A stretch of DNA of 64,000 nucleotides from Chloroflexota bacterium (GTDB taxonomy: Bacteria > Chloroflexota > Chloroflexia > Chloroflexales > Roseiflexaceae), in NCBI GenBank assembly GCA_013388755.1, contig JACAEQ010000070.1:62001-126000 (forward strand), written 5' to 3'. Shown one piece after another: positions 1 to 64,000 of the stretch. The stretch's first letter is position 1, and the number at the start of each line of letters is the position of its first letter. The translations under genes were made by a program, and so were the position numbers. The notes under the pieces are model-generated. The model searched no databases. It was given only the letters and a program-made list of their open reading frames with translations, and had not been told where the DNA came from.

Positions 1-140
1 AATGCAGGCGTACCCCTGAGTGCGGTAGCAGCATACCCGTTCGTGGGTGTGCCACTGGCGCTCTGCAGTGCCGGTATGGCCAGGCGCACTCGATAACCGC
101 TGCCATCAGTAGTGGTATTATAGATCGTACCGGCGACGAT
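1..140 (-). other. Possible C-terminal part of a secreted protein running off the left edge
   Basis: The minus strand reads without a stop from about position 140 to the window edge and gives a Thr/Ser/Gly-rich peptide (GTIYNTTTDGSGYRVRLAIP near its start) that looks like a beta-sandwich segment of a secreted protein. No start codon or clear upstream frame was found; the adjacent minus-strand frame upstream (roughly 140-240) also looks protein-like, so a frameshifted or degraded gene is possible. Nothing else was recognised in positions 1-350, apart from a weak extended -10-like string (TGGTATTAT, 113-121) on the plus strand. Confidence 0.25.
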
Positions 141-350
141 GGAACGCTTTCGCGATGGTGTGACGGAACATTCCACGAACCAGCACTTCCGGGAAGCGCA
201 CGCTGCCGCTGGAGCCAGCGCGCTGCGGCTCAGCGCGCTCCATCGGGCGCGGAGCCTGCCAGGCGGGCTTCTCGGAAGCTCACGCCCGGCGCGTCCATGC
301 CCGACCATTCGTTCCACCCCTTCTGCGAAGATCGTATCAAACCATTGCCC

Positions 351-1358
351 ATGATGATCGATGACGCCGATGCACGCCAGCTCTTTGCACGCGCAAGCAT
401 GGGGCAGACAGCCTATCATGTGTGGGCGGAACGAGCGCGCAAGGAACGCCGCTTCAACACCGCGCGCCTGTTCGATGCTTTGAGCGCCGCACGTCTGGCG
501 CGCGCCGGCGCAGCCTTTCACCGGCTCGGCGGCATCCGGTCGACTGCCGAAAACGTCGCCAGCGCGCTGGCCGGCCTGGCCGTCGACGCCGGTGACGCTG
601 GCCGCGCCACCGGTACGACAGATTTTGCGCGCGAACTCCTGGCGCGTGCGCAGCGCGCCGCCAGTGAAGGGCGCGACCTGCGCGCAAGCGAACTCGGCGA
701 CCTGTTTGTCTGTACCACCTGTGGCGAATTGCAGGAAGGCGAACTCAGCGGCGCGTGCCCGCAGTGCGGTACGGTCGCAGAAGCGCACCGGGCATTTCGA
801 GCGATCGAGGCAATGGGCACACTCGGCCCGCACGCGATCATGGCGTTTCTGGAGCATACGGAAGAAGCACTACGTGCCCTGGTCGCCGATCTTGATGAGG
901 CATCGCTTTCGCGCCGTATGACTGCGACCACGCCATCACTCAAGGAGCAGATCGGCCATCTTGCCGACATGGACGCGGTGTTTCGCGAACGCGCCTGGTT
1001 ACTGCTCGAAACGGAGCATCCGGTGCTGCCGCCGGCGCATCCGCCAACGCTGGACTCTGCCGCCGTCTATCGTGATCAACCGATTGATGCCGTGCTCGAC
1101 GCCTACCACATGACACGGAAGCAGACATTGAGCCTGCTCCGCGGCCTCACCAGCGCCGCCTGGCATCGATCCGGCTCCCATGAACTGTACGGCACGATTA
1201 ACCTGCTTCACCAGGCCAACTGGGTCATCTATCATGAACGTAGCCACCTGATCGATATGGCGCAGCTACGCCACGATCTGATCGCCGGCGACCGGCGCCG
1301 CTACCAGGATGCCACGGTCACCGGGGTGGTCGTCACCGGGTCGAATGAAGGTGAGTGA
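351..1358 (+). CDS. Rubrerythrin-like / rubredoxin-type zinc ribbon / DinB-like fusion protein
   Basis: A protein of about 335 residues in three parts. Residues about 1-110 are helical and Ala/Arg-rich and resemble a rubrerythrin-type four-helix segment. Next comes a rubredoxin-like knuckle pair, CTTCGE then CPQCG, about 17 residues apart, as in the C-terminal ribbon of rubrerythrins. The C-terminal 180 residues fit a DinB-like four-helix bundle, with spaced His residues (HLADMD, HERSHLIDMAQLRHD) that could bind a metal. Rubrerythrins act in peroxide detoxification and DinB-fold proteins include thiol-dependent transferases; the joint function here is unknown. The ATG at 351 (or 354) was preferred to 297 because the first 18 codons of the longer frame look non-coding; neither start has a strong Shine-Dalgarno. 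Confidence 0.7.
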   Translation: MMIDDADARQLFARASMGQTAYHVWAERARKERRFNTARLFDALSAARLARAGAAFHRLGGIRSTAENVASALAGLAVDAGDAGRATGTTDFARELLARAQRAASEGRDLRASELGDLFVCTTCGELQEGELSGACPQCGTVAEAHRAFRAIEAMGTLGPHAIMAFLEHTEEALRALVADLDEASLSRRMTATTPSLKEQIGHLADMDAVFRERAWLLLETEHPVLPPAHPPTLDSAAVYRDQPIDAVLDAYHMTRKQTLSLLRGLTSAAWHRSGSHELYGTINLLHQANWVIYHERSHLIDMAQLRHDLIAGDRRRYQDATVTGVVVTGSNEGE

Positions 1359-1396
1359 CAGGTTGAACCATCATCATTGCTCCCGGGCCTGTTCCT

Positions 1397-2122
1397 ATGA
1401 CACGCAACACACACCAGCGATCCTCACGTACTGACCGGCGCTACGATATTGACGAGGTGACGCCGGGGCGGTTCGTCGTGCGCAATCTGCGTGCGGCACC
1501 GCTCTTGAAAACCGAAGGCGACCTGGAAGGCCGCCTGTTCACGCTGCATTCACAGCGACGCGATGGCTTGCTGGCGCGTTTGCGCGAACGCGGGTTGCGC
1601 GTGCGCACGCTGGACGATCGCATACGCACCCTCCCTCGACTTCCTCACCCTCCTGTACCGGGCGCCGGCGCCTGGCAGCCACTACCGCCAGACGAGCGCT
1701 GGAGCGTGTTCGACCCGTCGCACCTCGACTGGATTCCAGCCACGGTCGAAGACCGTGACGGCCAGGCCATGGTCTTCGTGCACGCAGGGCAGATCGTGCG
1801 CCGGCGGCGTGGGCGTCGCGCGCCGGCCTATGCGCTGGTGGAACCAGGAGCAGGACTGCGCACAATTGACGAAACTGCGGCGTTATTGCTTGGCTATGCG
1901 CAGGCAGCTCCAGCGATACCGGCACTTCAGGCCCGGCGCGACGGCGAACGCATCGTGTTGCCGCTGCACCCGCTACCACCACCGCACCATGCCTTCCTGC
2001 GCGGACTGGCAGAAACCAGGAGGGATGGCCTCGCAATCGAGCACCGTGCCTGGATGCTGGCACAGGCGGTGTACGCCAGTCTTGGCGTTCGGCTTGAACT
2101 TGCCGGGCATGACAGCTCGTAA
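1397..2122 (+). CDS. Hypothetical protein, 241 aa
   Basis: I do not recognise this protein. It is soluble, Arg/Pro-rich and has no signal peptide, membrane segment or cysteine motif. Visible landmarks are a basic N-terminus, a Pro-rich stretch (residues about 80-105) followed by WSVFDPSHLDWIPA, and a C-terminal helical part. It follows the DinB-like gene by 38 bp on the same strand, so the two may be co-transcribed. It converges on the LOG gene with a 19-bp gap. Third-position GC bias matches the neighbours, which supports real coding. Confidence 0.6.
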   Translation: MTRNTHQRSSRTDRRYDIDEVTPGRFVVRNLRAAPLLKTEGDLEGRLFTLHSQRRDGLLARLRERGLRVRTLDDRIRTLPRLPHPPVPGAGAWQPLPPDERWSVFDPSHLDWIPATVEDRDGQAMVFVHAGQIVRRRRGRRAPAYALVEPGAGLRTIDETAALLLGYAQAAPAIPALQARRDGERIVLPLHPLPPPHHAFLRGLAETRRDGLAIEHRAWMLAQAVYASLGVRLELAGHDSS

Positions 2123-2141
2123 TGCCGGCGCGGCGGGTGGT

Positions 2142-2933
2142 TCAGGGCGTGGCAGCATTGCGCCCGAGCGCGCGGCGAGTCACTTCGTACGCGGCCGATT
2201 CCGTGCCAGCGCGCCACTGCAAGTCGCCAGCGGCGCGCACCACCAGATCACGCACCTCCTCCACCGAATCGGTCACGATCATGAGATTGATATCCGCCTC
2301 CGCGACTTTGCGCGCCGGTAACATCGTCGCACGCATCCACGCAAGCAAACCGCTCCAATAGTCACTGCCAAACAGAATGATCGGGAAGTTGCGCACCTTA
2401 CCCGTCTGCACCAGTGTTAACGCCTCGAATAGTTCATCGAGCGTACCGAAACCGCCAGGAAAGATCACGAATGCCTGGGCGTACTTGACCAGCATCATCT
2501 TGCGCACAAAGAAATACCGAAATGCCACCGCGGTATCCACATACGGATTGAGATGTTGCTCAAACGGCAATTCGATATTGAGGCCGACCGAACGCGCCCC
2601 GGCCTCGTGCGCGCCGCGATTCCCCGCCTCCATGATCCCCGGGCCGCCACCCGTAATCACGGCAAACCCTGCCTCACCCAGGACGCGCCCGACCTCGGTC
2701 GCCGCGTGATACATCGGATCATCGGCACCAACCCGCGCCGACCCGAAGATCGTCACTGCCGGGCCGACGTCCGCCAGCGTCTCGAACCCTTCGACAAATT
2801 CGCCCATGATTCGTAACACGCGCCATGTATCGGTACTGAGGAACTCGGCCTCCGGGCGCGGCGGCGACAACAGGCGCTCATCCTCGGTCAGGCGTTTGCC
2901 GGAGCGTGTCCGGCCCTTCACATTATTTCCCAT
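2142..2933 (-). CDS. LOG-family (TIGR00730) Rossmann-fold nucleotide phosphoribohydrolase-like protein
   Basis: LOG-family proteins release free base from nucleoside 5'-monophosphates (cytokinin activation in plants) or act as AMP/PPGN nucleosidases. The family signatures are present: GGGPGIMEAGNRGA (nucleotide loop) and PGGFGTLDELFE (catalytic Arg/Glu-region motif), with R-K-M-M-L-V-K between them. The start at 2933 was chosen because GGGAG lies 9 nt upstream; a longer frame to 3053 has no such signal and would run into the divergent regulator's control region. About 263 aa, normal for the long-form family. It is divergent from the response regulator at 3075. Substrate cannot be told from sequence. 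Confidence 0.88.
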   Translation of the reverse strand: MGNNVKGRTRSGKRLTEDERLLSPPRPEAEFLSTDTWRVLRIMGEFVEGFETLADVGPAVTIFGSARVGADDPMYHAATEVGRVLGEAGFAVITGGGPGIMEAGNRGAHEAGARSVGLNIELPFEQHLNPYVDTAVAFRYFFVRKMMLVKYAQAFVIFPGGFGTLDELFEALTLVQTGKVRNFPIILFGSDYWSGLLAWMRATMLPARKVAEADINLMIVTDSVEEVRDLVVRAAGDLQWRAGTESAAYEVTRRALGRNAATP

Positions 2934-2955
2934 AGGGTAGCACTCCCGCAAAATG

Positions 2956-2972
2956 AAAAGTTCGAAACTTTT
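2956..2972. promoter_or_regulatory. Perfect AT-rich inverted repeat between divergent genes
   Basis: AAAAGTT-CGA-AACTTTT is a perfect 7-bp inverted repeat with a 3-nt centre in the 141-bp gap between the LOG gene and the response regulator. It is AT-rich in a GC-rich region and sits 22 bp upstream of the LOG start. It could be an operator for a dimeric regulator, perhaps the neighbouring OmpR-type protein. Confidence 0.4.
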
Positions 2973-3074
2973 GTAATGGTACGGTAATACACCGGCGTAC
3001 ACTGAGACCCAGGAAAGCGATTCACGATTGAGGAGAACAGTAGCCAGTCCCATTCTGGCTTGAAGGAGACGCCA

Positions 3075-3755
3075 ATGGAAATCCTCGTTGCCGACGACGA
3101 TCTCGCAAGTGTGAAGTTAATGACCTTCCTGCTCGAAGATGCTGGTTATAAAGTCATCAAGGCATACGACGCAGCAGGCGTCCTTCAAGCGGTCGAACAG
3201 CATTCGCCGGATCTTGTTCTGCTTGACGTGACGATGCCCAAAATCAACGGCTTCGACATCTGCCGCCAGATCCGGCGCACGTCTGAGGTGCCGGTTATTT
3301 TCGTGACGGGCAACAGCCAGCTCCAGGATCGTGTCACCGGGTTACAGATCGGCGGTGACGATTACCTGGTGAAGCCATTTGAACCGGCCGAGTTGCTGGC
3401 GCGCGTCGAAGCCGTTCTCCGGCGACGCAACAGCGAGATGCTCACCCCGGTCGCGCGCATCACGCAGGGGCCGCTGACACTCGACCCGATTGAGCACACC
3501 GTCGTCTTCAGCAATGGGCGCAGCGTCATTCTGACCCCAATCGAGTTTCGCCTGCTGTATTACATGATGCAGAACTCGGGCCGCGTCCTCAGCGCCAGCC
3601 AGATTCTCAGTAAGGTATGGGGCTACGATTACGAAGGCGAGAGTAATCTTGTCGCCGTGTATGTGCGTCGGTTGCGTGCCAAGATCGAACCGGAGAACGA
3701 GGCGCCGCGCCATATTATTACGGTGCGCAACCTCGGCTATAAGTTTGTCGTGTAA
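3075..3755 (+). CDS. OmpR/PhoB-family response regulator
   Basis: A 226-residue two-domain DNA-binding response regulator. The receiver domain (1-120) has the acidic pocket DDD at 7-9, the phospho-acceptor Asp51 in LLDVTMP, Thr78 and Lys100 (LVKPFEP). The winged-helix domain (about 130-226) has the typical LTPIEFRLLYYMMQNSGRV and VYVRRLRAKIE elements of the OmpR/PhoB class. The ATG at 3075 is preferred to 3060 because AAGGAG lies 6 nt upstream and the protein then begins at the conserved MEILVADDD. No histidine kinase is adjacent, so it is an orphan regulator here. Confidence 0.93.
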   Translation: MEILVADDDLASVKLMTFLLEDAGYKVIKAYDAAGVLQAVEQHSPDLVLLDVTMPKINGFDICRQIRRTSEVPVIFVTGNSQLQDRVTGLQIGGDDYLVKPFEPAELLARVEAVLRRRNSEMLTPVARITQGPLTLDPIEHTVVFSNGRSVILTPIEFRLLYYMMQNSGRVLSASQILSKVWGYDYEGESNLVAVYVRRLRAKIEPENEAPRHIITVRNLGYKFVV

Positions 3756-3807
3756 CGCACACACATGCTACCAGTTCGATCGATTCGCAATCATTGAGGA
3801 TATCGCC

Positions 3808-4137
3808 ATGCCGCAGCCATACGCACTTGCTCAGACATACGCGCCCCGGCCGGATTTCGCCGAGCATATCGCCACGCTCGCCGCCACTCCGGCTGAGTTC
3901 TGTCTCCAGGCCGGGCTGCCGTACGCAACCTATATGCGCATGATCCGTATGCGCAGCGCCAGCAAGAAGACCGCGCTGCGTATTGCCAGGACGTATGCGC
4001 TTGCTCATGACCAGTATACGATTCGTGCGGCGCTCGAATTGCTGTTCGAACCGCGCCCACGCATCGTTATGGAACCGGTGCCCGGTACCAATCGCTTCCG
4101 CCGGCGCACCGATGAGACAACGCCGGGTGTCCAGTAG
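3808..4137 (+). CDS. Small HTH-like protein, 109 aa
   Basis: A small basic protein. Residues 20-60 (AEFCLQAGLPYATYMRMI, then KKTALRIARTYA) have the spacing of a helix-turn-helix of the XRE/lambda repressor type, in which residues 22-29 would be helix 2 and the YATYMRMI segment the recognition helix. The C-terminal third is Pro/Arg-rich and probably disordered. A GAGG lies 8 nt upstream of the ATG at 3808. It follows the response regulator by 52 bp and may share its transcript. Assignment as a DNA-binding protein is inference from local pattern only. Confidence 0.6.
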   Translation: MPQPYALAQTYAPRPDFAEHIATLAATPAEFCLQAGLPYATYMRMIRMRSASKKTALRIARTYALAHDQYTIRAALELLFEPRPRIVMEPVPGTNRFRRRTDETTPGVQ

Positions 4138-4252
4138 GAGTCACATACCCCGGGAAACGCCGCCTTGCGCCGGGTCGCAATCAGTGGCCCGGCACATGCC
4201 GCTCAGGGCACGATGCAAACGGTCACACCCCTCCCCTACGTCTCCACACCCC

Positions 4253-5071
4253 TCAAAATCCTACATCGCCGGTGTGAATCGCATGTTGCCTGCCTGTTGT
4301 GTCACGCAACAGCAATGTCCCATCGGAAGCGACATCCTCCGCAATGCCGCTTATCTCACCGCCTGGCAATCGCACGGTAATCAGCTCACCCATCCACTCC
4401 AGCCGGGCGCGCCATTCCGCAAACAGGGACGTATGCGCTCCGGTATGCAACAGCATGTAGCGTTCGTCAAGGCGCGCCAGCAGCGCTTCCAGCAAGGGCG
4501 CGCGCTCAACGCTCCGGCCGGCGACGGCGCTCAGGCTGGTGGCAGTGACACGTAGATCACGCCCGTCCACCGTTTCATCGGGGGCCTGATTGACATTCAC
4601 ACCGATCCCGATCACGGCCCACTCAATATGGTCGCCCGCAATACTCAATTCGGTCAGGATGCCGGCGGCCTTGCGCAACCCATCGGTAGCCGGTAGGAGC
4701 AGATCGTTCGGCCATTTCAGTCGCGCCGCAATGGGGACGGTTCGCTCCACCGCCTCACATAGCGCCAGCGCGGCAAGCATCGTCAATGTAAACGCCTCAG
4801 CCGGTGGCAACCAGGTGGGCCGCAGCAACACCGATAGGAGCAGCGCCTCACCATACGGTGCGATCCAGCTCCGACCCACCCGGCCTCGCCCGGCTGATTG
4901 CTCTTCGGCCAGTACCACCAGCCCTTCCGGATGGCCGGCACGCGCCTGCTGCCTCGCAAGTTCACTGGTTGATGCAACCCGTTCGTACCGTGCAAGCACG
5001 TTGCCGATGATGCGCGTGTCAAGGCGGCGGCGCAGTGCCGCCAGATCGAGATCTTCAGGAAGCGGCGCCAT
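4253..5071 (-). CDS. birA: Biotin--[acetyl-CoA-carboxylase] ligase
   Basis: This enzyme activates biotin as biotinyl-AMP and transfers it to the lysine of biotin carboxyl carrier protein. The biotin/ATP loop GRGRVGRSW is at residues 61-69, KWPND at 119-123, and the GIGVNVNQ motif of the central sheet follows near 155. The C-terminal SH3-like domain ends in RQHAIHTGDVGF. At 272 residues with no N-terminal winged helix it is the monofunctional (class I) form, so it should not repress a biotin operon. No strong Shine-Dalgarno is visible. A TGGTATACT extended -10 on this strand lies 39-47 nt upstream. Divergent from the ANTAR regulator. Confidence 0.93.
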   Translation of the reverse strand: MAPLPEDLDLAALRRRLDTRIIGNVLARYERVASTSELARQQARAGHPEGLVVLAEEQSAGRGRVGRSWIAPYGEALLLSVLLRPTWLPPAEAFTLTMLAALALCEAVERTVPIAARLKWPNDLLLPATDGLRKAAGILTELSIAGDHIEWAVIGIGVNVNQAPDETVDGRDLRVTATSLSAVAGRSVERAPLLEALLARLDERYMLLHTGAHTSLFAEWRARLEWMGELITVRLPGGEISGIAEDVASDGTLLLRDTTGRQHAIHTGDVGF

Positions 5072-5109
5072 TGCTATCGTTTGCCTGTCAATGTTACGGA
5101 TCGCCCTTC

Positions 5110-5118
5110 AGTATACCA
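5110..5118 (-). promoter_or_regulatory. Extended -10 promoter element for birA
   Basis: The minus strand reads TGGTATACT, i.e. TGn followed by TATACT, giving a predicted start point about 30 nt before the birA ATG. The same string type occurs before several other genes of this window. Confidence 0.55.
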
Positions 5119-5160
5119 TGTGAACACGATTGCGTTTCCTTGACCACGCATTGCGCAGTA

Positions 5161-5169
5161 TGCTATACT
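5161..5169 (+). promoter_or_regulatory. Extended -10 promoter element for the ANTAR regulator
   Basis: TGCTATACT (TGn + TATACT) lies 84 nt before the ATG at 5253, leaving a 5' leader of about 75 nt. It is back-to-back with the birA promoter element. Confidence 0.5.
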
Positions 5170-5252
5170 CGCATCCTGCGTGAAAGACACTGCTATTCCA
5201 GCCGCGCTGAACACGATATGTCGCGGTAGCGGGACGACATAAGGAGACTCAT

Positions 5253-5837
5253 ATGCCGCAGCAGCTACGCCTGGTGATCGCGGATGATGAATCCATCATT
5301 CGCATGAATCTTAAAGAGACGCTGGTTGGCCTGGGCTACCTGGTGGTTGGCGAGGCAGGCGACGGTGTCAGCGTCATCAACCTGGCCCGCGAGTTGCGAC
5401 CCGATCTTGTGGTGATGGATATCCGGATGCCGAAGCTCGACGGTATTCAGGCAGCCAGGGTGCTGACCGAAGAGAAAATTGCGCCCGTCTTGCTGCTGAC
5501 GGCGTACTCTGATCGCGACCTGGTCGATCGCGCGCGTGAGGCAGGTGTCGTCAATTATGTGGTAAAACCGTTTCACGAGGGTGAGTTGCTGCCGGCCATC
5601 GAGATTGCCCTGGCGCGCTACAACGAGTTCCGCGAGATGGATAAGCAGATGACCGATCTCAAGGAGACGCTGGAGACGCGCAAGCTGGTTGAACGCGCCA
5701 AGGGCGTGTTGATGGATACGCAGGGTTTGAAGGAGCACGAGGCATTCCGCAAGATCCAGCAACTCTCGATGAATACGCGTAAATCAATGCGTGAGATTGC
5801 GCAGGCGATTCTGCTTACGGCACAGATCGAGAAGTGA
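5253..5837 (+). CDS. ANTAR-domain response regulator (transcription antiterminator)
   Basis: The receiver domain (1-120) carries the acidic pair at 11-12, phospho-acceptor Asp56 (VVMDIRMP), a Thr in LLTAYSD and Lys105 (VVKPFHE). It is followed by a short coiled coil and an ANTAR domain (about 128-185) with the typical ERAKGVLMDTQGLKEHEAFRKIQ and KSMREIAQAIL helices. ANTAR proteins bind paired hairpins in nascent RNA to prevent termination, usually after phosphorylation by a histidine kinase (e.g. PdtaS/PdtaR). AAGGAG 7 nt before the ATG fixes the start. No cognate kinase is adjacent. RNA targets cannot be assigned from this window. Confidence 0.92.
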   Translation: MPQQLRLVIADDESIIRMNLKETLVGLGYLVVGEAGDGVSVINLARELRPDLVVMDIRMPKLDGIQAARVLTEEKIAPVLLLTAYSDRDLVDRAREAGVVNYVVKPFHEGELLPAIEIALARYNEFREMDKQMTDLKETLETRKLVERAKGVLMDTQGLKEHEAFRKIQQLSMNTRKSMREIAQAILLTAQIEK

Positions 5838-5953
5838 GGCGGCGCGCGGCGCGCCAGGCCATGGACTCCCTTTTCCGGCACAGTTATGCGATCCGGCTGC
5901 GCCGTGAGCCAGGTAGCCTCGTCGCCGGGCTGGCGCGTAAACGGTAGTCGATC

Positions 5954-6595
5954 GTGTCCGAACCAGTTACGAGCTCCGAGACCGGCACGCCTCCGTCGCC
6001 CGGGACGGTGCGCGTTCCACGCTATCGCTGGCTCCGCGCGGTATTGCCGCATGTGTTGACGGCACTGGTTGCTGTGGTGGTCACGCTGGGTGTGCAGCGC
6101 CTCTGGCAGCCGCCGGCTCCTGCCGCCGGCACTCTCCTTCCGCAACCAGCCACCCCGCCCGGCACGACGACCCCTGCTACGCCCATTTCAACGCCGAACC
6201 CGTCACCTGCCGGCGCCGCAACGCCATTCCCCGCGCCGACTGAGCCGCCGCTCGCCGCTGCGCTGTCGCGCCAGGAACTGATTGATCTGCGCGCCCAGGA
6301 CGACCGGCTGTGGGCCGCGATCTATCTGATCCGCGCTCTGAGCCAGGCTGCGGACGCTGAAACGTCATTGCGCGCCAATGACCTGGCTGGCGTCGAGCAA
6401 ACCCTGACGGCGCTTGATGAGTCGCTGGCGCAAGCCTATGCGCGCGCCGCCGACCCCGACCGCAACCCGATCGACCAGATTCGACGCGATGCCAGTGCGA
6501 TGCGTGAAGATCTCTACCTGCGGCCCGAAGGCATGGATGCCCGACTCGCGCGCCTGCAGCAGGCGATCGTGACCCTGATCGAAGCGCGCAGGTGA
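5954..6595 (+). CDS. Membrane-anchored protein with Pro/Thr linker, 213 aa
   Basis: This protein starts with GTG. It has a 28-residue cytoplasmic N-terminus, one membrane helix (about 30-49, LPHVLTALVAVVVTLGVQ), a Pro/Thr/Ala-rich linker (52-98) and a helical extracytoplasmic domain of about 115 residues (LSRQELIDLRAQDDRLWAAIYLIRALSQ onward). I do not recognise the helical domain. The tripartite plan suggests a receptor-like or scaffold protein anchored in the envelope. Codon bias matches the neighbours. A 28-codon frame (5861-5947) between the ANTAR gene and this one ends just before the start codon; I treat it as leader sequence rather than a gene. Confidence 0.7.
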   Translation: MSEPVTSSETGTPPSPGTVRVPRYRWLRAVLPHVLTALVAVVVTLGVQRLWQPPAPAAGTLLPQPATPPGTTTPATPISTPNPSPAGAATPFPAPTEPPLAAALSRQELIDLRAQDDRLWAAIYLIRALSQAADAETSLRANDLAGVEQTLTALDESLAQAYARAADPDRNPIDQIRRDASAMREDLYLRPEGMDARLARLQQAIVTLIEARR

Positions 6596-6709
6596 GGGGT
6601 TGCACGTTGCGCGTGACATGTTGAAGGTTGGAAGGTGAAAGGGTGAGACCTGGACGGATGGCAGGTGAAAGGTTCCATCGTGAGATCTAACTCCTGAAGG
6701 CACATCGCC

Positions 6710-7684
6710 ATGGCGCAGCGCAGCATCTTGATCACCGGCGGCGCCGGGTTTATCGGGTCGCACCTGGCTGACGCGTTGATTGCGCGTGGCGAGCGAGTGG
6801 CTGTGATTGATGACCTCTCGACCGGCGCGATCGCCAATATTCGCCATCTGAAAGGCCACCCGCACTTCCAGTATACCCTCGATACGATCACCAACGAAGC
6901 CGTGCTGGCCGAGTTGATCGATGAGAGCGATGCCGTCGTTCACCTGGCCGCAGCGGTCGGCGTACAACTGATTGTGCAAAGCCCGGTACGCACGATTGAA
7001 ACCAACGTGACCGGCACCGAACTGGTGTTGCGCCGGGCCGCCAAAAAAGGGAAGACCGTCCTGCTCGCCAGCACCTCCGAAGTGTACGGCAAGAGCGAGC
7101 AGGCCCCGTTCCGCGAAGACGCCGACCTGGTGCTCGGCCCCTCCACGATGGCGCGCTGGAGTTATGCATGCTCCAAGTTGCTCGACGAGTTCCTGGCGCT
7201 GGCCTACCACAAAGAACGCGATCTGCCGGTGATTATCGCGCGGTTGTTCAATACTGTCGGCCCGCGCCAGACCGGGCGATACGGTATGGTGCTGCCGCGT
7301 TTCGTGCGCTCCGCCATCCGCAATGTGCCGCTGCGCGTCTACGGCGACGGCAGGCAGACCCGTTGCTTCTGCTATGTTGGCGATACGGTGCGCGCCTTGA
7401 TCGATCTGCTCGACCATCCCGCCGCCATCGGCCAGATCTTCAATGTTGGCAATCCTCAGGAGGTGAGCATCCTCGAACTGGCACAGCGTGTGATCGCGCT
7501 TGCCGGCAGCGCGTCGCCCATCGTGCTGGTACCATACGAGCACGCCTACGAAGCCGGCTTTGAGGACATGCGGCGGCGCGTGCCAGACGTCACACGCATC
7601 CGTGAACTCACCGGCTTCCAGCCGACGCTCGACCTTGATGCGATTATTCAATCGGTGATTGCGTACGAACAGAGTGTTGAGTGA
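6710..7684 (+). CDS. NAD-dependent nucleotide-sugar epimerase/dehydratase (extended SDR)
   Basis: A 324-residue extended short-chain dehydrogenase. The Rossmann motif TGGAGFIGSH is at 9-18, the acidic residue binding NAD ribose is in VIDDLS, the catalytic Ser/Thr lies in ASTSEVYG, and Tyr/Lys are in YACSK. The C-terminal half has the sugar-binding RxFNxxGPRQ and VYGDGRQTRxFxYVxD signatures. The pattern is closest to UDP-glucuronate decarboxylase or GDP-mannose/UDP-sugar epimerase subgroups; exact substrate is uncertain. It opens the polysaccharide locus and probably supplies an activated sugar. GAAGG lies 10 nt upstream of the ATG. The preceding 110 bp contain loose GTTGAAGGTT-like repeats. 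Confidence 0.9.
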   Translation: MAQRSILITGGAGFIGSHLADALIARGERVAVIDDLSTGAIANIRHLKGHPHFQYTLDTITNEAVLAELIDESDAVVHLAAAVGVQLIVQSPVRTIETNVTGTELVLRRAAKKGKTVLLASTSEVYGKSEQAPFREDADLVLGPSTMARWSYACSKLLDEFLALAYHKERDLPVIIARLFNTVGPRQTGRYGMVLPRFVRSAIRNVPLRVYGDGRQTRCFCYVGDTVRALIDLLDHPAAIGQIFNVGNPQEVSILELAQRVIALAGSASPIVLVPYEHAYEAGFEDMRRRVPDVTRIRELTGFQPTLDLDAIIQSVIAYEQSVE

Positions 7685-7705
7685 GTCACTCTACGCATTG
7701 CTCCC

Positions 7706-7728
7706 GCGAGCGCGGGCGTCTCGCCCGC
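7706..7728. repeat. Short palindromic intergenic repeat (GCGGGCGTCTCGCCCGC type)
   Basis: GCGAGCGCGGGCGTCTCGCCCGC contains the inverted repeat GCGGGC/GCCCGC. It has the same design as the element at 31385-31441 (GAGGGC-ATCTT-GCCCTC). Such units are usually dispersed in intergenic DNA. The rest of 7685-7798 holds no gene. Confidence 0.4.
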
Positions 7729-7798
7729 CTGGTTGGTCGCGCCAGGCGGCGGGACGACATCTCCGGCGCTCGTGGGCGCCATCTCGCTGCATGCGATA

Positions 7799-7962
7799 TA
7801 AGAGCCTATCCGAAAACCCATGGGCATGCTGTCATTGCGAGGAGCGCCAGCGACCGCGTGCAGCGAGCGCAGCGTGGCTGAAGCCATCGACCGGCGCGAG
7901 AGGAGATTGCTTCGCTCGCGCTCGCCATGACAGTGACCATCTGGTTTTCGGATAGGTACTAA
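7799..7962 (+). repeat. MITE-like dispersed element, copy 1 (164 bp)
   Basis: It begins TAAGAGCCTATCCGAA and ends TTCGGATAGGTACTAA, so the ends form an imperfect terminal inverted repeat around a core of about 130 bp. Copy 2 at 51788-51948 is the same element in the opposite orientation: its reverse complement aligns along nearly the whole length, including CCCATGGGCATGC, GCGCCAGCGACCGC and GCGCAGCGTGGCTGA. No coding capacity. Two copies with terminal inverted repeats and no gene fit a non-autonomous transposable element. Confidence 0.75.
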
Positions 7963-8009
7963 GCAGCATTGATCGTAGTTGCTGCCACGAGTGGCACCGT
8001 GCACCTATC

Positions 8010-8018
8010 TGGTATACT
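8010..8018 (+). promoter_or_regulatory. Extended -10 element, leaderless Uma2 gene
   Basis: TGGTATACT ends 7 nt before the ATG at 8026. Transcription would start at or just beside the start codon, which implies a leaderless mRNA; no Shine-Dalgarno sequence is present. Confidence 0.6.
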
Positions 8019-8025
8019 ATAGGGC

Positions 8026-8922
8026 ATGACGACGCAAATCACACAACCTGAAGCCGCCGCCACGCCGCCCGACGCCGATCCCTGGCGTTATGGCTGGCGT
8101 TATGTGCGCCGCCCGCTCCCGCTCGACTCGGAGAACTGGGAACGGGTTCCCCTTACATTGCAGGATGTGTTGCACCCCGAAATGGGAGACACGATTGTGC
8201 ACAGCGACCGGCATGAGACTGATCGCATGTACCTGACACAGGTGTTGCGTGCGCGGCTGGAACCCGCCGGTATCGCGTCGGTGATGACTGACATGCGCGT
8301 GGTGTGGGACACGCCCGACATTCGGCCGCATAGCCCGGATATCATGGTTGTTCCCGGCGCGCATGATCGTCATAACCTGAGTACCTTGGATGTCGCCGCC
8401 GAGGGAGTGCGCCCGGCACTGATTATTGAACTGGCGTCACCTGAAACCCGGCGTAATGATCTGTTTGATAAAGTGATGCATTATGAACGGGTAGGCGTGG
8501 CGCAGTATGTCATTGTGGATGACGATGGGCGCAGCGGCGAACGGCGGCTCCGGCTCCTGGGCTATCGCCTGGTGTTAGATGCCTATCAGGCGCAGGCGCT
8601 TGATGACCAGGGCCGGCTCTGGCTGGATATTGCCGGCATCTGGCTCGGCGTGCGCGGCGATCGTGTGGCATGTTATGATGAGCGCGGTGAGGAAATCGGC
8701 GACTATCTTGCGGTCGCGCGCGCTGCTGAGGCTGCCGAGAGCCGCGCCGCGGCAGAAGCCCGTGCCCGCGCCGAGGCCGAGATCCGCGCCGCGGCGGAAG
8801 CCCGTGCCCGCGCCGAGGCCGAGAGCCGCGCCGCGGCAGAAGCCCGTGCCCGCGCCGAGGCAGAAGAACGGCTCCGCACGCTTGAGGCGGAATTGCGCCG
8901 TCTACGCGGCGAAACAGCGTAG
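8026..8922 (+). CDS. Uma2-family (DUF820) PD-(D/E)XK nuclease-like protein with coiled-coil tail
   Basis: Residues about 30-195 are a Uma2/DUF820 domain of the PD-(D/E)XK fold: RPHSPDIMVVPG provides the first acidic residue, IIELASPETRRNDLFDK the E-x-K type core, and YERVGVAQYVIVDDDG the following strand. Residues 230-298 form an Ala/Glu/Arg-rich coiled coil with three 14-residue repeats (ESRAAAEARARAEA type). Uma2 proteins are strongly amplified in Cyanobacteria and Chloroflexota; a role as endonuclease is inferred from fold, and the biological job is unknown. A paralogue lies at 33168. Both lie inside the polysaccharide locus and both appear leaderless. An alternative is a mobile-element-derived nuclease. 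Confidence 0.85.
   Translation: MTTQITQPEAAATPPDADPWRYGWRYVRRPLPLDSENWERVPLTLQDVLHPEMGDTIVHSDRHETDRMYLTQVLRARLEPAGIASVMTDMRVVWDTPDIRPHSPDIMVVPGAHDRHNLSTLDVAAEGVRPALIIELASPETRRNDLFDKVMHYERVGVAQYVIVDDDGRSGERRLRLLGYRLVLDAYQAQALDDQGRLWLDIAGIWLGVRGDRVACYDERGEEIGDYLAVARAAEAAESRAAAEARARAEAEIRAAAEARARAEAESRAAAEARARAEAEERLRTLEAELRRLRGETA
8737..8862 (+). repeat. Three 42-bp in-frame tandem repeats in the Uma2 coiled coil
   Basis: Three units of 42 bp encode ESRAAAEARARAEA, EIRAAAEARARAEA and ESRAAAEARARAEA. Each unit is two heptads, so copy-number change would lengthen or shorten the coiled coil without altering frame or phase. Confidence 0.85.
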
Positions 8923-8957
8923 CACCTTTCGTAGCGTGTATAGACAAAAGGTTCAGC

Positions 8958-9524
8958 GTGCAACTGACGATTCGTGAAACAGCCCTGCCTGGCGCGCTCA
9001 TCATCGAACCCGGGCGCTTTCGCGACGAGCGCGGTTTCTTCCTTGAAACATGGAATCGACGCGACTTTGCCACGCACGGCATTGCCACTGATTTCGTGCA
9101 GGACAACCATTCGCGATCGGGAAAGGGCGTGCTGCGCGGGTTCCACTACCAGGACATGACGGCGCCGATGGTGAAACTGGTGCGCTGCACCTATGGCAGC
9201 GTGCTGGATGTGATCGTTGACCTGCGGGTCGCCTCGTCGACCTTCGGGCGCTGGGACGCCATCGAGTTGACGGCGGAGAACATGTTGCAACTCCTGGTGC
9301 CGATCGGCTTCGGCCATGCCTTCCTGACACTCTCTGACGCCGCCGAGATCCAGTACAAATGTAGCGCCTATTACACCCCATCCGCTGAGGGCGTTGTCGC
9401 GTGGAACGACCCGGATATCGGGGTCGACTGGCCGGTGAGCGATCCGATTCTCTCGCAGCGCGACCGGAACGGCATGAGTCTGAAGCAGTACCTGGCCAAC
9501 CCGGCCTTCCACATGGAACGTTGA
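8958..9524 (+). CDS. rfbC: dTDP-4-dehydrorhamnose 3,5-epimerase
   Basis: This cupin-fold enzyme converts dTDP-4-keto-6-deoxyglucose to the L-rhamnose configuration in dTDP-rhamnose synthesis. It is 188 residues long, normal for RmlC. The catalytic His63 lies in VLRGFHYQ, the family motif GRFRDERGFFLETW is near the N-terminus, the second active-site region is in GFGHAFLTLSD, and the Tyr is in CSAYYTPSAEGVVAWNDPDIGVDW. The start is GTG. rfbA, rfbB and rfbD are not in this window, so they must lie elsewhere. It sits just before wzm and points to rhamnose or a related 6-deoxysugar in the exported glycan. Confidence 0.93.
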   Translation: MQLTIRETALPGALIIEPGRFRDERGFFLETWNRRDFATHGIATDFVQDNHSRSGKGVLRGFHYQDMTAPMVKLVRCTYGSVLDVIVDLRVASSTFGRWDAIELTAENMLQLLVPIGFGHAFLTLSDAAEIQYKCSAYYTPSAEGVVAWNDPDIGVDWPVSDPILSQRDRNGMSLKQYLANPAFHMER

Positions 9525-9553
9525 ACATTCAACGTTCAACGTTCAGCGTGACC

Positions 9554-10405
9554 ATGGCAACACTGATCTCCACTCGCCCCACCCGGGTTGTTGATTATCT
9601 GAATCCGCTATCGCTGGCGCGCGCCCTGTGGCATCATCGCGACCTGATCGTCCAGTTGACGCGGCGTGAGATCGAGGGGCGCTACCGCGGATCCTTCCTC
9701 GGCATCTTCTGGTCGCTGGCGAACCCGTTGCTGATGCTGACGATCTACACGCTGGTGTTTGGTGTGATTTTTCGCAGCCGCTGGCCGCAGGCGCGCAGTG
9801 ACGGCCTGGCCGATTTCGCGCTGATCCTGTTCGCCGGCCTGGCGGCGTATGCGTGCTTTAGCGAAACGGTGAACCGCGCCGCCGGCTCGATCGTCAGTGT
9901 ACCGAATTATGTCAAAAAGGTCGTGTTTCCGCTGGAGGTTCTGCCGGTCAGCATACTGGGTGCGGCGCTGTTCCACATGCTGGTGAGCATCACCGTGTTG
10001 CTTGTCGTGCACCTGGCGCTTGGTGGCGGTCTGCCCTGGACCATCGTGCTCCTGCCGGTCGTCAGTCTGCCGCTGGTATGTCTCAGCCTCGGTCTGGCAT
10101 GGTTCGTCGCCAGCCTGGGGGTCTACATTCGCGACGTTGGCCAGGCGGTGGGGATCGTCCTGCAGGTCATGTTCTTCCTGACGCCGATCTTCTACTCGAT
10201 CGAGATGATCCCTGAGCCGTTACGCACACTGGTGTTGCTGAACCCGATGGCGCCGGTGACCGAAAACTTCCGTCGCGTGTTACTGTGGGGCGAGTTGCCG
10301 AGCTGGCCAGGGACGCTCTGGTGGACCCTTGCGACCGGCACGGCGATGATGCTCGGCTATGCCTGGTTCATGAAGACGCGCAAAGGGTTTGCGGATGTGT
10401 TGTGA
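9554..10405 (+). CDS. wzm: ABC-2 type polysaccharide export permease (Wzm/TagG-like)
   Basis: A 283-residue integral membrane protein with about six membrane helices: 55-80, 90-115, 135-160, 165-190, 200-225 and 250-270. It has the family features LTRREIEGRYRGSFLGIFWSLANPLLML near the N-terminus and LQVMFFLTPIFYSIEMIPEPLRTLVLLNPM late in the protein. It should form the channel for lipid-linked polysaccharide across the inner membrane with the Wzt ATPase at 13244. The ATG at 9554 was chosen because homology begins there; a longer frame from 9401 overlaps rfbC. The 29-bp gap to rfbC holds a repeated AACGTTCAACGTTCA motif. Confidence 0.93.
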   Translation: MATLISTRPTRVVDYLNPLSLARALWHHRDLIVQLTRREIEGRYRGSFLGIFWSLANPLLMLTIYTLVFGVIFRSRWPQARSDGLADFALILFAGLAAYACFSETVNRAAGSIVSVPNYVKKVVFPLEVLPVSILGAALFHMLVSITVLLVVHLALGGGLPWTIVLLPVVSLPLVCLSLGLAWFVASLGVYIRDVGQAVGIVLQVMFFLTPIFYSIEMIPEPLRTLVLLNPMAPVTENFRRVLLWGELPSWPGTLWWTLATGTAMMLGYAWFMKTRKGFADVL

Positions 10406-10739
10406 GTGAAGGCGAGAGGTGTGGGGCGCGAGGCGAGCGGCGTGAGCGGGTGCGTGGGTGACAATCATCGATGGCAAAGGGATCCTCACCCCTCACCTCC
10501 AGGTAACGGAGTAATATCATAAGGCGCGTCATAGTTCAACGTTGAGCACCACGACGTACCAGCATCGCCGACCCCGGGTGACTTCGCGGCGTTTGTCGCG
10601 CTGGCGGAGGAGTGGGATGGGGAGCAGCCAGGTAGAGGCCGGTGCATCTCGCGCCTGTGATCCAACCGTCATGTACAACGGTGCGCCTGGCGCGTATACT
10701 GCGCGGGCATAGCGCAGGCGTGAGACCTGATGCGTGACT
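10406..10739. other. Intergenic region with no recognised gene
   Basis: The first 100 bp are G-rich and low in complexity (GAGAGGTGTGGGGCGCGAGGCGAGCGG type). A frame on the plus strand at about 10560-10660 (DFAAFVALAEEWDGEQPG) looks like a scrap of a small protein, but it has no start and soon hits a stop. The last 70 bp carry the promoter of the following gene. Confidence 0.5.
10672..10700 (+). promoter_or_regulatory. Predicted promoter of the beta-helix protein gene
   Basis: TGTACA at 10672-10677 and TATACT at 10695-10700 are separated by 17 bp, and the start codon is 50 nt downstream with GGAGG before it. The -35 match is poor. Confidence 0.4.
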
Positions 10740-10749
10740 GGAGGAACAT

Positions 10750-12852
10750 ATGCGGTCAATCTCACCATTGCGAAACGCGCGCGCGATTCTGACCCTGCTC
10801 ATCGCGTTGTGTATTGTCGGCGCGGCGCTGGCGCACCCGCAACCTGCCGCCGCCGCCTCAACGATTGTGCGCGTCGCCACCAGCGGCGCCGACACCTCAA
10901 CCTGCGGCAGCGCCGCGCAGCCATGCGCATCGCTCGAAGCCGGCCTCGAACGCGTCGTCAACCCGGCAACCGGTCGCTATGCCGGGGAGATACGCGTGGC
11001 CGCCGGCACCTACACCTACCCATCGCCACGCGCCGTGGCATTCATCTGGCGCAACGGTTCCGTCACGATCCGCGGCGGCTACACCACCAGCAACTGGGAC
11101 ATCAGCGATCCCACGGCGAATGTGACCACACTGGATGGCGAAAATACGCGGCGCGGCATCTGGATCACCAACAGCACTCTTGATGCCAGCCAGTGCTTCG
11201 TCACCATTGAAGGGCTGAGGGTCACCCGTGGCCGCGCCGCCGGCGACGACCCGTCAGGTGCCGGCATTCTGAACGATCATTGCACCATGACCCTGCGCAC
11301 CGTCACCGTCACCAATAGCGTCGCCCAGGGGCAGAACAACACCGGCGCCAACGCAAAGACATCGGCCGGTACCGGCGGTGGTATCTCGGTGCGCGGCAGC
11401 GCAGCCAATCGCCTGGCGGTCGCCACGCTGGAGAATGTGACGATCACGAACAATCAGGCGCTCGGCGGCAACGACGTCGCTGCCGCACCGCGCGGCGGCC
11501 TTGCTTCGGGCGGCGGAATGTTCGTCATCAACGCGACCCTGCGCGCTGCCGGCCTGACACTGACCGACAACCAGGCGCGCGCCGGGAACGCCCCCGGCTC
11601 CGCCGGCGTCACCGACGGCATCCAGCGCGCCGATGGTCTGGGTGGCGGTATCTTTATCGCACTCGTACCCTTCTTCGAGCTCGACGGGTTGCAGGTGACC
11701 GGGAACACGGCCACCGGTGGCGACGCCGGTAATCTGGGTGGTCTCGGTCTCGGCGGCGGCGTCAAGATTGAGCTCAGCACCGGCAGCATCACCAACAGCA
11801 TTATTCGCGGCAACACGGCCACCGGCGGCGCAGGCGCGACGGGCGGCGCCGGTCACGGCGGTGGAATCTTCAGCACCGGTTCGGCTGTAACCATAGACAG
11901 CGTCCAGGTGGTGCAGAATAGCGTGCAGGGGGTCAATGGCTCATCGGTCGGCGGCAATGGCGGCGGCGGCGGCATCTATCTCATCACGGTGCCCGGCGTC
12001 GCCAGCTCGTTGCAGGCGAGCAACATCGTTATCGCAGGCAATGCGGCCACCGGCGGCAATGGCACAACGCCACGCGGCGGCGGCCTCGATTGCGTTGATA
12101 CCGCGTTAACATTGAGCCATGCAACGATTGCCGCAAACACGCTCAATGGCCCGGGCGCCGGATTGGGGCCGGCAGTCGGATTGGTGGGTACGTCGGCCAC
12201 TGCCGGTTGCAGCGGCTCAATCAGCAATAGCATCATTGCGGATCACGCTGGATCGCCAGTGTATGCGAATGCGCAGGTGAGGCCGCTAACCATCAACCGC
12301 GTGCTATTCTCGAACAACGGCAGCCCGAACCTGACGCAGGAGAGCGGCAGTCAGGCGACCGAACAAAACTCTTTCGCCGGCAATCCGAGTTTTGTCTCAC
12401 CAGGCGCGCCGAATTTCGACTATCATATCCAGTCGAACTCTGCCGCAATCAACCAGGCCATCGGTAGCACCACGCCGAAAGATATTGACGGGCAGTCCCG
12501 TCCGGCAGGGGCGGCCGCCGATGTCGGCGCCGACGAGTTCTCGACCGAGATTCCGCTCACCGTCAGCCTGGCGCCGACCGGCGTGACACTCTCGTGGCGC
12601 GCGCTGCCGGCAGTGACGGTCACCGGCTTTCGGGTTGAATACACCAGGAGCGCCGGCGCCAATGACGCCAACGAGGGCGCCTCACCGATTACCCTGCCGG
12701 CCTCGGCAACGAGCCAGACATTGAGTGGCCTGACGCGCGGGGCGACGTATAGCATCACGGTGATTGCGCTGAACGGCGGCAGTGAAGCCGGGCGTTCGGC
12801 AACTATCACAATCGTGTTGAGCGCGGTCTTCCTGCCGCTGGTGCAGACATAG
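10750..12852 (+). CDS. Secreted parallel beta-helix repeat protein with C-terminal Fn3-like domain
   Basis: A 700-residue exported protein. Residues 1-37 are a signal peptide (charged start, hydrophobic core LTLLIALCIVGAALA, AAAAS cleavage region). Residues about 100-560 contain Gly/Asn/Thr-rich repeats (GGGI, NNxA, ITNSxI, GGNGGGGGIYL) typical of right-handed beta helices with the PbH1/'choice-of-anchor Q' pattern; SRPAGAAADVGADEFS is the usual end of that domain. Residues about 600-690 look like a fibronectin type III domain. The protein ends in VFLPLVQT, a string shared with the secreted glycosidase at 37532. GGAGG 5 nt upstream fixes the ATG. Likely cell-surface adhesin or glycan-binding protein; no catalytic residues were identified. 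Confidence 0.85.
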   Translation: MRSISPLRNARAILTLLIALCIVGAALAHPQPAAAASTIVRVATSGADTSTCGSAAQPCASLEAGLERVVNPATGRYAGEIRVAAGTYTYPSPRAVAFIWRNGSVTIRGGYTTSNWDISDPTANVTTLDGENTRRGIWITNSTLDASQCFVTIEGLRVTRGRAAGDDPSGAGILNDHCTMTLRTVTVTNSVAQGQNNTGANAKTSAGTGGGISVRGSAANRLAVATLENVTITNNQALGGNDVAAAPRGGLASGGGMFVINATLRAAGLTLTDNQARAGNAPGSAGVTDGIQRADGLGGGIFIALVPFFELDGLQVTGNTATGGDAGNLGGLGLGGGVKIELSTGSITNSIIRGNTATGGAGATGGAGHGGGIFSTGSAVTIDSVQVVQNSVQGVNGSSVGGNGGGGGIYLITVPGVASSLQASNIVIAGNAATGGNGTTPRGGGLDCVDTALTLSHATIAANTLNGPGAGLGPAVGLVGTSATAGCSGSISNSIIADHAGSPVYANAQVRPLTINRVLFSNNGSPNLTQESGSQATEQNSFAGNPSFVSPGAPNFDYHIQSNSAAINQAIGSTTPKDIDGQSRPAGAAADVGADEFSTEIPLTVSLAPTGVTLSWRALPAVTVTGFRVEYTRSAGANDANEGASPITLPASATSQTLSGLTRGATYSITVIALNGGSEAGRSATITIVLSAVFLPLVQT

Positions 12853-12909
12853 ATCTTTCCGACCGCCGTGCCGCTGCGCATGGGTAATATACGCATCGTC
12901 AATGAATGC

Positions 12910-12943
12910 ATGGGACGGACGATTGCTTGCCGTCCCATTTCCT
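12910..12943 (+). terminator. Rho-independent-like terminator after the beta-helix gene
   Basis: ATGGGACGG (12910-12918) and CCGTCCCAT (12930-12938) form a perfect 9-bp stem with an 11-nt loop, followed by TTTCC. It lies 58 bp after the stop codon. Confidence 0.65.
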
Positions 12944-13128
12944 TGCAATTCTCATTACAATTATCTCCACGGCTGTATGGCGCCCACGGCCCTGAGAATG
13001 ATTCAGCGATCGGCTATTACGCACCATCTTGAGCATCTTTTCACCCCCGAGCGCTTTTCGCGATGGTATCGCCGCTCAAAGATGTAAACAGTTAACGGCG
13101 CCCTGGCATTTGCAGCCGGCGTGCGATC

Positions 13129-13137
13129 TGCTATAAT
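13129..13137 (+). promoter_or_regulatory. Extended -10 promoter of the wzt operon
   Basis: TGCTATAAT matches the extended -10 consensus exactly. The predicted leader to the wzt ATG is about 100 nt and contains a small GGCAAG/CTTGCC hairpin near 13180-13203. The remainder of the 391-bp gap from 12853 holds only the terminator above. Confidence 0.65.
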
Positions 13138-13243
13138 GCGGCGCGCCAGAGTGAACCAGTAACAGCATGAGCACCTTTGAAGGCAAGTTGACGCGCCTTG
13201 CCGCCGGGCATGGAGGGGTGTTCAGGGAACCTGCACTTCGGAT

Positions 13244-14698
13244 ATGACAGCACAGGTCAGCACGGCGGAACCAACGACGGCATCGGCATCGCATTCAGAC
13301 GACGTTCTCATCAGTGTGCGAAACGTCGGGAAGATGTACCGCATGTACGATCAGCCACAGGACCGGCTGAAGCACATGCTGCTGTGGCGCTTCGGTAAGC
13401 ACTATGGTCACGATTTCTGGGCGCTGCGCAATGCAAGTTTTGAAGTGCGGCGTGGTGAGACGGTTGGCATTATCGGGCGCAACGGCAGCGGCAAGAGCAC
13501 ATTGCTGCAGATCATCGCCGGCACGCTGGCGCCGACCGAGGGCGAGGTGCAGGTGAAGGGTCGGGTGGCGGCGCTGCTGGAGTTGGGGAGCGGCTTCAAC
13601 CCGGAGTTCACGGGGCGCGAGAATGTGTACCTCAACGGGGCATTGCTCGGTCTACGCCGTGAAGAGATTGACGCTCGTTTCGACGATATTGCCGCATTTG
13701 CAGACATTGGTGAGTTCATTGAGCAACCTGTCAAGCTATACAGCAGCGGCATGTTTGTGCGCCTGGCGTTCGCAGTGACGACCAACCTGGAGCCCGATGT
13801 TTTGCTGATCGACGAGGCGCTCGCAGTCGGTGATGTGTTCTTCAGTCAGAAGTGCTACCGGCGACTGGAAGAAATGCGTACACGGGGGACATCGATCGTT
13901 CTCGTCTCCCACAATCTGGTAGACATCCAGCAGTTTTGCGGCGATGCGTTGTTGCTTCATGCCGGGCAAATGGCTTTCAAGGGTTCAGCGTCTGAAGCAG
14001 TACGGCGCTACATGCTGCTCGATCAGCACGAACAGCGACCATCTCCAGCAACCACACGACAACTGGATCCTGCCGCTGAGCCGATTCGGCACAGCAAGCC
14101 TGGCCACCTGTCCTGGCCCTCCTCCGAGGCATTTCTCAACCTGACTGCAGTGAAGCAAGTAGCAGACGGCAGTGCGCGCTGTACCGGCATAGCTGTCTGC
14201 GACACGCATGGTCGTGCACGCCATACCTTTGAACAGGGGGAGCATGCCGTATTCTTCTATGAGTTTGAGGTGCTGCGCGAGATCAGTGTGCCAATCGGCG
14301 GGTTGATCCTGAGAGATAACAAAGGGGTGACGGTGCACGGCAAGAATAGCTTACAGGTTGATGCGAATGTCCCGAGCCATGTCGAGTGTGGTGATCGTGT
14401 GCGTTTTCAGCAGGAGATTCAGCTTAGTGTTGCGATTGGCGATTATTCTTTCGAAGTCGGACTCTCGTCGCTGGAACATGGCATCTTCGAGCAGCGTGCT
14501 GCATACGCTCATCCTGATCTCTATAGTCATATCCAGTATCACTGCCATCTCCCTTCCGCTGGTGTTATAACCGTATCTTACCGGCGACAAGGCTATCCGA
14601 CACAGTTGATGCACCACGGCGTAGCCGATCTGCCAGGAACTATCCACGTTGCGGTGTTGCCCGCTCAAGCGGCGGAGGATGACAGACGTGACCCGTGA
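13244..14698 (+). CDS. wzt: Polysaccharide ABC exporter ATPase with C-terminal carbohydrate-binding domain
   Basis: A 484-residue ATPase partner of Wzm. Walker A GRNGSGKS is at 78-85, the Wzt-type signature YSSGM at 166-170, Walker B DVLLIDE at 185-191, and the H-loop His at 223. Residues about 290-450 resemble the Wzt C-terminal beta sandwich (FLNLTAVK, GEHAVFFYEFEVL, GDYSFEVGLSS), which in E. coli O9a-type systems recognises the modified non-reducing end of the finished chain. That fits the methyltransferases that follow directly. A second, truncated copy lies at 31574. The next gene overlaps its 3' end by 11 bp, so the genes are probably translationally coupled. Confidence 0.95.
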   Translation: MTAQVSTAEPTTASASHSDDVLISVRNVGKMYRMYDQPQDRLKHMLLWRFGKHYGHDFWALRNASFEVRRGETVGIIGRNGSGKSTLLQIIAGTLAPTEGEVQVKGRVAALLELGSGFNPEFTGRENVYLNGALLGLRREEIDARFDDIAAFADIGEFIEQPVKLYSSGMFVRLAFAVTTNLEPDVLLIDEALAVGDVFFSQKCYRRLEEMRTRGTSIVLVSHNLVDIQQFCGDALLLHAGQMAFKGSASEAVRRYMLLDQHEQRPSPATTRQLDPAAEPIRHSKPGHLSWPSSEAFLNLTAVKQVADGSARCTGIAVCDTHGRARHTFEQGEHAVFFYEFEVLREISVPIGGLILRDNKGVTVHGKNSLQVDANVPSHVECGDRVRFQQEIQLSVAIGDYSFEVGLSSLEHGIFEQRAAYAHPDLYSHIQYHCHLPSAGVITVSYRRQGYPTQLMHHGVADLPGTIHVAVLPAQAAEDDRRDP

Positions 14699-15428
14699 GC
14701 GTGGGACGCAGCGAGATACACCTGAGCAATGCCCCTGCTGCGGCGGCACAACGTTTACCCTGCACACGGTCCTCTGGCCTGAGTTGATCGAAAGCTGGCG
14801 GCTTTCTTCAGAAGAAGCAGCATACATTGACCGGCAGCAGGGATTGCGCTGCGATGTATGTCACTGCAATCTGCGCTCGATGGTGCTGGCACAGGCTATC
14901 TTATCCAGTTTCAACTACACGGGAACAGTGGCGCGATTTGTTGAAGAGCAGGTCTTTCAACATCTCAACGTGCTGGAGATAAATGAGGCGGGTGATCTTT
15001 CGCAATATCTTGCACGTCTACCCGGACGCATCCTGGCCAGCTATCCTGAAGTAAACATGCTGCAGATGCCATTTGCAGATCAGACATTCGACCTGGTAGT
15101 GCACTCTGATACACTTGAGCATGTGAGCGATCCTGTCGCAGCTCTTGCGGAGTGCCATAGAGTACTCGTTCCTGGTGGTATCTGCGCCTTCACTGTGCCA
15201 ATCGTTGTTGGTCGACTTACACGGTCGCGCAATGGATTGCCGCCAAGCTATCACGGAGCGCCAGGCACATATCTGGAAGACTACCGTGTGTACACTGAGT
15301 ATGGCGCCGATGCATGGACCCATATCATGAGCGCCGGTTTTCGCGAGTGCCGCATCTTCTCACAAAACTATCCGGCAGCCCAGGCACTGGTCGCTGTTCG
15401 TGAGAGAATCGGGAACACACGTACATGA
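14688..15428 (+). CDS. Zinc-ribbon SAM-dependent methyltransferase-like protein
   Basis: About 246 residues. The N-terminus has CPCCGG and CDVCHC pairs, a zinc-ribbon-like module, followed by a class I methyltransferase-type region whose best-preserved part is FADQTFDLVVHSDTLEHVSDPVAALAECHRVLVPGGICAFTVP. The usual Gly-rich SAM loop is poorly conserved (NVLEINEAG), so cofactor binding is uncertain. The GTG at 14688 is preferred because GGAGG lies 9 nt upstream; an ATG at 14679 abuts the Shine-Dalgarno. It overlaps wzt upstream and shares an ATGA overlap with the giant gene downstream. It resembles the last 250 residues of that giant protein (same zinc ribbon plus methyltransferase plan). Confidence 0.8.
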   Translation: MTRERGTQRDTPEQCPCCGGTTFTLHTVLWPELIESWRLSSEEAAYIDRQQGLRCDVCHCNLRSMVLAQAILSSFNYTGTVARFVEEQVFQHLNVLEINEAGDLSQYLARLPGRILASYPEVNMLQMPFADQTFDLVVHSDTLEHVSDPVAALAECHRVLVPGGICAFTVPIVVGRLTRSRNGLPPSYHGAPGTYLEDYRVYTEYGADAWTHIMSAGFRECRIFSQNYPAAQALVAVRERIGNTRT

Positions 15429-18400
15429 AGATAACCGATGAACGTTATCAACCGATCATTAATGTTCCGGAACACGCCTATGAGCACTGGCACCGCTATC
15501 TTTACGCCTTACAGTATGTGAAGGGCAAGGTGGCACTGGATATCGCTTGCGGTGAGGGTTACGGTAGTGATCTCCTGGCCGAGTATGCTGCTCGTGTTAT
15601 TGGTGTTGATATCAGCGAGGATGCGATCAAGCATGCATCGAGCAGGTATGTCCGTCATAACCTGGAGTATCGCTGTGGTAGAGCGGGATCAATACCAGTA
15701 GAGGGCGAAGGTGTCTTTGATGTTATTGTTAGCTTTGAGACTATTGAGCACCTGGCCGAGGATGAGCAAGTACGCTTCCTGGCCGAAACCCAGCGGCTTC
15801 TCACATCGACAGGTGTACTATTGATTTCTACTCCTAACCGCCTCATATATAGTGATGTCCCGAATTACATCAATGAATATCATCTCAAAGAATTCTACTA
15901 TGATGAATTCATCGCGTTTCTGCGAAGCACGTTTGCTCATATCCAGATACTTGGCCAGCAAGTCTATCCGATATCATATTTGTGGGGTGGGAACGAGGTA
16001 GCACACAACGTACTTGAGTATCAACTTGCGTTCTGTAATGACCAGTTCAGGCCAGCCACAGGTAACGTCAAACAGGCGCGTTATCTTCTGGCAGTCTGCT
16101 CCAACGCTCCTCTCGAATCACCGTTATCATCCTCTGTGCTGATTGATGCGGACAGACAGGCATTTGTCCAGCGTGAGCGTACGATCGCGGCGCTGCAAGC
16201 CCATGCCGCCGAACGCGAGCGCGCGGTTGAGGCGCTGCAAGCCCACGCCGCCGAACGCGAACGCGCGGTTGAGGCGCTGCAAGCCCACGCCGCCGAACGC
16301 GAACGCGCGGTTGAGGCGCTGCAAGCCCACGCCGCCGAACGTGAGCGCGTGGTTGAGGCGCTGCAAGCCCACGCCGCCGAACGTGAGCGCGTGGTTGAGG
16401 CGCTGCAAGCCCACGCCGCCGAACGCGAACGCGCGGTTGAGGCGCTGCAAGCCCACGCCGCTGAACGCGAGCATACCGTTCAACAGCTTAACTCCGTGAT
16501 CCAGTCACAGGAGCAGCGGCTGCAGGAGCAGTCGACCCAACTCGCCACTACAGCGTTGCACAAGCAGGAGCTCGAAACCAGACTCACGGCCATCCAGTCC
16601 AGCGTTACGTGGTCAGTGGCACGTCGTCTTCAGCAAGCTCGCCTGATGATCGTCCCGGTCGGCAGCCGGCGCGACAGGGTAGTCAGACTCGGTATTCGCA
16701 GCCTCAGAATGTGGCGGCGAAATGGGTTAGGAGCATTTATCCGCCACTTGCTTGGCAGCACATATGATGATCTGCATTGGGCAATCGACACCCATATTCC
16801 GGATACGTTCGCGGTCGGCCATGGCAACGTTCTGGTGCTCAGTGGCTGGTGTTTCCACCGGCGGAAAAAGATTGCTCACATCCAGGTGTTGGTCAACGAC
16901 GAGCCGCATCCGGTGAACGTGATACACATGCCCCGCTGGGATGTCCACGCCACATTCTTTCCGCGGCAAGATCCTAACGGCCACAGTTTGCGCAGTGGAT
17001 TCTCGGCGTTTGTATCGTTCACACAACAGCCGGTGCCGGCGCTAGCTCGTCTGTCGCTACGTGTGACACTGCGAAATCGTCGCAGCTATGTGTGCTCGAT
17101 CGGTACAGTCCAGCTGATTGCGCAGGATCCGCAGCCCGTTTTGTCCCTGCCGACACACGCGACAGCCAGCCAGGATTGCCCACGTGTGGCGATCTGTATG
17201 ACCACCTACAACCCACCAGTAGAGCTATTCACCCGCCAGATAGAGTCGATCCGTAATCAGACGCACACCAACTGGGTGTGTCTGATCAGCGATGATCACT
17301 CCGACCTTAAGATCTTTGAACAAATCCACGCAATTACATCACAAGACGAGCGTTTCGTTGTCGTGCGAAACGACACAAACCTTGGTTTCTACCGCAACTT
17401 TGAGCGTTGCCTGAAGTTGGTACCAGGGGAGGTCTCTTTTGTCGCACTGTGTGACCAGGATGATTTCTGGCATCCGGATAAGCTCGAGACTCTGATTGCA
17501 CAATTCAAACCATACACAACCCTTGTCTATAGTGACATGAACATTGTTGATAAGCGTGGCAGAATTATCTCACCTACCTACTGGGCAGTTCGTCCAAACA
17601 ACTGCACAAATCTGGCATCGCTGCTGATAGCCAACACTATTACTGGCGCGGCTTCTATGTTTCCACGCACGTTGCTGGATGATCTGTTGCCGTTCCCTGA
17701 GCTGCTTGGCGGCATGTTTCACGATCACTGGATTGGTGCAGTGGCGCTCGCCCTCGGCGAGATAAGATATGTTGATCGACCACTCTACGACTATGTGCAG
17801 CACGGCAACAACGTCATTGGTCATTATGTGCCGCTCGCACCATTGCGGCAGCTCTACGAACTGATTTCCTGCTTACTCGCGATCATATTCAGAAAACCTG
17901 GCCGTTGGGAGATTCTTGGACGATGGAACAGCATTTACAGGTTCGATGTGCAGCGTGTCCAACTGATTGCGCAGATTATCTCTTTACGGGGCAATGAACG
18001 AATTGCTCGTGACAAGCGCCAGACACTGCAGCGGTTCCTGAATATCGATATCTCGTTGAGTGGCCTGCTCTGGCTCGTTGGCCGTGGATTGGCCCGCAAC
18101 CTCTTTCGCCAGAGCGAGACGATGGGCAACGAGTTTCTTTTTGCACGTGGCATCCTATGGCGCCATCTCGAGAACTTCCGTGGCTGGTGGTGGGAGTTGC
18201 GACGAGCACCCGGCCAAATGGATGGGAGCATTGGCGCAACACCACCAACGACAGACACGCCCCTTCCACCAGGTACTGGCCACGGCTGGGCTGGTCCGAA
18301 GTCAGCCGCCGATATCCGCACCAAGATCGCGCCGCTTACCCTGAAACAATCAACCAGCGCACCACGTCGTGTGAACCTGCTGGTGCCCAGCATTGATCTT

Positions 18401-20407
18401 CAGCATTTCTTCGCCGGCTATATCACCAAGTTCAACCTTGCACTGCGCCTGGCAAGGCGTGGGCACCGCGTACGAGTTGTGACTGTCGATCCGAGTGATG
18501 TGTTACCGCCAAACTGGCGTCAACAACTTCAGGCATACCAGGGGCTCGAAGACCTGTTCGACCACGTTGAACTCGTGCATGCCAGTGATCGGTCTATTCC
18601 ACTGATCGTAAATCGCGACGATGTGTTTATTGCTACGACCTGGTGGACAGCACATATCGCACACAATGCGGTGCACGAACTAGGAAAGCAACGCTTCCTC
18701 TACCTGATCCAGGAAGTCGAGACCTTTACGTTCCCGATGGGGACCTATGCAGCGCTAGCCGATGAGACCTATACCTACCCTCATTTTGCAATCTTTTCGA
18801 CCGAGTTCTTGCGCGATTACTTCCGCCAGTACCGGCTTGGGGTCTTCTCCCAACCAGAACGCGAATCTGGAGAACAATTGTCACTGGCCTTCCAGAACGC
18901 AATCACATCAGTCGGCACAATTAGTGAGCGCCAGATCGCTGATCGCCGACCAAGGCGGCTGCTGTTCTATGCGCGCCCAGAGCCACACGCCGCACGCAAT
19001 ATGTTCGATCTTGGCATCCTGGCACTCGGACAGGCGATCGAGGAAGGGCTCTTTGCCGGTGATTGGGAATTCAATGGTATCGGAACGGTAAGCACCTTGC
19101 AGAGTATTCCGCTTCCGCTTGGAAAGAGCCTGATGTTGCTACCACGCCAGAGTCAGGCCACATACCGCGAAACCTTGCGATCGCACGATATTGGCCTGAG
19201 CTTGATGTATACGCCTCATCCTAGTCTGGTACCGATCGAAATGGCTTCAGCAGGCATGCTTGTAGTCACCAACACATTCGCCAACAAGACATCTGAGCGC
19301 CTGCGGGAGATCTCTACGAACATCATTGCAGTTGAACCGACACTCAAAGGAATTCTACACGGGTTACGTGAAGCGGTTGATAGAATCAATGATTATGAGC
19401 ATCGAGTGAGCGGCGCGAACGTCAACTGGAGCACCGACTGGGATCTTTCCTTCAACAGCTCAGTTCTCGCACAAATCGAGGCGTTCATAGATCGCGCCAT
19501 CGCGCCTTACCGACCGACAATTCCCGAGATAGTGCCACCACAGTGCCAGATTTTCTACAACCGCTCCAGTTATGAAGCGTATCGTCAGCAATACCCTGAT
19601 GAGATGGCACTCGTTCCACAGCCCGCAGAGCATGGCTATTGCCCGGTCTGTCATGATGAGGTGGAGTTCCTGTCATATCCTGAGATTGGCTTTGAGCAGA
19701 GTGGCATGTTCTATCCTAACCTGCGGGAAGGTTTCATCTGCCCCCGCTGCCACTTGAACGGCCGACAGCGTTTCCTCTACATTGCAGTGCGACATCTCAT
19801 TGAGGTCAAGCCACCGATCAGCCCGTACATTGCTGAGCGCGTCACGACACTGTATGGCCGATTACAGGAATTGATACCGAATCTTGCTGGTTCTGAGTAC
19901 CTTGGCGCTGACAGGCGACCTGGCAAGACCTACCCGGTTGCGGGGAACCACGGTACAACGACTTATGTGGAGCACCAGGATCTTACTAGCCTTTCCTTTT
20001 CTGATCGATCAAAGGATCTGATCATTACTGCGGATGTACTCGAACACGTTCCAGATTGTCGACAAGCATTCAACGAGATTTATCGAGTACTGGTTGACGG
20101 TGGCGTGCTGCTTGCATCAATTCCATTCTCCGACTCGCGCGACACGACGATTATCCGCGCCCGGTTGAACGCAGATGGCACAATTGAACACCTGCTACCA
20201 CCAGAGATCCACGGCAATCCGGTCGATGCGTCAGGCTCACTGGCATTCTACTCCTACGGTTGGGATCTGCTCGACATGTTGAGGCAGACTGGCTTTAGCG
20301 ATGCAGCCGTGATCTACCTGTTCGATCAACAATGGGGCTTCATGCATAGCAATTCACCTGATCCCGATCATTTCCTGGGACCAATGCTCTTTGTCGCAAT
20401 CAAGTAA
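15425..20407 (+). CDS. Giant methyltransferase / coiled-coil / GT2 / WsaF-like GT4 / methyltransferase fusion, 1660 aa
   Basis: Order of parts. (a) 1-240, class I SAM methyltransferase with VALDIACGEGYGSD at 37-50 and SFETIEHL. (b) 252-349, seven 14-residue repeats (RAVEALQAHAAERE type), extending as coiled coil to about 390. (c) 446-560, a beta-rich domain beginning DLHWAIDTH with VLSGWCFHRR. (d) 584-810, GT2 glycosyltransferase with TTYNPPVELF, SDDHSD and CDQDDFWHPDK. (e) 981-1360, a GT4 resembling the rhamnosyltransferase WsaF (FFAGYITKFNLALRLARRGH, YLIQEVETFTFPMG). (f) 1405-1660, zinc ribbon (CPVCHDE, CPRCH) plus methyltransferase (ADVLEHVPDCRQAF). It likely elongates and methyl-caps the glycan. 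By analogy with WbdD the coiled coil may set chain length; that is inference. ATGA overlap with the upstream gene. Confidence 0.9.
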   Translation: MKITDERYQPIINVPEHAYEHWHRYLYALQYVKGKVALDIACGEGYGSDLLAEYAARVIGVDISEDAIKHASSRYVRHNLEYRCGRAGSIPVEGEGVFDVIVSFETIEHLAEDEQVRFLAETQRLLTSTGVLLISTPNRLIYSDVPNYINEYHLKEFYYDEFIAFLRSTFAHIQILGQQVYPISYLWGGNEVAHNVLEYQLAFCNDQFRPATGNVKQARYLLAVCSNAPLESPLSSSVLIDADRQAFVQRERTIAALQAHAAERERAVEALQAHAAERERAVEALQAHAAERERAVEALQAHAAERERVVEALQAHAAERERVVEALQAHAAERERAVEALQAHAAEREHTVQQLNSVIQSQEQRLQEQSTQLATTALHKQELETRLTAIQSSVTWSVARRLQQARLMIVPVGSRRDRVVRLGIRSLRMWRRNGLGAFIRHLLGSTYDDLHWAIDTHIPDTFAVGHGNVLVLSGWCFHRRKKIAHIQVLVNDEPHPVNVIHMPRWDVHATFFPRQDPNGHSLRSGFSAFVSFTQQPVPALARLSLRVTLRNRRSYVCSIGTVQLIAQDPQPVLSLPTHATASQDCPRVAICMTTYNPPVELFTRQIESIRNQTHTNWVCLISDDHSDLKIFEQIHAITSQDERFVVVRNDTNLGFYRNFERCLKLVPGEVSFVALCDQDDFWHPDKLETLIAQFKPYTTLVYSDMNIVDKRGRIISPTYWAVRPNNCTNLASLLIANTITGAASMFPRTLLDDLLPFPELLGGMFHDHWIGAVALALGEIRYVDRPLYDYVQHGNNVIGHYVPLAPLRQLYELISCLLAIIFRKPGRWEILGRWNSIYRFDVQRVQLIAQIISLRGNERIARDKRQTLQRFLNIDISLSGLLWLVGRGLARNLFRQSETMGNEFLFARGILWRHLENFRGWWWELRRAPGQMDGSIGATPPTTDTPLPPGTGHGWAGPKSAADIRTKIAPLTLKQSTSAPRRVNLLVPSIDLQHFFAGYITKFNLALRLARRGHRVRVVTVDPSDVLPPNWRQQLQAYQGLEDLFDHVELVHASDRSIPLIVNRDDVFIATTWWTAHIAHNAVHELGKQRFLYLIQEVETFTFPMGTYAALADETYTYPHFAIFSTEFLRDYFRQYRLGVFSQPERESGEQLSLAFQNAITSVGTISERQIADRRPRRLLFYARPEPHAARNMFDLGILALGQAIEEGLFAGDWEFNGIGTVSTLQSIPLPLGKSLMLLPRQSQATYRETLRSHDIGLSLMYTPHPSLVPIEMASAGMLVVTNTFANKTSERLREISTNIIAVEPTLKGILHGLREAVDRINDYEHRVSGANVNWSTDWDLSFNSSVLAQIEAFIDRAIAPYRPTIPEIVPPQCQIFYNRSSYEAYRQQYPDEMALVPQPAEHGYCPVCHDEVEFLSYPEIGFEQSGMFYPNLREGFICPRCHLNGRQRFLYIAVRHLIEVKPPISPYIAERVTTLYGRLQELIPNLAGSEYLGADRRPGKTYPVAGNHGTTTYVEHQDLTSLSFSDRSKDLIITADVLEHVPDCRQAFNEIYRVLVDGGVLLASIPFSDSRDTTIIRARLNADGTIEHLLPPEIHGNPVDASGSLAFYSYGWDLLDMLRQTGFSDAAVIYLFDQQWGFMHSNSPDPDHFLGPMLFVAIK
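16178..16471 (+). repeat. Seven 42-bp tandem repeats encoding a two-heptad coiled-coil unit
   Basis: Seven near-identical 42-bp units encode 14 residues each. Unit 1 is diverged (TIAALQAH), units 2-4 and 7 read RAVEALQAHAAERE, and units 5-6 have RVVEA. Internal units are almost identical at DNA level, which implies recent expansion and a capacity to change copy number without frameshift. Confidence 0.95.
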
Positions 20408-20431
20408 AGTTATGGCCATCCAAACGCATGT

Positions 20432-21671
20432 TTGACTACCGTACAGAAAACATGTTCGTGATCTTGCCGTGAAATGAGTACGTGCCGCAGGTGATACGAT
20501 TCCCGACGAGGTTCGCTGACAACGACCCGAAGGGAGTCCGATCATGCGCGATACGTACCGCCGGTATCGTGCCATAGCTCAGTGTTTGCTGCAACTGTAC
20601 CCGCACGTGCGTGGGCATCAACGGCGTCACCTGTCCACCCTGGTGCTCTTGATCACAGCGATTGTGGAGAGCCAACACACCCAACTGCCGAAGGTGGTGG
20701 AACAGACGCCCGGCAGACGCGCCGCGGACGAGAGCGTGGTGATGCGGTTTCGTCGCTGGCTCAAACCCGATGACGTGACCTACACGCGGTGGATGCTGCC
20801 GGTTGCCCAGGCGCTCATCGCGATGCTGGCCCGTCGACCGCTGGTCTTCGTGATCGATGGCAGTACGGTTGGACGCGGATGCATGTGTTTGCTGATCAGC
20901 GTGTTGTATCAGCGCCGCGCGCTCCCGATCACCTGGGTGGTGGTGGCCGGTCGCAAGGGACATCTGCCGGAGGTGCTGCATCGCGCGCTGCTGGAGCAAC
21001 TGGCGCGGCTCGTTTCGGCGGATGCCGCCGTGACCATCTTGGGGGATGGCGAATATGATGGCACGGATTGGCAAGCCGCACTCACTGCCCGCGGGTGGCA
21101 GTATGTCTGTCGGACCGCCAGCGATATCCTGCTGATGATTGCGGAGGGCACCATTGCGATGCGGGATCTCGCGCCCAACCGGGGGGGGGGGAGATCGTCG
21201 TGGTCAAGCAGGCCCGGATGACGGCAGAACAGTACGGCCCCGTCAACGCGCTGGCGGTCTGGGATGCGGCCGACGAGCATCCGATCTATCTGGTGACGAC
21301 GCACACCGACCTGGATCATGCGGTCGCGTTGTATCGCCGCCGTGCGCAGATCGAGACATATTTCTCGGACCAGAAGAGTCGCGGCTTTCGGATCAACCGC
21401 AGTCACCTCAGCGATCCGGTGCGCCTTACGCGCCTGCTGATTGCGACGACGCTGGCCTGTCTGTGGGTCGTCTATCTGGGCGTTGTAGCGCGACGGGACG
21501 CGGTGAGTGGGCGCATCCACCGATCGAATCGTTGCGATCTCAGCCTGTTCTCGCTTGGCTTGCGGCTGCTGGTCTCTTGTTTGCGTCATCAACGAACCAT
21601 CCCACGTGGGTTGCCGAAACCGCTCGTGCGTGCACGACAACACGCGCTCAAAAGTTCTGTACGGTAGTCAA
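20432..21671 (+). mobile_element. IS4-family insertion sequence, 1240 bp
   Basis: Ends are a perfect 17-bp terminal inverted repeat, TTGACTACCGTACAGAA at 20432-20448 and its complement at 21655-21671. It encloses one transposase gene in two frames. No target-site duplication is visible in the flanks, and downstream DNA begins inside another reading frame (see 21671-21775), so insertion was probably accompanied by a deletion. It separates the giant gene from the next glycosyltransferase. Confidence 0.9.
20544..21667 (+). CDS. IS4-family DDE transposase, split by a -1 frame change at a G11 run
   Basis: Frame 1 (20544-21221) carries the N-terminal part and two catalytic Asp residues (FVIDGSTVG; ILGDGEYDG). 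Frame 2 continues to 21667 with the IS4 signature Y-(2)-R-(3)-E-(6)-K in YRRRAQIETYFSDQK. The change of frame falls at eleven G residues, 21181-21191: frame 1 continues RGGGRSS and stops at 21221, frame 2 reads GGGEIVVVK. Either one G was gained (inactivation or sequencing error), or polymerase/ribosome slippage on the run makes the full protein of about 374 residues. Confidence 0.88.
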
Positions 21672-21775
21672 TTCTGCGCAAGCTCACGTTGGTCGGCAAA
21701 GATCTGGCTGAATATTCGCTTGATACCGTTAAAATGTTCCGCCAGGATGCAGTTGCGGCGGGGTATCAGTTATAG
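21671..21775 (+). pseudogene. Orphan 3' end of an unknown gene, truncated by the IS
   Basis: Directly at the right end of the IS an open frame encodes 34 residues (begins ILRKLTLVGKDLAEYS, ends DAVAAGYQL) and then a TAG stop, 15 bp before the next gene. It looks like a true protein C-terminus. On the other side of the IS an ATG at 20412 starts MAIQTHV and runs into the left terminal repeat. These may be the two ends of one gene whose middle was lost. Family not recognised. Confidence 0.5.
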
Positions 21776-21790
21776 CTGCTCATCAATTCG

Positions 21791-23893
21791 ATGCGACCAA
21801 ACCCAGACGACCAGGAAGTCACCACCCGCCATACTCCTGGCAGCCATAGCAGGAATACGCGTCACAGGTGGACTAACGCCCTCCGTCGCGTCGTTCGTCT
21901 GTTGCCCGAAGGTATTGCGAGCCTTCTCTGGCGTGTACACGAGCACATCCCCAAACGATATCGCCTCAAACCCCTGATCGCTCACTTCCTCATCCAGCCG
22001 GTACCAGAATCCACGTGGTTCGGTGCACTTGAAGTCTGGGGATGGGCCGCATCACAGGCAGGCGATATTGTCGCCGTCGACGTATTCCGGGATAGTGAGT
22101 TGCTCGGCCAGGCAACATACGGATTCCCAAGCCCTGACGCCGCAGATTATCTGAACGATCCGTCCTGTTCGCATTGCAGTTATAGCGCCCGCTTTGTCGC
22201 GTCACCCCGACCACCTGATGCTCCGCCGCCTCGTATACGTGTGCGCGTGACTGATATCCGTGGCAATAATCACGAACGCATAGTGAACCTGTATACGCCT
22301 GATCAAGCGTATGCCCGCTGGCTTGCACACTGCCCTGCTGCGAGGATGAACACTGCAGGGATGGACACGCCTGACCTTCGGATAAGCGTTCTCTTGCTGC
22401 CCAGTGCTCCACTCGAGTTGATGCAGCAGTCGATCGCATCCGTTCAGGCGCAATCGTTTCCAAACTGGGAGTTGATTGCCGCTGTGCCCACGGATCCCGC
22501 CAGCACGGCTTTCCTGAATGAACTGGCACGCCAGGATCTACGATTTCGCCTGTGTGACGCCGCCGGTGATGCGCTGACTCAGGCTCGCGCTACACTTCAC
22601 GCCGCAACCGGCATCTATATCATGCCACTTGTCCCCGGCACCATTCTCGCACCGCACGCCCTCGAAGCGTTCGCAACCGCCAGTGCGACTGCCACTGCTG
22701 ATCTGATCTATTCGGATCACGATGCAATAGACTCATGTGGCCGACGCCACGAGCCGCACTTTAAGCCTGCGTGGTCGCCAGAGTATTTGCGCGGCACTCT
22801 GTACATCGGTCCCGCGTTCTGCGCCCGTCGTACGCTGGCGCTTCAGGCTGGCGGATTCTCCGACCTCCACGATGCCAGGTTCGCACACGACCTCCTCTTG
22901 CGCCTTGCTGAAATCGTGCACGATGTTCGCCACGTACCGCAGATTCTCGTCCATCTGGCACAACCCACCAGCCCGTCGGATGACATATTGATCCCGGCAG
23001 TAACCGCACACCTCACACGCATGAATATCGCGGCGCGTGTACGAGCCGGCGTAAGATCTGGACGGCTCACCTTCGATCCCTTGCCGCTGATGCAAGAACC
23101 TATGGTGAGCATTGTTATACCTACCCGTGATGCACCGGCCCATCTTGCGCGCTGTCTGGACAGTATCTTTCAGCGCAGTAGTTACCATAACTTTGAAGTA
23201 GTGCTGGTTGACAATGATACCCACGATGCAGATGCCCTGGCAATCATGCGGCACTATCCTGTAAGGTGTGTGCCTTTTCCCGGCGCCTTTAACTTCTCAC
23301 GGGCCAACAACCTTGGCGCCGCACAAGCTCGTGGTGAATACCTATTGCTGCTGAACAACGATACCGAAGTGCTCGAGCCGGACTGGATCCAGAATCTGCT
23401 CTTCTATGCGCGCCAGACCGATGTCGGTGCGGTGGGGGGTTTGCTGCTCTACCCCAACCGGACGGTACAACATGCAGGGGTCGTTGTCGGTATGAGTGCG
23501 GTCGCCGACCATGTCATGCGCGGATTTGCTGTCGAGGATGACGGCTATGATGGGTCACTTGCCTGTGCGCGCGAAGTGCTCGCGGTGACAGCAGCCTGCC
23601 TGATGCTGCAAACTGCCGAATATCGGCGACTGGGTGGTCTCGATGAAGGTTTTCGCACGCACTTGCAGGACGTGGATCTATGCCTGCGCATCTCCGCAAC
23701 CGGGAAACGACTGATCTACACTCCACGAGTGGTGTTACTGCACCATGAGTCGGCAACTCGTGGTCATGGTGACGATGCAGCCGACCGTGAGTTGTTGCTT
23801 ACGCGCTGGGCCACGGTCTTCGAGCGCGGTGACCAGTACTATCATCCACAGTTTGACCGTCGGTTGCTGAACTACAGCCTGCGCCTACAATGA
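21791..23893 (+). CDS. Glycosyltransferase with degenerate and intact GT2 domains, 700 aa
   Basis: Residues about 75-180 form a beta-rich domain (FGALEVWGWAASQAGDIVAVDVFRD) like the one in the giant protein. Residues about 195-400 follow the GT2 fold, with the second acidic region seen as DLIYSDHDAIDSCGRRHEPHFKPAWSPEYL. Residues about 437-690 are a second GT2 domain with VSIVIPTRDAPAHLARCLDSI, VDNDT, LLLLNNDTEV and LQDVDLCLR. This plan is common in rhamnan-type O-antigen synthesis. The first domain's DPASTAF region is poorly conserved, so only the second may be catalytic. The stop overlaps the next start (ATGA). Confidence 0.9.
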   Translation: MRPNPDDQEVTTRHTPGSHSRNTRHRWTNALRRVVRLLPEGIASLLWRVHEHIPKRYRLKPLIAHFLIQPVPESTWFGALEVWGWAASQAGDIVAVDVFRDSELLGQATYGFPSPDAADYLNDPSCSHCSYSARFVASPRPPDAPPPRIRVRVTDIRGNNHERIVNLYTPDQAYARWLAHCPAARMNTAGMDTPDLRISVLLLPSAPLELMQQSIASVQAQSFPNWELIAAVPTDPASTAFLNELARQDLRFRLCDAAGDALTQARATLHAATGIYIMPLVPGTILAPHALEAFATASATATADLIYSDHDAIDSCGRRHEPHFKPAWSPEYLRGTLYIGPAFCARRTLALQAGGFSDLHDARFAHDLLLRLAEIVHDVRHVPQILVHLAQPTSPSDDILIPAVTAHLTRMNIAARVRAGVRSGRLTFDPLPLMQEPMVSIVIPTRDAPAHLARCLDSIFQRSSYHNFEVVLVDNDTHDADALAIMRHYPVRCVPFPGAFNFSRANNLGAAQARGEYLLLLNNDTEVLEPDWIQNLLFYARQTDVGAVGGLLLYPNRTVQHAGVVVGMSAVADHVMRGFAVEDDGYDGSLACAREVLAVTAACLMLQTAEYRRLGGLDEGFRTHLQDVDLCLRISATGKRLIYTPRVVLLHHESATRGHGDDAADRELLLTRWATVFERGDQYYHPQFDRRLLNYSLRLQ

Positions 23894-25077
23894 GCCATCA
23901 CTGGAAAAATCTCGTGCAACGCGCCTTGCACAGGGCGTACCGTGTTGTGCGTGGCGGCTCGGACTTCGGCTGGGGCTGGACGCAGGGAGCACTCCGGGTA
24001 CTCTTCGCTGGTTCCAACAATGGTGCGTCTTTCCGCTACCGCGTACTGCACCAGTCCGAACAACTGACGCTACAGAATATTGCTCACGCCTGTCGTTCTG
24101 ATCACGATCTCCAGCTGGTGCACCATGCCAGGACCTGCGATCTGCTCTACTTATGCCGCACCGATGACACCAGACAGGTACGCGCAGCCATTACCGCTGC
24201 TCGCGAACGCAATGTGCCCGTGCTCTACGATACAGATGATCTTACCTGGACTGAACGAATTGTGGAGTACTGCAGACTGGAAGAACGCCATTCCCCCGCC
24301 GAGGTTGCAGCATTTCGCGCCGGGTTTCGCCGTGTTGAACAACTGATAGATGACGTCGATGCTCTGGTTGCATCCACGGACTACCTGGCCACCGCACTCG
24401 CTTCTCATTTCGGCAAGCCGGCGTATGTCAATGCCAATGCGCTCTCCCGGCAGGCCGTGGCGACCGCTGAACCGATCTATCGCCAGCGCATCGCCTCGCC
24501 ACCCGGCCCGACGGTGGTGATGGGCTATTTCAGTGGCTGGCCGAAGGCGCATGAGCCGGACCTGGCCGTCGCTTTGCCGGCGATCCGCCGCGTCCTGGCC
24601 GAATTGCCATTCACGCGCCTGCGCATCGTCGGGCATTTCGACCTGGCATTGCTGCCGGCGGATCTGCGCCCGCAGGTTGAGACGGCGCCCTTCGTACCAT
24701 ATGAGCGCCTCTTCGCCGAGATCGCCCGCGCCGACATCAACCTGGCGCCGATCGTGGATAACCCGCACCGCCGCGCCAAGAGTGCCGTCAAGTTTCTCGA
24801 AGCAGCGCTGGTCGGTGTACCGACGGTGGCATCGGATCTTGAGCCGTACCGTGACATTGTGCATGGTCGAACCGGGTTTCTGGCGGCTGACGATGCAGGC
24901 TGGTATGCAGGTATAATGGCGCTCGCCGCCGACCCGGCGCGCCGGTGCGCGATCGGCGCTGCCGCGCGCGACCAGGTACTGGCCCGTGATACAACAACTG
25001 TTCGCGCGCCGGGGTTTGCCGCGCTGTTGAGCCGCCTGATTGCCGCACGCCGGGCGGCGCAGGGTCAGTCATCGTGA
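23890..25077 (+). CDS. GT4-family glycosyltransferase
   Basis: A 395-residue GT-B enzyme. The N-terminal Rossmann half has SNNGASFRYRVLHQSEQL and VPVLYDTDDLTW. The C-terminal donor-binding half has DINLAPIVDNPHRRAKSAVKFLEAALVGVPTVASDLEPYRDIV, in which K-S-A-x-K and E are the usual nucleotide-sugar contacts. It is paralogous to 26625, which shares the VDNPxRRxKSAxKxLEAAxVGVPTVA block. Translation is coupled to the upstream gene by a 4-bp overlap. Sugar specificity is unknown. Confidence 0.9.
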   Translation: MSHHWKNLVQRALHRAYRVVRGGSDFGWGWTQGALRVLFAGSNNGASFRYRVLHQSEQLTLQNIAHACRSDHDLQLVHHARTCDLLYLCRTDDTRQVRAAITAARERNVPVLYDTDDLTWTERIVEYCRLEERHSPAEVAAFRAGFRRVEQLIDDVDALVASTDYLATALASHFGKPAYVNANALSRQAVATAEPIYRQRIASPPGPTVVMGYFSGWPKAHEPDLAVALPAIRRVLAELPFTRLRIVGHFDLALLPADLRPQVETAPFVPYERLFAEIARADINLAPIVDNPHRRAKSAVKFLEAALVGVPTVASDLEPYRDIVHGRTGFLAADDAGWYAGIMALAADPARRCAIGAAARDQVLARDTTTVRAPGFAALLSRLIAARRAAQGQSS

Positions 25078-25090
25078 GACATTTGCTGTT

Positions 25091-26617
25091 ATGACGGGGC
25101 CTCTCGTCTCAATCATCATTCGCGCGCGCGATGAAGCGCCCGCGCTGCGTCGTCTGTTGCCGATCCTGCAAACTCAGGAAACGGATTTTCCGTTCGAGAT
25201 CTGGCTGCTCGACAACGATTCACGTGATGAGAGCGCGGCGCTGGCACAGGAGTACGGCCTGCGCTATCACCACATCCCGCGTGGCGGCTTCAACTATGCG
25301 TCTGCGCTCAACCTCGGCGCATCGCTCGCCGCAGGGGAGTTCGTCGTCAGTCTCTCGGCGCACTGCTTCCCCCAACATGCGCGCTGGCTGGCAACACTCA
25401 TCGCCCCACTGCGCGCCGATCGTCACGTTGTGGCCAGCTATGGCCGCCAGTGGATCGATCTACGCAGCGGGGCCTTCGAGGCGCAGGGTAACGCGCAGCT
25501 TTTCCCGCCGGACACCAGTCAACCTGCGGTGGTTGCATTCTCCAACGCCAACAGCGCCATCCGGCGCGATTACCTGCTGCTCCACCCCTTCAACCCGGTA
25601 ATCAAGATCCTGGAGGATCACCTTTTTTATCTCGAAATTGCCGGCGAGTTCGATGTCGCGTATGTGCCGGAGGCGCTGGTGCTCCACGAGCACGACCGCT
25701 TCTCCTGGCGCTACTACGTGCGGCGCTGGGCGCAGGAGGGCTGGGCGTTCTATTTTCTGACACGCCACCGCGGCCTGCAATCGCCGTACATTCCGCGCCA
25801 CCTGGTGTCACCGGCCCGGCTCTTCTACGAGTACCCCTACATGGCACTGGCCTATGCGCGGCGTGGCCAGGTCACGCCGGCATTGCGCGCCGTTCCTTAT
25901 TTCTGGCTGCGCGATTTCATCTGGCTGGCAAGCTATCTGCGCGCGCGGCTCATGCATCCGATCATGGCCCGGCTCGATACGGCGCTGCTGCTACGCACAA
26001 TGCGCTTCATGCGCCACCAGTTGCTGCAACGCGGCAGCCCTGCCCTGCCCGACGTACCGCTCGACTGGCCCGAAGAATGGCAACTCAAGGCCGACTGGAG
26101 TTTCATCCGGCGCAATATCGCCGAGTTCATCCGTACATGCCACGAACGCGGCCTGTTCGCCAGCCCGCTCCTTGAAGTCGGCGCATCGGGGCAGAACGAT
26201 TATCTGGCGGAGTGGTACGAGATGCGCACCTCGAACCTGGCAACCAATCTTCAGGGCGCCGAGACGCCGCTCGATATGGAGGATATGCGCCAGATCGCCG
26301 ACGCCTCGCTCGGTTCGGTGCTCTGCTCCGAGGTCATCGAGCATGTGCGCCATCCCGAACGCGCCATTGCCGAGGCGTTCCGCGTGCTGCGCCCGGGAGG
26401 TACGCTGATCATCACAACTCCTTACCACATTGTGATTCATAATACACCCGACGATGGTGGCTTTCACGGGCGCAATTTCACGCCCCAGGGGCTGGAACTG
26501 TTGCTGCGGGAGGCGGGCTTCGAGATCGTGCTGCTCGAAACGCGCGGCAGAACGGAAGAACGCCGGCGCCTCATGCCGAGTAATGTGTTTGCGGTCGGGC
26601 GCAAACCCGCACATTGA
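25091..26617 (+). CDS. GT2 glycosyltransferase fused to a methyltransferase-like domain
   Basis: Residues 1-about 310 form a GT2 domain (VSIIIRARDEAPALRRLL, LLDNDSRD, NANSAIRRDYLLL, LEDHLFYLEIA). Residues about 345-509 resemble a class I SAM methyltransferase (LLEVGASGQNDYLAEWYEM, SLGSVLCSEVIEHVRHPERAIAEAFRVLRPGGTLIITTPYH). The SAM loop reads EVGASG rather than the usual D-x-G-C-G. The ATG at 25091 starts at conserved sequence; the longer frame from 25040 overlaps the upstream gene by 38 bp and lacks support. It would add one sugar and perhaps methylate the product. Confidence 0.88.
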   Translation: MTGPLVSIIIRARDEAPALRRLLPILQTQETDFPFEIWLLDNDSRDESAALAQEYGLRYHHIPRGGFNYASALNLGASLAAGEFVVSLSAHCFPQHARWLATLIAPLRADRHVVASYGRQWIDLRSGAFEAQGNAQLFPPDTSQPAVVAFSNANSAIRRDYLLLHPFNPVIKILEDHLFYLEIAGEFDVAYVPEALVLHEHDRFSWRYYVRRWAQEGWAFYFLTRHRGLQSPYIPRHLVSPARLFYEYPYMALAYARRGQVTPALRAVPYFWLRDFIWLASYLRARLMHPIMARLDTALLLRTMRFMRHQLLQRGSPALPDVPLDWPEEWQLKADWSFIRRNIAEFIRTCHERGLFASPLLEVGASGQNDYLAEWYEMRTSNLATNLQGAETPLDMEDMRQIADASLGSVLCSEVIEHVRHPERAIAEAFRVLRPGGTLIITTPYHIVIHNTPDDGGFHGRNFTPQGLELLLREAGFEIVLLETRGRTEERRRLMPSNVFAVGRKPAH

Positions 26618-26624
26618 TTGATCG

Positions 26625-27803
26625 ATGCCGTCACGTATCCGCCAGCGTCTGACCGCGCTGCTCCGCGCCGCAACCGTGCTGCCGCGCACGATCGTTGCGC
26701 CGCGCCGCTCTCCGCCACGCCTGCGCTTCGTCTACGTTGAGATGGGCGCCTCGACGCGCTATCGCGTTCAGCATCATCTGGAGCAGGCGCAGATCGCCGG
26801 TTTTGTCGCCGATGCGATGCCACTCGATGACTCGCGCCGGCTCTATGACCTCGCGCAGACGGATCTGATCTATGTTCATCGCCTGCCGCTCGCAGCACTG
26901 ACCCTGCCGCTGGTGATTGCTGCGCGTCTGCGTCGCATCCCCCTCGTGTTCGACGCCGATGACCTGGTGTGGGACGAGCGCGAGCGTGAGTATAGCTTTC
27001 TCGACCGGCACCATGATCCGCATACCGTTGACCAGTTGCTCAAACAGGCGCGGCACAACCGGATGCTCATGCGCCTGTCCGACGCGCTGGTCTGCTCGAC
27101 ACCCTACCTGGCGCGCCTCGCTGCCGATCTCCGTCGCCCGACATTCGTCAGCCCGAATGTGCTATCACGCGAGCAACTGGTGCATTCGCAGACTGCCTAT
27201 GACACCCGTTGTTGCGCGCCGCCGCCGGAATCGCCGGTGATCGGCTACTTCTGCGGCTATGCCCACGTGCATGACGAAGATGTCGCAACCATCGGCCCGG
27301 CGCTCGCTGCGACGCTCGAAACCTGCCCGGCGGCGCGGTTGCGGATCTACGGCGAGGTGACCCTCCCGCCGCACCTTGATGCGCCACCTTTCGCCGGGCG
27401 CATCGAACGGCGCCCGGTTGTCAACTGGCGCGAGTTACCCCAACATATCGCCGGCATTGACGTGAATATCGCGCCACTGGTTGATAACCCGCAACGCCGC
27501 GGGAAGAGTGCGATCAAATACCTGGAGGCCGCCGCCGTCGGCGTTCCGACGGTCGCAGCGCGCATGGAGCCATATCGCGATGCCGTCGTGGACGGAGCCT
27601 CGGGCTTTCTCGCCACCACGCACGAAGAATGGGTCGCGGCGCTGACACGGTTGCTCGCCGACCCCGAGTTACGGCGCCGGATGGGGAAGGTCGCTCGTGC
27701 CCATGTGCTGGCGGAGCATACCACCGAATGCCAGGCGGCGCGGTTTGCCGGTATCATTGCCGGCATCGCGGCCCCGCCGGCCCGCGGCGCGCAGCGGACC
27801 TGA
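26625..27803 (+). CDS. GT4-family glycosyltransferase, paralogue of 23890
   Basis: A 392-residue GT-B enzyme. It has RFVYVEMGASTRYRVQHHLEQ near residue 33, a VFDADDLVWDERER acceptor-side motif, and the donor-side block DVNIAPLVDNPQRRGKSAIKYLEAAAVGVPTVAARMEPYRDAVVDG. It differs from 23890 in the N-terminal 100 residues, suggesting a different acceptor with a related donor. It starts 8 bp after the previous gene. Confidence 0.9.
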   Translation: MPSRIRQRLTALLRAATVLPRTIVAPRRSPPRLRFVYVEMGASTRYRVQHHLEQAQIAGFVADAMPLDDSRRLYDLAQTDLIYVHRLPLAALTLPLVIAARLRRIPLVFDADDLVWDEREREYSFLDRHHDPHTVDQLLKQARHNRMLMRLSDALVCSTPYLARLAADLRRPTFVSPNVLSREQLVHSQTAYDTRCCAPPPESPVIGYFCGYAHVHDEDVATIGPALAATLETCPAARLRIYGEVTLPPHLDAPPFAGRIERRPVVNWRELPQHIAGIDVNIAPLVDNPQRRGKSAIKYLEAAAVGVPTVAARMEPYRDAVVDGASGFLATTHEEWVAALTRLLADPELRRRMGKVARAHVLAEHTTECQAARFAGIIAGIAAPPARGAQRT

Positions 27804-27844
27804 CACGGCGCAGGCTGCGGCGGCAGATCGCGAATAGTACAGGG

Positions 27845-29263
27845 ATGGCAGTGCCCATGCGCATCTTGTTGATTGTCCCATTTCTCAAGATGGGCGGCGC
27901 GGACCGGTTCAATCTCGACCTGGCGAGGATGCTGACCGGGCGCGGCCACACGCTCAGCATCGTCGCCACACTGCCGGGCACGCACGAGTGGCATCCGCAG
28001 TTCGCAGTGATAACGCCGGATATCACCCTGCTCAGCCATATCGCCAGGCCGGAACGGCACCCGGCGTTCCTGCGCGACCTGATCCGCTCGCGCAGCACTG
28101 GCGCCGTGATCGTGTCAAACAGCCAGCTGGGATATGCCGCGCTCCCCTACCTGCGCGCCCATTGCCCTGATGTACCATTCCTGGACTTTCTCCATATGGA
28201 GGAAGAACACTGGCACAACGGCGGCTACCCGCAGATCTCGCTCGAACAGGCCAGGAACCTGGATCTGACCATTGTCTCCTCGCAGCATCTGCGCGCCTGG
28301 ATGCTTGCGCGCGGCGGGGACCCGGCGCGGATCGCCGTCTGTTACACCAGCATCGATCAGGACGCCTGGAACCCGTCGTGCGCTGGCAGAGATGCTATCC
28401 GGCAGGCACTCGACCTGCCGCACAACGAACCGGTCATCCTCTTTGCCGCGCGTCTGGTGCCGCAGAAGCGACCGCGTATGGTGCTGGACGTGCTGCAGCG
28501 ATGCAGCAACGCTGGCGCGCGATTCACTGCGCTGATAGCGGGCGATGGACCTGAGCGCGGCTGGCTGGAACGAATGATTCGCCGCAGGCGCCTGGCACAG
28601 GTACGCATCCTCGGCGCCGTGTCGAACGACAGGGTTCGTGAATTGCTGGCCGCCAGCGATATCTTCTTTCTGCCATCGGCTCACGAAGGGATCGCGCTGA
28701 CACTGTACGAAGCCATGGCAATGGGTGTCGTCCCTGTTGCAGCTGACGTTGGCGGGCAACGCGAACTCGTCACCCCCGACTGCGGCATTCTCATCCCACC
28801 GTCGGGCGATGAAACGACCGCGTATGTCACCGCGATCATCGGTTTGCTGACCGATCCGGTGCGGCGTGCCGCGATGGGGGGGCGCGCGCGCCAGCGGATC
28901 GTGGATCATTTCCGGCTCGATCTGATGGGAGACCGGATGGATGCCTTCATCCGGCATGCCGTCGAGCATTCAGTGCGCGCCGGTCGCGCCACTCCAGCGC
29001 CGGAAGAAGCGGAGCGAAGCGCGATCGAAGCAATCCAGCTTGCGCGCCTGGCGCGCAATGTTGCGCGTTTGTGGGAGACTGGTGGGTATGCCGGTGATGT
29101 TGATCTGTCGCCAGCGCGTCGTGCTGCGCTGTGGATCGTGCGCAGCGCGCGGAAGCATCTGCGACCGTGGTACCGGCGACTTGCCGCGCGCGACGATAGT
29201 TGGCTGCGGCGCGGCGTCCTGACCGTGCGCGATCGGGTGGTGCGGTGGGTATATCGCGAGTAG
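27845..29263 (+). CDS. GT4-family glycosyltransferase (GGADRF subgroup)
   Basis: About 472 residues. Opens with MRILLIVPFLKMGGADRFNLDLA, in which the Gly-rich loop binds substrate; donor motifs are LFAARLVPQKRPRMVLDVL and PSAHEGIALTLYEAMAMGVVPVAADVGGQREL (E-x7-E type). A C-terminal helical tail of about 90 residues follows. Start is ATG 27845 or 27857; both are downstream of the previous stop, and the conserved fold begins at 27857. It is the intact model for the headless copy at 31881 and for the C-terminal half of 34042. Confidence 0.92.
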   Translation: MAVPMRILLIVPFLKMGGADRFNLDLARMLTGRGHTLSIVATLPGTHEWHPQFAVITPDITLLSHIARPERHPAFLRDLIRSRSTGAVIVSNSQLGYAALPYLRAHCPDVPFLDFLHMEEEHWHNGGYPQISLEQARNLDLTIVSSQHLRAWMLARGGDPARIAVCYTSIDQDAWNPSCAGRDAIRQALDLPHNEPVILFAARLVPQKRPRMVLDVLQRCSNAGARFTALIAGDGPERGWLERMIRRRRLAQVRILGAVSNDRVRELLAASDIFFLPSAHEGIALTLYEAMAMGVVPVAADVGGQRELVTPDCGILIPPSGDETTAYVTAIIGLLTDPVRRAAMGGRARQRIVDHFRLDLMGDRMDAFIRHAVEHSVRAGRATPAPEEAERSAIEAIQLARLARNVARLWETGGYAGDVDLSPARRAALWIVRSARKHLRPWYRRLAARDDSWLRRGVLTVRDRVVRWVYRE

Positions 29264-29265
29264 GA

Positions 29266-29282
29266 GCGCAGCCGCGCTGCGC
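29266..29282 (+). terminator. Hairpin after the glycosyltransferase gene
   Basis: GCGCAGC-CGC-GCTGCGC is a perfect 7-bp stem with a 3-nt loop starting 3 bp after the stop codon. There is no T-run, so it may be a stabilising or weak termination hairpin. Confidence 0.4.
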
Positions 29283-29358
29283 CCCCCGGCAGGCGAATTG
29301 TCAACTGTGCCTGCGCGTGGTACGATCGAACAGGAAATGCTCCTTGGGGAGGCACAGC

Positions 29359-29793
29359 ATGAGCGGTCAATCTGCGTTCGATCTGGCAGCCAGCCGAGCG
29401 TATCTCGTATCTCGCCAGGAACGAGCGTATCAGGTTGCGGAGCAATTGCGGCAGGCGGCGCTGCACGCCGTGTATCGTGCTGCCCGCCTGGTTTTGCCGC
29501 GCTTCCCCGATGTTGAGCGAGCATATGTTTTTGGCTCGGTGCTGCGACCCGGCGCAATGCATGCCGGGTCGGATATCGACATTGCTCTCGAAGGGAGATT
29601 GAGCGCCGAAGAGTATTTTGCCCTCTGGCAAGCGCTGGAAAGCGAGCTGAGCGAATGGACGGTCGATCTGGTGGAGCTGGATCAGGAGGTGCGCTTCGCA
29701 GACCGTGTGCGTGGGCAGGGAGCATTGATCTATGAACGTTCAGATTCAGACGTTGAAAGCCGAAATTGCTGCCGACCTGAAGGCGATCACTGA
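29359..29793 (+). CDS. MNT-type nucleotidyltransferase (antitoxin-like), module 1
   Basis: A small Pol-beta-type nucleotidyltransferase: YVFGSVLRPGAMHAGSDIDIAL has the GS-x-R...D-x-D core, with a third Asp in WTVDLVELDQ. In HEPN-MNT pairs such proteins neutralise the HEPN RNase, in some cases by AMPylating it. GGGGAGG 6 nt upstream fixes the ATG. The last about 20 codons overlap the next gene (29732) by 62 bp; the natural end may have been near IYER, and the remaining tail is read in the shadow of the partner gene. Confidence 0.82.
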   Translation: MSGQSAFDLAASRAYLVSRQERAYQVAEQLRQAALHAVYRAARLVLPRFPDVERAYVFGSVLRPGAMHAGSDIDIALEGRLSAEEYFALWQALESELSEWTVDLVELDQEVRFADRVRGQGALIYERSDSDVESRNCCRPEGDH

Positions 29794-30210
29794 GATCTAC
29801 GATGCACTTACCGAATACGACACCAGGCTGACCGGCGATGAGCGCGTCATTGTTCTAGCGTATACCTGCACAATCTGTATTGCGCCTTCGAGAGCATCTT
29901 CCAGCGTGTCGCCAGCGTCTTCGGCAATCAGATCGCCGACCGGAGCGGGTGGCATGCCGGGCTGTTACGACGGATGACGCTGGATATCGAGGGGGTGCGT
30001 CTCCGGTTGCTGAGCGATCAGTCGTATGATTGCCTGGACGAACTGCGTCGTTTTCGGCATCTTTTCCGCAGCGCCTACCGTCTGCGTCTGGACGCTGAGC
30101 GGTTAGCGCTGGCGTATCGAAGAGCACGGGTGTTAGAGCACGTGTATCGGGCTGACATTGAGCAGTTTCTGGCATTCCTGGATGATCTGATCCGGGTTGA
30201 GAGCGGGTAG
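29732..30210 (+). pseudogene. HepT/HEPN-like partner of module 1, frameshifted
   Basis: Translation from 29732 gives MNVQIQTLKAEIAADL...DERV, then goes out of frame near 29848-29860. The -1 frame continues with a coherent HepT-like sequence (VYLHNLYCAFESIFQRVASVFGN, GWHAGLLRRM, LDELRRFRHLFRSAY) to a stop at 30210. ELRRFRH fits the HEPN R-x4-6-H catalytic motif. Without a frameshift the product ends at 29977 and lacks the active site. This is either a disabled toxin or a sequencing error. In the intact state it would be about 159 residues. Confidence 0.75.
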
Positions 30211-30326
30211 GGACGCTGCCGATGTTGTCTGGAAGCGCAGCGATCGATCAACGCGATGGCTTGATCGGCGGGCGACTGTGCGTCGGGCGGTGTGCAGCAG
30301 TCTTTTCAGCACGGAGTGCGACGAGT

Positions 30327-30692
30327 ATGGATCAGGGCGAAGTGTTGCGGATCCGGCGATTGTTGCGGCAGCGACGGGAAGCGCACCGGGCACATCTTCG
30401 GCAGGAGGTCGAGCGGTTGACAGGGTGCGCTGCTACGCTGGGCGTTCAGCGCGTAATCCTGTTCGGTTCCCTGGCACGGGATGAGGACGGTCTGACCAGC
30501 GATCTGGATTTGCTGATCGTGTGGGATACGCCGCTCGATTTTCTGGAACGCACGGTGGAATTGTATCGCCGTCTTCAACCCCGCGTCGCAACCGATCTGC
30601 TGGTTTATACTCCGGTCGAGATGACGTGGATGTCCCAGACCCCGCTGGTGCGGCTGGCTCTACAGGAAGGACGGGTGCTGTATGAAGCGTGA
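30327..30692 (+). CDS. MNT-type nucleotidyltransferase, module 2
   Basis: About 121 residues. The core VILFGSLARDEDGLTSDLDLLIV has GS-x-A-R and D-x-D. ATDLLVYTPVE supplies the third acidic region. The ATG at 30327 is preferred (GGAG 10 nt upstream); a longer frame from 30222 has no coding signs. It overlaps the HEPN gene at 30682 by 11 bp, the standard arrangement of MNT/HEPN pairs. It is not close in sequence to module 1. Confidence 0.85.
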   Translation: MDQGEVLRIRRLLRQRREAHRAHLRQEVERLTGCAATLGVQRVILFGSLARDEDGLTSDLDLLIVWDTPLDFLERTVELYRRLQPRVATDLLVYTPVEMTWMSQTPLVRLALQEGRVLYEA

Positions 30693-31110
30693 TGCCCGAC
30701 AGGAAGGGTTGCGCTGGCTGGAACAGGCAGAGGCGGATCGGTACGGCGCTCAGTTGCTCTTTGATGGAGCAAGTTATCATCTGGCCTGTTTTGTAGCTCA
30801 ACAGATTGCCGAGAAGGCGCTCAAAGCCTTTATTTACACCCAGGGCGAGGAGCTGGTGATCGGACATTCTGTGGAGGCGCTATGCCGTTGGGCTGCCGAA
30901 TTTGACGCTGATTTCGAGCAATTGCGGGAAGAGGTAGCCTCGCTGGACGGCTACTACATTCCTACTCGCTATCCCAATGGGCTGCCAGACAGCATCCCCG
31001 CACGGGTTTATACGCAAGCGTCGGCAGAGGAAGCATTGCGGCTGGCGGATCAAACCCTGCGCCTGGTTCAAGCGAAATTGCGCACGCAGTCGCTAAGCAA
31101 CGGGGATTGA
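30682..31110 (+). CDS. HEPN-domain protein, module 2
   Basis: A 142-residue all-helical HEPN protein: MKRDARQEGLRWLEQAEADRYGAQLLFDGASYHLACFVAQQIAEKALKAFIY is the typical N-terminal half, with GHSVEAL and YYIPTRYPNG in the second. HEPN proteins with the R-x4-6-H motif act as RNases; in this one the motif region (ptRYPNGLP) matches the C-terminal HEPN pattern of substrate-binding-type HEPN rather than a clear R-x4-H, so RNase activity is uncertain. Translationally coupled to the MNT gene. Confidence 0.82.
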   Translation: MKRDARQEGLRWLEQAEADRYGAQLLFDGASYHLACFVAQQIAEKALKAFIYTQGEELVIGHSVEALCRWAAEFDADFEQLREEVASLDGYYIPTRYPNGLPDSIPARVYTQASAEEALRLADQTLRLVQAKLRTQSLSNGD

Positions 31111-31155
31111 TGGTCTGGTTGTATTCTGGGCGCGTTTGCCCCTCATCCCCCCCGA

Positions 31156-31184
31156 CCCCCTTCTCCCACACGGGGAGAAGGGGG
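31156..31184. repeat. GC-rich palindrome of the dispersed hairpin family, copy 1
   Basis: CCCCCTTCTCCC and GGGAGAAGGGGG form a perfect 12-bp stem around a 5-nt loop. It is preceded by CCTCATCCCCCCCGA, the same kind of C-rich lead-in as other members of the family (44234-44284, 52017-52065). Confidence 0.6.
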
Positions 31185-31199
31185 AGGTTGTTCGTCGTG

Positions 31200-31376
31200 A
31201 AGCCCACAGAACGAGAGAAGGAATGCAGGGGCTTCCCAAAAACCACCCTGTAAAGGTGGGGCATCCTGGTACTGGAATCAGAGATGGGACGCCAGACCGT
31301 GCCGGAAAAACCCGAATCTTCAGGAAGCGCCCCGCCAGTCCACAGGGCTATGGAACTGTTCACCCCCGGGTAACAC
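31200..31376 (+). other. Possible remnant of a transposon end (IS200/IS605 TnpB 3' region-like)
   Basis: A frame interrupted by one TAA reads VKPTEREKECRGFPKTTL, then RWGILVLESEMGRQTVPEKPESS...ELFTPG and a stop. The style recalls the tails of TnpB genes and their downstream guide-RNA region, but no catalytic part is present. It lies in a 463-bp non-coding stretch that also holds two palindromic repeats. Alternative: ordinary repeat DNA. Confidence 0.25.
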
Positions 31377-31384
31377 ACGCGCCT

Positions 31385-31441
31385 GGGAGCGAGGGCATCT
31401 TGCCCTCGTAGACGCGACGAGAGCGGGACGCCCTCGCTCCC
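31385..31441. repeat. Nested palindromic repeat (GGGAGCGAGGGC ... GCCCTCGCTCCC)
   Basis: A perfect 12-bp inverted repeat (31385-31396 with 31430-31441) encloses a second hairpin, GAGGGC-ATCTT-GCCCTC (31391-31407). A shorter relative lies at 7706-7728. Confidence 0.65.
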
Positions 31442-31573
31442 GGGAGAAATGTGCGCACGTACCTCTTCATCACGTCTTGACATCTGATCTGAGTCGTGTT
31501 ACCATCGCGCGCGCCGAAGAGACCGAACGTAACACACACGCACATCACGGGTACCTGACCAGACGTGGGCAGC

Positions 31574-31888
31574 ATGACAGTTTCTGCTCCAGAGATTGCA
31601 CCTCAGGAAACGACGCCGCTTTCCCCGCCGACCGACGATGTTGTCATCAGCGTCCGCAACATCGGCAAGATGTACCGCATCTACGACCAGCCGCAGGACC
31701 GCCTGAAGCACATGCTGCTGTGGCGTTTCGGGCGGCATTACGGGCGAGAGTTCTGGGCGCTGCGCCACGTCAGTTTCGAAGTACAGCGCGGCGAGACAGT
31801 CGGTATTATCGGGCGCAATGGCAGCGGCAAGAGCACGCTGCTGCAGATCATCGCCGGCACGCTGGCGCCGACCGAAGGCGACGCCTGA
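31574..31888 (+). pseudogene. Truncated second wzt (first about 100 codons)
   Basis: 104 codons closely related to wzt at 13244: DDVVISVRNIGKMYRIYDQPQDRLKHMLLWRFGRHYGREFWALR, and an intact Walker A (GRNGSGKS). Homology ends after GTLAPTEG at about 31879; the next bases belong to a glycosyltransferase, and the frame ends at TGA 31886-31888. Signature motif, Walker B and the sugar-binding domain are missing, so no functional ATPase is made. No obvious Shine-Dalgarno for the ATG at 31574. Confidence 0.9.
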
Positions 31889-33137
31889 TATCTTCATTCT
31901 CGATCATTTCCTGCGCCTGCCCGACTTTCCGCGCTTTCTCGGCTATTTGATTCGTTCGCGCCATATCACTACGGTTTTTGTATCGAATAGTTATCTTGGT
32001 TACCAGTTGCTTCCCTATATGCGCGCGCATTTTCCTGATATCACCTGCCTTGACTTCCTTCATTCGTACGATGAGCGATGGAAGAATGGCGGCTACCCGC
32101 GCGCCAGCATTGGTTACCAGTCACAACTCGACCTGACGATCGTCTCCGGCGACCATGTCCGGCGGCGTATGGTCGAGAAGGGCGCCGATCCGTCACGGAT
32201 CGAGGTGTGCTATACCAACGTCGACACGGATCGCTGGCGTCCCGATGCAACACGCCGCGCCGAGATACGCGCAGCGCTTGGCCTGCATCCCGACGATATG
32301 CTGGTGATCTTCACCGGGCGGCTGACGGGGGAGAAGCGCCCGCAGTTGCTGGCGCCCATCATTGCTGCGTTGCGTCGCCGTACACCTGCACGCTTCCTGG
32401 CCCTGGTGCTGGGCGACGGGCCGGAACGTGGCCAGGTTGAGCGCCAGATACGCGCGCTGGGCCTTGATGATGTCATGCGTACCCTGGGCAGGGTTGGCGA
32501 TGATGATATCTTTGGATACCTTGCCGCCGCAGACGTGTTCCTGCTGCCTTCGCAGACGGAAGGCATCTCGGTGGCGACGTTCGAGGCCATGGCCATGGGG
32601 GTCATCCCGGTCAGCGCCGATGTCGGTGGTCAGGGGGAGCTGATTGCCGCCGATTGTGGCTTCCTTGTGGCGCATGGCCCGCACGAAGTCGAGGAATACG
32701 CCGAGATTCTCTCCCGCCTCGCCGGTGATCCAGCGCTCCGGCAACGGATGAGCACCATGGCGCGTGGGCGCGTCGAGCGCCATTTTGCGCTGCGCGATTT
32801 CGGCCCGCGCATGGCTGCCTTGATCGAGCGTGCCGGCCAGCTTCGCTGTGAGTCGCCGCGAGCCGCCATCCCTCTGGCGCTGGCGCGCGAATGGGCGACT
32901 CAGGTGATCGAGTATACGCGCCATGAGATCGCGCTCGATGCGCTCTGGAGCGAGCGGGAGCAATGGTGCGCCAGCAACGTCGAGCTGCCATTGAGGCAAT
33001 TGCTGCGTCAACGCGGGTTGCGCTTCGTTCGCCCGCTCCTGGCGCGCCCCTATCGCTGGGGCGTCGCCCATGGCATGGAATGGCTTCGACCACTCAAGGA
33101 GCGGCTCTTCGCGGCGGCCCGCCGGCGCGGCTGGTAA
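31881..33137 (+). pseudogene. Headless GT4 glycosyltransferase (GGADRF subgroup), fused after truncated wzt
   Basis: The frame aligns with the glycosyltransferase at 27857 from TPDIF (equivalent to TPDIT near residue 57) to the end: FVSNSYLGYQLLPYMRAHFPDI, LDFLHSYDERWKNGGYP, FTGRLTGEKRPQLL, PSQTEGISVATFEAMAMGVIPVSADVGGQGEL. The first about 57 residues, with the Gly-rich acceptor loop, are absent. The frame differs from that of the wzt fragment and opens at 31818 only within wzt sequence. An internal ATG could yield the donor-binding half. Most likely inactive; low-level activity of a truncated protein cannot be excluded. Confidence 0.85.
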
Positions 33138-33152
33138 GCCGCAACCCGGATC

Positions 33153-33161
33153 TGCTATACT
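33153..33161 (+). promoter_or_regulatory. Extended -10 element, leaderless second Uma2 gene
   Basis: TGCTATACT ends 6 nt before the ATG at 33168, as in the first Uma2 gene. No Shine-Dalgarno sequence is visible. Confidence 0.6.
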
Positions 33162-33167
33162 ACAGCT

Positions 33168-34040
33168 ATGACAACCTCCGCCGCCCAACCTGATACTGCC
33201 GCCACGCCGCCCGACGCCGACCCCTGGCGCTATGGCTGGCGTTATGTGCGCCGGCCACTGCCGCTCGACTCCGAGCACTGGGAGCGCGTGCCCCTCACCC
33301 TGCAAGATGTCTTGCACCCTGAAGTCGGAGACTTTATTGTGCACAGCGACCGCCACGAGACGGACCGCATGTACCTTGCCCAGGTGTTGCGCGCTCGCCT
33401 CGAACCTCCCGGCGTTGCCATCGTCCTGAGCGATGTGCGTATCGCCTGGGATATGCCGGATATCCGGCCGCACGGCCCGGATGTGATGGTCATTCCCGGG
33501 CTACGCGAACGGCGCAACTGGAGCACCTTCGAGGTGGCCGTCGAGGGCACACGCCCGATGCTGATCATCGAAATTACGTCGCCGGAGACACGCCGCAATG
33601 ACCTGTTCGACAAAGTGGAGCACTATGCGCGCGCCGGTGTGGCGCAGTACGTGATTGTGGACGACATCGGGCGCGGCGGGGAGCGACGGCTGCGCCTGCT
33701 GGGGTACCGCCTGGCACTCGATGTCTACCAGTCGCAGGCCCTCGATGACCACGGACGGCTGTGGCTGGATGTGGCCGGGCTGTGGCTCGGGGTGCAGGAT
33801 GACCACGTGGTCTGTTATGATGAGCAGGGTGTGGCGATTGGCGACTACACCGCAGTGGTGCGCGCGGCGGCAGAGGCGCAGCAGCGCGCCGACGCCGAGG
33901 AGCGTGCCCGCGCCGAGGCTGAGGAACGCGCCAGTGCCGCCGAGGAGCGCGCGGCGGCAGAGGCCCGCGCCCGCGCCGACGCCGAGGAGCGCTTACGCGC
34001 ACTGGAAGCAGAGTTGCGCCGGCTGCGCGCCACGGAATAG
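33168..34040 (+). CDS. Uma2-family (DUF820) nuclease-like protein, paralogue of 8026
   Basis: A 290-residue paralogue of the Uma2 gene at 8026, nearly colinear from AATPPDADPWRYGWRYVRRPLPLDSE to the coiled-coil tail. Core residues are retained: RPHGPDVMVIPG, IIEITSPETRRNDLFDK, YARAGVAQYVIVDD. The tail (about 228-290) is Ala/Glu/Arg-rich but lacks the exact 14-residue repeats of the first copy. It starts 31 bp after the headless glycosyltransferase and ends 1 bp before the next gene, so it may drive expression of the downstream glycosyltransferases from its own promoter. Confidence 0.85.
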   Translation: MTTSAAQPDTAATPPDADPWRYGWRYVRRPLPLDSEHWERVPLTLQDVLHPEVGDFIVHSDRHETDRMYLAQVLRARLEPPGVAIVLSDVRIAWDMPDIRPHGPDVMVIPGLRERRNWSTFEVAVEGTRPMLIIEITSPETRRNDLFDKVEHYARAGVAQYVIVDDIGRGGERRLRLLGYRLALDVYQSQALDDHGRLWLDVAGLWLGVQDDHVVCYDEQGVAIGDYTAVVRAAAEAQQRADAEERARAEAEERASAAEERAAAEARARADAEERLRALEAELRRLRATE

Positions 34041-34041
34041 T

Positions 34042-36324
34042 ATGCCCCCTGCGATCCCGCCCCATCCGCTCGACCCGGCGCTGCCTGTGTACGGGTATGC
34101 ACCTGCTGATCCGGCTGCCCCGCCGGCAGTCAGCATTATCACGCCTTACTACAACACCGGACCCATCTTCCTCGATACCATCCGCTCGGTGCTGCGCCAG
34201 TCATTGCAGCAGTGGGAATGGATCATCGTCAATGATGGCTCCGACGACCGGGCGGCGCTCCAGGTTCTCGCGCCACTGCGCGCCTCGCCTGACCCACGGA
34301 TTCGGGTGGTTGATCAGCCGAACCGCGGCCTGGCGGCAGCGCGCAATGCCGGCGTCGCCGCCAGCCGCGCGCCGTTGCTCTTCTTCCTCGACAGTGATGA
34401 TCTGATTGCGCCGACGGCGCTGGAGCAACTCGCCTGGTCGCTGGCGTCACACCCGGGCAGCGCGTGTGCTGCGCCGTGGTGCGCCACATTCGGCACGGAA
34501 CATGTCGTGTGGCGCCGCGGCTTTGATGCGCGCCATACGTTCCCGCACGATAATGTTGTTTCGCCTAACGTTATGCTGCGCCGCACGGCGTTTGACCGTG
34601 TCGGCGGCTTTAATGAGCAGTTGCAGCGGTATGCCGGCCTTGAGGATTATGAACTCTGGGTGCGCCTTGCCGCCGCCGGCCTCTGGGGACACGATGTCCG
34701 CGAAGTGCTGCTGTGGCTGCGCCGCAAACCGCGCCAGGCGTATACATCGTACCACTGGAGCTTCCACGACGATCGGAGCGCCCTGCGACGCCTGCGCGGC
34801 GAACTCCGTGCCCGCTACCCGGATCTGTTCCGTAATGGCCCGCCGCCGCCACCAGGCGATCCTGCGCCACTGCTTGAGGCCCATGCCCTGATGACCCTCG
34901 ATGCGCCATTTGCGAATCGCCTGCAACCGCCGCAGGGACGTGGCATCCTCGTGCTGGCGCCCTGGGTGGAGATCGGCGGCGCGGACCGCTTCGGCATTGA
35001 CCTGGTCGCCGGGTTGCGCGCCCGTGGCTGCCGGGTCACGGTCTGCCTGCTGCGCCTCTCGGCAAACCCGTGGATCGAAGAGATGCGGCGGGCCGCCGGT
35101 GAGCTCTTCAACCTGCCCGCCTGTATCGTACCCGCCGATTACCCACGCTTCCTGCGCTACCTGATCGAGTCACGCGCTATCTCGACAATCCTGGTGCATA
35201 ACGACTTGCTCGCGTACCGGCTGTTGCCGTTTCTGCGCGCGCATTGCCCACACGCCAGCATTATGGATTTCCTGCATCTTGAGCAGGAACAGTACCACGG
35301 CGGCATGCCGCGCGCGGCGCTTGAGCACAGCGCCCTGATTGACCTGCATCTGACAGCCTCGCAGCACCTGCGCTGCTGGATGATTGAACGCGGCGCCGAC
35401 CCGGCGCGAGTGGAACCATGCACGATCAACATTGATACGCAACGCTGGCGGCCTGATCCGGTGACCCGCATCCAGGTGCGCGCAGAACTGGGCCTCAACC
35501 CGGATCAGCCGGTCATTCTTTTTGCTGGCCGGCTGGCGCCGCAGAAGCAGCCGCGCCTGGCGGTAGAGGTGCTGCGGATGCTGGCCAGACGTGGCATGCC
35601 TTTCACCTGCCTGGTTGTGGGGGACGGCCCGGATATGCGCTGGATGCGGCGCTTTGTTCGTCGCCACCGCCTGGGCGGCCACGTGCGCCTGTTCGGTGCG
35701 CAACCATCGGGCCGGGTGCGCGATCTGATGGCTGCAAGCGACCTGTTCCTACTGCCGTCGGCGCACGAGGGGATTGCGCTCACGCTCTACGAAGCCATGG
35801 CGATGGGCGTTGTCCCGGTTGCAGCCGACGTCGGCGGTCAGCGTGAACTGGTAACCCCTGAGTGCGGCGTGCTGATACCGCCGGGTAACGACCAGGCGGC
35901 ACAGTATGCCGATGCGTTGCAGCACCTGCTTGCCGATCCAGAGCGGCGCGCGGTGATGGCGGCGGCAGCGCGCGCACGGGTGGTGGAACGCTTCGACCGG
36001 CAGCAGATGCTCGACCGGATGCTGGCGCTCATTTCCCGCGCCGACACGCTGGCCGCTGAGGCGCCACGGCCCCCCGTCGATCCCGGTACCGGCCTGGCGG
36101 CCGCGTCGCTGGCGATCGAGTACTTTCGCTTCCGCGAGGGCCTGCTTGAGCTTGCGCCGGTGAGCCTGGCGCGCATGCTCCGCTGGTCGTCGGCCTGGCC
36201 GGCGCTCCAGCGCCTCTCCAGGGCGCGCATCCTGCTGAACCTGGCTGACCGGCGCGTCTATGTTGCCCGGCGCGAGGTGATGTGGCGCATCAAACGGCTG
36301 CTTGGAAGGCCATACAATCAATAG
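34042..36324 (+). CDS. GT2-GT4 bifunctional glycosyltransferase, 760 aa
   Basis: Residues about 28-265 are a GT2 domain (VSIITPYYNTGPIFLDTIRSVLRQS, VNDGSDD, FLDSDD, GLEDYELWVRLA). Residues about 300-690 are a GT4 domain (ILVLAPWVEIGGADRFGIDLVAGL, LFAGRLAPQKQPRLAVEVL, PSAHEGIALTLYEAMAMGVVPVAADVGGQREL) very similar to the protein at 27857. A helical tail follows. The start at 34042 directly follows the Uma2 stop. Two catalytic domains in one chain suggest consecutive addition of two sugars. Confidence 0.92.
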   Translation: MPPAIPPHPLDPALPVYGYAPADPAAPPAVSIITPYYNTGPIFLDTIRSVLRQSLQQWEWIIVNDGSDDRAALQVLAPLRASPDPRIRVVDQPNRGLAAARNAGVAASRAPLLFFLDSDDLIAPTALEQLAWSLASHPGSACAAPWCATFGTEHVVWRRGFDARHTFPHDNVVSPNVMLRRTAFDRVGGFNEQLQRYAGLEDYELWVRLAAAGLWGHDVREVLLWLRRKPRQAYTSYHWSFHDDRSALRRLRGELRARYPDLFRNGPPPPPGDPAPLLEAHALMTLDAPFANRLQPPQGRGILVLAPWVEIGGADRFGIDLVAGLRARGCRVTVCLLRLSANPWIEEMRRAAGELFNLPACIVPADYPRFLRYLIESRAISTILVHNDLLAYRLLPFLRAHCPHASIMDFLHLEQEQYHGGMPRAALEHSALIDLHLTASQHLRCWMIERGADPARVEPCTINIDTQRWRPDPVTRIQVRAELGLNPDQPVILFAGRLAPQKQPRLAVEVLRMLARRGMPFTCLVVGDGPDMRWMRRFVRRHRLGGHVRLFGAQPSGRVRDLMAASDLFLLPSAHEGIALTLYEAMAMGVVPVAADVGGQRELVTPECGVLIPPGNDQAAQYADALQHLLADPERRAVMAAAARARVVERFDRQQMLDRMLALISRADTLAAEAPRPPVDPGTGLAAASLAIEYFRFREGLLELAPVSLARMLRWSSAWPALQRLSRARILLNLADRRVYVARREVMWRIKRLLGRPYNQ

Positions 36325-36384
36325 CGCCGCATAACTCGTGTCACTGATGCGATGCAACCACAAGTATTGATGTAATCAGCGTCT

Positions 36385-37323
36385 ATGATACTCTCCAGCA
36401 CACCGCGCGCCGGCGTCATCATTCCCTGCTACAATCAGGCCCACTTCCTGCCCGAAGCAGTTGCCAGCGTCATCGCGCAGACCTTCACCGACTGGGAGAT
36501 CGTTATTGTTGATGACGGCAGCCCCGACGATACCGCACGAGTCGCGCAGCGCCTGATCGCAGCCTTCCCGGCGCGCCGCATCCGGCTGGTGCGCCAGGAA
36601 AATCGCGGCCTGGCCGCAGCGCGCAACACGGGCATCGCGGCAACGCGCGCGCCCTACATTCTGCCGCTCGACGCTGATGATGCGATCGAGCCGGAGATGC
36701 TGGCGCTGGCGGTCGCGGCGCTCGACGCTCACCCTGAGGTCGGCTTCGTCTACACCGACGTGCAGCGTGTCGGCGCCGAACGGAACATCCTGCATACCCA
36801 GCCCTACAGTCTGGAGCGGTTGCGCTTCGAATGCCTGATGATGCCGGCGACCCTCTTCCGCCGCAAGGCATGGGAGCAGGCGGGCGGGTTTCGCATGTTT
36901 GGCGCGGCTCAGGGATATGAAGACTGGGATTTCTGGATCTGCCTGGCTGAAGCAGGCTGGAAGGGTATGCACATCGCGCAGCCATTGGTACGCTACCGGC
37001 GCACCGAAAGCAGTATGCTGTCACACGCTCGCCGCCACGACCTCGAACTGCGCGCGCAAATCATCCTGGATCATCGCCATCTCTACGAGCCGGATGCCGT
37101 CGCCTGGGCCACGCACGTCCTTTCGCCGGCGTGGAGCGTCAACTGGCGATTGCGCTCACCATGGCACTGGCTCCTGGCCTATCTCGGCTACGTCGCGCTG
37201 ATTGCGCAGCGCCACCCGCCACTGCTGCTCCGTGCAATCATCCACCCGCTCTTCTGGCGCATGCCTATTCCCTGGCAGGGCCGCATGCGGATGCTGGAAC
37301 ACGTGCTGCGCTTCCAGCGTTAG
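36385..37323 (+). CDS. GT2-family glycosyltransferase
   Basis: A 312-residue GT2 enzyme: AGVIIPCYNQAHFLPEAVASVIAQTFTDWEIVIVDDGSPDD (nucleotide-binding Asp), LPLDADDAIEPEM (DxD-like metal site), GYEDWDFWICLAEAG (catalytic base region). The C-terminus has two weakly hydrophobic helices. It is the last gene of the polysaccharide locus on this strand. Confidence 0.92.
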   Translation: MILSSTPRAGVIIPCYNQAHFLPEAVASVIAQTFTDWEIVIVDDGSPDDTARVAQRLIAAFPARRIRLVRQENRGLAAARNTGIAATRAPYILPLDADDAIEPEMLALAVAALDAHPEVGFVYTDVQRVGAERNILHTQPYSLERLRFECLMMPATLFRRKAWEQAGGFRMFGAAQGYEDWDFWICLAEAGWKGMHIAQPLVRYRRTESSMLSHARRHDLELRAQIILDHRHLYEPDAVAWATHVLSPAWSVNWRLRSPWHWLLAYLGYVALIAQRHPPLLLRAIIHPLFWRMPIPWQGRMRMLEHVLRFQR

Positions 37324-37531
37324 GCGCGTAGGGGGACACGCGGACGGGGAGACGGGGAGATGGGGAGACACGCCGATGGGGAGATGGGGAGACAGGGAGA
37401 GGTTGAGATATGTTATGGCGTTACAATCTTGAGTATAGCCATCACGCATCCACAGTCTCCCCCACTCCCCCACTCCCCCACTCCCCCACTCCTCCACTCC
37501 CCCACTCCCCCACTCCCCATTCCCCGTCATT
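37324..37531. repeat. Short-unit G-rich and C-rich tracts, quadruplex-prone
   Basis: 37330-37400 contains GGGGAGA-type units in tandem on the plus strand (at least six runs of four G). 37455-37520 contains CCCCCACT units, i.e. the mirror situation with G-runs on the minus strand. It separates the plus-strand locus from the minus-strand glycosidase. It might act as a bidirectional transcription block. Confidence 0.75.
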
Positions 37532-38992
37532 TCACGGCATCACCACCTCGACGTACTGCGGCAACTCATTCACCGCGCGCGGAATGAAGCCGTCGCGATT
37601 GATATCGGAACAGTAATATTGTGCCGGCGTCGCCATGTTCAGTTGATCGGTACAGATCGCCGTCGCGCCCGGCGGCACCGGCAAGTTGTAGAGTACCGGA
37701 AAGTCGGTGCGCGGCACCCAGAAGACATACAGCCGGTTGCGTCCCTTCTCGAATGGCAGCACCTGCACCTCGCTTGCCTGGCTCGCCGGCGGTTCAACCA
37801 CCGGCAGGCCGATGTAGCGTGCACCGGCGAGCAACTGCGCCGAGTTACGAAAGGCGTAGAACGCCGGTCGCGGCACCGGCCCACCGTCGGTTTCGTCGAT
37901 CAGGTGGCTGTGCAGGAAGCCCGGCCCGCGGTACGACAGAGTGTACCAGAAGGCGCCCAGCAGGTTCAGCGCAATCGCCTGCGCATAGATCCGCGCCGCA
38001 TAATTCGCCTGGCGCTGCAAGAAGTTGGGCGGGCAATCGGTATTGCTGTTGCAGGTCGCTGCGATCTCAGTCGCCACCAGCGGCCTGGAGTGCAACCCGT
38101 GCTCGTCGAGCAACCGGCGCAACTGCGCCTGTTTGAACAACAGCCGATCACCGGCGCCCCATTCACCATAGGCATGGAAGCTGAGCGCATCAAATGAACT
38201 GGCCGCACCAGCCGCCAGTATACCGCGCACAAACCCGAGCGACAGCGTATCATCAGGCCAGTGATGCAGCAATGCGCCACCCCACACCTGCGCGCGCGGG
38301 TTGCCAGCCTTGATGGCCGGGTAGACAGCGCGCAACACATGGCCATAGTAATCGCCACCATAGTACGGCGGCGTCAGTGTCGCCCAGCAACCAAATCCCT
38401 CGTTCCCGGCGACTTCTTCGGGCCTGACATCGGGTTCGTTCCAGATCTCCCAGTAATCAACGCGCAGATCGCCGGCAGAGAACCGCTGTGCCACCGCCTG
38501 CATGAAGGCGGCAAACTCAGCCACGGCATCCGGTCGTGGTGGGCTGCACAACTTCCCTGGAATGCTCTGCGCCCACGACGGCGACCATTGTACGACCAGG
38601 GTTGGTTCAATGCCCGCGGCGCGCAACCGACGCACATTACTCTCGATGTCGGCCAGCACGCCCCACTGATAGCCAGCGCCGCGCACCGGCTCGACCCATG
38701 CCCACAGGACATCGCCGGCGCGCGACCAGCGTGGATTGGCCTCCGCCACCAGCGGCATCATGTTGCCCGGCGCGTTCGTGCGCACATCAAAGCCAAACGG
38801 ACTGGGATCGTACCCCACGCTGACGAGCGGCAAGAACGCGCTCATCACCAGGTTCGCCGATTGTTCATCGGCTGCGGCCGGCACAGGCACAGGTTCGGGT
38901 GGGAGAGGCGCCGGCTGTGCCGCTACCGGTAGCGTCGTCGCCAGCAGCAACACCAGGCCTGTCGTAACAAAGAAGGAACGGAAGCGGGTCAT
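37532..38992 (-). CDS. Secreted clan-A glycoside hydrolase (GH39/GH5-like)
   Basis: About 486 residues. A signal peptide (RFRSFFVTTGLVLLLATTLPVAAQ) is followed by a Pro-rich spacer and MSAFLPLVSVG, a string shared with the C-terminus of the beta-helix protein. The catalytic TIM barrel has DYWEIWNEPD (acid/base Glu in the NEP motif) and RPLVATEIAATC (probable nucleophile Glu), the clan GH-A pattern. Substrate is unknown; GH39-type xylosidase/iduronidase or a polysaccharide-degrading enzyme are options. ATG 38992 is chosen so that the signal peptide is N-terminal. A TTGTCA-16-TACACT promoter precedes it. Confidence 0.85.
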   Translation of the reverse strand: MTRFRSFFVTTGLVLLLATTLPVAAQPAPLPPEPVPVPAAADEQSANLVMSAFLPLVSVGYDPSPFGFDVRTNAPGNMMPLVAEANPRWSRAGDVLWAWVEPVRGAGYQWGVLADIESNVRRLRAAGIEPTLVVQWSPSWAQSIPGKLCSPPRPDAVAEFAAFMQAVAQRFSAGDLRVDYWEIWNEPDVRPEEVAGNEGFGCWATLTPPYYGGDYYGHVLRAVYPAIKAGNPRAQVWGGALLHHWPDDTLSLGFVRGILAAGAASSFDALSFHAYGEWGAGDRLLFKQAQLRRLLDEHGLHSRPLVATEIAATCNSNTDCPPNFLQRQANYAARIYAQAIALNLLGAFWYTLSYRGPGFLHSHLIDETDGGPVPRPAFYAFRNSAQLLAGARYIGLPVVEPPASQASEVQVLPFEKGRNRLYVFWVPRTDFPVLYNLPVPPGATAICTDQLNMATPAQYYCSDINRDGFIPRAVNELPQYVEVVMP

Positions 38993-39028
38993 CAATGTTC
39001 TGCATAGTGTAACCGGTACGACACAGAC

Positions 39029-39056
39029 AGTGTAGCATACAATCGCCATGTGACAA
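39029..39056 (-). promoter_or_regulatory. Promoter of the secreted glycosidase
   Basis: On the minus strand TTGTCA (39051-39056) and TACACT (39029-39034) are 16 bp apart, with TGC before the -10, giving both a -35 and an extended -10. Confidence 0.6.
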
Positions 39057-39334
39057 GTACAAAACCTGTACGATCTGATAACAGTTATGTTGCCGGGTTT
39101 CAGATGCAGGTTGCAGGTTCCAGATTCTCAATTCTCTATTCTCAGTTCTGAGTTCTAGTGCACGTTCAGCACAGGCCATAGGCAAGAGGCAACACGTTTG
39201 AGGCAGCCACAACCCTCTCGCCTCTCGCCTATGACCTCATCTGGAATTGTCCCAGGTTCCCGGTTCCGAGTTCTCAATTCACCCCTTGTAACTCACCCAC
39301 CTATGCTGAAGGATGTACGCAGGGAGATACGCCT
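39057..39334. other. Intergenic region with word-like degenerate repeats
   Basis: 39100-39300 consists of loosely repeated phrases (GGTTGCAGGTTCCAG, TTCTCAATTCTCTATTCTCAGTTCTGAGTTC, CCGGTTCCGAGTTCTCAATTC) with no coding capacity. The last 20 bp hold the AGGGAGA Shine-Dalgarno of the next gene. No promoter box for that gene was recognised. Confidence 0.6.
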
Positions 39335-40735
39335 ATGATCGAATACATCGAAAACCGCACCTTTGACGAGATCAAGATCGGCGACCGGGCCACACTGACT
39401 CGCACCTTATCAAAATCTGACATCGAACTGTTCGCCGTTATGTCGGGTGATGTGAATCCTGCCCATCTGGACGAGGAATATGCCCGGAGTGACATCTTCC
39501 ACAAGATCATCGCACACGGCATGTGGGGCGGTGCGTTGATCTCGACGGTGCTCGGCACCATGCTCCCCGGCCCGGGAACGATCTACCTGGGCCAGACACT
39601 GCGCTTTCGTCGCCCGGTTGCGATCGGCGACACGATCACGGTCGCGGTAACGGTCACCGCGATGGATCCTGAGAAACGCCGGGTGACATTCGACTGCCAG
39701 TGCACCAACCAGAACGGCGAGGTGGTGATCAGCGGCAGCGCCGAAGTACTCGCGCCGGCCGAGAAAGTCAAGCGCCAGAAGGTGCGGTTACCGGAGGTGT
39801 TGCTGCGCGAACCCGGCGCGCACTACCGCGGCCTGGTGGCGCGCGCCGCGACGATGGCGCCGCTGAAGGCGGCAGTGGTGTTTCCATCAGAGCCGAACGC
39901 GCTGTACGGCATCTTTGAGGCGGCACAGGCCGGCCTGATTGAGCCGATCCTGGTCGGCCCCGAAGCACCATTGCGCCTGGTCGCCGAGACGCTCGAACTG
40001 AACCTCGATGCCTTCCCGCTGGTCACGACGCCCGACGGGCGAACCGCTGCGGCGCGCGCCGTGGCAATGGCGCGTACCGGCGAGGTCGAGGCACTGATCG
40101 ATCCCGGGGTGCGCTACTACGGCCTGCTGCACGAACTGGTCGATCATGCCACCGGCCTGGTTGACCACCGGCGGATGAGCCATGTCTATGCCATGGATGT
40201 GCCGAATTATCCCCGTTTGCTCTTCATCACCGACGCCGGAATGAATACTGACCCGGCCCTGGAAGAGAAGCGCGCGATTGTCCAGAACGCCATCGACCTG
40301 GCGCTGGCCATCGGCGTCGAGCAGCCGAAGGTTGCCATTCTGGCGGCTGTCGAGACGATCAGCCCCAAGTTGCGCTCGACACTGGATGCAGCGGCACTGT
40401 GCAAAATGGTCGATCGCGGCCAGATCGTCGGTGGCCTGGTGGATGGACCGCTGGCCTTTGAGAACGCCGTTTCGATCGAGGCGGCGCGCAAGGCCCGGCT
40501 GACATCGCCTGTGGCCGGGCAGGCCGACATACTGGTGGCGCCCGATCTGGAAGCCGGCACGATGCTGGTTCAGCAACTCGACCGGCTGGCGGATGCCCAG
40601 TCGGCAGGGATCGTGGTCGGCGGGAAGGTACCGGTGGCGCTGCCTGAACCAAGCGGCAATCCGCAGAGCACGCTGGCGGCATGCGCCATGGCCGTGCTCG
40701 TAGCACGCGCCGGGCGGGGGATGAAAGATGAGTAG
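39335..40735 (+). CDS. MaoC-like hydratase / phosphate acetyl(butyryl)transferase fusion
   Basis: A 466-residue bifunctional enzyme. Residues 1-140 are a MaoC/hot-dog (R)-enoyl-CoA hydratase-like domain (FAVMSGDVNPAHLDEEYARSDIFHKIIAHGMWGGALIS: the Asp/His pair of the hydratase motif is in DVNPAHLD). Residues about 165-460 are a phosphotransacetylase domain (DAGMNTDPALEEKRAIVQNAIDLA, VDGPLAFENAVS, ADILVAPDLEAGTMLVQQL). The same fusion is known in several bacteria and links acyl-CoA metabolism to acyl phosphate. AGGGAGA lies 7 nt before the ATG. No acetate/butyrate kinase is adjacent. Confidence 0.93.
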   Translation: MIEYIENRTFDEIKIGDRATLTRTLSKSDIELFAVMSGDVNPAHLDEEYARSDIFHKIIAHGMWGGALISTVLGTMLPGPGTIYLGQTLRFRRPVAIGDTITVAVTVTAMDPEKRRVTFDCQCTNQNGEVVISGSAEVLAPAEKVKRQKVRLPEVLLREPGAHYRGLVARAATMAPLKAAVVFPSEPNALYGIFEAAQAGLIEPILVGPEAPLRLVAETLELNLDAFPLVTTPDGRTAAARAVAMARTGEVEALIDPGVRYYGLLHELVDHATGLVDHRRMSHVYAMDVPNYPRLLFITDAGMNTDPALEEKRAIVQNAIDLALAIGVEQPKVAILAAVETISPKLRSTLDAAALCKMVDRGQIVGGLVDGPLAFENAVSIEAARKARLTSPVAGQADILVAPDLEAGTMLVQQLDRLADAQSAGIVVGGKVPVALPEPSGNPQSTLAACAMAVLVARAGRGMKDE

Positions 40736-40760
40736 TTCTACCATTGAACGAGGGACATCA

Positions 40761-41117
40761 CTACCCCGTCTCGCGCCGGTCAGGCATCCACGAACCCAGC
40801 GCGGCATGGACCAGCCAGGGGATCATCGCCAGCATGAGGAAGACGACCAGGAGCGGGTAGAACGTCAGATAGAGCATAATTGGCGGCAGCGAGAATGGTA
40901 GCGCAATCAACATGGCGCGTATGCGACCGAGTGCAACCGACGGCCCGATCAGCATCGCGGTCGAGATAATGATCCACATCTCGGCATCACTCAGGATTTC
41001 AGCATCCATCAGGCCCGGCGGCCACAATGCATCGCCGGCAAGCAGGCGGCGCGCAAAGAATGCGATCAGCCCGGCCAGCAACACAACATAGCCGCGCACA
41101 ACACGGTTGGTCAGCAC
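40761..41117 (-). CDS. Small integral membrane protein, about 118 aa
   Basis: Three or four hydrophobic segments: VVLLAGLIAFFARRLLAG, MWIIISTAMLIGPSVALG, ALPFSLPPIMLYLTFYPLLVVFLMLAMIPWLVHAAL. No motif recognised. The GTG at 41117 with AAAGGA about 9 nt upstream is the most plausible start; a TTG at 41141 is also possible. It lies between the fusion gene (convergent) and the divergent MFS gene. Confidence 0.7.
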   Translation of the reverse strand: MLTNRVVRGYVVLLAGLIAFFARRLLAGDALWPPGLMDAEILSDAEMWIIISTAMLIGPSVALGRIRAMLIALPFSLPPIMLYLTFYPLLVVFLMLAMIPWLVHAALGSWMPDRRETG

Positions 41118-41207
41118 TGCGCGTTTTCCTTTCTCCCGCAACGTCTACCTGGATTATACAAAAAACGTACCATTTGCGCGAGTACCGCGAACAGTTGCCG
41201 TGAACAA

Positions 41208-41216
41208 TGCTATAAT
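41208..41216 (+). promoter_or_regulatory. Extended -10 promoter of the MFS gene
   Basis: TGCTATAAT, 41 nt before the ATG at 41258, with no good -35 box. Confidence 0.6.
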
Positions 41217-41257
41217 GCCATCCTCAGTCCATCAGGCTACACGGAGTCGTATAACGC

Positions 41258-42544
41258 ATGCACCTCCTGTCTCGCTGGCGCAAGGCATGGTCGCAGCCCC
41301 TCGACGTGCAGCAGCAAAATGTGCGCAGCGTCCTGATCGATGGCATCGGTGTTGGTATCGTCACCGGCGTTTCGACCTTTCTTGGCGTGTTTCTCACGCG
41401 CCTTGGCGCGTCACCCTTCCTCGTTGGCTTGCTGACATCGCTCCCGGCGCTGACGGGGATGGTACTGGCGATCCCGGCCGGGCGCTTTCTCGAGCGGCAG
41501 CGCAATATGGTGCCGTGGTACTCGCGGTCGCGCGCGCTCGTGCAGGGTTCCTTCGTCCTGATGGGGTTGACACCTTTCCTCTTCAATCAGGATCTGACGG
41601 CGTATGCCATCATTGCCATCTGGGCGCTGGTCACCATTCCGCAGACGATCGTCAATATCACATTTACGCTGGTCATGGGTGCGGTGGCCGGGCCGCGCCA
41701 GCGCCAGTACCTGATGAGCCGGCGCTGGTCGGTGCTTGGCGCAACAACGGCGATCACGGTCGCGCTGATTGGCGCGTTCCTGGATCTTGTCGTTTTTCCG
41801 CTCAACTACCAGATCGTTTTTGGCGCCTCATTCGTTGGCGGGATGCTGAGCTTTCTGTTCTCGAGCAAGTTGACGATCCCTGATAACCCGCCGCTGGCGG
41901 AAGAAGATACGGCAAAGCAATCATTGCAGGCGTACTTCCGCGATATGCTGGCCGTGCTGCGTGAACAAACGCCGTTTACCCGTTTTGTCATCAGCGCCTT
42001 TGTCTTCAACCTGGGCCTGATGCTGGCGCTGCCACTCTTTCCGCTTTACTGGGTGCGCCAGTTGCATGCCTCGGATTTCTGGATCGGCCTGATCAATATG
42101 ACCAATAATGGTGTATTGCTGGCGGCATACTTTTTCTGGACGGCGATCACGCGGCGAAAAGGGAACGTACTGGTACTGCGCATCTGCCTCTTTGGTCTCG
42201 TGCTCTACCCGTTGCTCACCGCACTGACACCGCGTGTCGAGCCACTGGTCTTCTACGCGGCCCTGGCGGGCGTCTTCGGCGCAGGGCTCAACCTGGTGCT
42301 GTTCGACATGTCGCTCGCAACCGTGCCGCCTGAACGTACGGCCTCCTATATTGCGCTCTATCAGTTGACAACCTATATCGCTACACTGGTGGCGCCACTT
42401 CTGGGGACCTTCCTTGCCGACATGTTCGGGTATACGCCGGCACTGCTGATCAGCGCCGCCTTCCGCTTCGCCGGCGCGGCGCTCTTTGTGGCACTGGGGG
42501 TTGGTATGAGCGCCGCGCAACCACGCGCGGTCAGGGTCACCTGA
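41258..42544 (+). CDS. Major facilitator superfamily transporter
   Basis: 428 residues with about 12 hydrophobic segments in two sets of six. The loop between helices 2 and 3 has GRFLERQRNMVPWY, equivalent to the MFS G-x-x-x-D-R-x-G-R-R motif in position but diverged. A cytoplasmic loop near 205-230 (SSKLTIPDNPPLAEEDTAKQSLQAYFRDML) separates the halves. Substrate not predictable. CGGAG lies about 11 nt upstream. The following gene starts 111 bp later on the same strand. Confidence 0.88.
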   Translation: MHLLSRWRKAWSQPLDVQQQNVRSVLIDGIGVGIVTGVSTFLGVFLTRLGASPFLVGLLTSLPALTGMVLAIPAGRFLERQRNMVPWYSRSRALVQGSFVLMGLTPFLFNQDLTAYAIIAIWALVTIPQTIVNITFTLVMGAVAGPRQRQYLMSRRWSVLGATTAITVALIGAFLDLVVFPLNYQIVFGASFVGGMLSFLFSSKLTIPDNPPLAEEDTAKQSLQAYFRDMLAVLREQTPFTRFVISAFVFNLGLMLALPLFPLYWVRQLHASDFWIGLINMTNNGVLLAAYFFWTAITRRKGNVLVLRICLFGLVLYPLLTALTPRVEPLVFYAALAGVFGAGLNLVLFDMSLATVPPERTASYIALYQLTTYIATLVAPLLGTFLADMFGYTPALLISAAFRFAGAALFVALGVGMSAAQPRAVRVT

Positions 42545-42655
42545 ACACAACAACCGGCAGACGGCGCCTGATTCAGGCCGGGCCGTGTGAGGCAATGGCA
42601 TGCGCCGGCCCCCTCCAGGAGCGACCGCAGGCATCGAGACACGAAGGGAAGCACT

Positions 42656-43261
42656 GTGCAAGAAACCCGTACCGTCACTATTGACGGCGTGACATTAACC
42701 GTCATCATCGAGCGCAAAGCGGTGAAGAACATCAATGCGCGCCTGCGGGATGAGACGCTTATGGTGAGTGCGCCGCAACGTGTCGCTCAGGCAACACTCG
42801 ACCAGGCAATCACCGAACTGGCGCGCCGGCTGGTGCATCGCGTCCATAAGCGGCGCGTGAACGACGAAGAAGATGCGATCACGCTGGTACGCCGGGTCGC
42901 GGCTCGTTTTCCCCAGCCGCCGGCGATTGAGCGCGCCGAGTTTACCCTGGCCGAGGCGCGCTGGGGCAGCTATAGCGCGGCAACGCGTACCGTCCGCCTG
43001 AACGCCGTGTTGTTGCGCATGCCGCGCTGGGTACTCGAAGCGGTCGCGGCCCACGAGGTTGCACACGCCATACATCTTGATCACTCGCCATCATTCTGGC
43101 GCCTGCTGCGCCGTGCCTGCCCCGACACGGATCGCGCGCAGGCGTTCCTCGCAGCGGTCAGCTGGTTTGCCCGCGCCTGGACGACCCTCCCGCCGGTGGA
43201 ACGCGCGCTGCTGGCCGGCGTATCGGATGACGATCTTGGCGAACCGCCGTCTTTGACATGA
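42656..43261 (+). CDS. YgjP/DUF45-type metal-dependent hydrolase-like protein
   Basis: About 201 residues. Zinc site HEVAHAIHLDHSPSFW: H133-E134-x-x-H137 plus the third ligand His143 and Trp, as in the YgjP (DUF45/SprT-like) family. The upstream RWGSYSAATRTVRLNAVLLRMP strand is also typical. GTG at 42656 is chosen because AAGGGAA is 6 nt upstream and the homology begins there; a longer frame from 42587 is unlikely. Function of the family is poorly known (metalloprotease fold). 30 bp before the tRNA. Confidence 0.85.
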   Translation: MQETRTVTIDGVTLTVIIERKAVKNINARLRDETLMVSAPQRVAQATLDQAITELARRLVHRVHKRRVNDEEDAITLVRRVAARFPQPPAIERAEFTLAEARWGSYSAATRTVRLNAVLLRMPRWVLEAVAAHEVAHAIHLDHSPSFWRLLRRACPDTDRAQAFLAAVSWFARAWTTLPPVERALLAGVSDDDLGEPPSLT

Positions 43262-43272
43262 TGCAATGGCTA

Positions 43273-43281
43273 TGCTAGAAT
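43273..43281 (+). promoter_or_regulatory. Extended -10 promoter of tRNA-Cys
   Basis: TGCTAGAAT lies 10 bp before the first base of the mature tRNA. Confidence 0.55.
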
Positions 43282-43291
43282 CGCATCAGAG

Positions 43292-43365
<74 letters not shown>

Positions 43366-43784
43366 CTCCTCTCTGCTCAAACGCTTCCGAACACACCGCC
43401 GCCTGGCTCATGCGGTACCATGCGCCGGTATACAGCGCAGCGGTATCCTGTGTGCGCAACCCATCACGCGGTGCGTGTGCATGAACGATCATCCAACCAG
43501 TGCAACCCTGCGTACCATGGTCATAACAACGATCGAACAGGTTGTCGGAAAATCACAATGTTGTGAATAGAATGTCACACCTTTGTTCATTGCAGCAACG
43601 TCTTCCCCTGCTATCATGGATCACGAGATCGGCAGGGATCACATCGCTGGCGCTGCTGATGCAGCAACCGCCGTGATGCCCCTCACAGGCATGATGGCTA
43701 ACACGAGCGGACATGGTCTCGCAACGGTGCGTGCATCCGATATCGTGCAGACGCGCGACCGCTCCTCGAAAGGACGCATCCGCT
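43366..43784 (+). other. Intergenic region between tRNA-Cys and the next gene
   Basis: No convincing gene. An AT-richer stretch around 43540-43590 precedes TGCTATCAT (43609-43617), an extended -10 that would give a leader of about 160 nt for the gene at 43785. A 72-codon frame from 43583 has no Shine-Dalgarno or protein-like composition. Confidence 0.5.
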
Positions 43785-44219
43785 ATGGGACTGCCTATTG
43801 ACCTTGACGCGCTCGACGTGCCAGAACTCGAACGGCTGCGCGACGCGATCAATCGCCGGTTACTCCGCAAACGACGTACCCAGGGTCTCACACTTCCGGA
43901 GTTGCTGCGCCTTTTTGAAGAGACCAAAATCGTCCTCGCCGAGCAACATCGAGAGTGGCGCTCGCTCGAGCGCTGGCAATGGATGGACGGCGAGATCCGC
44001 TTCTGGCTCAATCCGATGGATCAGGAGTTGTATCGCTCAGGCTGGTTCTCGATTGATGACCTGATCGCGTGGACGCATAACCACGGCCCGGTCATGATCT
44101 ATCCCGAAGAAGACGAGGACGAGGTCGCAGACGAGGCGTGGGACGCGCGCGATGACGTAACGATTCACTGGTTGCCCGAAAACGATACTCACTCGGAACC
44201 GCAATTGCGCCACAATTAG
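43785..44219 (+). CDS. Hypothetical acidic protein, 144 aa
   Basis: I do not recognise this protein. The N-terminal half is helical and charged (VPELERLRDAINRRLLRKRR, then LTLPELLRLFEETKIVLAEQHREWRSLERWQWMDGEIRFWLN), the C-terminal third is strongly acidic (YPEEDEDEVADEAWDARDD). AAGGA lies about 11 nt before the ATG. It may be a small protein-binding regulator. Followed by palindromic repeats. Confidence 0.6.
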   Translation: MGLPIDLDALDVPELERLRDAINRRLLRKRRTQGLTLPELLRLFEETKIVLAEQHREWRSLERWQWMDGEIRFWLNPMDQELYRSGWFSIDDLIAWTHNHGPVMIYPEEDEDEVADEAWDARDDVTIHWLPENDTHSEPQLRHN

Positions 44220-44233
44220 CCGATACCGATCAA

Positions 44234-44284
44234 CCTCCCCCCGCCGGGGGGAGGAGTCGGACTCCCTCCCCCGGCGGGGGAGGG
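44234..44284. repeat. GC-rich double hairpin of the dispersed family, copy 2
   Basis: Two perfect 9-bp stems with 3-nt loops stand in tandem: CCTCCCCCC-GCC-GGGGGGAGG (44234-44254) and CCCTCCCCC-GGC-GGGGGAGGG (44264-44284). They are followed by GGGGTGGGGCGTATG and AAGGTATTGG, matching copy 3 (51981-52099). It lies between convergent genes and may terminate both. The remaining 44290-44505 is GC-rich with GCCGGCCTGCGCCGGCTC-type palindromes and no gene. Confidence 0.7.
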
Positions 44285-44505
44285 CCGGGGTGGGGCGTAT
44301 GTGAAAGGTATTGGTACTAAAGCCCTCGGCCATACAGGGCGAAGCCGGCCTGCGCCGGCTCACCGGCAGGCCGTGCAGGTGGCCTTTGCCGAACGAAGCC
44401 AGGCCCTTCACGGCCACGGCCGAGCGTCTACCGGTGTTCCTACTGAATGTTCATGAGCCCGCCAGAATGCGACGCGCGACAGCGCAACCGCCACGTTTGA
44501 GCGTA

Positions 44506-44976
44506 CTAGTTGCCAACCCGCAGACCGCAGTTCGGGCAGAATACTGCGGTAGACGGCATCTGAAAACCGCATCCCGGGCACACTTTGCCGCCAGCGACCG
44601 GCTGTGGCGGCCGGGTCACGGGTGGCGGCGCCGGTGGTTCGATCGTCAGCGGGACGTTCTGCGTGCGCGGCGGCGGCGGCGGCTCAACGTGAACCTGCCC
44701 CTGGACCGCGCGTAGTTCCTCTTCCTTCAGCGTCAGGCTAACCTGCAACGCCTCGATCTCTCTCAGAATGCCGCCCAGGGTTGGCGACTGAATAGCACCC
44801 GCCCGGTACAATTCCAGCGCCCGATCGCCAAATTCAAGGCGCTTGACGTCAAGCTGGCGCCGCAGATCGCTGATCTCCCCCTGAATGGCGGTTGTGCGCT
44901 GGAACTTCTCAGCCTCGAACTTCGCCCGGTCCACTCCTTCTGAGATCTTGCGGCTCAATTCATCGAGGAATCCCAT
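44506..44976 (-). CDS. Coiled-coil protein with C-terminal zinc ribbon, 156 aa
   Basis: Residues 1-90 are an amphipathic helix/coiled coil (LSRKISEGVDRAKFEAEKFQRTTAIQGEISDLRRQLDVKRLEFGDRALELYRAG). A Pro-rich linker follows (95-125), then a double-knuckle zinc ribbon CPGCGFQMPSTAVFCPNCG. GGAGG precedes the ATG at 44976. Such proteins are frequent in Chloroflexota; function unknown. Related ribbons occur at 45321 and 48440. Confidence 0.8.
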   Translation of the reverse strand: MGFLDELSRKISEGVDRAKFEAEKFQRTTAIQGEISDLRRQLDVKRLEFGDRALELYRAGAIQSPTLGGILREIEALQVSLTLKEEELRAVQGQVHVEPPPPPRTQNVPLTIEPPAPPPVTRPPQPVAGGKVCPGCGFQMPSTAVFCPNCGLRVGN

Positions 44977-45124
44977 CTTCCCCTCCCTGCACGCATATCG
45001 CTACGATACGGTATTATGAACGGACCGGTCACAGCATCTCTGACAAAGCGACGGAGAACGGACCGGCAGGGTCGATCCGGCTCACCTTCTGTCCGCCGTC
45101 TTCCTCTCGCCATACCGAGGTTCT

Positions 45125-45310
45125 ATGTCCGATCAACCTGAACGACGCGTCACACGCGGCTGCATCGGCATCATCATTGTGGCGCTTTGCGCACTGTTCA
45201 TCAATGCCTGGCAGACCGGCCTGAGCATTGCCACGATTGCGCTGAGCGTCATCCTGATAGCAACCATTGTTGCAGCGGTGGCGGTCAACGTCATCGAGCG
45301 CAAGCGATGA
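45125..45310 (+). CDS. Small membrane protein, 61 aa
   Basis: Two hydrophobic helices (CIGIIIVALCALFINAW and IATIALSVILIATIVAAVAVNVI) flanked by charged ends; a typical small two-helix membrane protein. GAGG 6 nt before the ATG supports translation. It converges with the kinase gene (10 bp between stops). Confidence 0.6.
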   Translation: MSDQPERRVTRGCIGIIIVALCALFINAWQTGLSIATIALSVILIATIVAAVAVNVIERKR

Positions 45311-45320
45311 CGGCAGCGCG

Positions 45321-46829
45321 CTATTGTGGCGGCGCCAGAATATAACCGGTCACCGAGGCGCGATACTTCGCGCCACTCGCATCTTCCCCGATCTTCTCCG
45401 GTTCGCCGCCGATATAGGAAAGCGGCACGCTGGTGTTGATGCGTGCATCGGGGCCAAACTGTTCCTGGACGGCGCGGGTATAGGCCGTGACAAATGCCTG
45501 CCGCACGTCGCTGCCCGGCGGCACAATCACCTCAATGTTTTCGACCGTGAACGAGCGCTGGATCAACGTTTGCGGCGTTGGCGTCGCCAGCGTGGGAATA
45601 CCCTGGATCACGCGCGCGGCAAGATCAGGGAACGCCAGAACGACCGTGGTCGCCAGCAGGGCAATGATCAACAGTGTGACCAGCACTGACCCGAACGACA
45701 GGCGGCGGCGCGGTTTCTTCGGCGCTGCAGGTTGTTTCGCCGGCACGCCGGCAGGGATCGCCGCCGGTACGGTGGCCGGCTGACTCGCCGGCGTCAGCAC
45801 GGTCGGTGTCACTCGTCGTGCCGGGGGCGCCGGGGTGCCGGCCGCCGGTTGCGGCGCAGCGGGGGCAGCAACCTGCGCCGCCGCCGGCATCGCCCCTGTG
45901 GCCGGAGCCACCCGCACCTGGGCAGGCGCCTGCGGCGGGCGCAGCGCACGACGGAACTCCGCTACGCTTTTGTAGCGATCCTCCGGCTTCATGTGCAGCG
46001 CCTTCTGAATCGCATCTGAGGTGCGCTTGGACACCTGGGGGCGCAGCGCGTACACCGGCGGGAAGGAGAACGGCGGCTCATCGCGCGGGTCGCGCCCGGT
46101 GAGCATATGGTGCAACGTGGCACCGAGCGAAAAGATATCCGACTCCGGCGTCGCAATCCCCTGGTACTGCTCAGGCGGCGCGTACCCCGGCGTACCAATC
46201 TGGGTGCCGCGCTGCGATGGTTGGAGCATCTTGGCGATACCGAAGTCGATCAGTTTGACCCCGCCATCGGGCTCAATCATCACATTCGATGGCTTCATAT
46301 CGCGGAAGATGATCGGTGGGCGCTGCTGATGCAGGTATTCCAGCACATCACAGATCTGCTCGCCCCACTGGAGCGCGCGCTCCTCCGGAATCACGCGTTC
46401 GCGGCGAATGATATCCTCCAGGTCCTCGCCGCGCACAAAATCCATCGCCAGGTAGTGGTATCCTTCGTCTTTAAAGTCAACATACACCCGCGGGATACGT
46501 GGATGCCTCAGGTGCTGCAGAATCTTTGCCTCGGCCTCAAACCGGGCAATCGCCTCGTCGCGTTCGCGCGGGTCGCTGAAGCGATCCAGCATCTGCTTGA
46601 CCGCATACACATGCCCGTTATCGTCAATCGCCTCGAACACCGCACCCTGGCCACCTTCTTTGATAATGCGCGTAATATAGTAGCGCGGCCCATCATTGTT
46701 GAGCACGACATCGTGGCCGCAATGCTGGCAGAACCGAGCCCGGCGCAGGTTCGGTTTGTGGCACCTGGGGCAGAGAATCTGCTGCGCCTCGGTCATATCC
46801 GGCCTTGCTGTTCGCGCGGCAAGCGTCAT
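45321..46829 (-). CDS. Membrane Ser/Thr protein kinase with N-terminal zinc ribbon
   Basis: About 502 residues. Zinc ribbon C20-x2-C23...C34-x2-C37, then a PknB-type kinase domain (50-310): Gly loop KEGGQGAVF, catalytic Lys78 (AVK), Glu in FEAEAKIL, FRDMKPSN at 175-182 (Phe replaces the usual His of HRD; Arg-Asp kept), DFG at 195-197, GTPGYAPPEQ (activation/APE-like). An Ala/Pro-rich linker (320-385), one membrane helix (about 393-415) and an extracytoplasmic domain of about 85 residues follow. GGAGAG 7 nt upstream supports the ATG at 46829. The extracellular part may sense an envelope signal. Confidence 0.93.
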   Translation of the reverse strand: MTLAARTARPDMTEAQQILCPRCHKPNLRRARFCQHCGHDVVLNNDGPRYYITRIIKEGGQGAVFEAIDDNGHVYAVKQMLDRFSDPRERDEAIARFEAEAKILQHLRHPRIPRVYVDFKDEGYHYLAMDFVRGEDLEDIIRRERVIPEERALQWGEQICDVLEYLHQQRPPIIFRDMKPSNVMIEPDGGVKLIDFGIAKMLQPSQRGTQIGTPGYAPPEQYQGIATPESDIFSLGATLHHMLTGRDPRDEPPFSFPPVYALRPQVSKRTSDAIQKALHMKPEDRYKSVAEFRRALRPPQAPAQVRVAPATGAMPAAAQVAAPAAPQPAAGTPAPPARRVTPTVLTPASQPATVPAAIPAGVPAKQPAAPKKPRRRLSFGSVLVTLLIIALLATTVVLAFPDLAARVIQGIPTLATPTPQTLIQRSFTVENIEVIVPPGSDVRQAFVTAYTRAVQEQFGPDARINTSVPLSYIGGEPEKIGEDASGAKYRASVTGYILAPPQ

Positions 46830-47096
46830 TGGCGTCTCTCCGGTTAGAGTAGCACACGTGCGCGCATCCGGCAACTGATATGGTTGCTGGAACCGTTCAC
46901 ACTTTACCTGGACATGGTGATTGTTCCATGAGCGGGGCAGTATGAACCGGCGCCTGCGGAAGCCTCCCCACCATATCGGCGGTCTCCCCCGAACCCCCGG
47001 CTGTGAACGGTCACCGGTTGCTGGCGTTGCAACGTTGCATGGACTCTACGCACCACGTAATGCCCGGGTTGCAGGGAGACCACGGGCGGCGACCGT

Positions 47097-48323
47097 TCAA
47101 TGTTCCATATCGAACACTGCCAGCGACTCGAGGTGTGGCGTCTGGGGAAACATGTCGTATCCCTGGAGCGACGAAATGCGATAGCCGGAGGCGAGGGCGC
47201 GCGCATCGTCACGCTGGGTGAGTGGATTGCATGACACATAGATGATCCGGCGCGGGCGCAACTGCAGCAACGCGCGGCACACGTCGGGGCCGAGGCCGGT
47301 GCGTGGCGGGTCGGCGATAACGATGTCATATGAACCAGGAGCCTGTGCCCTGACGAAGTCGGCCACGTCAGCCTCAACCATCTCGACATGCCCGGCGCCG
47401 GCGCGCGCGATGTTCTGCCGCGCCAGACGCGCGCTACCAGCAACGGCCTCGACGCATACCACCCGCTCTGCCTGGCCGGCAACAAACAGCGCCATTGTGC
47501 CAACCCCACCGTACAGGTCGGCGATGCTACCGGGCCGCGCGCCGCCTCCCGCAGCAACGGCGGACCGTACTGCCTCCAGCAATGGCATCAGCAACCAGAC
47601 ATTATTCTGGAAGAAGGTGTCCGGGCCAATCTCAAGCGTATACTCCCCGACACGCATCGGCAACGTCGCCCGTCCCCAGGAGCGTTCGGGAATGCCGGAT
47701 GATAGATCGGTCCGTGTTGCATTGACCAGCCAGTGAAACCCGAGGACGCCCGGCAAGGCAAGCGCTGGAGCAGCAAGTTGCTCGATCGCTGCGGCATAGA
47801 CGCCGGCTGTATCAGGCGCAGCCGTCACGACTGCCAGCAGCAACTGGTCATCAGGGCTACGCCGCACGATAACATAGCGCAGGAACCCCTCGTGCGACCG
47901 CAGGTTGTAGTCGGGCAGGCCGAGCGCCATCGCGCGCTCATAGATCGCGCGCGCGGCTGCGAAGGCATGCGGCGGCAGAAGGTGACATTCTGCAAGATCA
48001 ACAATGTAGTTGAACTTTCCACCACGGCGCAGCCCGAATCGCTCCTTACTCGCAACATAATCCATACGCGTGCGATAAGCGAACGGGGAGGGCGAGGCGA
48101 CCACATCGAGCGCGGCCAGGAGATCGCCGGGCAGGTCGCCGGCCCAGAGTTCGCCCAGGGCAGTGCGCTTTGCCGCAAGTTGCGCCTGGTAGCTGCGGTC
48201 TTGAAAGGCGCACCCGCCACACTGGCCGGCCGGCGGAGCATGAGCACAGCGTGGCGCACCCGGTTCGCTCGCCCGAACCATATCGAGGATTCGTCGCCGG
48301 AAGAGTTTGCCCGTAAACTCCAT
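47097..48323 (-). CDS. TrmA/RlmD-family RNA (uracil-C5)-methyltransferase
   Basis: A 408-residue SAM-dependent methyltransferase of the RlmC/RlmD/TrmA group. A cysteine cluster near the N-terminus (RCAHAPPAGQCGGCAFQDRSYQAQL) could hold an iron-sulfur cluster; the SAM loop is IADLYGGVGTMALFVA; IADPPRTGL is the catalytic-domain motif; and YVSCNPLTQRDD holds the nucleophilic Cys. The TRAM domain of RlmD is absent, so the exact target (23S rRNA U747/U1939 or tRNA U54) is not assigned. Confidence 0.9.
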   Translation of the reverse strand: MEFTGKLFRRRILDMVRASEPGAPRCAHAPPAGQCGGCAFQDRSYQAQLAAKRTALGELWAGDLPGDLLAALDVVASPSPFAYRTRMDYVASKERFGLRRGGKFNYIVDLAECHLLPPHAFAAARAIYERAMALGLPDYNLRSHEGFLRYVIVRRSPDDQLLLAVVTAAPDTAGVYAAAIEQLAAPALALPGVLGFHWLVNATRTDLSSGIPERSWGRATLPMRVGEYTLEIGPDTFFQNNVWLLMPLLEAVRSAVAAGGGARPGSIADLYGGVGTMALFVAGQAERVVCVEAVAGSARLARQNIARAGAGHVEMVEADVADFVRAQAPGSYDIVIADPPRTGLGPDVCRALLQLRPRRIIYVSCNPLTQRDDARALASGYRISSLQGYDMFPQTPHLESLAVFDMEH

Positions 48324-48439
48324 CAGTTCCTGTCAATCCTGTTCATCTGGCCGGCGCAACCTTCTCCAGCGAGGCGCGTATCATAGAAAGGAGAGATGGA
48401 TGCACCGGCGCCTGCCGCGCATCCTGCAAAGGTGCGGCT

Positions 48440-48910
48440 ATGCCTGAGACAACTGTCGTTTGCCCGAACTGCGGCGCCAGCGTTCCTGACGACGCTCAAT
48501 ACTGCATTGACTGTGGCGCACCGGTCGTCACACCCGCGACCGAAGTAGCGCCAGCCGCCACGGGCCCGACGGTGCACCTGTCGGAGCGACCGGCGGCACC
48601 GGCACCGCCACCACAGGCGGTACCTGCTTCCGCATGGTACGATGACCTGATCGTGCCATTGCTGCTGGTCGTTGGTGCGCTAGCCTTCCTGTCAACGCCG
48701 CGCTACGGCCCCTACATCCTTGTTGCGATCGGTGCCGCCGGGCTGCTGATCCGTAGTCTGCGCAGTATTCCGGCACGTGGCGTGCTGGCAGCAATTGTCA
48801 TTACAGGTGCGGCGCTGCTCTTCGTGAGCCGCAAGCTCATCTGGCCGCTCATCATCGCAGCGCTGGTGGTGGTGGCATTGTTTGGCCGCCGGGGGCGCCG
48901 TCTCTGGTGA
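48440..48910 (+). CDS. Zinc-ribbon membrane protein, 156 aa
   Basis: N-terminal ribbon CPNCGASVPDDAQYCIDCG, a Pro/Ala linker (30-65), then three hydrophobic segments (IVPLLLVVGALAFLS, PYILVAIGAAGLLI, RGVLAAIVITGAALLFV and LIWPLIIAALVVVALF). A putative zinc-ribbon domain protein of unknown function. AAAGG lies about 7 nt before the ATG. Convergent with the gene at 48941. Confidence 0.75.
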   Translation: MPETTVVCPNCGASVPDDAQYCIDCGAPVVTPATEVAPAATGPTVHLSERPAAPAPPPQAVPASAWYDDLIVPLLLVVGALAFLSTPRYGPYILVAIGAAGLLIRSLRSIPARGVLAAIVITGAALLFVSRKLIWPLIIAALVVVALFGRRGRRLW

Positions 48911-48940
48911 CTTGCCAGGCAAGGCAGGCTGACCGGCGCA

Positions 48941-49360
48941 TTACGACGGCGCCCTCAGGATCAGTAGCAGCGCGCGACCATAGGCATCCTCTGCACTTGC
49001 AGCATATGCCTCGATCATCCTGCTGCCGACCGTCACACGGCATTGATAGCCGCCATTGTGGCGCGTCAGGCTGAGGTCGGAGCCTTCGCCCGCCAGGCGC
49101 TCGACAGACTCGCGGAGCTGTGTTTCACTCGGCATCCACACCGCGTCCGCAATCAACAGGTGATCGAGGGCCCATTCGCTGCTACCGTGAAATGTGATGA
49201 CGGGCTGGCCGCTGAGCTGGCCAACCAGCGCCGTGAACTGACTCACGACGAAGACCTGTCCATCGAAGCCGCGATCGGGAATGGCAAAGGAATCGCGTTC
49301 AACCGGGCGCCAGACTAACCCTGCCTGCTTTAGCTGTTGCGCCAGTTCGATCGTTATCAT
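48941..49360 (-). CDS. Hypothetical protein, 139 aa
   Basis: No family recognised. A compact soluble alpha/beta protein (MITIELAQQLKQAGLVWRPVERDSFAIPD, QVFVVSQFTALVG, WALDHLLIADAVWMPSETQLRESVERL). The pattern 'RDxFxIPDRG' and 'AVWMPxETQLRE' is seen in uncharacterised pilus-assembly-annotated proteins, but I cannot confirm this. ATG 49360 is the first plausible start; the longer frame to 49591 is non-coding in composition. GAGAAGG lies just upstream. Confidence 0.65.
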   Translation of the reverse strand: MITIELAQQLKQAGLVWRPVERDSFAIPDRGFDGQVFVVSQFTALVGQLSGQPVITFHGSSEWALDHLLIADAVWMPSETQLRESVERLAGEGSDLSLTRHNGGYQCRVTVGSRMIEAYAASAEDAYGRALLLILRAPS

Positions 49361-49629
49361 GGCCTTCTCACATGTCTTCGTCGCAGAGCAACTGTTCACG
49401 ATCGGGGTTCGGGGGATGCCCACCACATACGTGATAGCATCACCCTGCGCTCCCAGCCCGCGGCAGCATGGTACTGATGATCCATGCCGCCGGTTGCGGC
49501 CACTGCGCCGTAACCGCGAAACCCGACCATTCCACTCTGCCGAAGGCACACATGGCACTGCCAGCGGTTGGTAACACGGCTCGCGCAACAATGCGTCCCA
49601 CCCTCGTCATATTGTAGCACGAGCGCCTG

Positions 49630-49638
49630 TGCTATACT
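49630..49638 (+). promoter_or_regulatory. Extended -10 element, leaderless glycosidase gene
   Basis: TGCTATACT ends 7 nt before the ATG at 49646; there is no Shine-Dalgarno sequence. Confidence 0.6.
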
Positions 49639-49645
49639 CTGTATC

Positions 49646-51790
49646 ATGCCATTTCCACTCGACGATTATACGCCGCACGGCTATCTCAATACACCCACGC
49701 ATACGCGCAACCTTTCGCCACGCGGCGTACTGCGCTCGCATGGTGCTGGCTTTCGCTGGCACTATCCGGCATATGCCGGTATGTACGGTGGCCGGCGTGA
49801 GACGTACCGCGCCGGCTTTCGGCTCGCGCTTGGCAGCGCGCTTGAGCTGGCAGAGTTTGATGTCGCAACCAGCCCGTACCACTCAAAGAATCTGTTCGAA
49901 CTGGACCTGGCGCATAATGGCGCATCCGCCCACGCAACATTTCACCTGGTCGGCGAACACGCGCTGTGCGCCGCAATCTCCGTCACCGGCGAAACACGCA
50001 TCGCGGTGGTCGTTGAATATACCCGCACCGTTGCCGCTGGCGGCGAGTGGGGCGAATCGGGGCTGGTTGGCCGGGTTGTTGATGGCGACCTGGTCCTGCA
50101 AAGTTTCGAGGATGGTGATGCGTTTGTCTGCCGGGTATCGCGGGCCATCACCGATCTGGGCATCACCACCGACCCGGCGCTCGCCGCCGCATGGGCGTCG
50201 TCGCAGGCGCCCGGCCTGCCGGGTGAAGGGTTCGTGACCGTCACCGGGCGGCGCGGCGAGACCGTGGCGTTGTTTGCCGTACTTGGCTTCACCGGGCCAT
50301 GCGAACGGTTCGACGTCTGTTTGACGCGCGGCAAGACGCTGCGTGTGGCACAACACCGGCAGCGCACCGCGCGCCGTACCGCCGCTGCCGACCGTACGCG
50401 CAAACAGGCCGAGGATGATGCCTTCTGGGCGCGCGCACCAGTGCTGGAAGGCGACTGGCCCGATCACTGGCGGCGCGGCCTGGTCTATGACCTTGAGACC
50501 TTGCGCATGATGGTGCGCGCGCCCGCCGGCATTTACCGTCACATCTGGGACGCCATGCAGATCCATGCGCCGCGTGTTGTGCTGGCTGAGGCGGCCATTG
50601 ACGCTCTGCTGCTCTCCTATGCCGACCCGGCACTGGCGCAACACCTGCTGCTGGGAACCTTCGTTGATGCGCCGGAGCCTAACGTCCCCTGTTCACGCGA
50701 AGATGGCAGCTATAACATGCTTGCCGCTGACGGCACGGTCTGCGGCACCGCACCTGAGTGGGGGTATCCCTGGCTGGTGCTCGACTGGCTGGCGGCAGTC
50801 CATCCGAACCGCGACTGGCTGGCGAGTATCTACCCGTCGCTTGGCGCCTATCTGCACTGGTGGCTCGACCATCGCCGCGACTCCGAGGGCTGGCTGGTGT
50901 ATGCCTGTAGCTGGGAGTCAGGGCAGGACGACTCGCCGCGCTTTGGCGATCAGCCGCTGGGCGGCGGTCACCCGGTGCGTCATGTGCGCCCGGTCGATCT
51001 GCAGGCGGCCTTTGCGCATGCCTGCCTGGTGATGCATGACTTCGCACTCGAACTTGGACACAATGCAGATGTGCAGACCTGGCTTGCGCTGGCCGAAGAA
51101 TATATCGCGCGCACCGATGCGTTGTGGCGCGACTCCCCATCCCCTTCCCATGCCGCTGCCGGCAGCTATGCCGACCATGACACACGTGCCGGGCAGGCCA
51201 CGGACGTCAACGATGTCATGCTCCTGGCGCCAATCACTCTCGGAGTCGCCCGGCCAGGTCGTGTGGATGCGCTGCGTGATGCGATCGAACGGATCGATTC
51301 CGATACGCTGATCTGGCCAATGTTCGCCTGGACGGCGATCGAGGCGGCAACACGCACCGGCCTGTACGACCGGGCCGCTGAACTGGCCGCCGCGATTGTC
51401 GAACGCGCCTATACATTCTGGGATGCGCATCAGGCGCATCCTGACCGTACCCTGCCCGGCGTGGCATGCGAATACTGGCCACCGGACGGTCGTTGCGGCG
51501 GGGAAGGATATGGCTGGGGCGCCTTTACCACCCACCTGCTCCTGCACGTGCTTGTCGGGTTGACCCCCGAACGTGACCGGCTGGTGGTGCGGCCAGATCT
51601 TCCACCGGCCTGGCGCGTCGCCGGGCGGCGCTATGGCGTGCGGCTGAACTGGCGCGATGTCTCCTTCAAAGTCCTCATCGAACCACGGATGAACGGCGTG
51701 GTTGTCACCATTGGTAGGAAGCGCGCCGAGGTGGCATGGGGCGAGGCCGCAGCGTTTACGTGGGAGGAACTTGCGTACGTGGAGTACTAA
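49646..51790 (+). CDS. (alpha/alpha)6-barrel glycoside hydrolase (GH63/MGH1-like)
   Basis: 714 residues. An N-terminal beta-sandwich domain (about 1-240) is followed by an (alpha/alpha)6 barrel (about 275-690). Conserved barrel motifs are AGIYRHIWDAMQIHAP, SREDGSYNMLAADGTVCGTAPEWGYPWLV, YACSWESGQDDSPRF (acid residue region) and EYWPPDGRCGGEGYGWGAFTTHLLLHVLVG, which resembles the GYGW region of GH63/GH37 and mannosylglycerate-hydrolase-like enzymes. Cytoplasmic (no signal peptide). Substrate probably an alpha-glucoside or mannosylglycerate-type solute. Its TAA stop overlaps the left end of MITE-like copy 2. Confidence 0.8.
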   Translation: MPFPLDDYTPHGYLNTPTHTRNLSPRGVLRSHGAGFRWHYPAYAGMYGGRRETYRAGFRLALGSALELAEFDVATSPYHSKNLFELDLAHNGASAHATFHLVGEHALCAAISVTGETRIAVVVEYTRTVAAGGEWGESGLVGRVVDGDLVLQSFEDGDAFVCRVSRAITDLGITTDPALAAAWASSQAPGLPGEGFVTVTGRRGETVALFAVLGFTGPCERFDVCLTRGKTLRVAQHRQRTARRTAAADRTRKQAEDDAFWARAPVLEGDWPDHWRRGLVYDLETLRMMVRAPAGIYRHIWDAMQIHAPRVVLAEAAIDALLLSYADPALAQHLLLGTFVDAPEPNVPCSREDGSYNMLAADGTVCGTAPEWGYPWLVLDWLAAVHPNRDWLASIYPSLGAYLHWWLDHRRDSEGWLVYACSWESGQDDSPRFGDQPLGGGHPVRHVRPVDLQAAFAHACLVMHDFALELGHNADVQTWLALAEEYIARTDALWRDSPSPSHAAAGSYADHDTRAGQATDVNDVMLLAPITLGVARPGRVDALRDAIERIDSDTLIWPMFAWTAIEAATRTGLYDRAAELAAAIVERAYTFWDAHQAHPDRTLPGVACEYWPPDGRCGGEGYGWGAFTTHLLLHVLVGLTPERDRLVVRPDLPPAWRVAGRRYGVRLNWRDVSFKVLIEPRMNGVVVTIGRKRAEVAWGEAAAFTWEELAYVEY

Positions 51791-51948
51791 GAGCCTATCC
51801 GAATAACGGACTGGATGTCATTGCGAGCGAAGCGACGCAATCTCCGCTCGGGCCGCTCGAGTGCGTCAGCCACGCTGCGCGCGCTGCAGGCGGTCGCTGG
51901 CGCGCCGCGCACTGACCGCATGCCCATGGGTCTTCGGATAGGCACTAA
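51788..51948 (-). repeat. MITE-like dispersed element, copy 2 (161 bp)
   Basis: The left end TAAGAGCCTATCCGAA is identical to that of copy 1 (7799); the right end is TTCGGATAGGCACTAA. Its core aligns with copy 1 only as reverse complement, so the orientation is opposite. The first three bases are the stop codon of the preceding gene. Confidence 0.75.
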
Positions 51949-51980
51949 GTGCTGAGGAGTAAGAGTCAGGGGTCAGGGGC

Positions 51981-52099
51981 AATACCTTGCAAATAAGCTC
52001 TTCGCCCCCACCCCAGCCCGCCCCCGCTGGGGGCGGGAGACCGGCTTCTCCCCCAGCGGGGGGAGTTGGGGGTGTATCGCGCCTTATTTGCAAGGTATT
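51981..52099. repeat. Bounded double-hairpin element, copy 3 of the GC-rich family
   Basis: A perfect 17-bp inverted repeat, AATACCTTGCAAATAAG (51981-51997) and its complement (52083-52099), encloses two GC-rich hairpins: CCCGCCCCC-GCT-GGGGGCGGG (52017-52037) and a CTCCCC/GGGGAG stem (52048-52065). The AT-rich ends and GC-rich core look like a small mobile unit. 52100-52197 is C-rich with loose CACCCT/TCACCC repeats and no gene. Confidence 0.75.
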
Positions 52100-52197
52100 G
52101 GGGTCAGGGGTTAGATGCGCTGGATTCATCGATATCCATCACCCTCCCCTCACCCTGTCACCCGCTCACCCCTTCTCCTCTTCGCCCCATCACCCCG

Positions 52198-53091
52198 TCA
52201 CACACTCATCACCGCCGCCAGGCGCACGGTATTCGCATGGATCTCGACCGTGTCGGCGATATTGCGCCCATACCCACCGGCCATGGTGATCGCCACCGGA
52301 ATACCGGCTGCGCGGCATGTCTCGAATACCAGGCGATCGCGCGCGAGTAACCCATCCTTCGTCAGCTTGAGGCGTCCCAACCGGTCACCCTGGTATGGAT
52401 CGGCACCCGCCAGGTAGATCGCCAGGTCGGCGCGGCTGCGTTCGATTGCCTCAGACAGCCCGTCTTCCAGCGCCACCAGGTAGGCCTCATCGCCTGTTCC
52501 ATCATCAAGCGCAATATCAAGATGACTGCGTTCTTTATGAAACGGGTAATTCTTCGCGCTGTGGATGGAAAACGTGAAGATAGTCTCGTCTTCGGCAAAG
52601 ATCGCGGCGGTGCCGTTGCCCTGGTGGACATCGCAGTCGACAATCAAGGCGCGGCGAATACGCCCCTCAGCCTGCATAACGCGCGCGGCGATCGCGCTGT
52701 CATTAAAGACGCAGTATCCTTCGCCGTGATCAGCATAGGCGTGGTGGGTGCCACCCGCCAGACTGACAGCAAAACCGTCGCCAGCCAGTGCAGCGCGGCA
52801 TGCGCCGATGGTCGCGCCGACCGATCGGCGTGAGCGTTCGACCAGCTGCGGCGACCAGGGAAACCCGATGCGGCGCATCTCGCGCTCCTCCATGAGGGCG
52901 GATTGCATCCGGCGCAGATAATCACGGTCATGGGCGCGCAGAATGTCGGCGTCGGCAGCCGCTTCGGCGATGAAAAGGTCACCCGATCGTTCGGCGACAA
53001 CCTGTTCGCGCAGCAACGCATATTTCGCAATCGGGAAACGGTGACCTTCCGGCAAAGGAAGTGCGAAGGTGTCCGAGTAATAGATCCGCAT
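52198..53091 (-). CDS. Histone deacetylase-family zinc amidohydrolase
   Basis: A 297-residue deacetylase-fold enzyme like bacterial acetylpolyamine amidohydrolases/AcuC. Active-site residues are visible: tandem His116-His117 (GGTHHA), Asp152, Asp154 and His156 (DCDVHQGNGTA), and Asp231 (GADPYQGDRLG), the usual zinc ligands and charge relay; the transition-state Tyr would be in MAGGYGRN near 279. Substrate unknown (acetylated polyamine, lysine or small molecule). It starts within a few bases of a degraded propeller gene. Confidence 0.9.
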   Translation of the reverse strand: MRIYYSDTFALPLPEGHRFPIAKYALLREQVVAERSGDLFIAEAAADADILRAHDRDYLRRMQSALMEEREMRRIGFPWSPQLVERSRRSVGATIGACRAALAGDGFAVSLAGGTHHAYADHGEGYCVFNDSAIAARVMQAEGRIRRALIVDCDVHQGNGTAAIFAEDETIFTFSIHSAKNYPFHKERSHLDIALDDGTGDEAYLVALEDGLSEAIERSRADLAIYLAGADPYQGDRLGRLKLTKDGLLARDRLVFETCRAAGIPVAITMAGGYGRNIADTVEIHANTVRLAAVMSV

Positions 53092-53092
53092 C

Positions 53093-53463
53093 TATTTCTT
53101 TCATACTCATCGAGACCAATCAGGATCGGCAGCGAAGGCGCCGTTACCTGACTTCTGCGGAGCGCCTCTATCGAGATTAACGATATGATATCGTCGCCCT
53201 GGATTGGCGCGCCTGTATTATAATTCAGAGTCTTGCCATCCGGAGACCATGACGCCTGGACGCCTGTATCGAAGTCTGGCGCAACCAGTCTCAGATCTGT
53301 GCCATCAGGACGACCGGAGACCAGATCCATCGATGGCAGATATCCGGATGCGAATGCGATCCTTGTACCATCCGGCGATCATGCTGGTTTGCCATCACGT
53401 GCATCGTCGGGCGGCGGCGAAACACGGCGACGACCGCCACCATCAGCAGTCATACGGATCCGG
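53093..53463 (-). pseudogene. Remnant of a TolB/PD40-type beta-propeller protein
   Basis: A minus-strand frame carries propeller blades: MTADGGGRRRVSPPPDDARDGKPA, then a TGA, then SPDGTRIAFASGY and later VQASWSPDGKTLNYN. The TGA stands where WSPDG requires Trp (TGG to TGA). The frame continues from the stop of the upstream exporter gene, lacks any N-terminus and has a scrambled end next to the deacetylase start. It is a fragment left by deletion and decay. Confidence 0.7.
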
Positions 53464-53465
53464 AT

Positions 53466-55013
53466 TTACCTGCCGGTCTGCGTCAATGCCGCCGCGCTGA
53501 TTGCAATACCGGCACATGTCACAACGAAGGCGCTGACGACCGGCAGCGTTCGCAATAACCGGCTATGAGTAGGAAGGCGTTCAAAGAGAGTACGCGCCGA
53601 TACAAGGACCAGGCCGATTGCTGTCAGTACTGCGGCTAAACCCGCGCTAAAGGCGACGATCAACAGCATCCCAAATCCCACACGGCCCACTGCAATGGCG
53701 CCCAGCAATACCACAAGCGCCGATGGGCATGGCAATAACCCGCCGGAAATGCCGAGCGCAATCAGTCCACGCCATCCGAATGGGCGAGCCGTGTTGCTGG
53801 TTTCCTGTGCACCGGCAACCCGGTCGGCCAGCGCGAAATCCTGGTCGTGGCTATGCCCGTCAGGCCCGTGGTGATGGTGGTGATGGCTGTCATCATGGTC
53901 GTGATGGTCGTGATCGTGTTCGTGATGGTGATCATGGTCATGATGGTGATGCAGATATGAAGAAGCCGGACGCAACAGGTGCATAATTCGCGTGCGGAGC
54001 AATCCAAGGCCGATTGCGACGACAAGCAAACCGCTGATCAGTTCCAGCCATGGGTAAAATTGTTCCGGCAGAATGTAGTGCGACAAGGTCAACGTCACAA
54101 TGCCAAGCAAGAACACACCTGCGGTATGGGTGATCGTTGTCGTCAGACCAAGAGCGATTGCATGCCGGACGGTGCCTCGTGTTCCAACGAGGTAAGCCGC
54201 GGCGACAGTTTTTCCATGGCCGGGCGTCAGCGCGTGGCCGGCGCCTAGCACAAAGGCCAGCACAAGCGCGCCCGCAATGACTGACATCGTCAGTTCCTGT
54301 TCGTCAAGGAGCGCGGTCAATGGATCGCCGGCAGCCGTAGCGGAGGGCTGAAGCGCGGCGACGCCTGTTGGCGGGTTCGTGCCGGCATCACCACCAGGCG
54401 CGACGGTAAAGGTTGCGAAACGTACATCGGGCGGACTCTCAAGCATATCGTCGGGATAGGAACGCAACTCACCGCTGCGATCCTGTTGCGGCACATTGGA
54501 GTCACGCAGTGCAACGCCGTCGCCTGCACGCGCAATCACTTCACGCCAGCCGATACGTTCGGTGAAGTTGGTATCGATATAACTGATTGTAAGCGGCAAA
54601 TCCATCACAGGTCGATCTGCAGCGAGATTGAGCTCAAGGCGAAGCGTGGCGAGCCCGCCCTGGCCTGGAGGGAATGCAAGATCCTGCCGATCGATACGCA
54701 GCGATGCCGGCGATCCCGCGACGGTAAGGTGTAGCCCTGCCACCAGCGCCGGCACGGTGCGCTCGAGGTACGCCGTCTGTTCGGAAGCACTCAGCGCGCC
54801 GTCGTCATCGGTATCGATCAGCTGCCGCTCGGCGAACGCGGGGATCTCGGCCATATCGACGATATAACGCACCCGAATGATGTCGCGTTCGATCTCAATA
54901 CGGCTATATTGATTAATCGTGAAATTGCCGAGCGGATGCGCTTCCGCGGATTCGACCGGTCGAGCGAACATCACGGCAAACGCCGCCAGAATGAACATAA
55001 ACAGGCGTCTCAT
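53466..55013 (-). CDS. His-rich nickel/cobalt-type exporter (NicO/RcnA-like) with N-terminal extracytoplasmic domain
   Basis: 515 residues. A signal-like helix (1-22) and AHPLGNFTINQYSRIEIERD begin a domain of about 200 residues that contains an EF-hand-like DTDDDGALSASE (67-78). Six or seven membrane helices follow (about 235-350 and 405-515) with the NicO motifs GAGHALTPGHGKTVAAAYLVGTRGT and GISGGLLPCPSALVVLLGA. A cytoplasmic loop at about 355-390 contains roughly 20 His interleaved with Asp. The His loop and motif pattern indicate Ni/Co (or similar divalent metal) efflux. It overlaps the TPR gene by 4 bp (ATGA), so is co-translated. Confidence 0.88.
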   Translation of the reverse strand: MRRLFMFILAAFAVMFARPVESAEAHPLGNFTINQYSRIEIERDIIRVRYIVDMAEIPAFAERQLIDTDDDGALSASEQTAYLERTVPALVAGLHLTVAGSPASLRIDRQDLAFPPGQGGLATLRLELNLAADRPVMDLPLTISYIDTNFTERIGWREVIARAGDGVALRDSNVPQQDRSGELRSYPDDMLESPPDVRFATFTVAPGGDAGTNPPTGVAALQPSATAAGDPLTALLDEQELTMSVIAGALVLAFVLGAGHALTPGHGKTVAAAYLVGTRGTVRHAIALGLTTTITHTAGVFLLGIVTLTLSHYILPEQFYPWLELISGLLVVAIGLGLLRTRIMHLLRPASSYLHHHHDHDHHHEHDHDHHDHDDSHHHHHHGPDGHSHDQDFALADRVAGAQETSNTARPFGWRGLIALGISGGLLPCPSALVVLLGAIAVGRVGFGMLLIVAFSAGLAAVLTAIGLVLVSARTLFERLPTHSRLLRTLPVVSAFVVTCAGIAISAAALTQTGR

Positions 55014-56332
55014 GGGAGTCTTCCTTCATTTCCAGCGGCACGTACGTCGGCAAGCGCCGTTCGCGCATGCGATACATACACAGGAGAAAAATATGGATTA
55101 AGCTCCAATGCCTGGCTCAACCAGCGCTGCGCGGCAACGCTATCTCCCTGGGCCCGGGCGATGACGCCAGCGCGGTAGAAGAGCAGCGCATCCTGTGTTC
55201 CCAGGCGCAGCGCTTCCTCGATCTTGTTCCTGGCTTCGGTATAGTCGCCGGCGCGGTAGAGCGCCCAGGCCAACGTCTCTGCACCCTTCACGCCTGGTCG
55301 TCGTTCATATGCGCTCTTCGCCAGCGTCAGCGCCGCCTGCGGGTTACTTCCATGGTCGGCCTCAAACAGCGCCAGTTCGAGATCGGCATCGATGCCATTG
55401 GCCTGGTTAAGTTGCTGCATGGCGCGTACCAGGTCATATTGGCGCGCCGCATCTTCGGGCCGGCCCGCCGCCTCATAGGTCTCGCCGAGTCCAATCACGA
55501 ACTCAGGCAGCGGCATACGCGCGACCGCCTGTCCATACAGCTCAATCGCCTCGTCGAATCGTCCCTGCGCCGCCGATATGCGCGCAAGACCCGCCAGCGC
55601 GTGCGCATACCCTGGGAGACGTTCAAGCGACAAGCGGTAGGTTCGCTCCGCATTGATGAGGTCGCCTTTTGCGGCGTACAGATGGCCGAGCTGAACACGC
55701 GCCCATTCCGTATTCTCGGTCGTTGGCCCGCCGGCGCGCACAGCCATGTCCATTGCCTCAATAGCGCCGTCAAGATCACCATACAGTTCACGCGCATATG
55801 ACGCGCGGCTGTAGGAGCCAAGATCGGGACGCATATCGACCATCGTCTGGATCGTCGTCACGGCAGCATCGTACATGCCTAGCTCAATCTGTGCGTCGGC
55901 GATCACACCGTACACTCTAGGCACATATGGGTCAATTGCTCGTGCTCGTTCCCCCAACGCAAGCGCATCGCGGAACTGGTGACGCGCCAGCGCCAGCGTT
56001 CCAGCGCCGATGAGCGATTCGACATGGCGTTCATCGCGGCGTAGTGCTGCATCAAGAACCGCCTCGGCCCTGGCGTAGTACGCCGGGTCGCCGGTTTCGC
56101 GTGCCTTCTGGATGTACGCCCAGCCAAGCAGCGCATGAGCGTCAAGGTTCTCCGGTTCGCGGCGCACGACTTCCTGGTAACTCCAGACAAACCGGTCGAT
56201 CATCCCGGGCTGGGATTGCTGAATCGCCGGCGCCGACGGAACGCCGGATCGCAGAAATGCCCAGACGGTAACCAGGACGGCCAGCACAATTCCCAGACCC
56301 GCAAGGACGCGGCGAAATCGCAACGGGATCAT
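55010..56332 (-). CDS. Membrane-anchored TPR-repeat protein, 440 aa
   Basis: One N-terminal membrane helix (about 9-28, VLAGLGIVLAVLVTVWAFL) and eight to ten tetratricopeptide repeats (for example AHALLGWAYIQKARETGDPAYYARAEAVL, YGVIADAQIELGMYDAAVTTIQ, AHALAGLARISAAQGRFDEAIELYGQAV, LFYRAGVIARAQGDSVAAQRWLSQALEL). TPRs mediate protein-protein contact, here outside the membrane. GGAG 8 nt upstream supports the ATG. It sits between the DUF4331 gene (80 bp, with a hairpin in the gap) and the exporter (4-bp overlap), indicating a three-gene operon. Confidence 0.9.
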   Translation of the reverse strand: MIPLRFRRVLAGLGIVLAVLVTVWAFLRSGVPSAPAIQQSQPGMIDRFVWSYQEVVRREPENLDAHALLGWAYIQKARETGDPAYYARAEAVLDAALRRDERHVESLIGAGTLALARHQFRDALALGERARAIDPYVPRVYGVIADAQIELGMYDAAVTTIQTMVDMRPDLGSYSRASYARELYGDLDGAIEAMDMAVRAGGPTTENTEWARVQLGHLYAAKGDLINAERTYRLSLERLPGYAHALAGLARISAAQGRFDEAIELYGQAVARMPLPEFVIGLGETYEAAGRPEDAARQYDLVRAMQQLNQANGIDADLELALFEADHGSNPQAALTLAKSAYERRPGVKGAETLAWALYRAGDYTEARNKIEEALRLGTQDALLFYRAGVIARAQGDSVAAQRWLSQALELNPYFSPVYVSHARTALADVRAAGNEGRLP

Positions 56333-56361
56333 TTGATATGCTCCAAGTGAGTCAGGAAGGA

Positions 56362-56394
56362 CGCGGCATATGGCTGTTTCACCACTATGCCGCG
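56362..56394 (-). promoter_or_regulatory. Hairpin between DUF4331 and TPR genes
   Basis: CGCGGCATA (56362-56370) and TATGCCGCG (56386-56394) form a perfect 9-bp stem with a 15-nt loop in the 80-bp gap. It has no T-run. It may reduce expression of the downstream genes relative to DUF4331 or protect the upstream mRNA end. Confidence 0.5.
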
Positions 56395-56412
56395 CACTTC
56401 GTCTGTCCTGGT

Positions 56413-57876
56413 CTAGCGATGCAATGAGCTATCGTAACCGGCATGTGGATGGGCCTGATAGGGGAATGACGCCAGGAACGGCATATCATTCGCCTGGACG
56501 CCATCGCTGACCAGGTTGTTCGGACTCTTGTTCGGCAGGCCAAGCAGGCTGTTCAGGAACGGCCCATACCCTTGCGCCACTGCCTTTAGTTCGATGTCGG
56601 TGACATCATCGGCAAGGCGGCGACCATTCGGGAAGCCGGCCAGGTCACCTTCAAGAACGCCGAGGATGCTTGCCTGTCCCGACGCTGTGGGCGGCACCGC
56701 AACATTCAGCCTCAGCAGATCGGCGCGCGTGTTGCCGGTAAAGGTAAATGATGAGCCATCCGGAAGCTTCACTCCGGTGAGCAGGATCGCGACAAGATCG
56801 GCGCGCCCGGTTGTGTCAACCGTCTGCAACACGCCGTTCGGATTGGTCGGTTGGGTATAGAGGAGATTCACAATGCCGGCAAGCTCAGGATTGAGATAGA
56901 ACTGCTCGAATTGCTCGTCCTTATGCGGCGGTTGCGCATTCCAGTAGTCTTTCTTGCCGAGCGGAATGATGACTTCATTCACCAGCGGATTACCCAGTCG
57001 CGACACCTGTTGCCAGGCGCCAGAGCCATGCACCGACCCGTCGCGGTTCAATACCCGGATCCGCTGGCGGCTTGCGCTGGCATAGATGCCAATCACCGGT
57101 TTCTTCGTCTGATCCGCGCCCATCCCGTCCGCGGTCAACTGGTCGATCGGGATCTGCAGGCTAATCGTATGTGTGTTATAGCCGTTCACGCCGTCGATCC
57201 CGGCCTCATCCGGCAATGGAATCAGGTGGAGGCTGTTGAATGGACGTAATCCGCCAAGATCGAAAATCGACCCCAGGTCGACGAAGAATGCGTCGTCGCG
57301 CTGGCCGGCAAACACTCTGATGCCGCCGTTCAGCTCGGCAATCGCCTGTTCGGCAATACTGGCATAGTTCGGCGTCGAACGCGGCCCGACATTCACCGGA
57401 GGAACAACGCCATACCCAAGGACTTCGGTCTTACCATGGCGACCGTATGTCACACGTTCGACGGTATAGCACTGTTGCAGATTGAAGTTGGGATCCGTTG
57501 GCGATGTCACCGGGCCGGTGATATAGAGGAATGTGTTGGGGTTCTGGCGCTTCGTTTCGAAGGTGAAGCGATAGGTAATGTCCGGTTTCGCATCGCCGTT
57601 GTTGTCGACATGGATCTCGTAGCGTACATCGTCTCCAAAGCTCACAAAGTTCGGCCCGCCGTTTGGCTCTTCCAGTGGAATGTAGTTGGCGACAATCGTG
57701 ACGGTATCAGGCCGATCAGGGCTACGAAAAGCGTACAGGTCGGTATTGTCGGCCAGCGGGTCAGTGCTGATAAACGGCGCTTCACGATGGCTCGAGGCCT
57801 CCGCCACCGGCCCGGCAGCGATAAGCAGGACCATTACCATCGTGAAGGCGGCAATCATAGCTTTCCACTTCTGCAT
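56413..57876 (-). CDS. Secreted DUF4331-family protein
   Basis: 487 residues. A signal peptide (MQKWKAMIAAFTMVMVLLIAAGPVAEA) is followed by the DUF4331 hallmark ASSHREAPFISTDPLADNTDLYAFRSPDRPDTV. Further family features are GPNFVSFGDDVRYEIHVDNNGDAKPDITYRFTF, a central AGQRDDAFFVDLGSIFDLGG block and the C-terminal GFPNGRRLADDVTDIELKAVA. Cleavage after the signal would leave the SSHREA sequence near the new N-terminus, where His and Glu could bind a metal; this is inference. AAGGAGA about 9 nt upstream fixes the ATG. First gene of the operon with TPR protein and exporter; divergent from anti-sigma/sigma genes. Confidence 0.92.
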   Translation of the reverse strand: MQKWKAMIAAFTMVMVLLIAAGPVAEASSHREAPFISTDPLADNTDLYAFRSPDRPDTVTIVANYIPLEEPNGGPNFVSFGDDVRYEIHVDNNGDAKPDITYRFTFETKRQNPNTFLYITGPVTSPTDPNFNLQQCYTVERVTYGRHGKTEVLGYGVVPPVNVGPRSTPNYASIAEQAIAELNGGIRVFAGQRDDAFFVDLGSIFDLGGLRPFNSLHLIPLPDEAGIDGVNGYNTHTISLQIPIDQLTADGMGADQTKKPVIGIYASASRQRIRVLNRDGSVHGSGAWQQVSRLGNPLVNEVIIPLGKKDYWNAQPPHKDEQFEQFYLNPELAGIVNLLYTQPTNPNGVLQTVDTTGRADLVAILLTGVKLPDGSSFTFTGNTRADLLRLNVAVPPTASGQASILGVLEGDLAGFPNGRRLADDVTDIELKAVAQGYGPFLNSLLGLPNKSPNNLVSDGVQANDMPFLASFPYQAHPHAGYDSSLHR

Positions 57877-57901
57877 AGAAAAAGTCTCCTTGCCTGTTAG
57901 C

Positions 57902-57922
57902 CGGAGGTGACGATCACCTCCG
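57902..57922. promoter_or_regulatory. Perfect inverted repeat in the DUF4331 leader
   Basis: CGGAGGTGA-CGA-TCACCTCCG is a perfect 9-bp inverted repeat with a 3-nt centre, 26 nt upstream of the DUF4331 start and just before its Shine-Dalgarno. It may be an mRNA hairpin controlling ribosome access or an operator. Confidence 0.5.
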
Positions 57923-58487
57923 AATCTCCCGTTACGGCCGATGTTCTATCGCTGGTCGGCATCCCTCCTTTCGGCAATGCGGCAGCCGGCCCATCCGCAG
58001 GCACATCCGCCGAGCGATTTCCGAATAATGATGAGCGAGCATGCACCCGTGGAGCCGTGGCGAACGACGACAATGAAGGCTCCACCAGATATTGCGAAAG
58101 AAGAAGGGGAAACGGATGAGGATGAACCGAATCAGTTGTGCCCGATTCCCGCAACCGGCAGACGGCATCCGCCAGACCATTTTTTCACATTATTCAAAGA
58201 ACGGAGCATTCATGGTGCGCAAGCGTGCACCCCGACACAGCGTTCGGAAAGACTATGAACCGGGCATCCGGCGCATGCGAAGCCTGTATAATATGCAAAC
58301 ACACTATCGCGCGACGATAATGCGCCTTGTTATGACCTGGCAAAGGGGATTCCAGACCGCACCGATATGTAATTGCGATAAACGCCTGATCGGCGATAGA
58401 CGTGGAGCCTGCCTGAAAGATTGACGTTGACCTCGTCACAAGGCATGGTTATCCAGACACATACACCAGTAGCGTGAAAGGTGCCCG
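57923..58487. other. Divergent control region between DUF4331 and anti-sigma genes
   Basis: There is no convincing gene in 565 bp. A 110-codon frame (58092-58424) is basic and low in protein-like order, and I do not annotate it. TGTATAAT (58285-58292) on the plus strand is a possible -10 for the anti-sigma gene, leaving a leader of nearly 190 nt. On the minus strand, toward DUF4331, no standard -10/-35 pair was found, which would suit an ECF-type promoter. Confidence 0.5.
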
Positions 58488-59225
58488 ATGGCATTGAGCG
58501 ACGACATGCTCGATCTTCTTACTGCATATGCGCTCGACGCACTTCCGCCGGAGGATGTTGCGCGCGTCCAGGCATTGCTTGCCGAACAGCCTGAACTGCA
58601 ACACCATCTCGCCGAATTACGTTCGACTGTCAATGCACTGCCATATGCATTACCGGAGCCGCAAGCCGATTCTGCCTTGCGCCGGCGTGTTCTCGATTAT
58701 GCGACCAGTCGTACTTCCCGGCAGATTCGTGTGGTGCAAAGCCGTCCGGTGTGGCTGCTTCGTCTGTCCAGCGCACTTGGCGCGCTGGCTGTGGCGGCAC
58801 TGCTGGCGGCAGCTTTCGCATGGTCTTCGCTCCGTGGCGCGCAAGCTGAATTGGCGTTCCTCCGGAGTGAACTGGCGACGGCGCGGGCGAACCAGCAGTA
58901 TCTTGTGCGGGTTGTGACACAGCCGGAGGTCTTTGCGGTCCTATCCGGAGAGGCGGGACGCGCCAGCATCCTCCGTGAAGCCGGTGGCGACGCCATTCTT
59001 GCCGCACGATTGATTCCACTGCCTGCCGACCAGGTGTATCAACTCTGGCTGATCGACTCCGGCGCTCCCGTCAGCGGCGGCACATTCCGTGTCGACCAGG
59101 AGGGATATGGCGTCCTTGCGCTGCCTTCCGGAACCATACTCACAGATACGACGATCTTCGCAGTCACCCGAGAACCGGCTCCCGGAAGTCCCGGACCAAC
59201 CACGCCGATCATAATACGTAGTTGA
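58488..59225 (+). CDS. RskA-like anti-sigma factor
   Basis: 245 residues. A cytoplasmic N-terminal anti-sigma helical domain (1-65: LLTAYALDALPPEDVARVQALLAEQPELQHHLAELRSTVNALPYALP), one membrane helix (about 88-110, LSSALGALAVAALLAAAFAW), and an extracytoplasmic RskA C-terminal domain (about 130-245) with LPADQVYQLWLIDSGAPVSGGTFRVDQEGYGVLAL, characteristic of the anti-sigma-K family. AAAGG 7 nt before the ATG. It would hold the ECF sigma factor at 59644 inactive until an envelope signal triggers its proteolysis. Confidence 0.92.
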   Translation: MALSDDMLDLLTAYALDALPPEDVARVQALLAEQPELQHHLAELRSTVNALPYALPEPQADSALRRRVLDYATSRTSRQIRVVQSRPVWLLRLSSALGALAVAALLAAAFAWSSLRGAQAELAFLRSELATARANQQYLVRVVTQPEVFAVLSGEAGRASILREAGGDAILAARLIPLPADQVYQLWLIDSGAPVSGGTFRVDQEGYGVLALPSGTILTDTTIFAVTREPAPGSPGPTTPIIIRS

Positions 59226-59643
59226 AGCACAATGCCATCGGCGGCGTGAGCACAAAATGAATACCGATTAGCCAGAGAATAACCTTGAGAATAACAGGTG
59301 CAATGGCGTATCCTGGCGAAGGATAAAACGCGAATCGGTCAGGCGGCGGAACTGTTCACGACTGCGGGAAACGGATGTCTGGGGAACGTCCTCGTTAAGG
59401 GCAAGCCTTGTGTTCGCCCCCGGCGGCGGGATGCGCCCTGGAAAACGGCATCCATCTCGCCAGCCGCCGGGCGGGCCGGATCATGGGGGCGAGATGTCGC
59501 GATCCCAGGAGAGGGGCGATCAGTCACCTGGCGTATTGACGGGAGCAGAGCGCATCGTTGCCTTCGACAGGCTCAGGAAGCGACGCCTCCCTGTATCAGT
59601 GCAAAGTGTGAAGGGTTCGGACTCGATCGTTGAGGAGCATCTG
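59226..59643. other. Gap between anti-sigma and sigma genes, possibly repeat-derived
   Basis: 59300-59530 is GC-rich and contains palindromic runs (GCCCCCGGCGGCGGG; GCCGCCGGGCGGGC); its minus strand translates into an Arg-rich peptide of a sort that I associate with dispersed repeats in Chloroflexota, from memory and unverified. CTTCGACAGGCTCAGG (59566-59581) is a widely seen intergenic repeat string. GAGGAG at 59632-59637 is the Shine-Dalgarno for the sigma gene. No promoter was recognised. Confidence 0.4.
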
Positions 59644-60336
59644 ATGTACGGAATGATTGCCGGATTTGATGTTGAATCGGTTATCTTCAGGATATTCAAA
59701 CAAACACGATACCGTATTGAAACACCATCCGGCCACAAGACCGGCATCAACTATCAGATCGAAACAAACCCCGGCACTTCATCCAATAGTACGGAGCCGA
59801 CCGACGAAGAACTTATCGCGCGGGTGCGCCAGCGCGATGAACAGGCGCTCGCCGCGATCTATGATCGTTACCATCGTTTGCTCTATGCACTAGCGCTTCG
59901 AATCACCGGCGACCATGCGACTGTCGAGGAAGTGCTTCAGGATACCTTTCACGCGGTCTGGCGCTCAGTAGGCGGATACCAACCGGGGGGGAGTCTGGCG
60001 GCCTGGCTGATCGGTATCGTGCGCCATCGCGCCATTGACGCAACGCGCTCACGTCTCTTCCAGTCGCGCGCGCGCGAGCATGCGCTCGACGAGGCGACGT
60101 CCGAGGCCGCCGGCAGCGCCGACGATCAGATCGACCATATACTGTTGCGCCAGGTGGTTCGCGCCGCATTGGCGGAATTATCGGCGGAACAGCGCCAGGC
60201 GATTGACCTTGCCTACTATGGCGGGTTGACCACGGCTGAAGTAGCGGCGCGCCTTGGGGCGCCGCACGGAACGGTCAAGTCCTGGATTCGTCAAGGGATC
60301 ACACGGTTGCGCGAGGCGCTGCGTCGAACAGGCTAA
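59644..60336 (+). CDS. ECF (sigma-70 family) RNA polymerase sigma factor
   Basis: 230 residues. Region 2 (about 67-137): ALAAIYDRYHRLLYALALRITGDHATVEEVLQDTFHAVWRSVGGYQPGGSLAAWLIGIVRHRAIDATR. Region 4 (about 175-228): LAELSAEQRQAIDLAYYGGLTTAEVAARLGAPHGTVKSWIRQGITRLREAL. The first about 50 residues (MYGMIAGFDVESVIFRIF onward) are not conserved in the family; GAGGAG 6 nt before 59644 nevertheless supports this start. Partner anti-sigma gene lies upstream, in the reverse of the usual sigma/anti-sigma order. Its stop overlaps that of the convergent ligase gene. Confidence 0.92.
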   Translation: MYGMIAGFDVESVIFRIFKQTRYRIETPSGHKTGINYQIETNPGTSSNSTEPTDEELIARVRQRDEQALAAIYDRYHRLLYALALRITGDHATVEEVLQDTFHAVWRSVGGYQPGGSLAAWLIGIVRHRAIDATRSRLFQSRAREHALDEATSEAAGSADDQIDHILLRQVVRAALAELSAEQRQAIDLAYYGGLTTAEVAARLGAPHGTVKSWIRQGITRLREALRRTG

Positions 60337-62123
60337 TCGCCAGGCAGCATGGTGCGCACCGTCTCGATCGTATCGGCGTCGGCGGGGCGCTTATCGTGCC
60401 GCCAGCGCAGAATACGCGGAAACCGCACGGCGATCCCGGATTTATGGCGTGCCGAACGCTGAATGCCCTCAAAGGCAAGTTCAAACACCAGTTCAGGCGT
60501 CACCGTGCGCACCGGGCCGAACTTCTCCAGCGTGTTGCGCCGCACGAACGCGTCGACCTGGCGGATCTCTTCGTCGGTCAGGCCGGAATATGCCTTCGCA
60601 AACGGCACAAGCCGGTCGCCGTCCCATACCGCGAAGGTATAGTCGGTATACAGACTGGCGCGTTTGCCGCTGCCGCGCTGGGCATAGATCAGCACGGCAT
60701 CGACAGTGTACGGCGCAACTTTCCATTTCCACCAGTCGCCGCGCACCCGCCCGACGCGGTAGGCCGACTCGCGACGTTTGAGCATCATCCCTTCTACGTT
60801 TCGCTCGCGCGACATGGCCCATTGCGCCGCCAGATCGTTCCAGTCGGTTGCGGTGACGATGGGAGAAAGGAGAAGCGGAGTAGCGGAGTAGCGGAGTAGG
60901 GGGGCATTATCGAGGCTTGATGGCTTTTCAGATACGAACCCGGCACTGGATACGCCACCGCCTTCCTGTCTCCACGTCCCCTGTTCTCCGTGTCCCCGTG
61001 TCTCCTGTTCTCCGTGTCCCCGTGTCTCTCCCTCAAACCGGCCAGCTACAAGTGCTACCAGCCACTCAAGTTGCGCCCGGCGCCACGTGAGCGGCCTGTC
61101 ACGCACATCAACGCCGTCGAGTTCGAGCAGATCGTATGCCAGCAACACCACCGGCACTTCGTCCAGCACGTTCCTGGTCAGGTCCCGGCGGCCAATGCGG
61201 CGCTGGAGTTGCGCGAACGGCAGGACGGTGCCGTCTTTCCAGGGCAATACCTCGCCATCAATCACGACGCCATCAGGGAGGAGCGCGCCAATCGCCGTAA
61301 TCTCCGGGAAACGGTCGGAAATCAGATCCTCACCGCGTGACCAGAGAAAAACCTGCCCGGCCCGGCGAATCAACTGGGCACGAATGCCGTCCCATTTCCA
61401 CTCGGCCTGCCACTCCGCCAGCGGGCCAAGCGTTTCGGGCGCATCATCGAGCGGGTATGCCAGGCAGAACGGGTAGGGACGGCTCACGTCGGTGTCAGCG
61501 CTGTCGTGTGCCAACAATGCCTGATAGAAGGCTGCCGAGGGCTGCCACTCACCCATGAGCCGGTGTGTAATCGCTGCGGAATCGGCGCCGCTGACGCGGG
61601 CCAGCGCGCGAACAACCAGTTGCTGCGAGACACCCACGCGGAAGGCGCCGGTGATCAGTTTGTTCCACACAAATCGCTCTGCCCCACCAAGGGTCGCCCA
61701 CGCCGCAAGAATGATTGCGCGTTGCTCCGCCTCGTCACGCTCACGTAGCGGTAACAGCACCGCTTCGACCCAGCGATGCAACGGCTGCGGGCCATCAAAC
61801 GGTAAGACACTGGCCGATGCGACATCCGCCGGGTGCCATTCGCCCGGCTCCGGCACCAGCAATGTCACCGTCTCGGCAAAGTCGCCGACAGCGTCGTACG
61901 ACTCGCCGAACAGCCAGTCGGGAATTGCGGCAGCCTCCACAGCCCAGGCGCGCAGTCTGGGCATGGAGACCGCCTGGCGCGGCCGCCGCCCGATAAGAAA
62001 ATAGAGCGCCCATGCCGCGTCGGCCGGGTCGGCGCATTCGAAGTAGCGCACCAGCGCGTCAACCTTCGCACTCGTCCTGTTGGTCTCGTCAAGAGCGGTA
62101 TAGAGTTCGGCAAAGAGGTTCAT
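60333..62123 (-). CDS. ATP-dependent DNA ligase (bacterial LigB-type, exonuclease-associated)
   Basis: 596 residues. N-terminal helical DNA-binding domain (1-200), adenylation domain with catalytic Lys243 (EWKWDGIRAQL, motif I), VVIDGEVLPW (motif III region), VEGMMLKR (motif IV) and WWKWK (motif V), and C-terminal OB fold (RTVTPELVFELAFEGIQRSARHKSGIAVRFPRILRWR). With the downstream-encoded MBL-fold exonuclease it belongs to the ligase/exonuclease/Lhr-type repair set. Residues about 362-421 are a low-complexity insert absent from the normal family pattern (see repeat at 60860). It converges with the sigma gene, with overlapping stops. Confidence 0.93.
   Translation of the reverse strand: MNLFAELYTALDETNRTSAKVDALVRYFECADPADAAWALYFLIGRRPRQAVSMPRLRAWAVEAAAIPDWLFGESYDAVGDFAETVTLLVPEPGEWHPADVASASVLPFDGPQPLHRWVEAVLLPLRERDEAEQRAIILAAWATLGGAERFVWNKLITGAFRVGVSQQLVVRALARVSGADSAAITHRLMGEWQPSAAFYQALLAHDSADTDVSRPYPFCLAYPLDDAPETLGPLAEWQAEWKWDGIRAQLIRRAGQVFLWSRGEDLISDRFPEITAIGALLPDGVVIDGEVLPWKDGTVLPFAQLQRRIGRRDLTRNVLDEVPVVLLAYDLLELDGVDVRDRPLTWRRAQLEWLVALVAGRFEGETRGHGEQETRGHGEQGTWRQEGGGVSSAGFVSEKPSSLDNAPLLRYSATPLLLSPIVTATDWNDLAAQWAMSRERNVEGMMLKRRESAYRVGRVRGDWWKWKVAPYTVDAVLIYAQRGSGKRASLYTDYTFAVWDGDRLVPFAKAYSGLTDEEIRQVDAFVRRNTLEKFGPVRTVTPELVFELAFEGIQRSARHKSGIAVRFPRILRWRHDKRPADADTIETVRTMLPGD
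60860..61034 (-). repeat. In-frame low-complexity insert inside the DNA ligase
   Basis: 175 bp between motif III and motif IV of the ligase carry 8-bp units (AGCGGAGT three times, 60870-60900) and two copies of the 24-bp phrase CTGTTCTCCGTGTCCC... (60984-61030). The sequence resembles the G-rich phrase repeats of intergenic 37324-37531 rather than coding DNA, yet keeps the frame open and encodes the peptide segment GRFEGETRGHGEQETRGHGE. Confidence 0.75.
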
Positions 62124-62422
62124 GGATCACGTAGGCGACATACCCGGTTGCATGGAGACACACAACGATCAGGAGTGACGGCATGCACCCTGCGCGACGC
62201 CGCTGCACGGCTCCTCAGGGTGCGGTCATTCGGTACGATCGAATGCTACCTGGTATGAGACCTCCATTCACTCCAGTAGATTGCTTCGCTATCGCGCGCA
62301 ATGACATCCAAACAGTCGTTCTTCAGATAGACACCAGGCACACCAGGCAAACGCGATGGCGAACGTTTAACATTCCCACGTTCAACCTCATCCATAAAAG
62401 GGCATTCCTGGCGCCTCTTTCC
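62124..62422. other. Gap between ligase and exonuclease genes
   Basis: 299 bp without a gene. It includes ATAGACACCAGGCACACCAGGC and AACGTTTAACATTCCCACGTTCAAC, more of the word-like repeat style. No promoter or terminator with good signals was found. Confidence 0.5.
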
Positions 62423-63457
62423 TTACGCCTCTTCCCCCTCACCAGTCTCCGCCGCGCCATCATCGCCCATTTCCCCTTCAAAACGTGTCGGCACGACCGC
62501 AGCGTCACGTCCTTGTTCCTGCAACCAGCGCGCCAGGACGGCGGCATACCCATGCGTCACCCATACCCGCTCCGCGCCGGTGGCGTCAATGGCCGCCAGC
62601 AAGCCGGGCCAGTCGGCATGGTCCGACAGCACGAAGCCGCGATCGAGTGCGCGACGACGACGCGTGCCGCGGATCCGCATCCAGCCCGACGCAAAGCCAG
62701 TGGCCACCGGGCCAAACTTACGCATCCAGGGCGTACCATGTGCCGAGGGTGGCGCGAGGATCATGGCGTGCAACCAGTCGAAACCGCGCGGCGCCTCGCC
62801 GGTATATCGCGTCGGCGGGAGGGACACACCGCTCGCGCGATAATCCTCGGTCAGCCGGATAAGTGCGCCATGGATGAAGATCGGCCCGATCGCAGGATCG
62901 AGACCGGCAAGTAATCGCTGCGCCTTACCGAGCGCATACGCATACAGGATGCTCGCTCGACCCGCCTCCTGATTACCGCGCCACCAGTCATTGATCTGCG
63001 CCAGTACACGCTCCTGCGCCGGCCAGCGGTAGACAGGCAGCCCGAACGTCGATTCAGTAACGAAGGTATGGCAGCGCACGGCCTCAAATGGCGCGCACGT
63101 CACATCCGGCTCGGTTTTGTAATCGCCGCTGACGACCCAGACTTCACCCCGATACGCTATACGCACCTGCGCCGAGCCCAGGATGTGACCGGCAGGATGG
63201 AACGAGACATCCACGCCATTGATCGAAACCACTTCTCCGTATGCCGCCGTCTCGATCCGTGCATCAGGGCCGAGGCGAGTGCGAAGCACGCGTTCACTGT
63301 CGCGCGTCGCCAGATAGGCTCTGCTGCCGGGCCGGGCGTGGTCGCTGTGCGCATGGGTCACGATCGCGCGCGCAACCGGGCGCCAGGGGTCGATAGCGAA
63401 ATCGCCGGCAGGGCAGTAAAGACCGGACTCTGTCAGTTGGAGCAATGTATCAGGCAT
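62423..63457 (-). CDS. Ligase-associated DNA exonuclease (MBL fold, TIGR04122-like)
   Basis: 344 residues of the metallo-beta-lactamase/beta-CASP nuclease fold. The zinc motif HAHSDH is at residues 35-40, the second His in FHPAGHILGSAQV, Asp in SGDYKTEPD, and C-terminal SDHADW and VTHG. It is similar to the exonuclease that accompanies an ATP-dependent DNA ligase and Lhr-type helicase in bacterial repair clusters. No helicase is in the window. The start at 63457 begins MPDTLLQLTESGLYCPAGDFAIDPWRP, the standard N-terminus. Confidence 0.93.
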   Translation of the reverse strand: MPDTLLQLTESGLYCPAGDFAIDPWRPVARAIVTHAHSDHARPGSRAYLATRDSERVLRTRLGPDARIETAAYGEVVSINGVDVSFHPAGHILGSAQVRIAYRGEVWVVSGDYKTEPDVTCAPFEAVRCHTFVTESTFGLPVYRWPAQERVLAQINDWWRGNQEAGRASILYAYALGKAQRLLAGLDPAIGPIFIHGALIRLTEDYRASGVSLPPTRYTGEAPRGFDWLHAMILAPPSAHGTPWMRKFGPVATGFASGWMRIRGTRRRRALDRGFVLSDHADWPGLLAAIDATGAERVWVTHGYAAVLARWLQEQGRDAAVVPTRFEGEMGDDGAAETGEGEEA

Positions 63458-63631
63458 GCTTCAGCGATCCGGTCTATGAACCGCAGCCGGGGACCGATCG
63501 CCACGACTGCCGGCGTGCTCCAACTCGAGAGAACATGTACCATGCACACCATACTGGCGCCATGCGCTCTCCTCTCTCGCTTCTCGCCGCTGGTCACATT
63601 GAGTGAGATCAGCGACATGCACCACGTCGCA

Positions 63632-64000
63632 TCAAAAAACCGTCTGCGCCACGCCAAACGCCCGTGCAATCGCACGGATCTCGTCAGGTGACAGACCATC
63701 GGCAGGCTCGCCGGCACCGAGGTTCAACACCTCATAGTGCGCACCAGTTTCGAGGTATTCGATCAGGTCAGCGGCACGTTTCACCGAGACGTCCGAACGC
63801 GCCATGGCTCCATGTTTGCTCCAGATAACCAGCCGATGCGACCGCAGCGCAGCAACCGTCGCAGCCATCAGGTCGGCGGATCCAGGCACAACGAACGGCA
63901 CAACCGCAACGCCCTGGGGGAACGTGACGATCATCTCGGGCTGCCAGCGCAACAGCCGGCGGTTCAACTCGGCGACATCGCGATACCGCGCAATATGGCT
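63632..64000 (-). CDS. rhaD: Class II aldolase (rhamnulose-1-phosphate aldolase-like), 3' part
   Basis: The frame is open from its stop at 63632 past the window edge, so only the C-terminal about 122 residues are visible. The C-terminal part RLVIWSKHGAMARSDVSVKRAADLIEYLETGAHYEVLNLGAGEPADGLSPDEIRAIA matches RhaD/FucA-type class II aldolases, with the His of SKHG as a zinc-ligand position and the RAADLIEYLE helix. RhaD cleaves L-rhamnulose 1-phosphate to dihydroxyacetone phosphate and L-lactaldehyde. The internal TTG at 63967 is not the true start. Confidence 0.8.
   Translation of the reverse strand, partial: SHIARYRDVAELNRRLLRWQPEMIVTFPQGVAVVPFVVPGSADLMAATVAALRSHRLVIWSKHGAMARSDVSVKRAADLIEYLETGAHYEVLNLGAGEPADGLSPDEIRAIARAFGVAQTVF

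Follow-up and report, generated by a model that had tools for sequence, protein, structure and literature searches.

Extended −10 elements in the window

The window analysed here, a 64-kb stretch of a 5.08-Mb Chloroflexota genome in 145 contigs (62% GC in an 864-kb sample), contains birA, an ANTAR regulator gene, two Uma2 genes, wzt, an MFS gene, a tRNA-Cys gene and an MGH1-like glycosidase gene, with gene identities at these sites taken from Pfam. TGNTATAMT or a close variant is present ahead of each of these genes, as the original prediction held, and TGNTATAMT itself occurs at seven sites compared with a mean of 0.79 expected, a number reached in none of 100 shuffles. The features are as follows.

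5110..5118, minus strand: TGGTATACT, extended −10 element of birA (Pfam identity), 38 nt from the ATG at 5071; the scan gave no −35
5140..5145, plus strand: TTGACC, −35 element of the ANTAR-gene promoter, spacer 18 nt
5161..5169, plus strand: TGCTATACT, extended −10 element of the ANTAR regulator gene; ATG 5253 at 83 nt with AAGGAG ahead of it, hence leadered
8010..8018, plus strand: TGGTATACT, extended −10 element of the first Uma2 gene, 7 nt from the ATG at 8026
8026..8922, plus strand: first Uma2 gene (PF05685), probably leaderless, with the MTT start common to leaderless-class paralogues
13129..13137, plus strand: TGCTATAAT, extended −10 element upstream of wzt; ATG 13244 (the gene-calling script preferred 13334)
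33153..33161, plus strand: TGCTATACT, extended −10 element of the second Uma2 gene, 6 nt from the ATG at 33168
33168..34040, plus strand: second Uma2 gene (Pfam), probably leaderless, with 77% identity to the first
41208..41216, plus strand: TGCTATAAT, extended −10 element of the MFS gene (Pfam identity), 41 nt from the ATG at 41258
43273..43281, plus strand: TGCTAGAAT, close variant of the extended −10 element, 10 nt ahead of tRNA-Cys (43292-43365)
49630..49638, plus strand: TGCTATACT, extended −10 element of the glycosidase gene, 7 nt from the ATG at 49646
49646..51790, plus strand: MGH1-like glycosidase gene (PF22422), probably leaderless; orthologues align from residue 1

A −10 element some 6–8 nt ahead of the start, with no space for a Shine-Dalgarno sequence, was taken as the mark of a leaderless gene, and is found in three window genes, with gaps of 7, 6 and 7 nt before the ATGs at 8026, 33168 and 49646, in agreement with the three boxes predicted at 6–7 nt. 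The leaderless reading is supported for both Uma2 genes and for the glycosidase gene, where the −10/ATG pair is conserved, and fails for 5161-5169, the coordinates under which it had been entered, since with its TTGACC −35 and an ATG 83 nt away behind AAGGAG this is the most conventional site of the set. The wzt promoter has TTTGCA as its −35, at 17 nt. The promoters of birA and the ANTAR gene point away from each other, with 42 nt between their −10 elements (5110-5169), and a 26-codon ORF (13167-13247) stands between wzt and its promoter, the TGA of this ORF overlapping the wzt ATG (ATGA, 13244-13247); judged by this arrangement, the ORF may encode a leader peptide or serve translational coupling. 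An Rfam search of the leaders for RNA elements at gathering scores matched the tRNA alone.

Distribution and anatomy of the motif

Site statistics were obtained from a sample of 1.2498 Mb that includes the window and represents about a quarter of the genome, with 935 genes called using a codon-hexamer script, whilst genome-wide coverage consisted of counts of TGNTATAMT-to-ATG patterns at 4–9 nt and 0–30 nt. The sampled stretches (L001-L060) are long contigs with TGNTATAMT-N4-9-ATG matches, some ending just short of one, so the counts may be slightly biased: the sample contains 114 TGNTATAMT sites, 100 of them intergenic, as against 30 sites, 12 intergenic, for the reversed motif. TG stands ahead of 100 of the 220 intergenic TATAMT words compared with 14 of the 175 in coding DNA, and the TGNTATAMT sites are oriented towards genes. 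A called start follows within the stretch for 103 of the 114 sites, and the distance to that start is bimodal, with no sites at 0–5 nt, seven at 6–8, three at 9–12 and none at 13–20, followed by 16 at 21–40 nt, 25 at 41–80 and 52 beyond. The enrichment near gene starts on which the original prediction had been staked is therefore borne out (100/114 intergenic, gene-directed, bimodal). At 6–8 nt in the sample, TGNTANNNT occurs 12 times where the 13–20 bin predicts approximately 1.5, whilst non-TG TANNNT occurs 14 times against approximately 18 expected from the same bin. Across the whole genome TGNTATAMT-N4-9-ATG has 51 matches compared with four for the reversed control, and a spacing of 0–30 nt to ATG gives at least 180 compared with at least 30. 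Leaderless starts are a minority, accounting for about ten of the 100 intergenic TGNTATAMT sites in the sample.

Among these 100 intergenic sites the two bases preceding TG lean towards a pyrimidine then a purine, 86 sites have C or G between TG and TATA, and there is a weak T-rich signal at the −35 position. Five or six matches to TTGACA at 16–18 nt were found at ten of the 100, compared with approximately 1% of 5000 random intergenic positions, which upholds the statement that few sites have a −35, with the qualification that 5161-5169 is one that does. None of the ten leaderless-like TG sites has such a match, compared with approximately 23% of the 48 non-TG sites situated up to 150 nt from a start; since the −35 is commoner at non-TG than at TG sites, the two elements seem partly interchangeable. 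The sites therefore have the form of an extended −10 promoter, a TG one base ahead of a hexamer resembling TATAAT, over-represented upstream of genes and with an optional or weak −35. The sigma-A protein encoded in L063 carries WWIRQAITR, HMVETIN and RERIRQIEVKALRKLRHP, the canonical segments that read −10, TG and −35 respectively, and the region 3.0 His and Glu expected of a principal sigma are found in HMVETIN; these we take to be the TG-reading residues. The Sigma70_ner domain (PF04546) had no match in the genome, a result that is uninformative here.

Extended −10 promoters of E. coli and Gram-positive bacteria have TRTGn ahead of the −10 element, an optional −35, and H455 and E458 (E. coli numbering) in sigma region 3.0. 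The present sites share the TRTGn, the optional −35 and the region 3.0 His/Glu, and differ in having C or G between TG and TATA in most cases. Because of the TRTG-like context and the −35 at 16–18 nt, recognition by an alternative sigma or a transcription factor is not favoured by the site sequences. Mycobacterium tuberculosis offers another likeness in its dominant −10, lack of a conserved −35, pyrimidine-purine start site and many leaderless mRNAs, whilst 7% of its TANNNT promoters have TGN, compared with 100 of 220 intergenic TATAMT words with TG here, a narrower motif so that the two figures are not strictly comparable (PMC3898074).

Genes with probable starts directly behind a −10 element

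The DNA of this genome that was analysed for such pairs has 32 distinct TGNTATAMT/ATG pairs at 6–8 nt, 14 of which open a coding-like frame (177-714 codons, two ending at a stretch boundary) and 18 of which do not; by comparison, 731 of 4080 random ATGs, many of them gene-internal, and five of 20 ATGs after non-TG TATAMT open one. A pyrimidine precedes the ATG in 13 of the 14 coding-like pairs compared with six of the 18 others (Fisher p 0.0008), which would fit an mRNA 5′ end placed at the start codon. Three of the 14 genes lie in the window, two of them paralogues, and ten of the 11 outside it were scanned with Pfam, giving two histidine kinases, a sensor-like 7TM/GAF protein, an exonuclease-helicase, an NFACT (RqcH-type) protein, a LytR-CpsA-Psr protein, a PMT glycosyltransferase, a TGT-family transferase, a diacylglycerol-kinase-like protein and a PHB regulator; no shared function stands out amongst these ten. 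At the same spacing other start codons open coding-like frames in small numbers (GTG 2/7, TTG 1/6, CTG 2/8, versus ATG 9/14). By the pattern we used, 265 of 927 called genes have a Shine-Dalgarno sequence compared with 3.5% of random positions, so that most lack one and its absence is by itself weak, non-diagnostic evidence of a leaderless start.

Support for leaderless starts comes instead from −10/ATG pairs that are kept in relatives when the flanking DNA is not. The window glycosidase gene and its six sister-genus orthologues, seven copies in all, have TGCTATACT 6–7 nt before the ATG (6 nt in the orthologues, 7 nt in the window gene), and the orthologues are alike from the first codon at that ATG, whilst the DNA upstream of TG falls into three backgrounds that share 0.20-0.30 identity, one background being a GTTCTC-rich repeat. 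An eighth copy (L082, 58% identity) has no such −10, and three remoter relatives (35-37%) have no such box near their starts. The five named records nearest the window glycosidase (77-80% identity) comprise four from Roseiflexus sp. and one from Chloroflexota, and we describe the bacterium as Roseiflexus-like; in four relatives (L077, L078, L079, L081) a GTTCTCAGTTCTCGG-type short repeat reaches the extended −10 upstream of the gene.

The Uma2 genes behave similarly. From 50 loci, five without a match at E 1e-20 and two duplicates were removed, and the remaining 43 divide into 17 TG-10/ATG loci (including both window genes), 15 with a Shine-Dalgarno sequence and 11 others. The first class was defined by TGNTANNNT lying 5–9 nt before an in-frame ATG; beyond that definition its 17 members all have TATA (TATACT in 16), a gap that is always 6 or 7 nt, a pyrimidine before the ATG and an MTT start, and non-TG TANNNT at that spacing was found at one of the 26 remaining loci. 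Over the 136 pairs of TG-10/ATG loci the 50 nt ahead of TG have a mean identity of 0.267, and in nine pairs with 92-97% coding identity the upstream similarity does not exceed the best of 20 shuffles in seven and exceeds it in two. Homology starts at about the TG, which suggests that these genes were copied, or converted, together with a minimal promoter. Uma2 is amplified in the sister genus, where six genomes have between 18 and 29 matches apiece, fragments among them, compared with five here, and the Uma2 loci (L083-L132) include both MTT-type leaderless copies and Shine-Dalgarno-led copies, mostly of MTQT, MTRT or MTHT type. A 2009 paper describes Uma2 (COG4636) as a likely solo toxin family, occurring mostly as paralogue cassettes in cyanobacteria (PMC2701414).

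The rqcH (NFACT) gene, matched in 58 of the 60 genomes of the order, is less constant: 30 loci were obtained, 29 of them usable, and a TG −10 lies 6–10 nt before the start in eight, the other 21 having a Shine-Dalgarno sequence, a distant promoter or nothing recognisable. The leaderless state is thus not fixed, and deep conservation of a single leaderless start is rejected for this gene. Together with L082 and the 18 of 32 pairs that lack a coding-like frame, these 21 loci count against a leaderless model.

With these exceptions in mind, we consider it highly probable from the sequence patterns that the sites are sigma-A extended −10 promoters and that a minority of them abut their gene, including those of the putatively leaderless Uma2 pair and glycosidase. 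Housekeeping sigma-A RNA polymerase would use TG at −15/−14 together with TATAAT or TATACT, any −35 being optional and weak. Most genes would have their promoter at least 21 nt upstream, with space for a leader; in the minority the abutting promoter would set the transcription start at, or within 1–2 nt of, the A of the AUG, and on the resulting leaderless mRNA, without a Shine-Dalgarno sequence, the ribosome would initiate directly at the 5′-terminal AUG. We thus infer transcript 5′ ends, use of sigma-A and 70S initiation. A −10 box adjoining the start codon was read as leaderless in the same way by Zheng 2011 (PMC3160421), where a TA-like signal approximately 12 bp before the start marks a leaderless gene and was reported for 4.0-5.7% of the genes in four of 12 Chloroflexi genomes; initiation without a Shine-Dalgarno sequence is also treated by phylum in PMC5397173. 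A literature search, with most subscription papers outside its scope, found no transcript-start map for this lineage.

Chance or base composition might generate TATA-like words that have no promoter function, and non-TG words of this type are common (281 in the sample, 120 of them intergenic), but for the TG form the shuffles, the reversed and complemented motifs, the substitution of other dinucleotides for TG and the orientation of the sites contradict chance. It is excluded for the set and, although any single site could still be a chance match, we regard it as a most improbable explanation.

The start codons themselves are predicted, and if they were wrong these would be ordinary promoters with the true starts downstream, behind a leader with a Shine-Dalgarno sequence; L017 has such an in-frame alternative six codons on, and in the protein encoded by L178 residue 11 is again a Met. 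This seems quite unlikely given the glycosidase orthologues that are alike from codon 1, the MTT start common to 17 Uma2 copies and, by our Shine-Dalgarno pattern, the lack of an ATG or GTG led in this way within approximately 50 codons in 13 of the 14 coding-like genes. Several of these genes also have a same-strand gene upstream, so that the −10 could be real whilst the main transcription came from promoters further upstream and most mRNA was leadered, but the retention of the −10/ATG pair whilst other upstream DNA has been replaced would be odd for a minor promoter, and we judge this explanation unlikely. The reading of abutting sigma-A promoters with leaderless starts yields, for this lineage, a list of probable leaderless genes that is supported by conservation and aids start annotation.

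TG reliance across the Chloroflexota

A survey of 400 genomes of the phylum found TGNTATAMT-N6-8-ATG in 273 and TATAMT-N6-8-ATG in 396. For 142 of the 400, in chosen families, we calculated the TG share, i.e. the TG part of the excess over reversed controls, which is not GC-controlled; families f12, f16, f17, f18, f25, f43 and f49 fall entirely, and f24 mostly, among the other 258 genomes. Among controls the TG share was 0.02-0.07.

Own family: TG share 0.57 (9 genomes)
Rest of the order: 0.55 (31 genomes)
f5: 0.34 (11 genomes)
f15: 0.58 (11 genomes)
f24, genus g62: 0.35 (6 genomes)
f46: 0.22 (10 genomes)
f13: 0.16 (24 genomes)
f29: 0.02 (7 genomes)
f27: 0.00 (33 genomes)

Whilst the extended −10 promoter and the leaderless kind of gene are known, and were reported before for Chloroflexi, the reliance on TG looks new: TG accounts for approximately 55–57% of the excess leaderless-spaced TATAMT in the order, 16% in f13 and approximately 0% in f27 and f29. 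According to Zheng 2011 (PMC3160421), TG is strong when genomic GC is low (Lactococcus) and weak when it is high, whereas here, in a genome of approximately 62% GC, the majority of the order's excess leaderless-spaced boxes have TG.

Somewhat tentatively, we propose that in this order the extended −10 is self-sufficient, a gene plus 15–16 nt making a complete expression unit; that Uma2 paralogues have spread among Roseiflexus-type genomes with that promoter only, their coding identity of up to 97% beginning close to the TG, upstream of which the DNA is unrelated, whilst sister paralogues use Shine-Dalgarno sequences; and that TG reliance of leaderless promoters is a lineage trait that comes and goes inside a single phylum, with sigma keeping its presumed TG-reading residues. 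Two parts merit further attention, namely how TG reliance is distributed over lineages and the Uma2 copies that carry a minimal promoter. If true, a TG-rich order beside TG-free families would make promoter-type evolution directly testable, and leaderless and Shine-Dalgarno-led Uma2 paralogues side by side would do the same for the evolution of translation starts.

Loss of the TG-reading sigma residues in low-TG families was not borne out, as H and E are kept in f13 (HLFES), f29 (HLVET) and f27 (HMVET). This check used the longest sigma found per family, with 11 of 12 genomes matched (none in the f27 genome G306) and several loci without a readable WWIR segment; in the longest sigmas of f1, f13, f15, f27 and f29, which we read as the principal sigmas, the region 3.0 His and Glu are both present. 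In the longest f13 and f29 sigmas (L151, L152, L157, L158) the PF04539 match is split by a region 3 insertion of approximately 25 residues, which the sigmas of the window's family and of f15 lack; the f27 sigma has a short insertion only.
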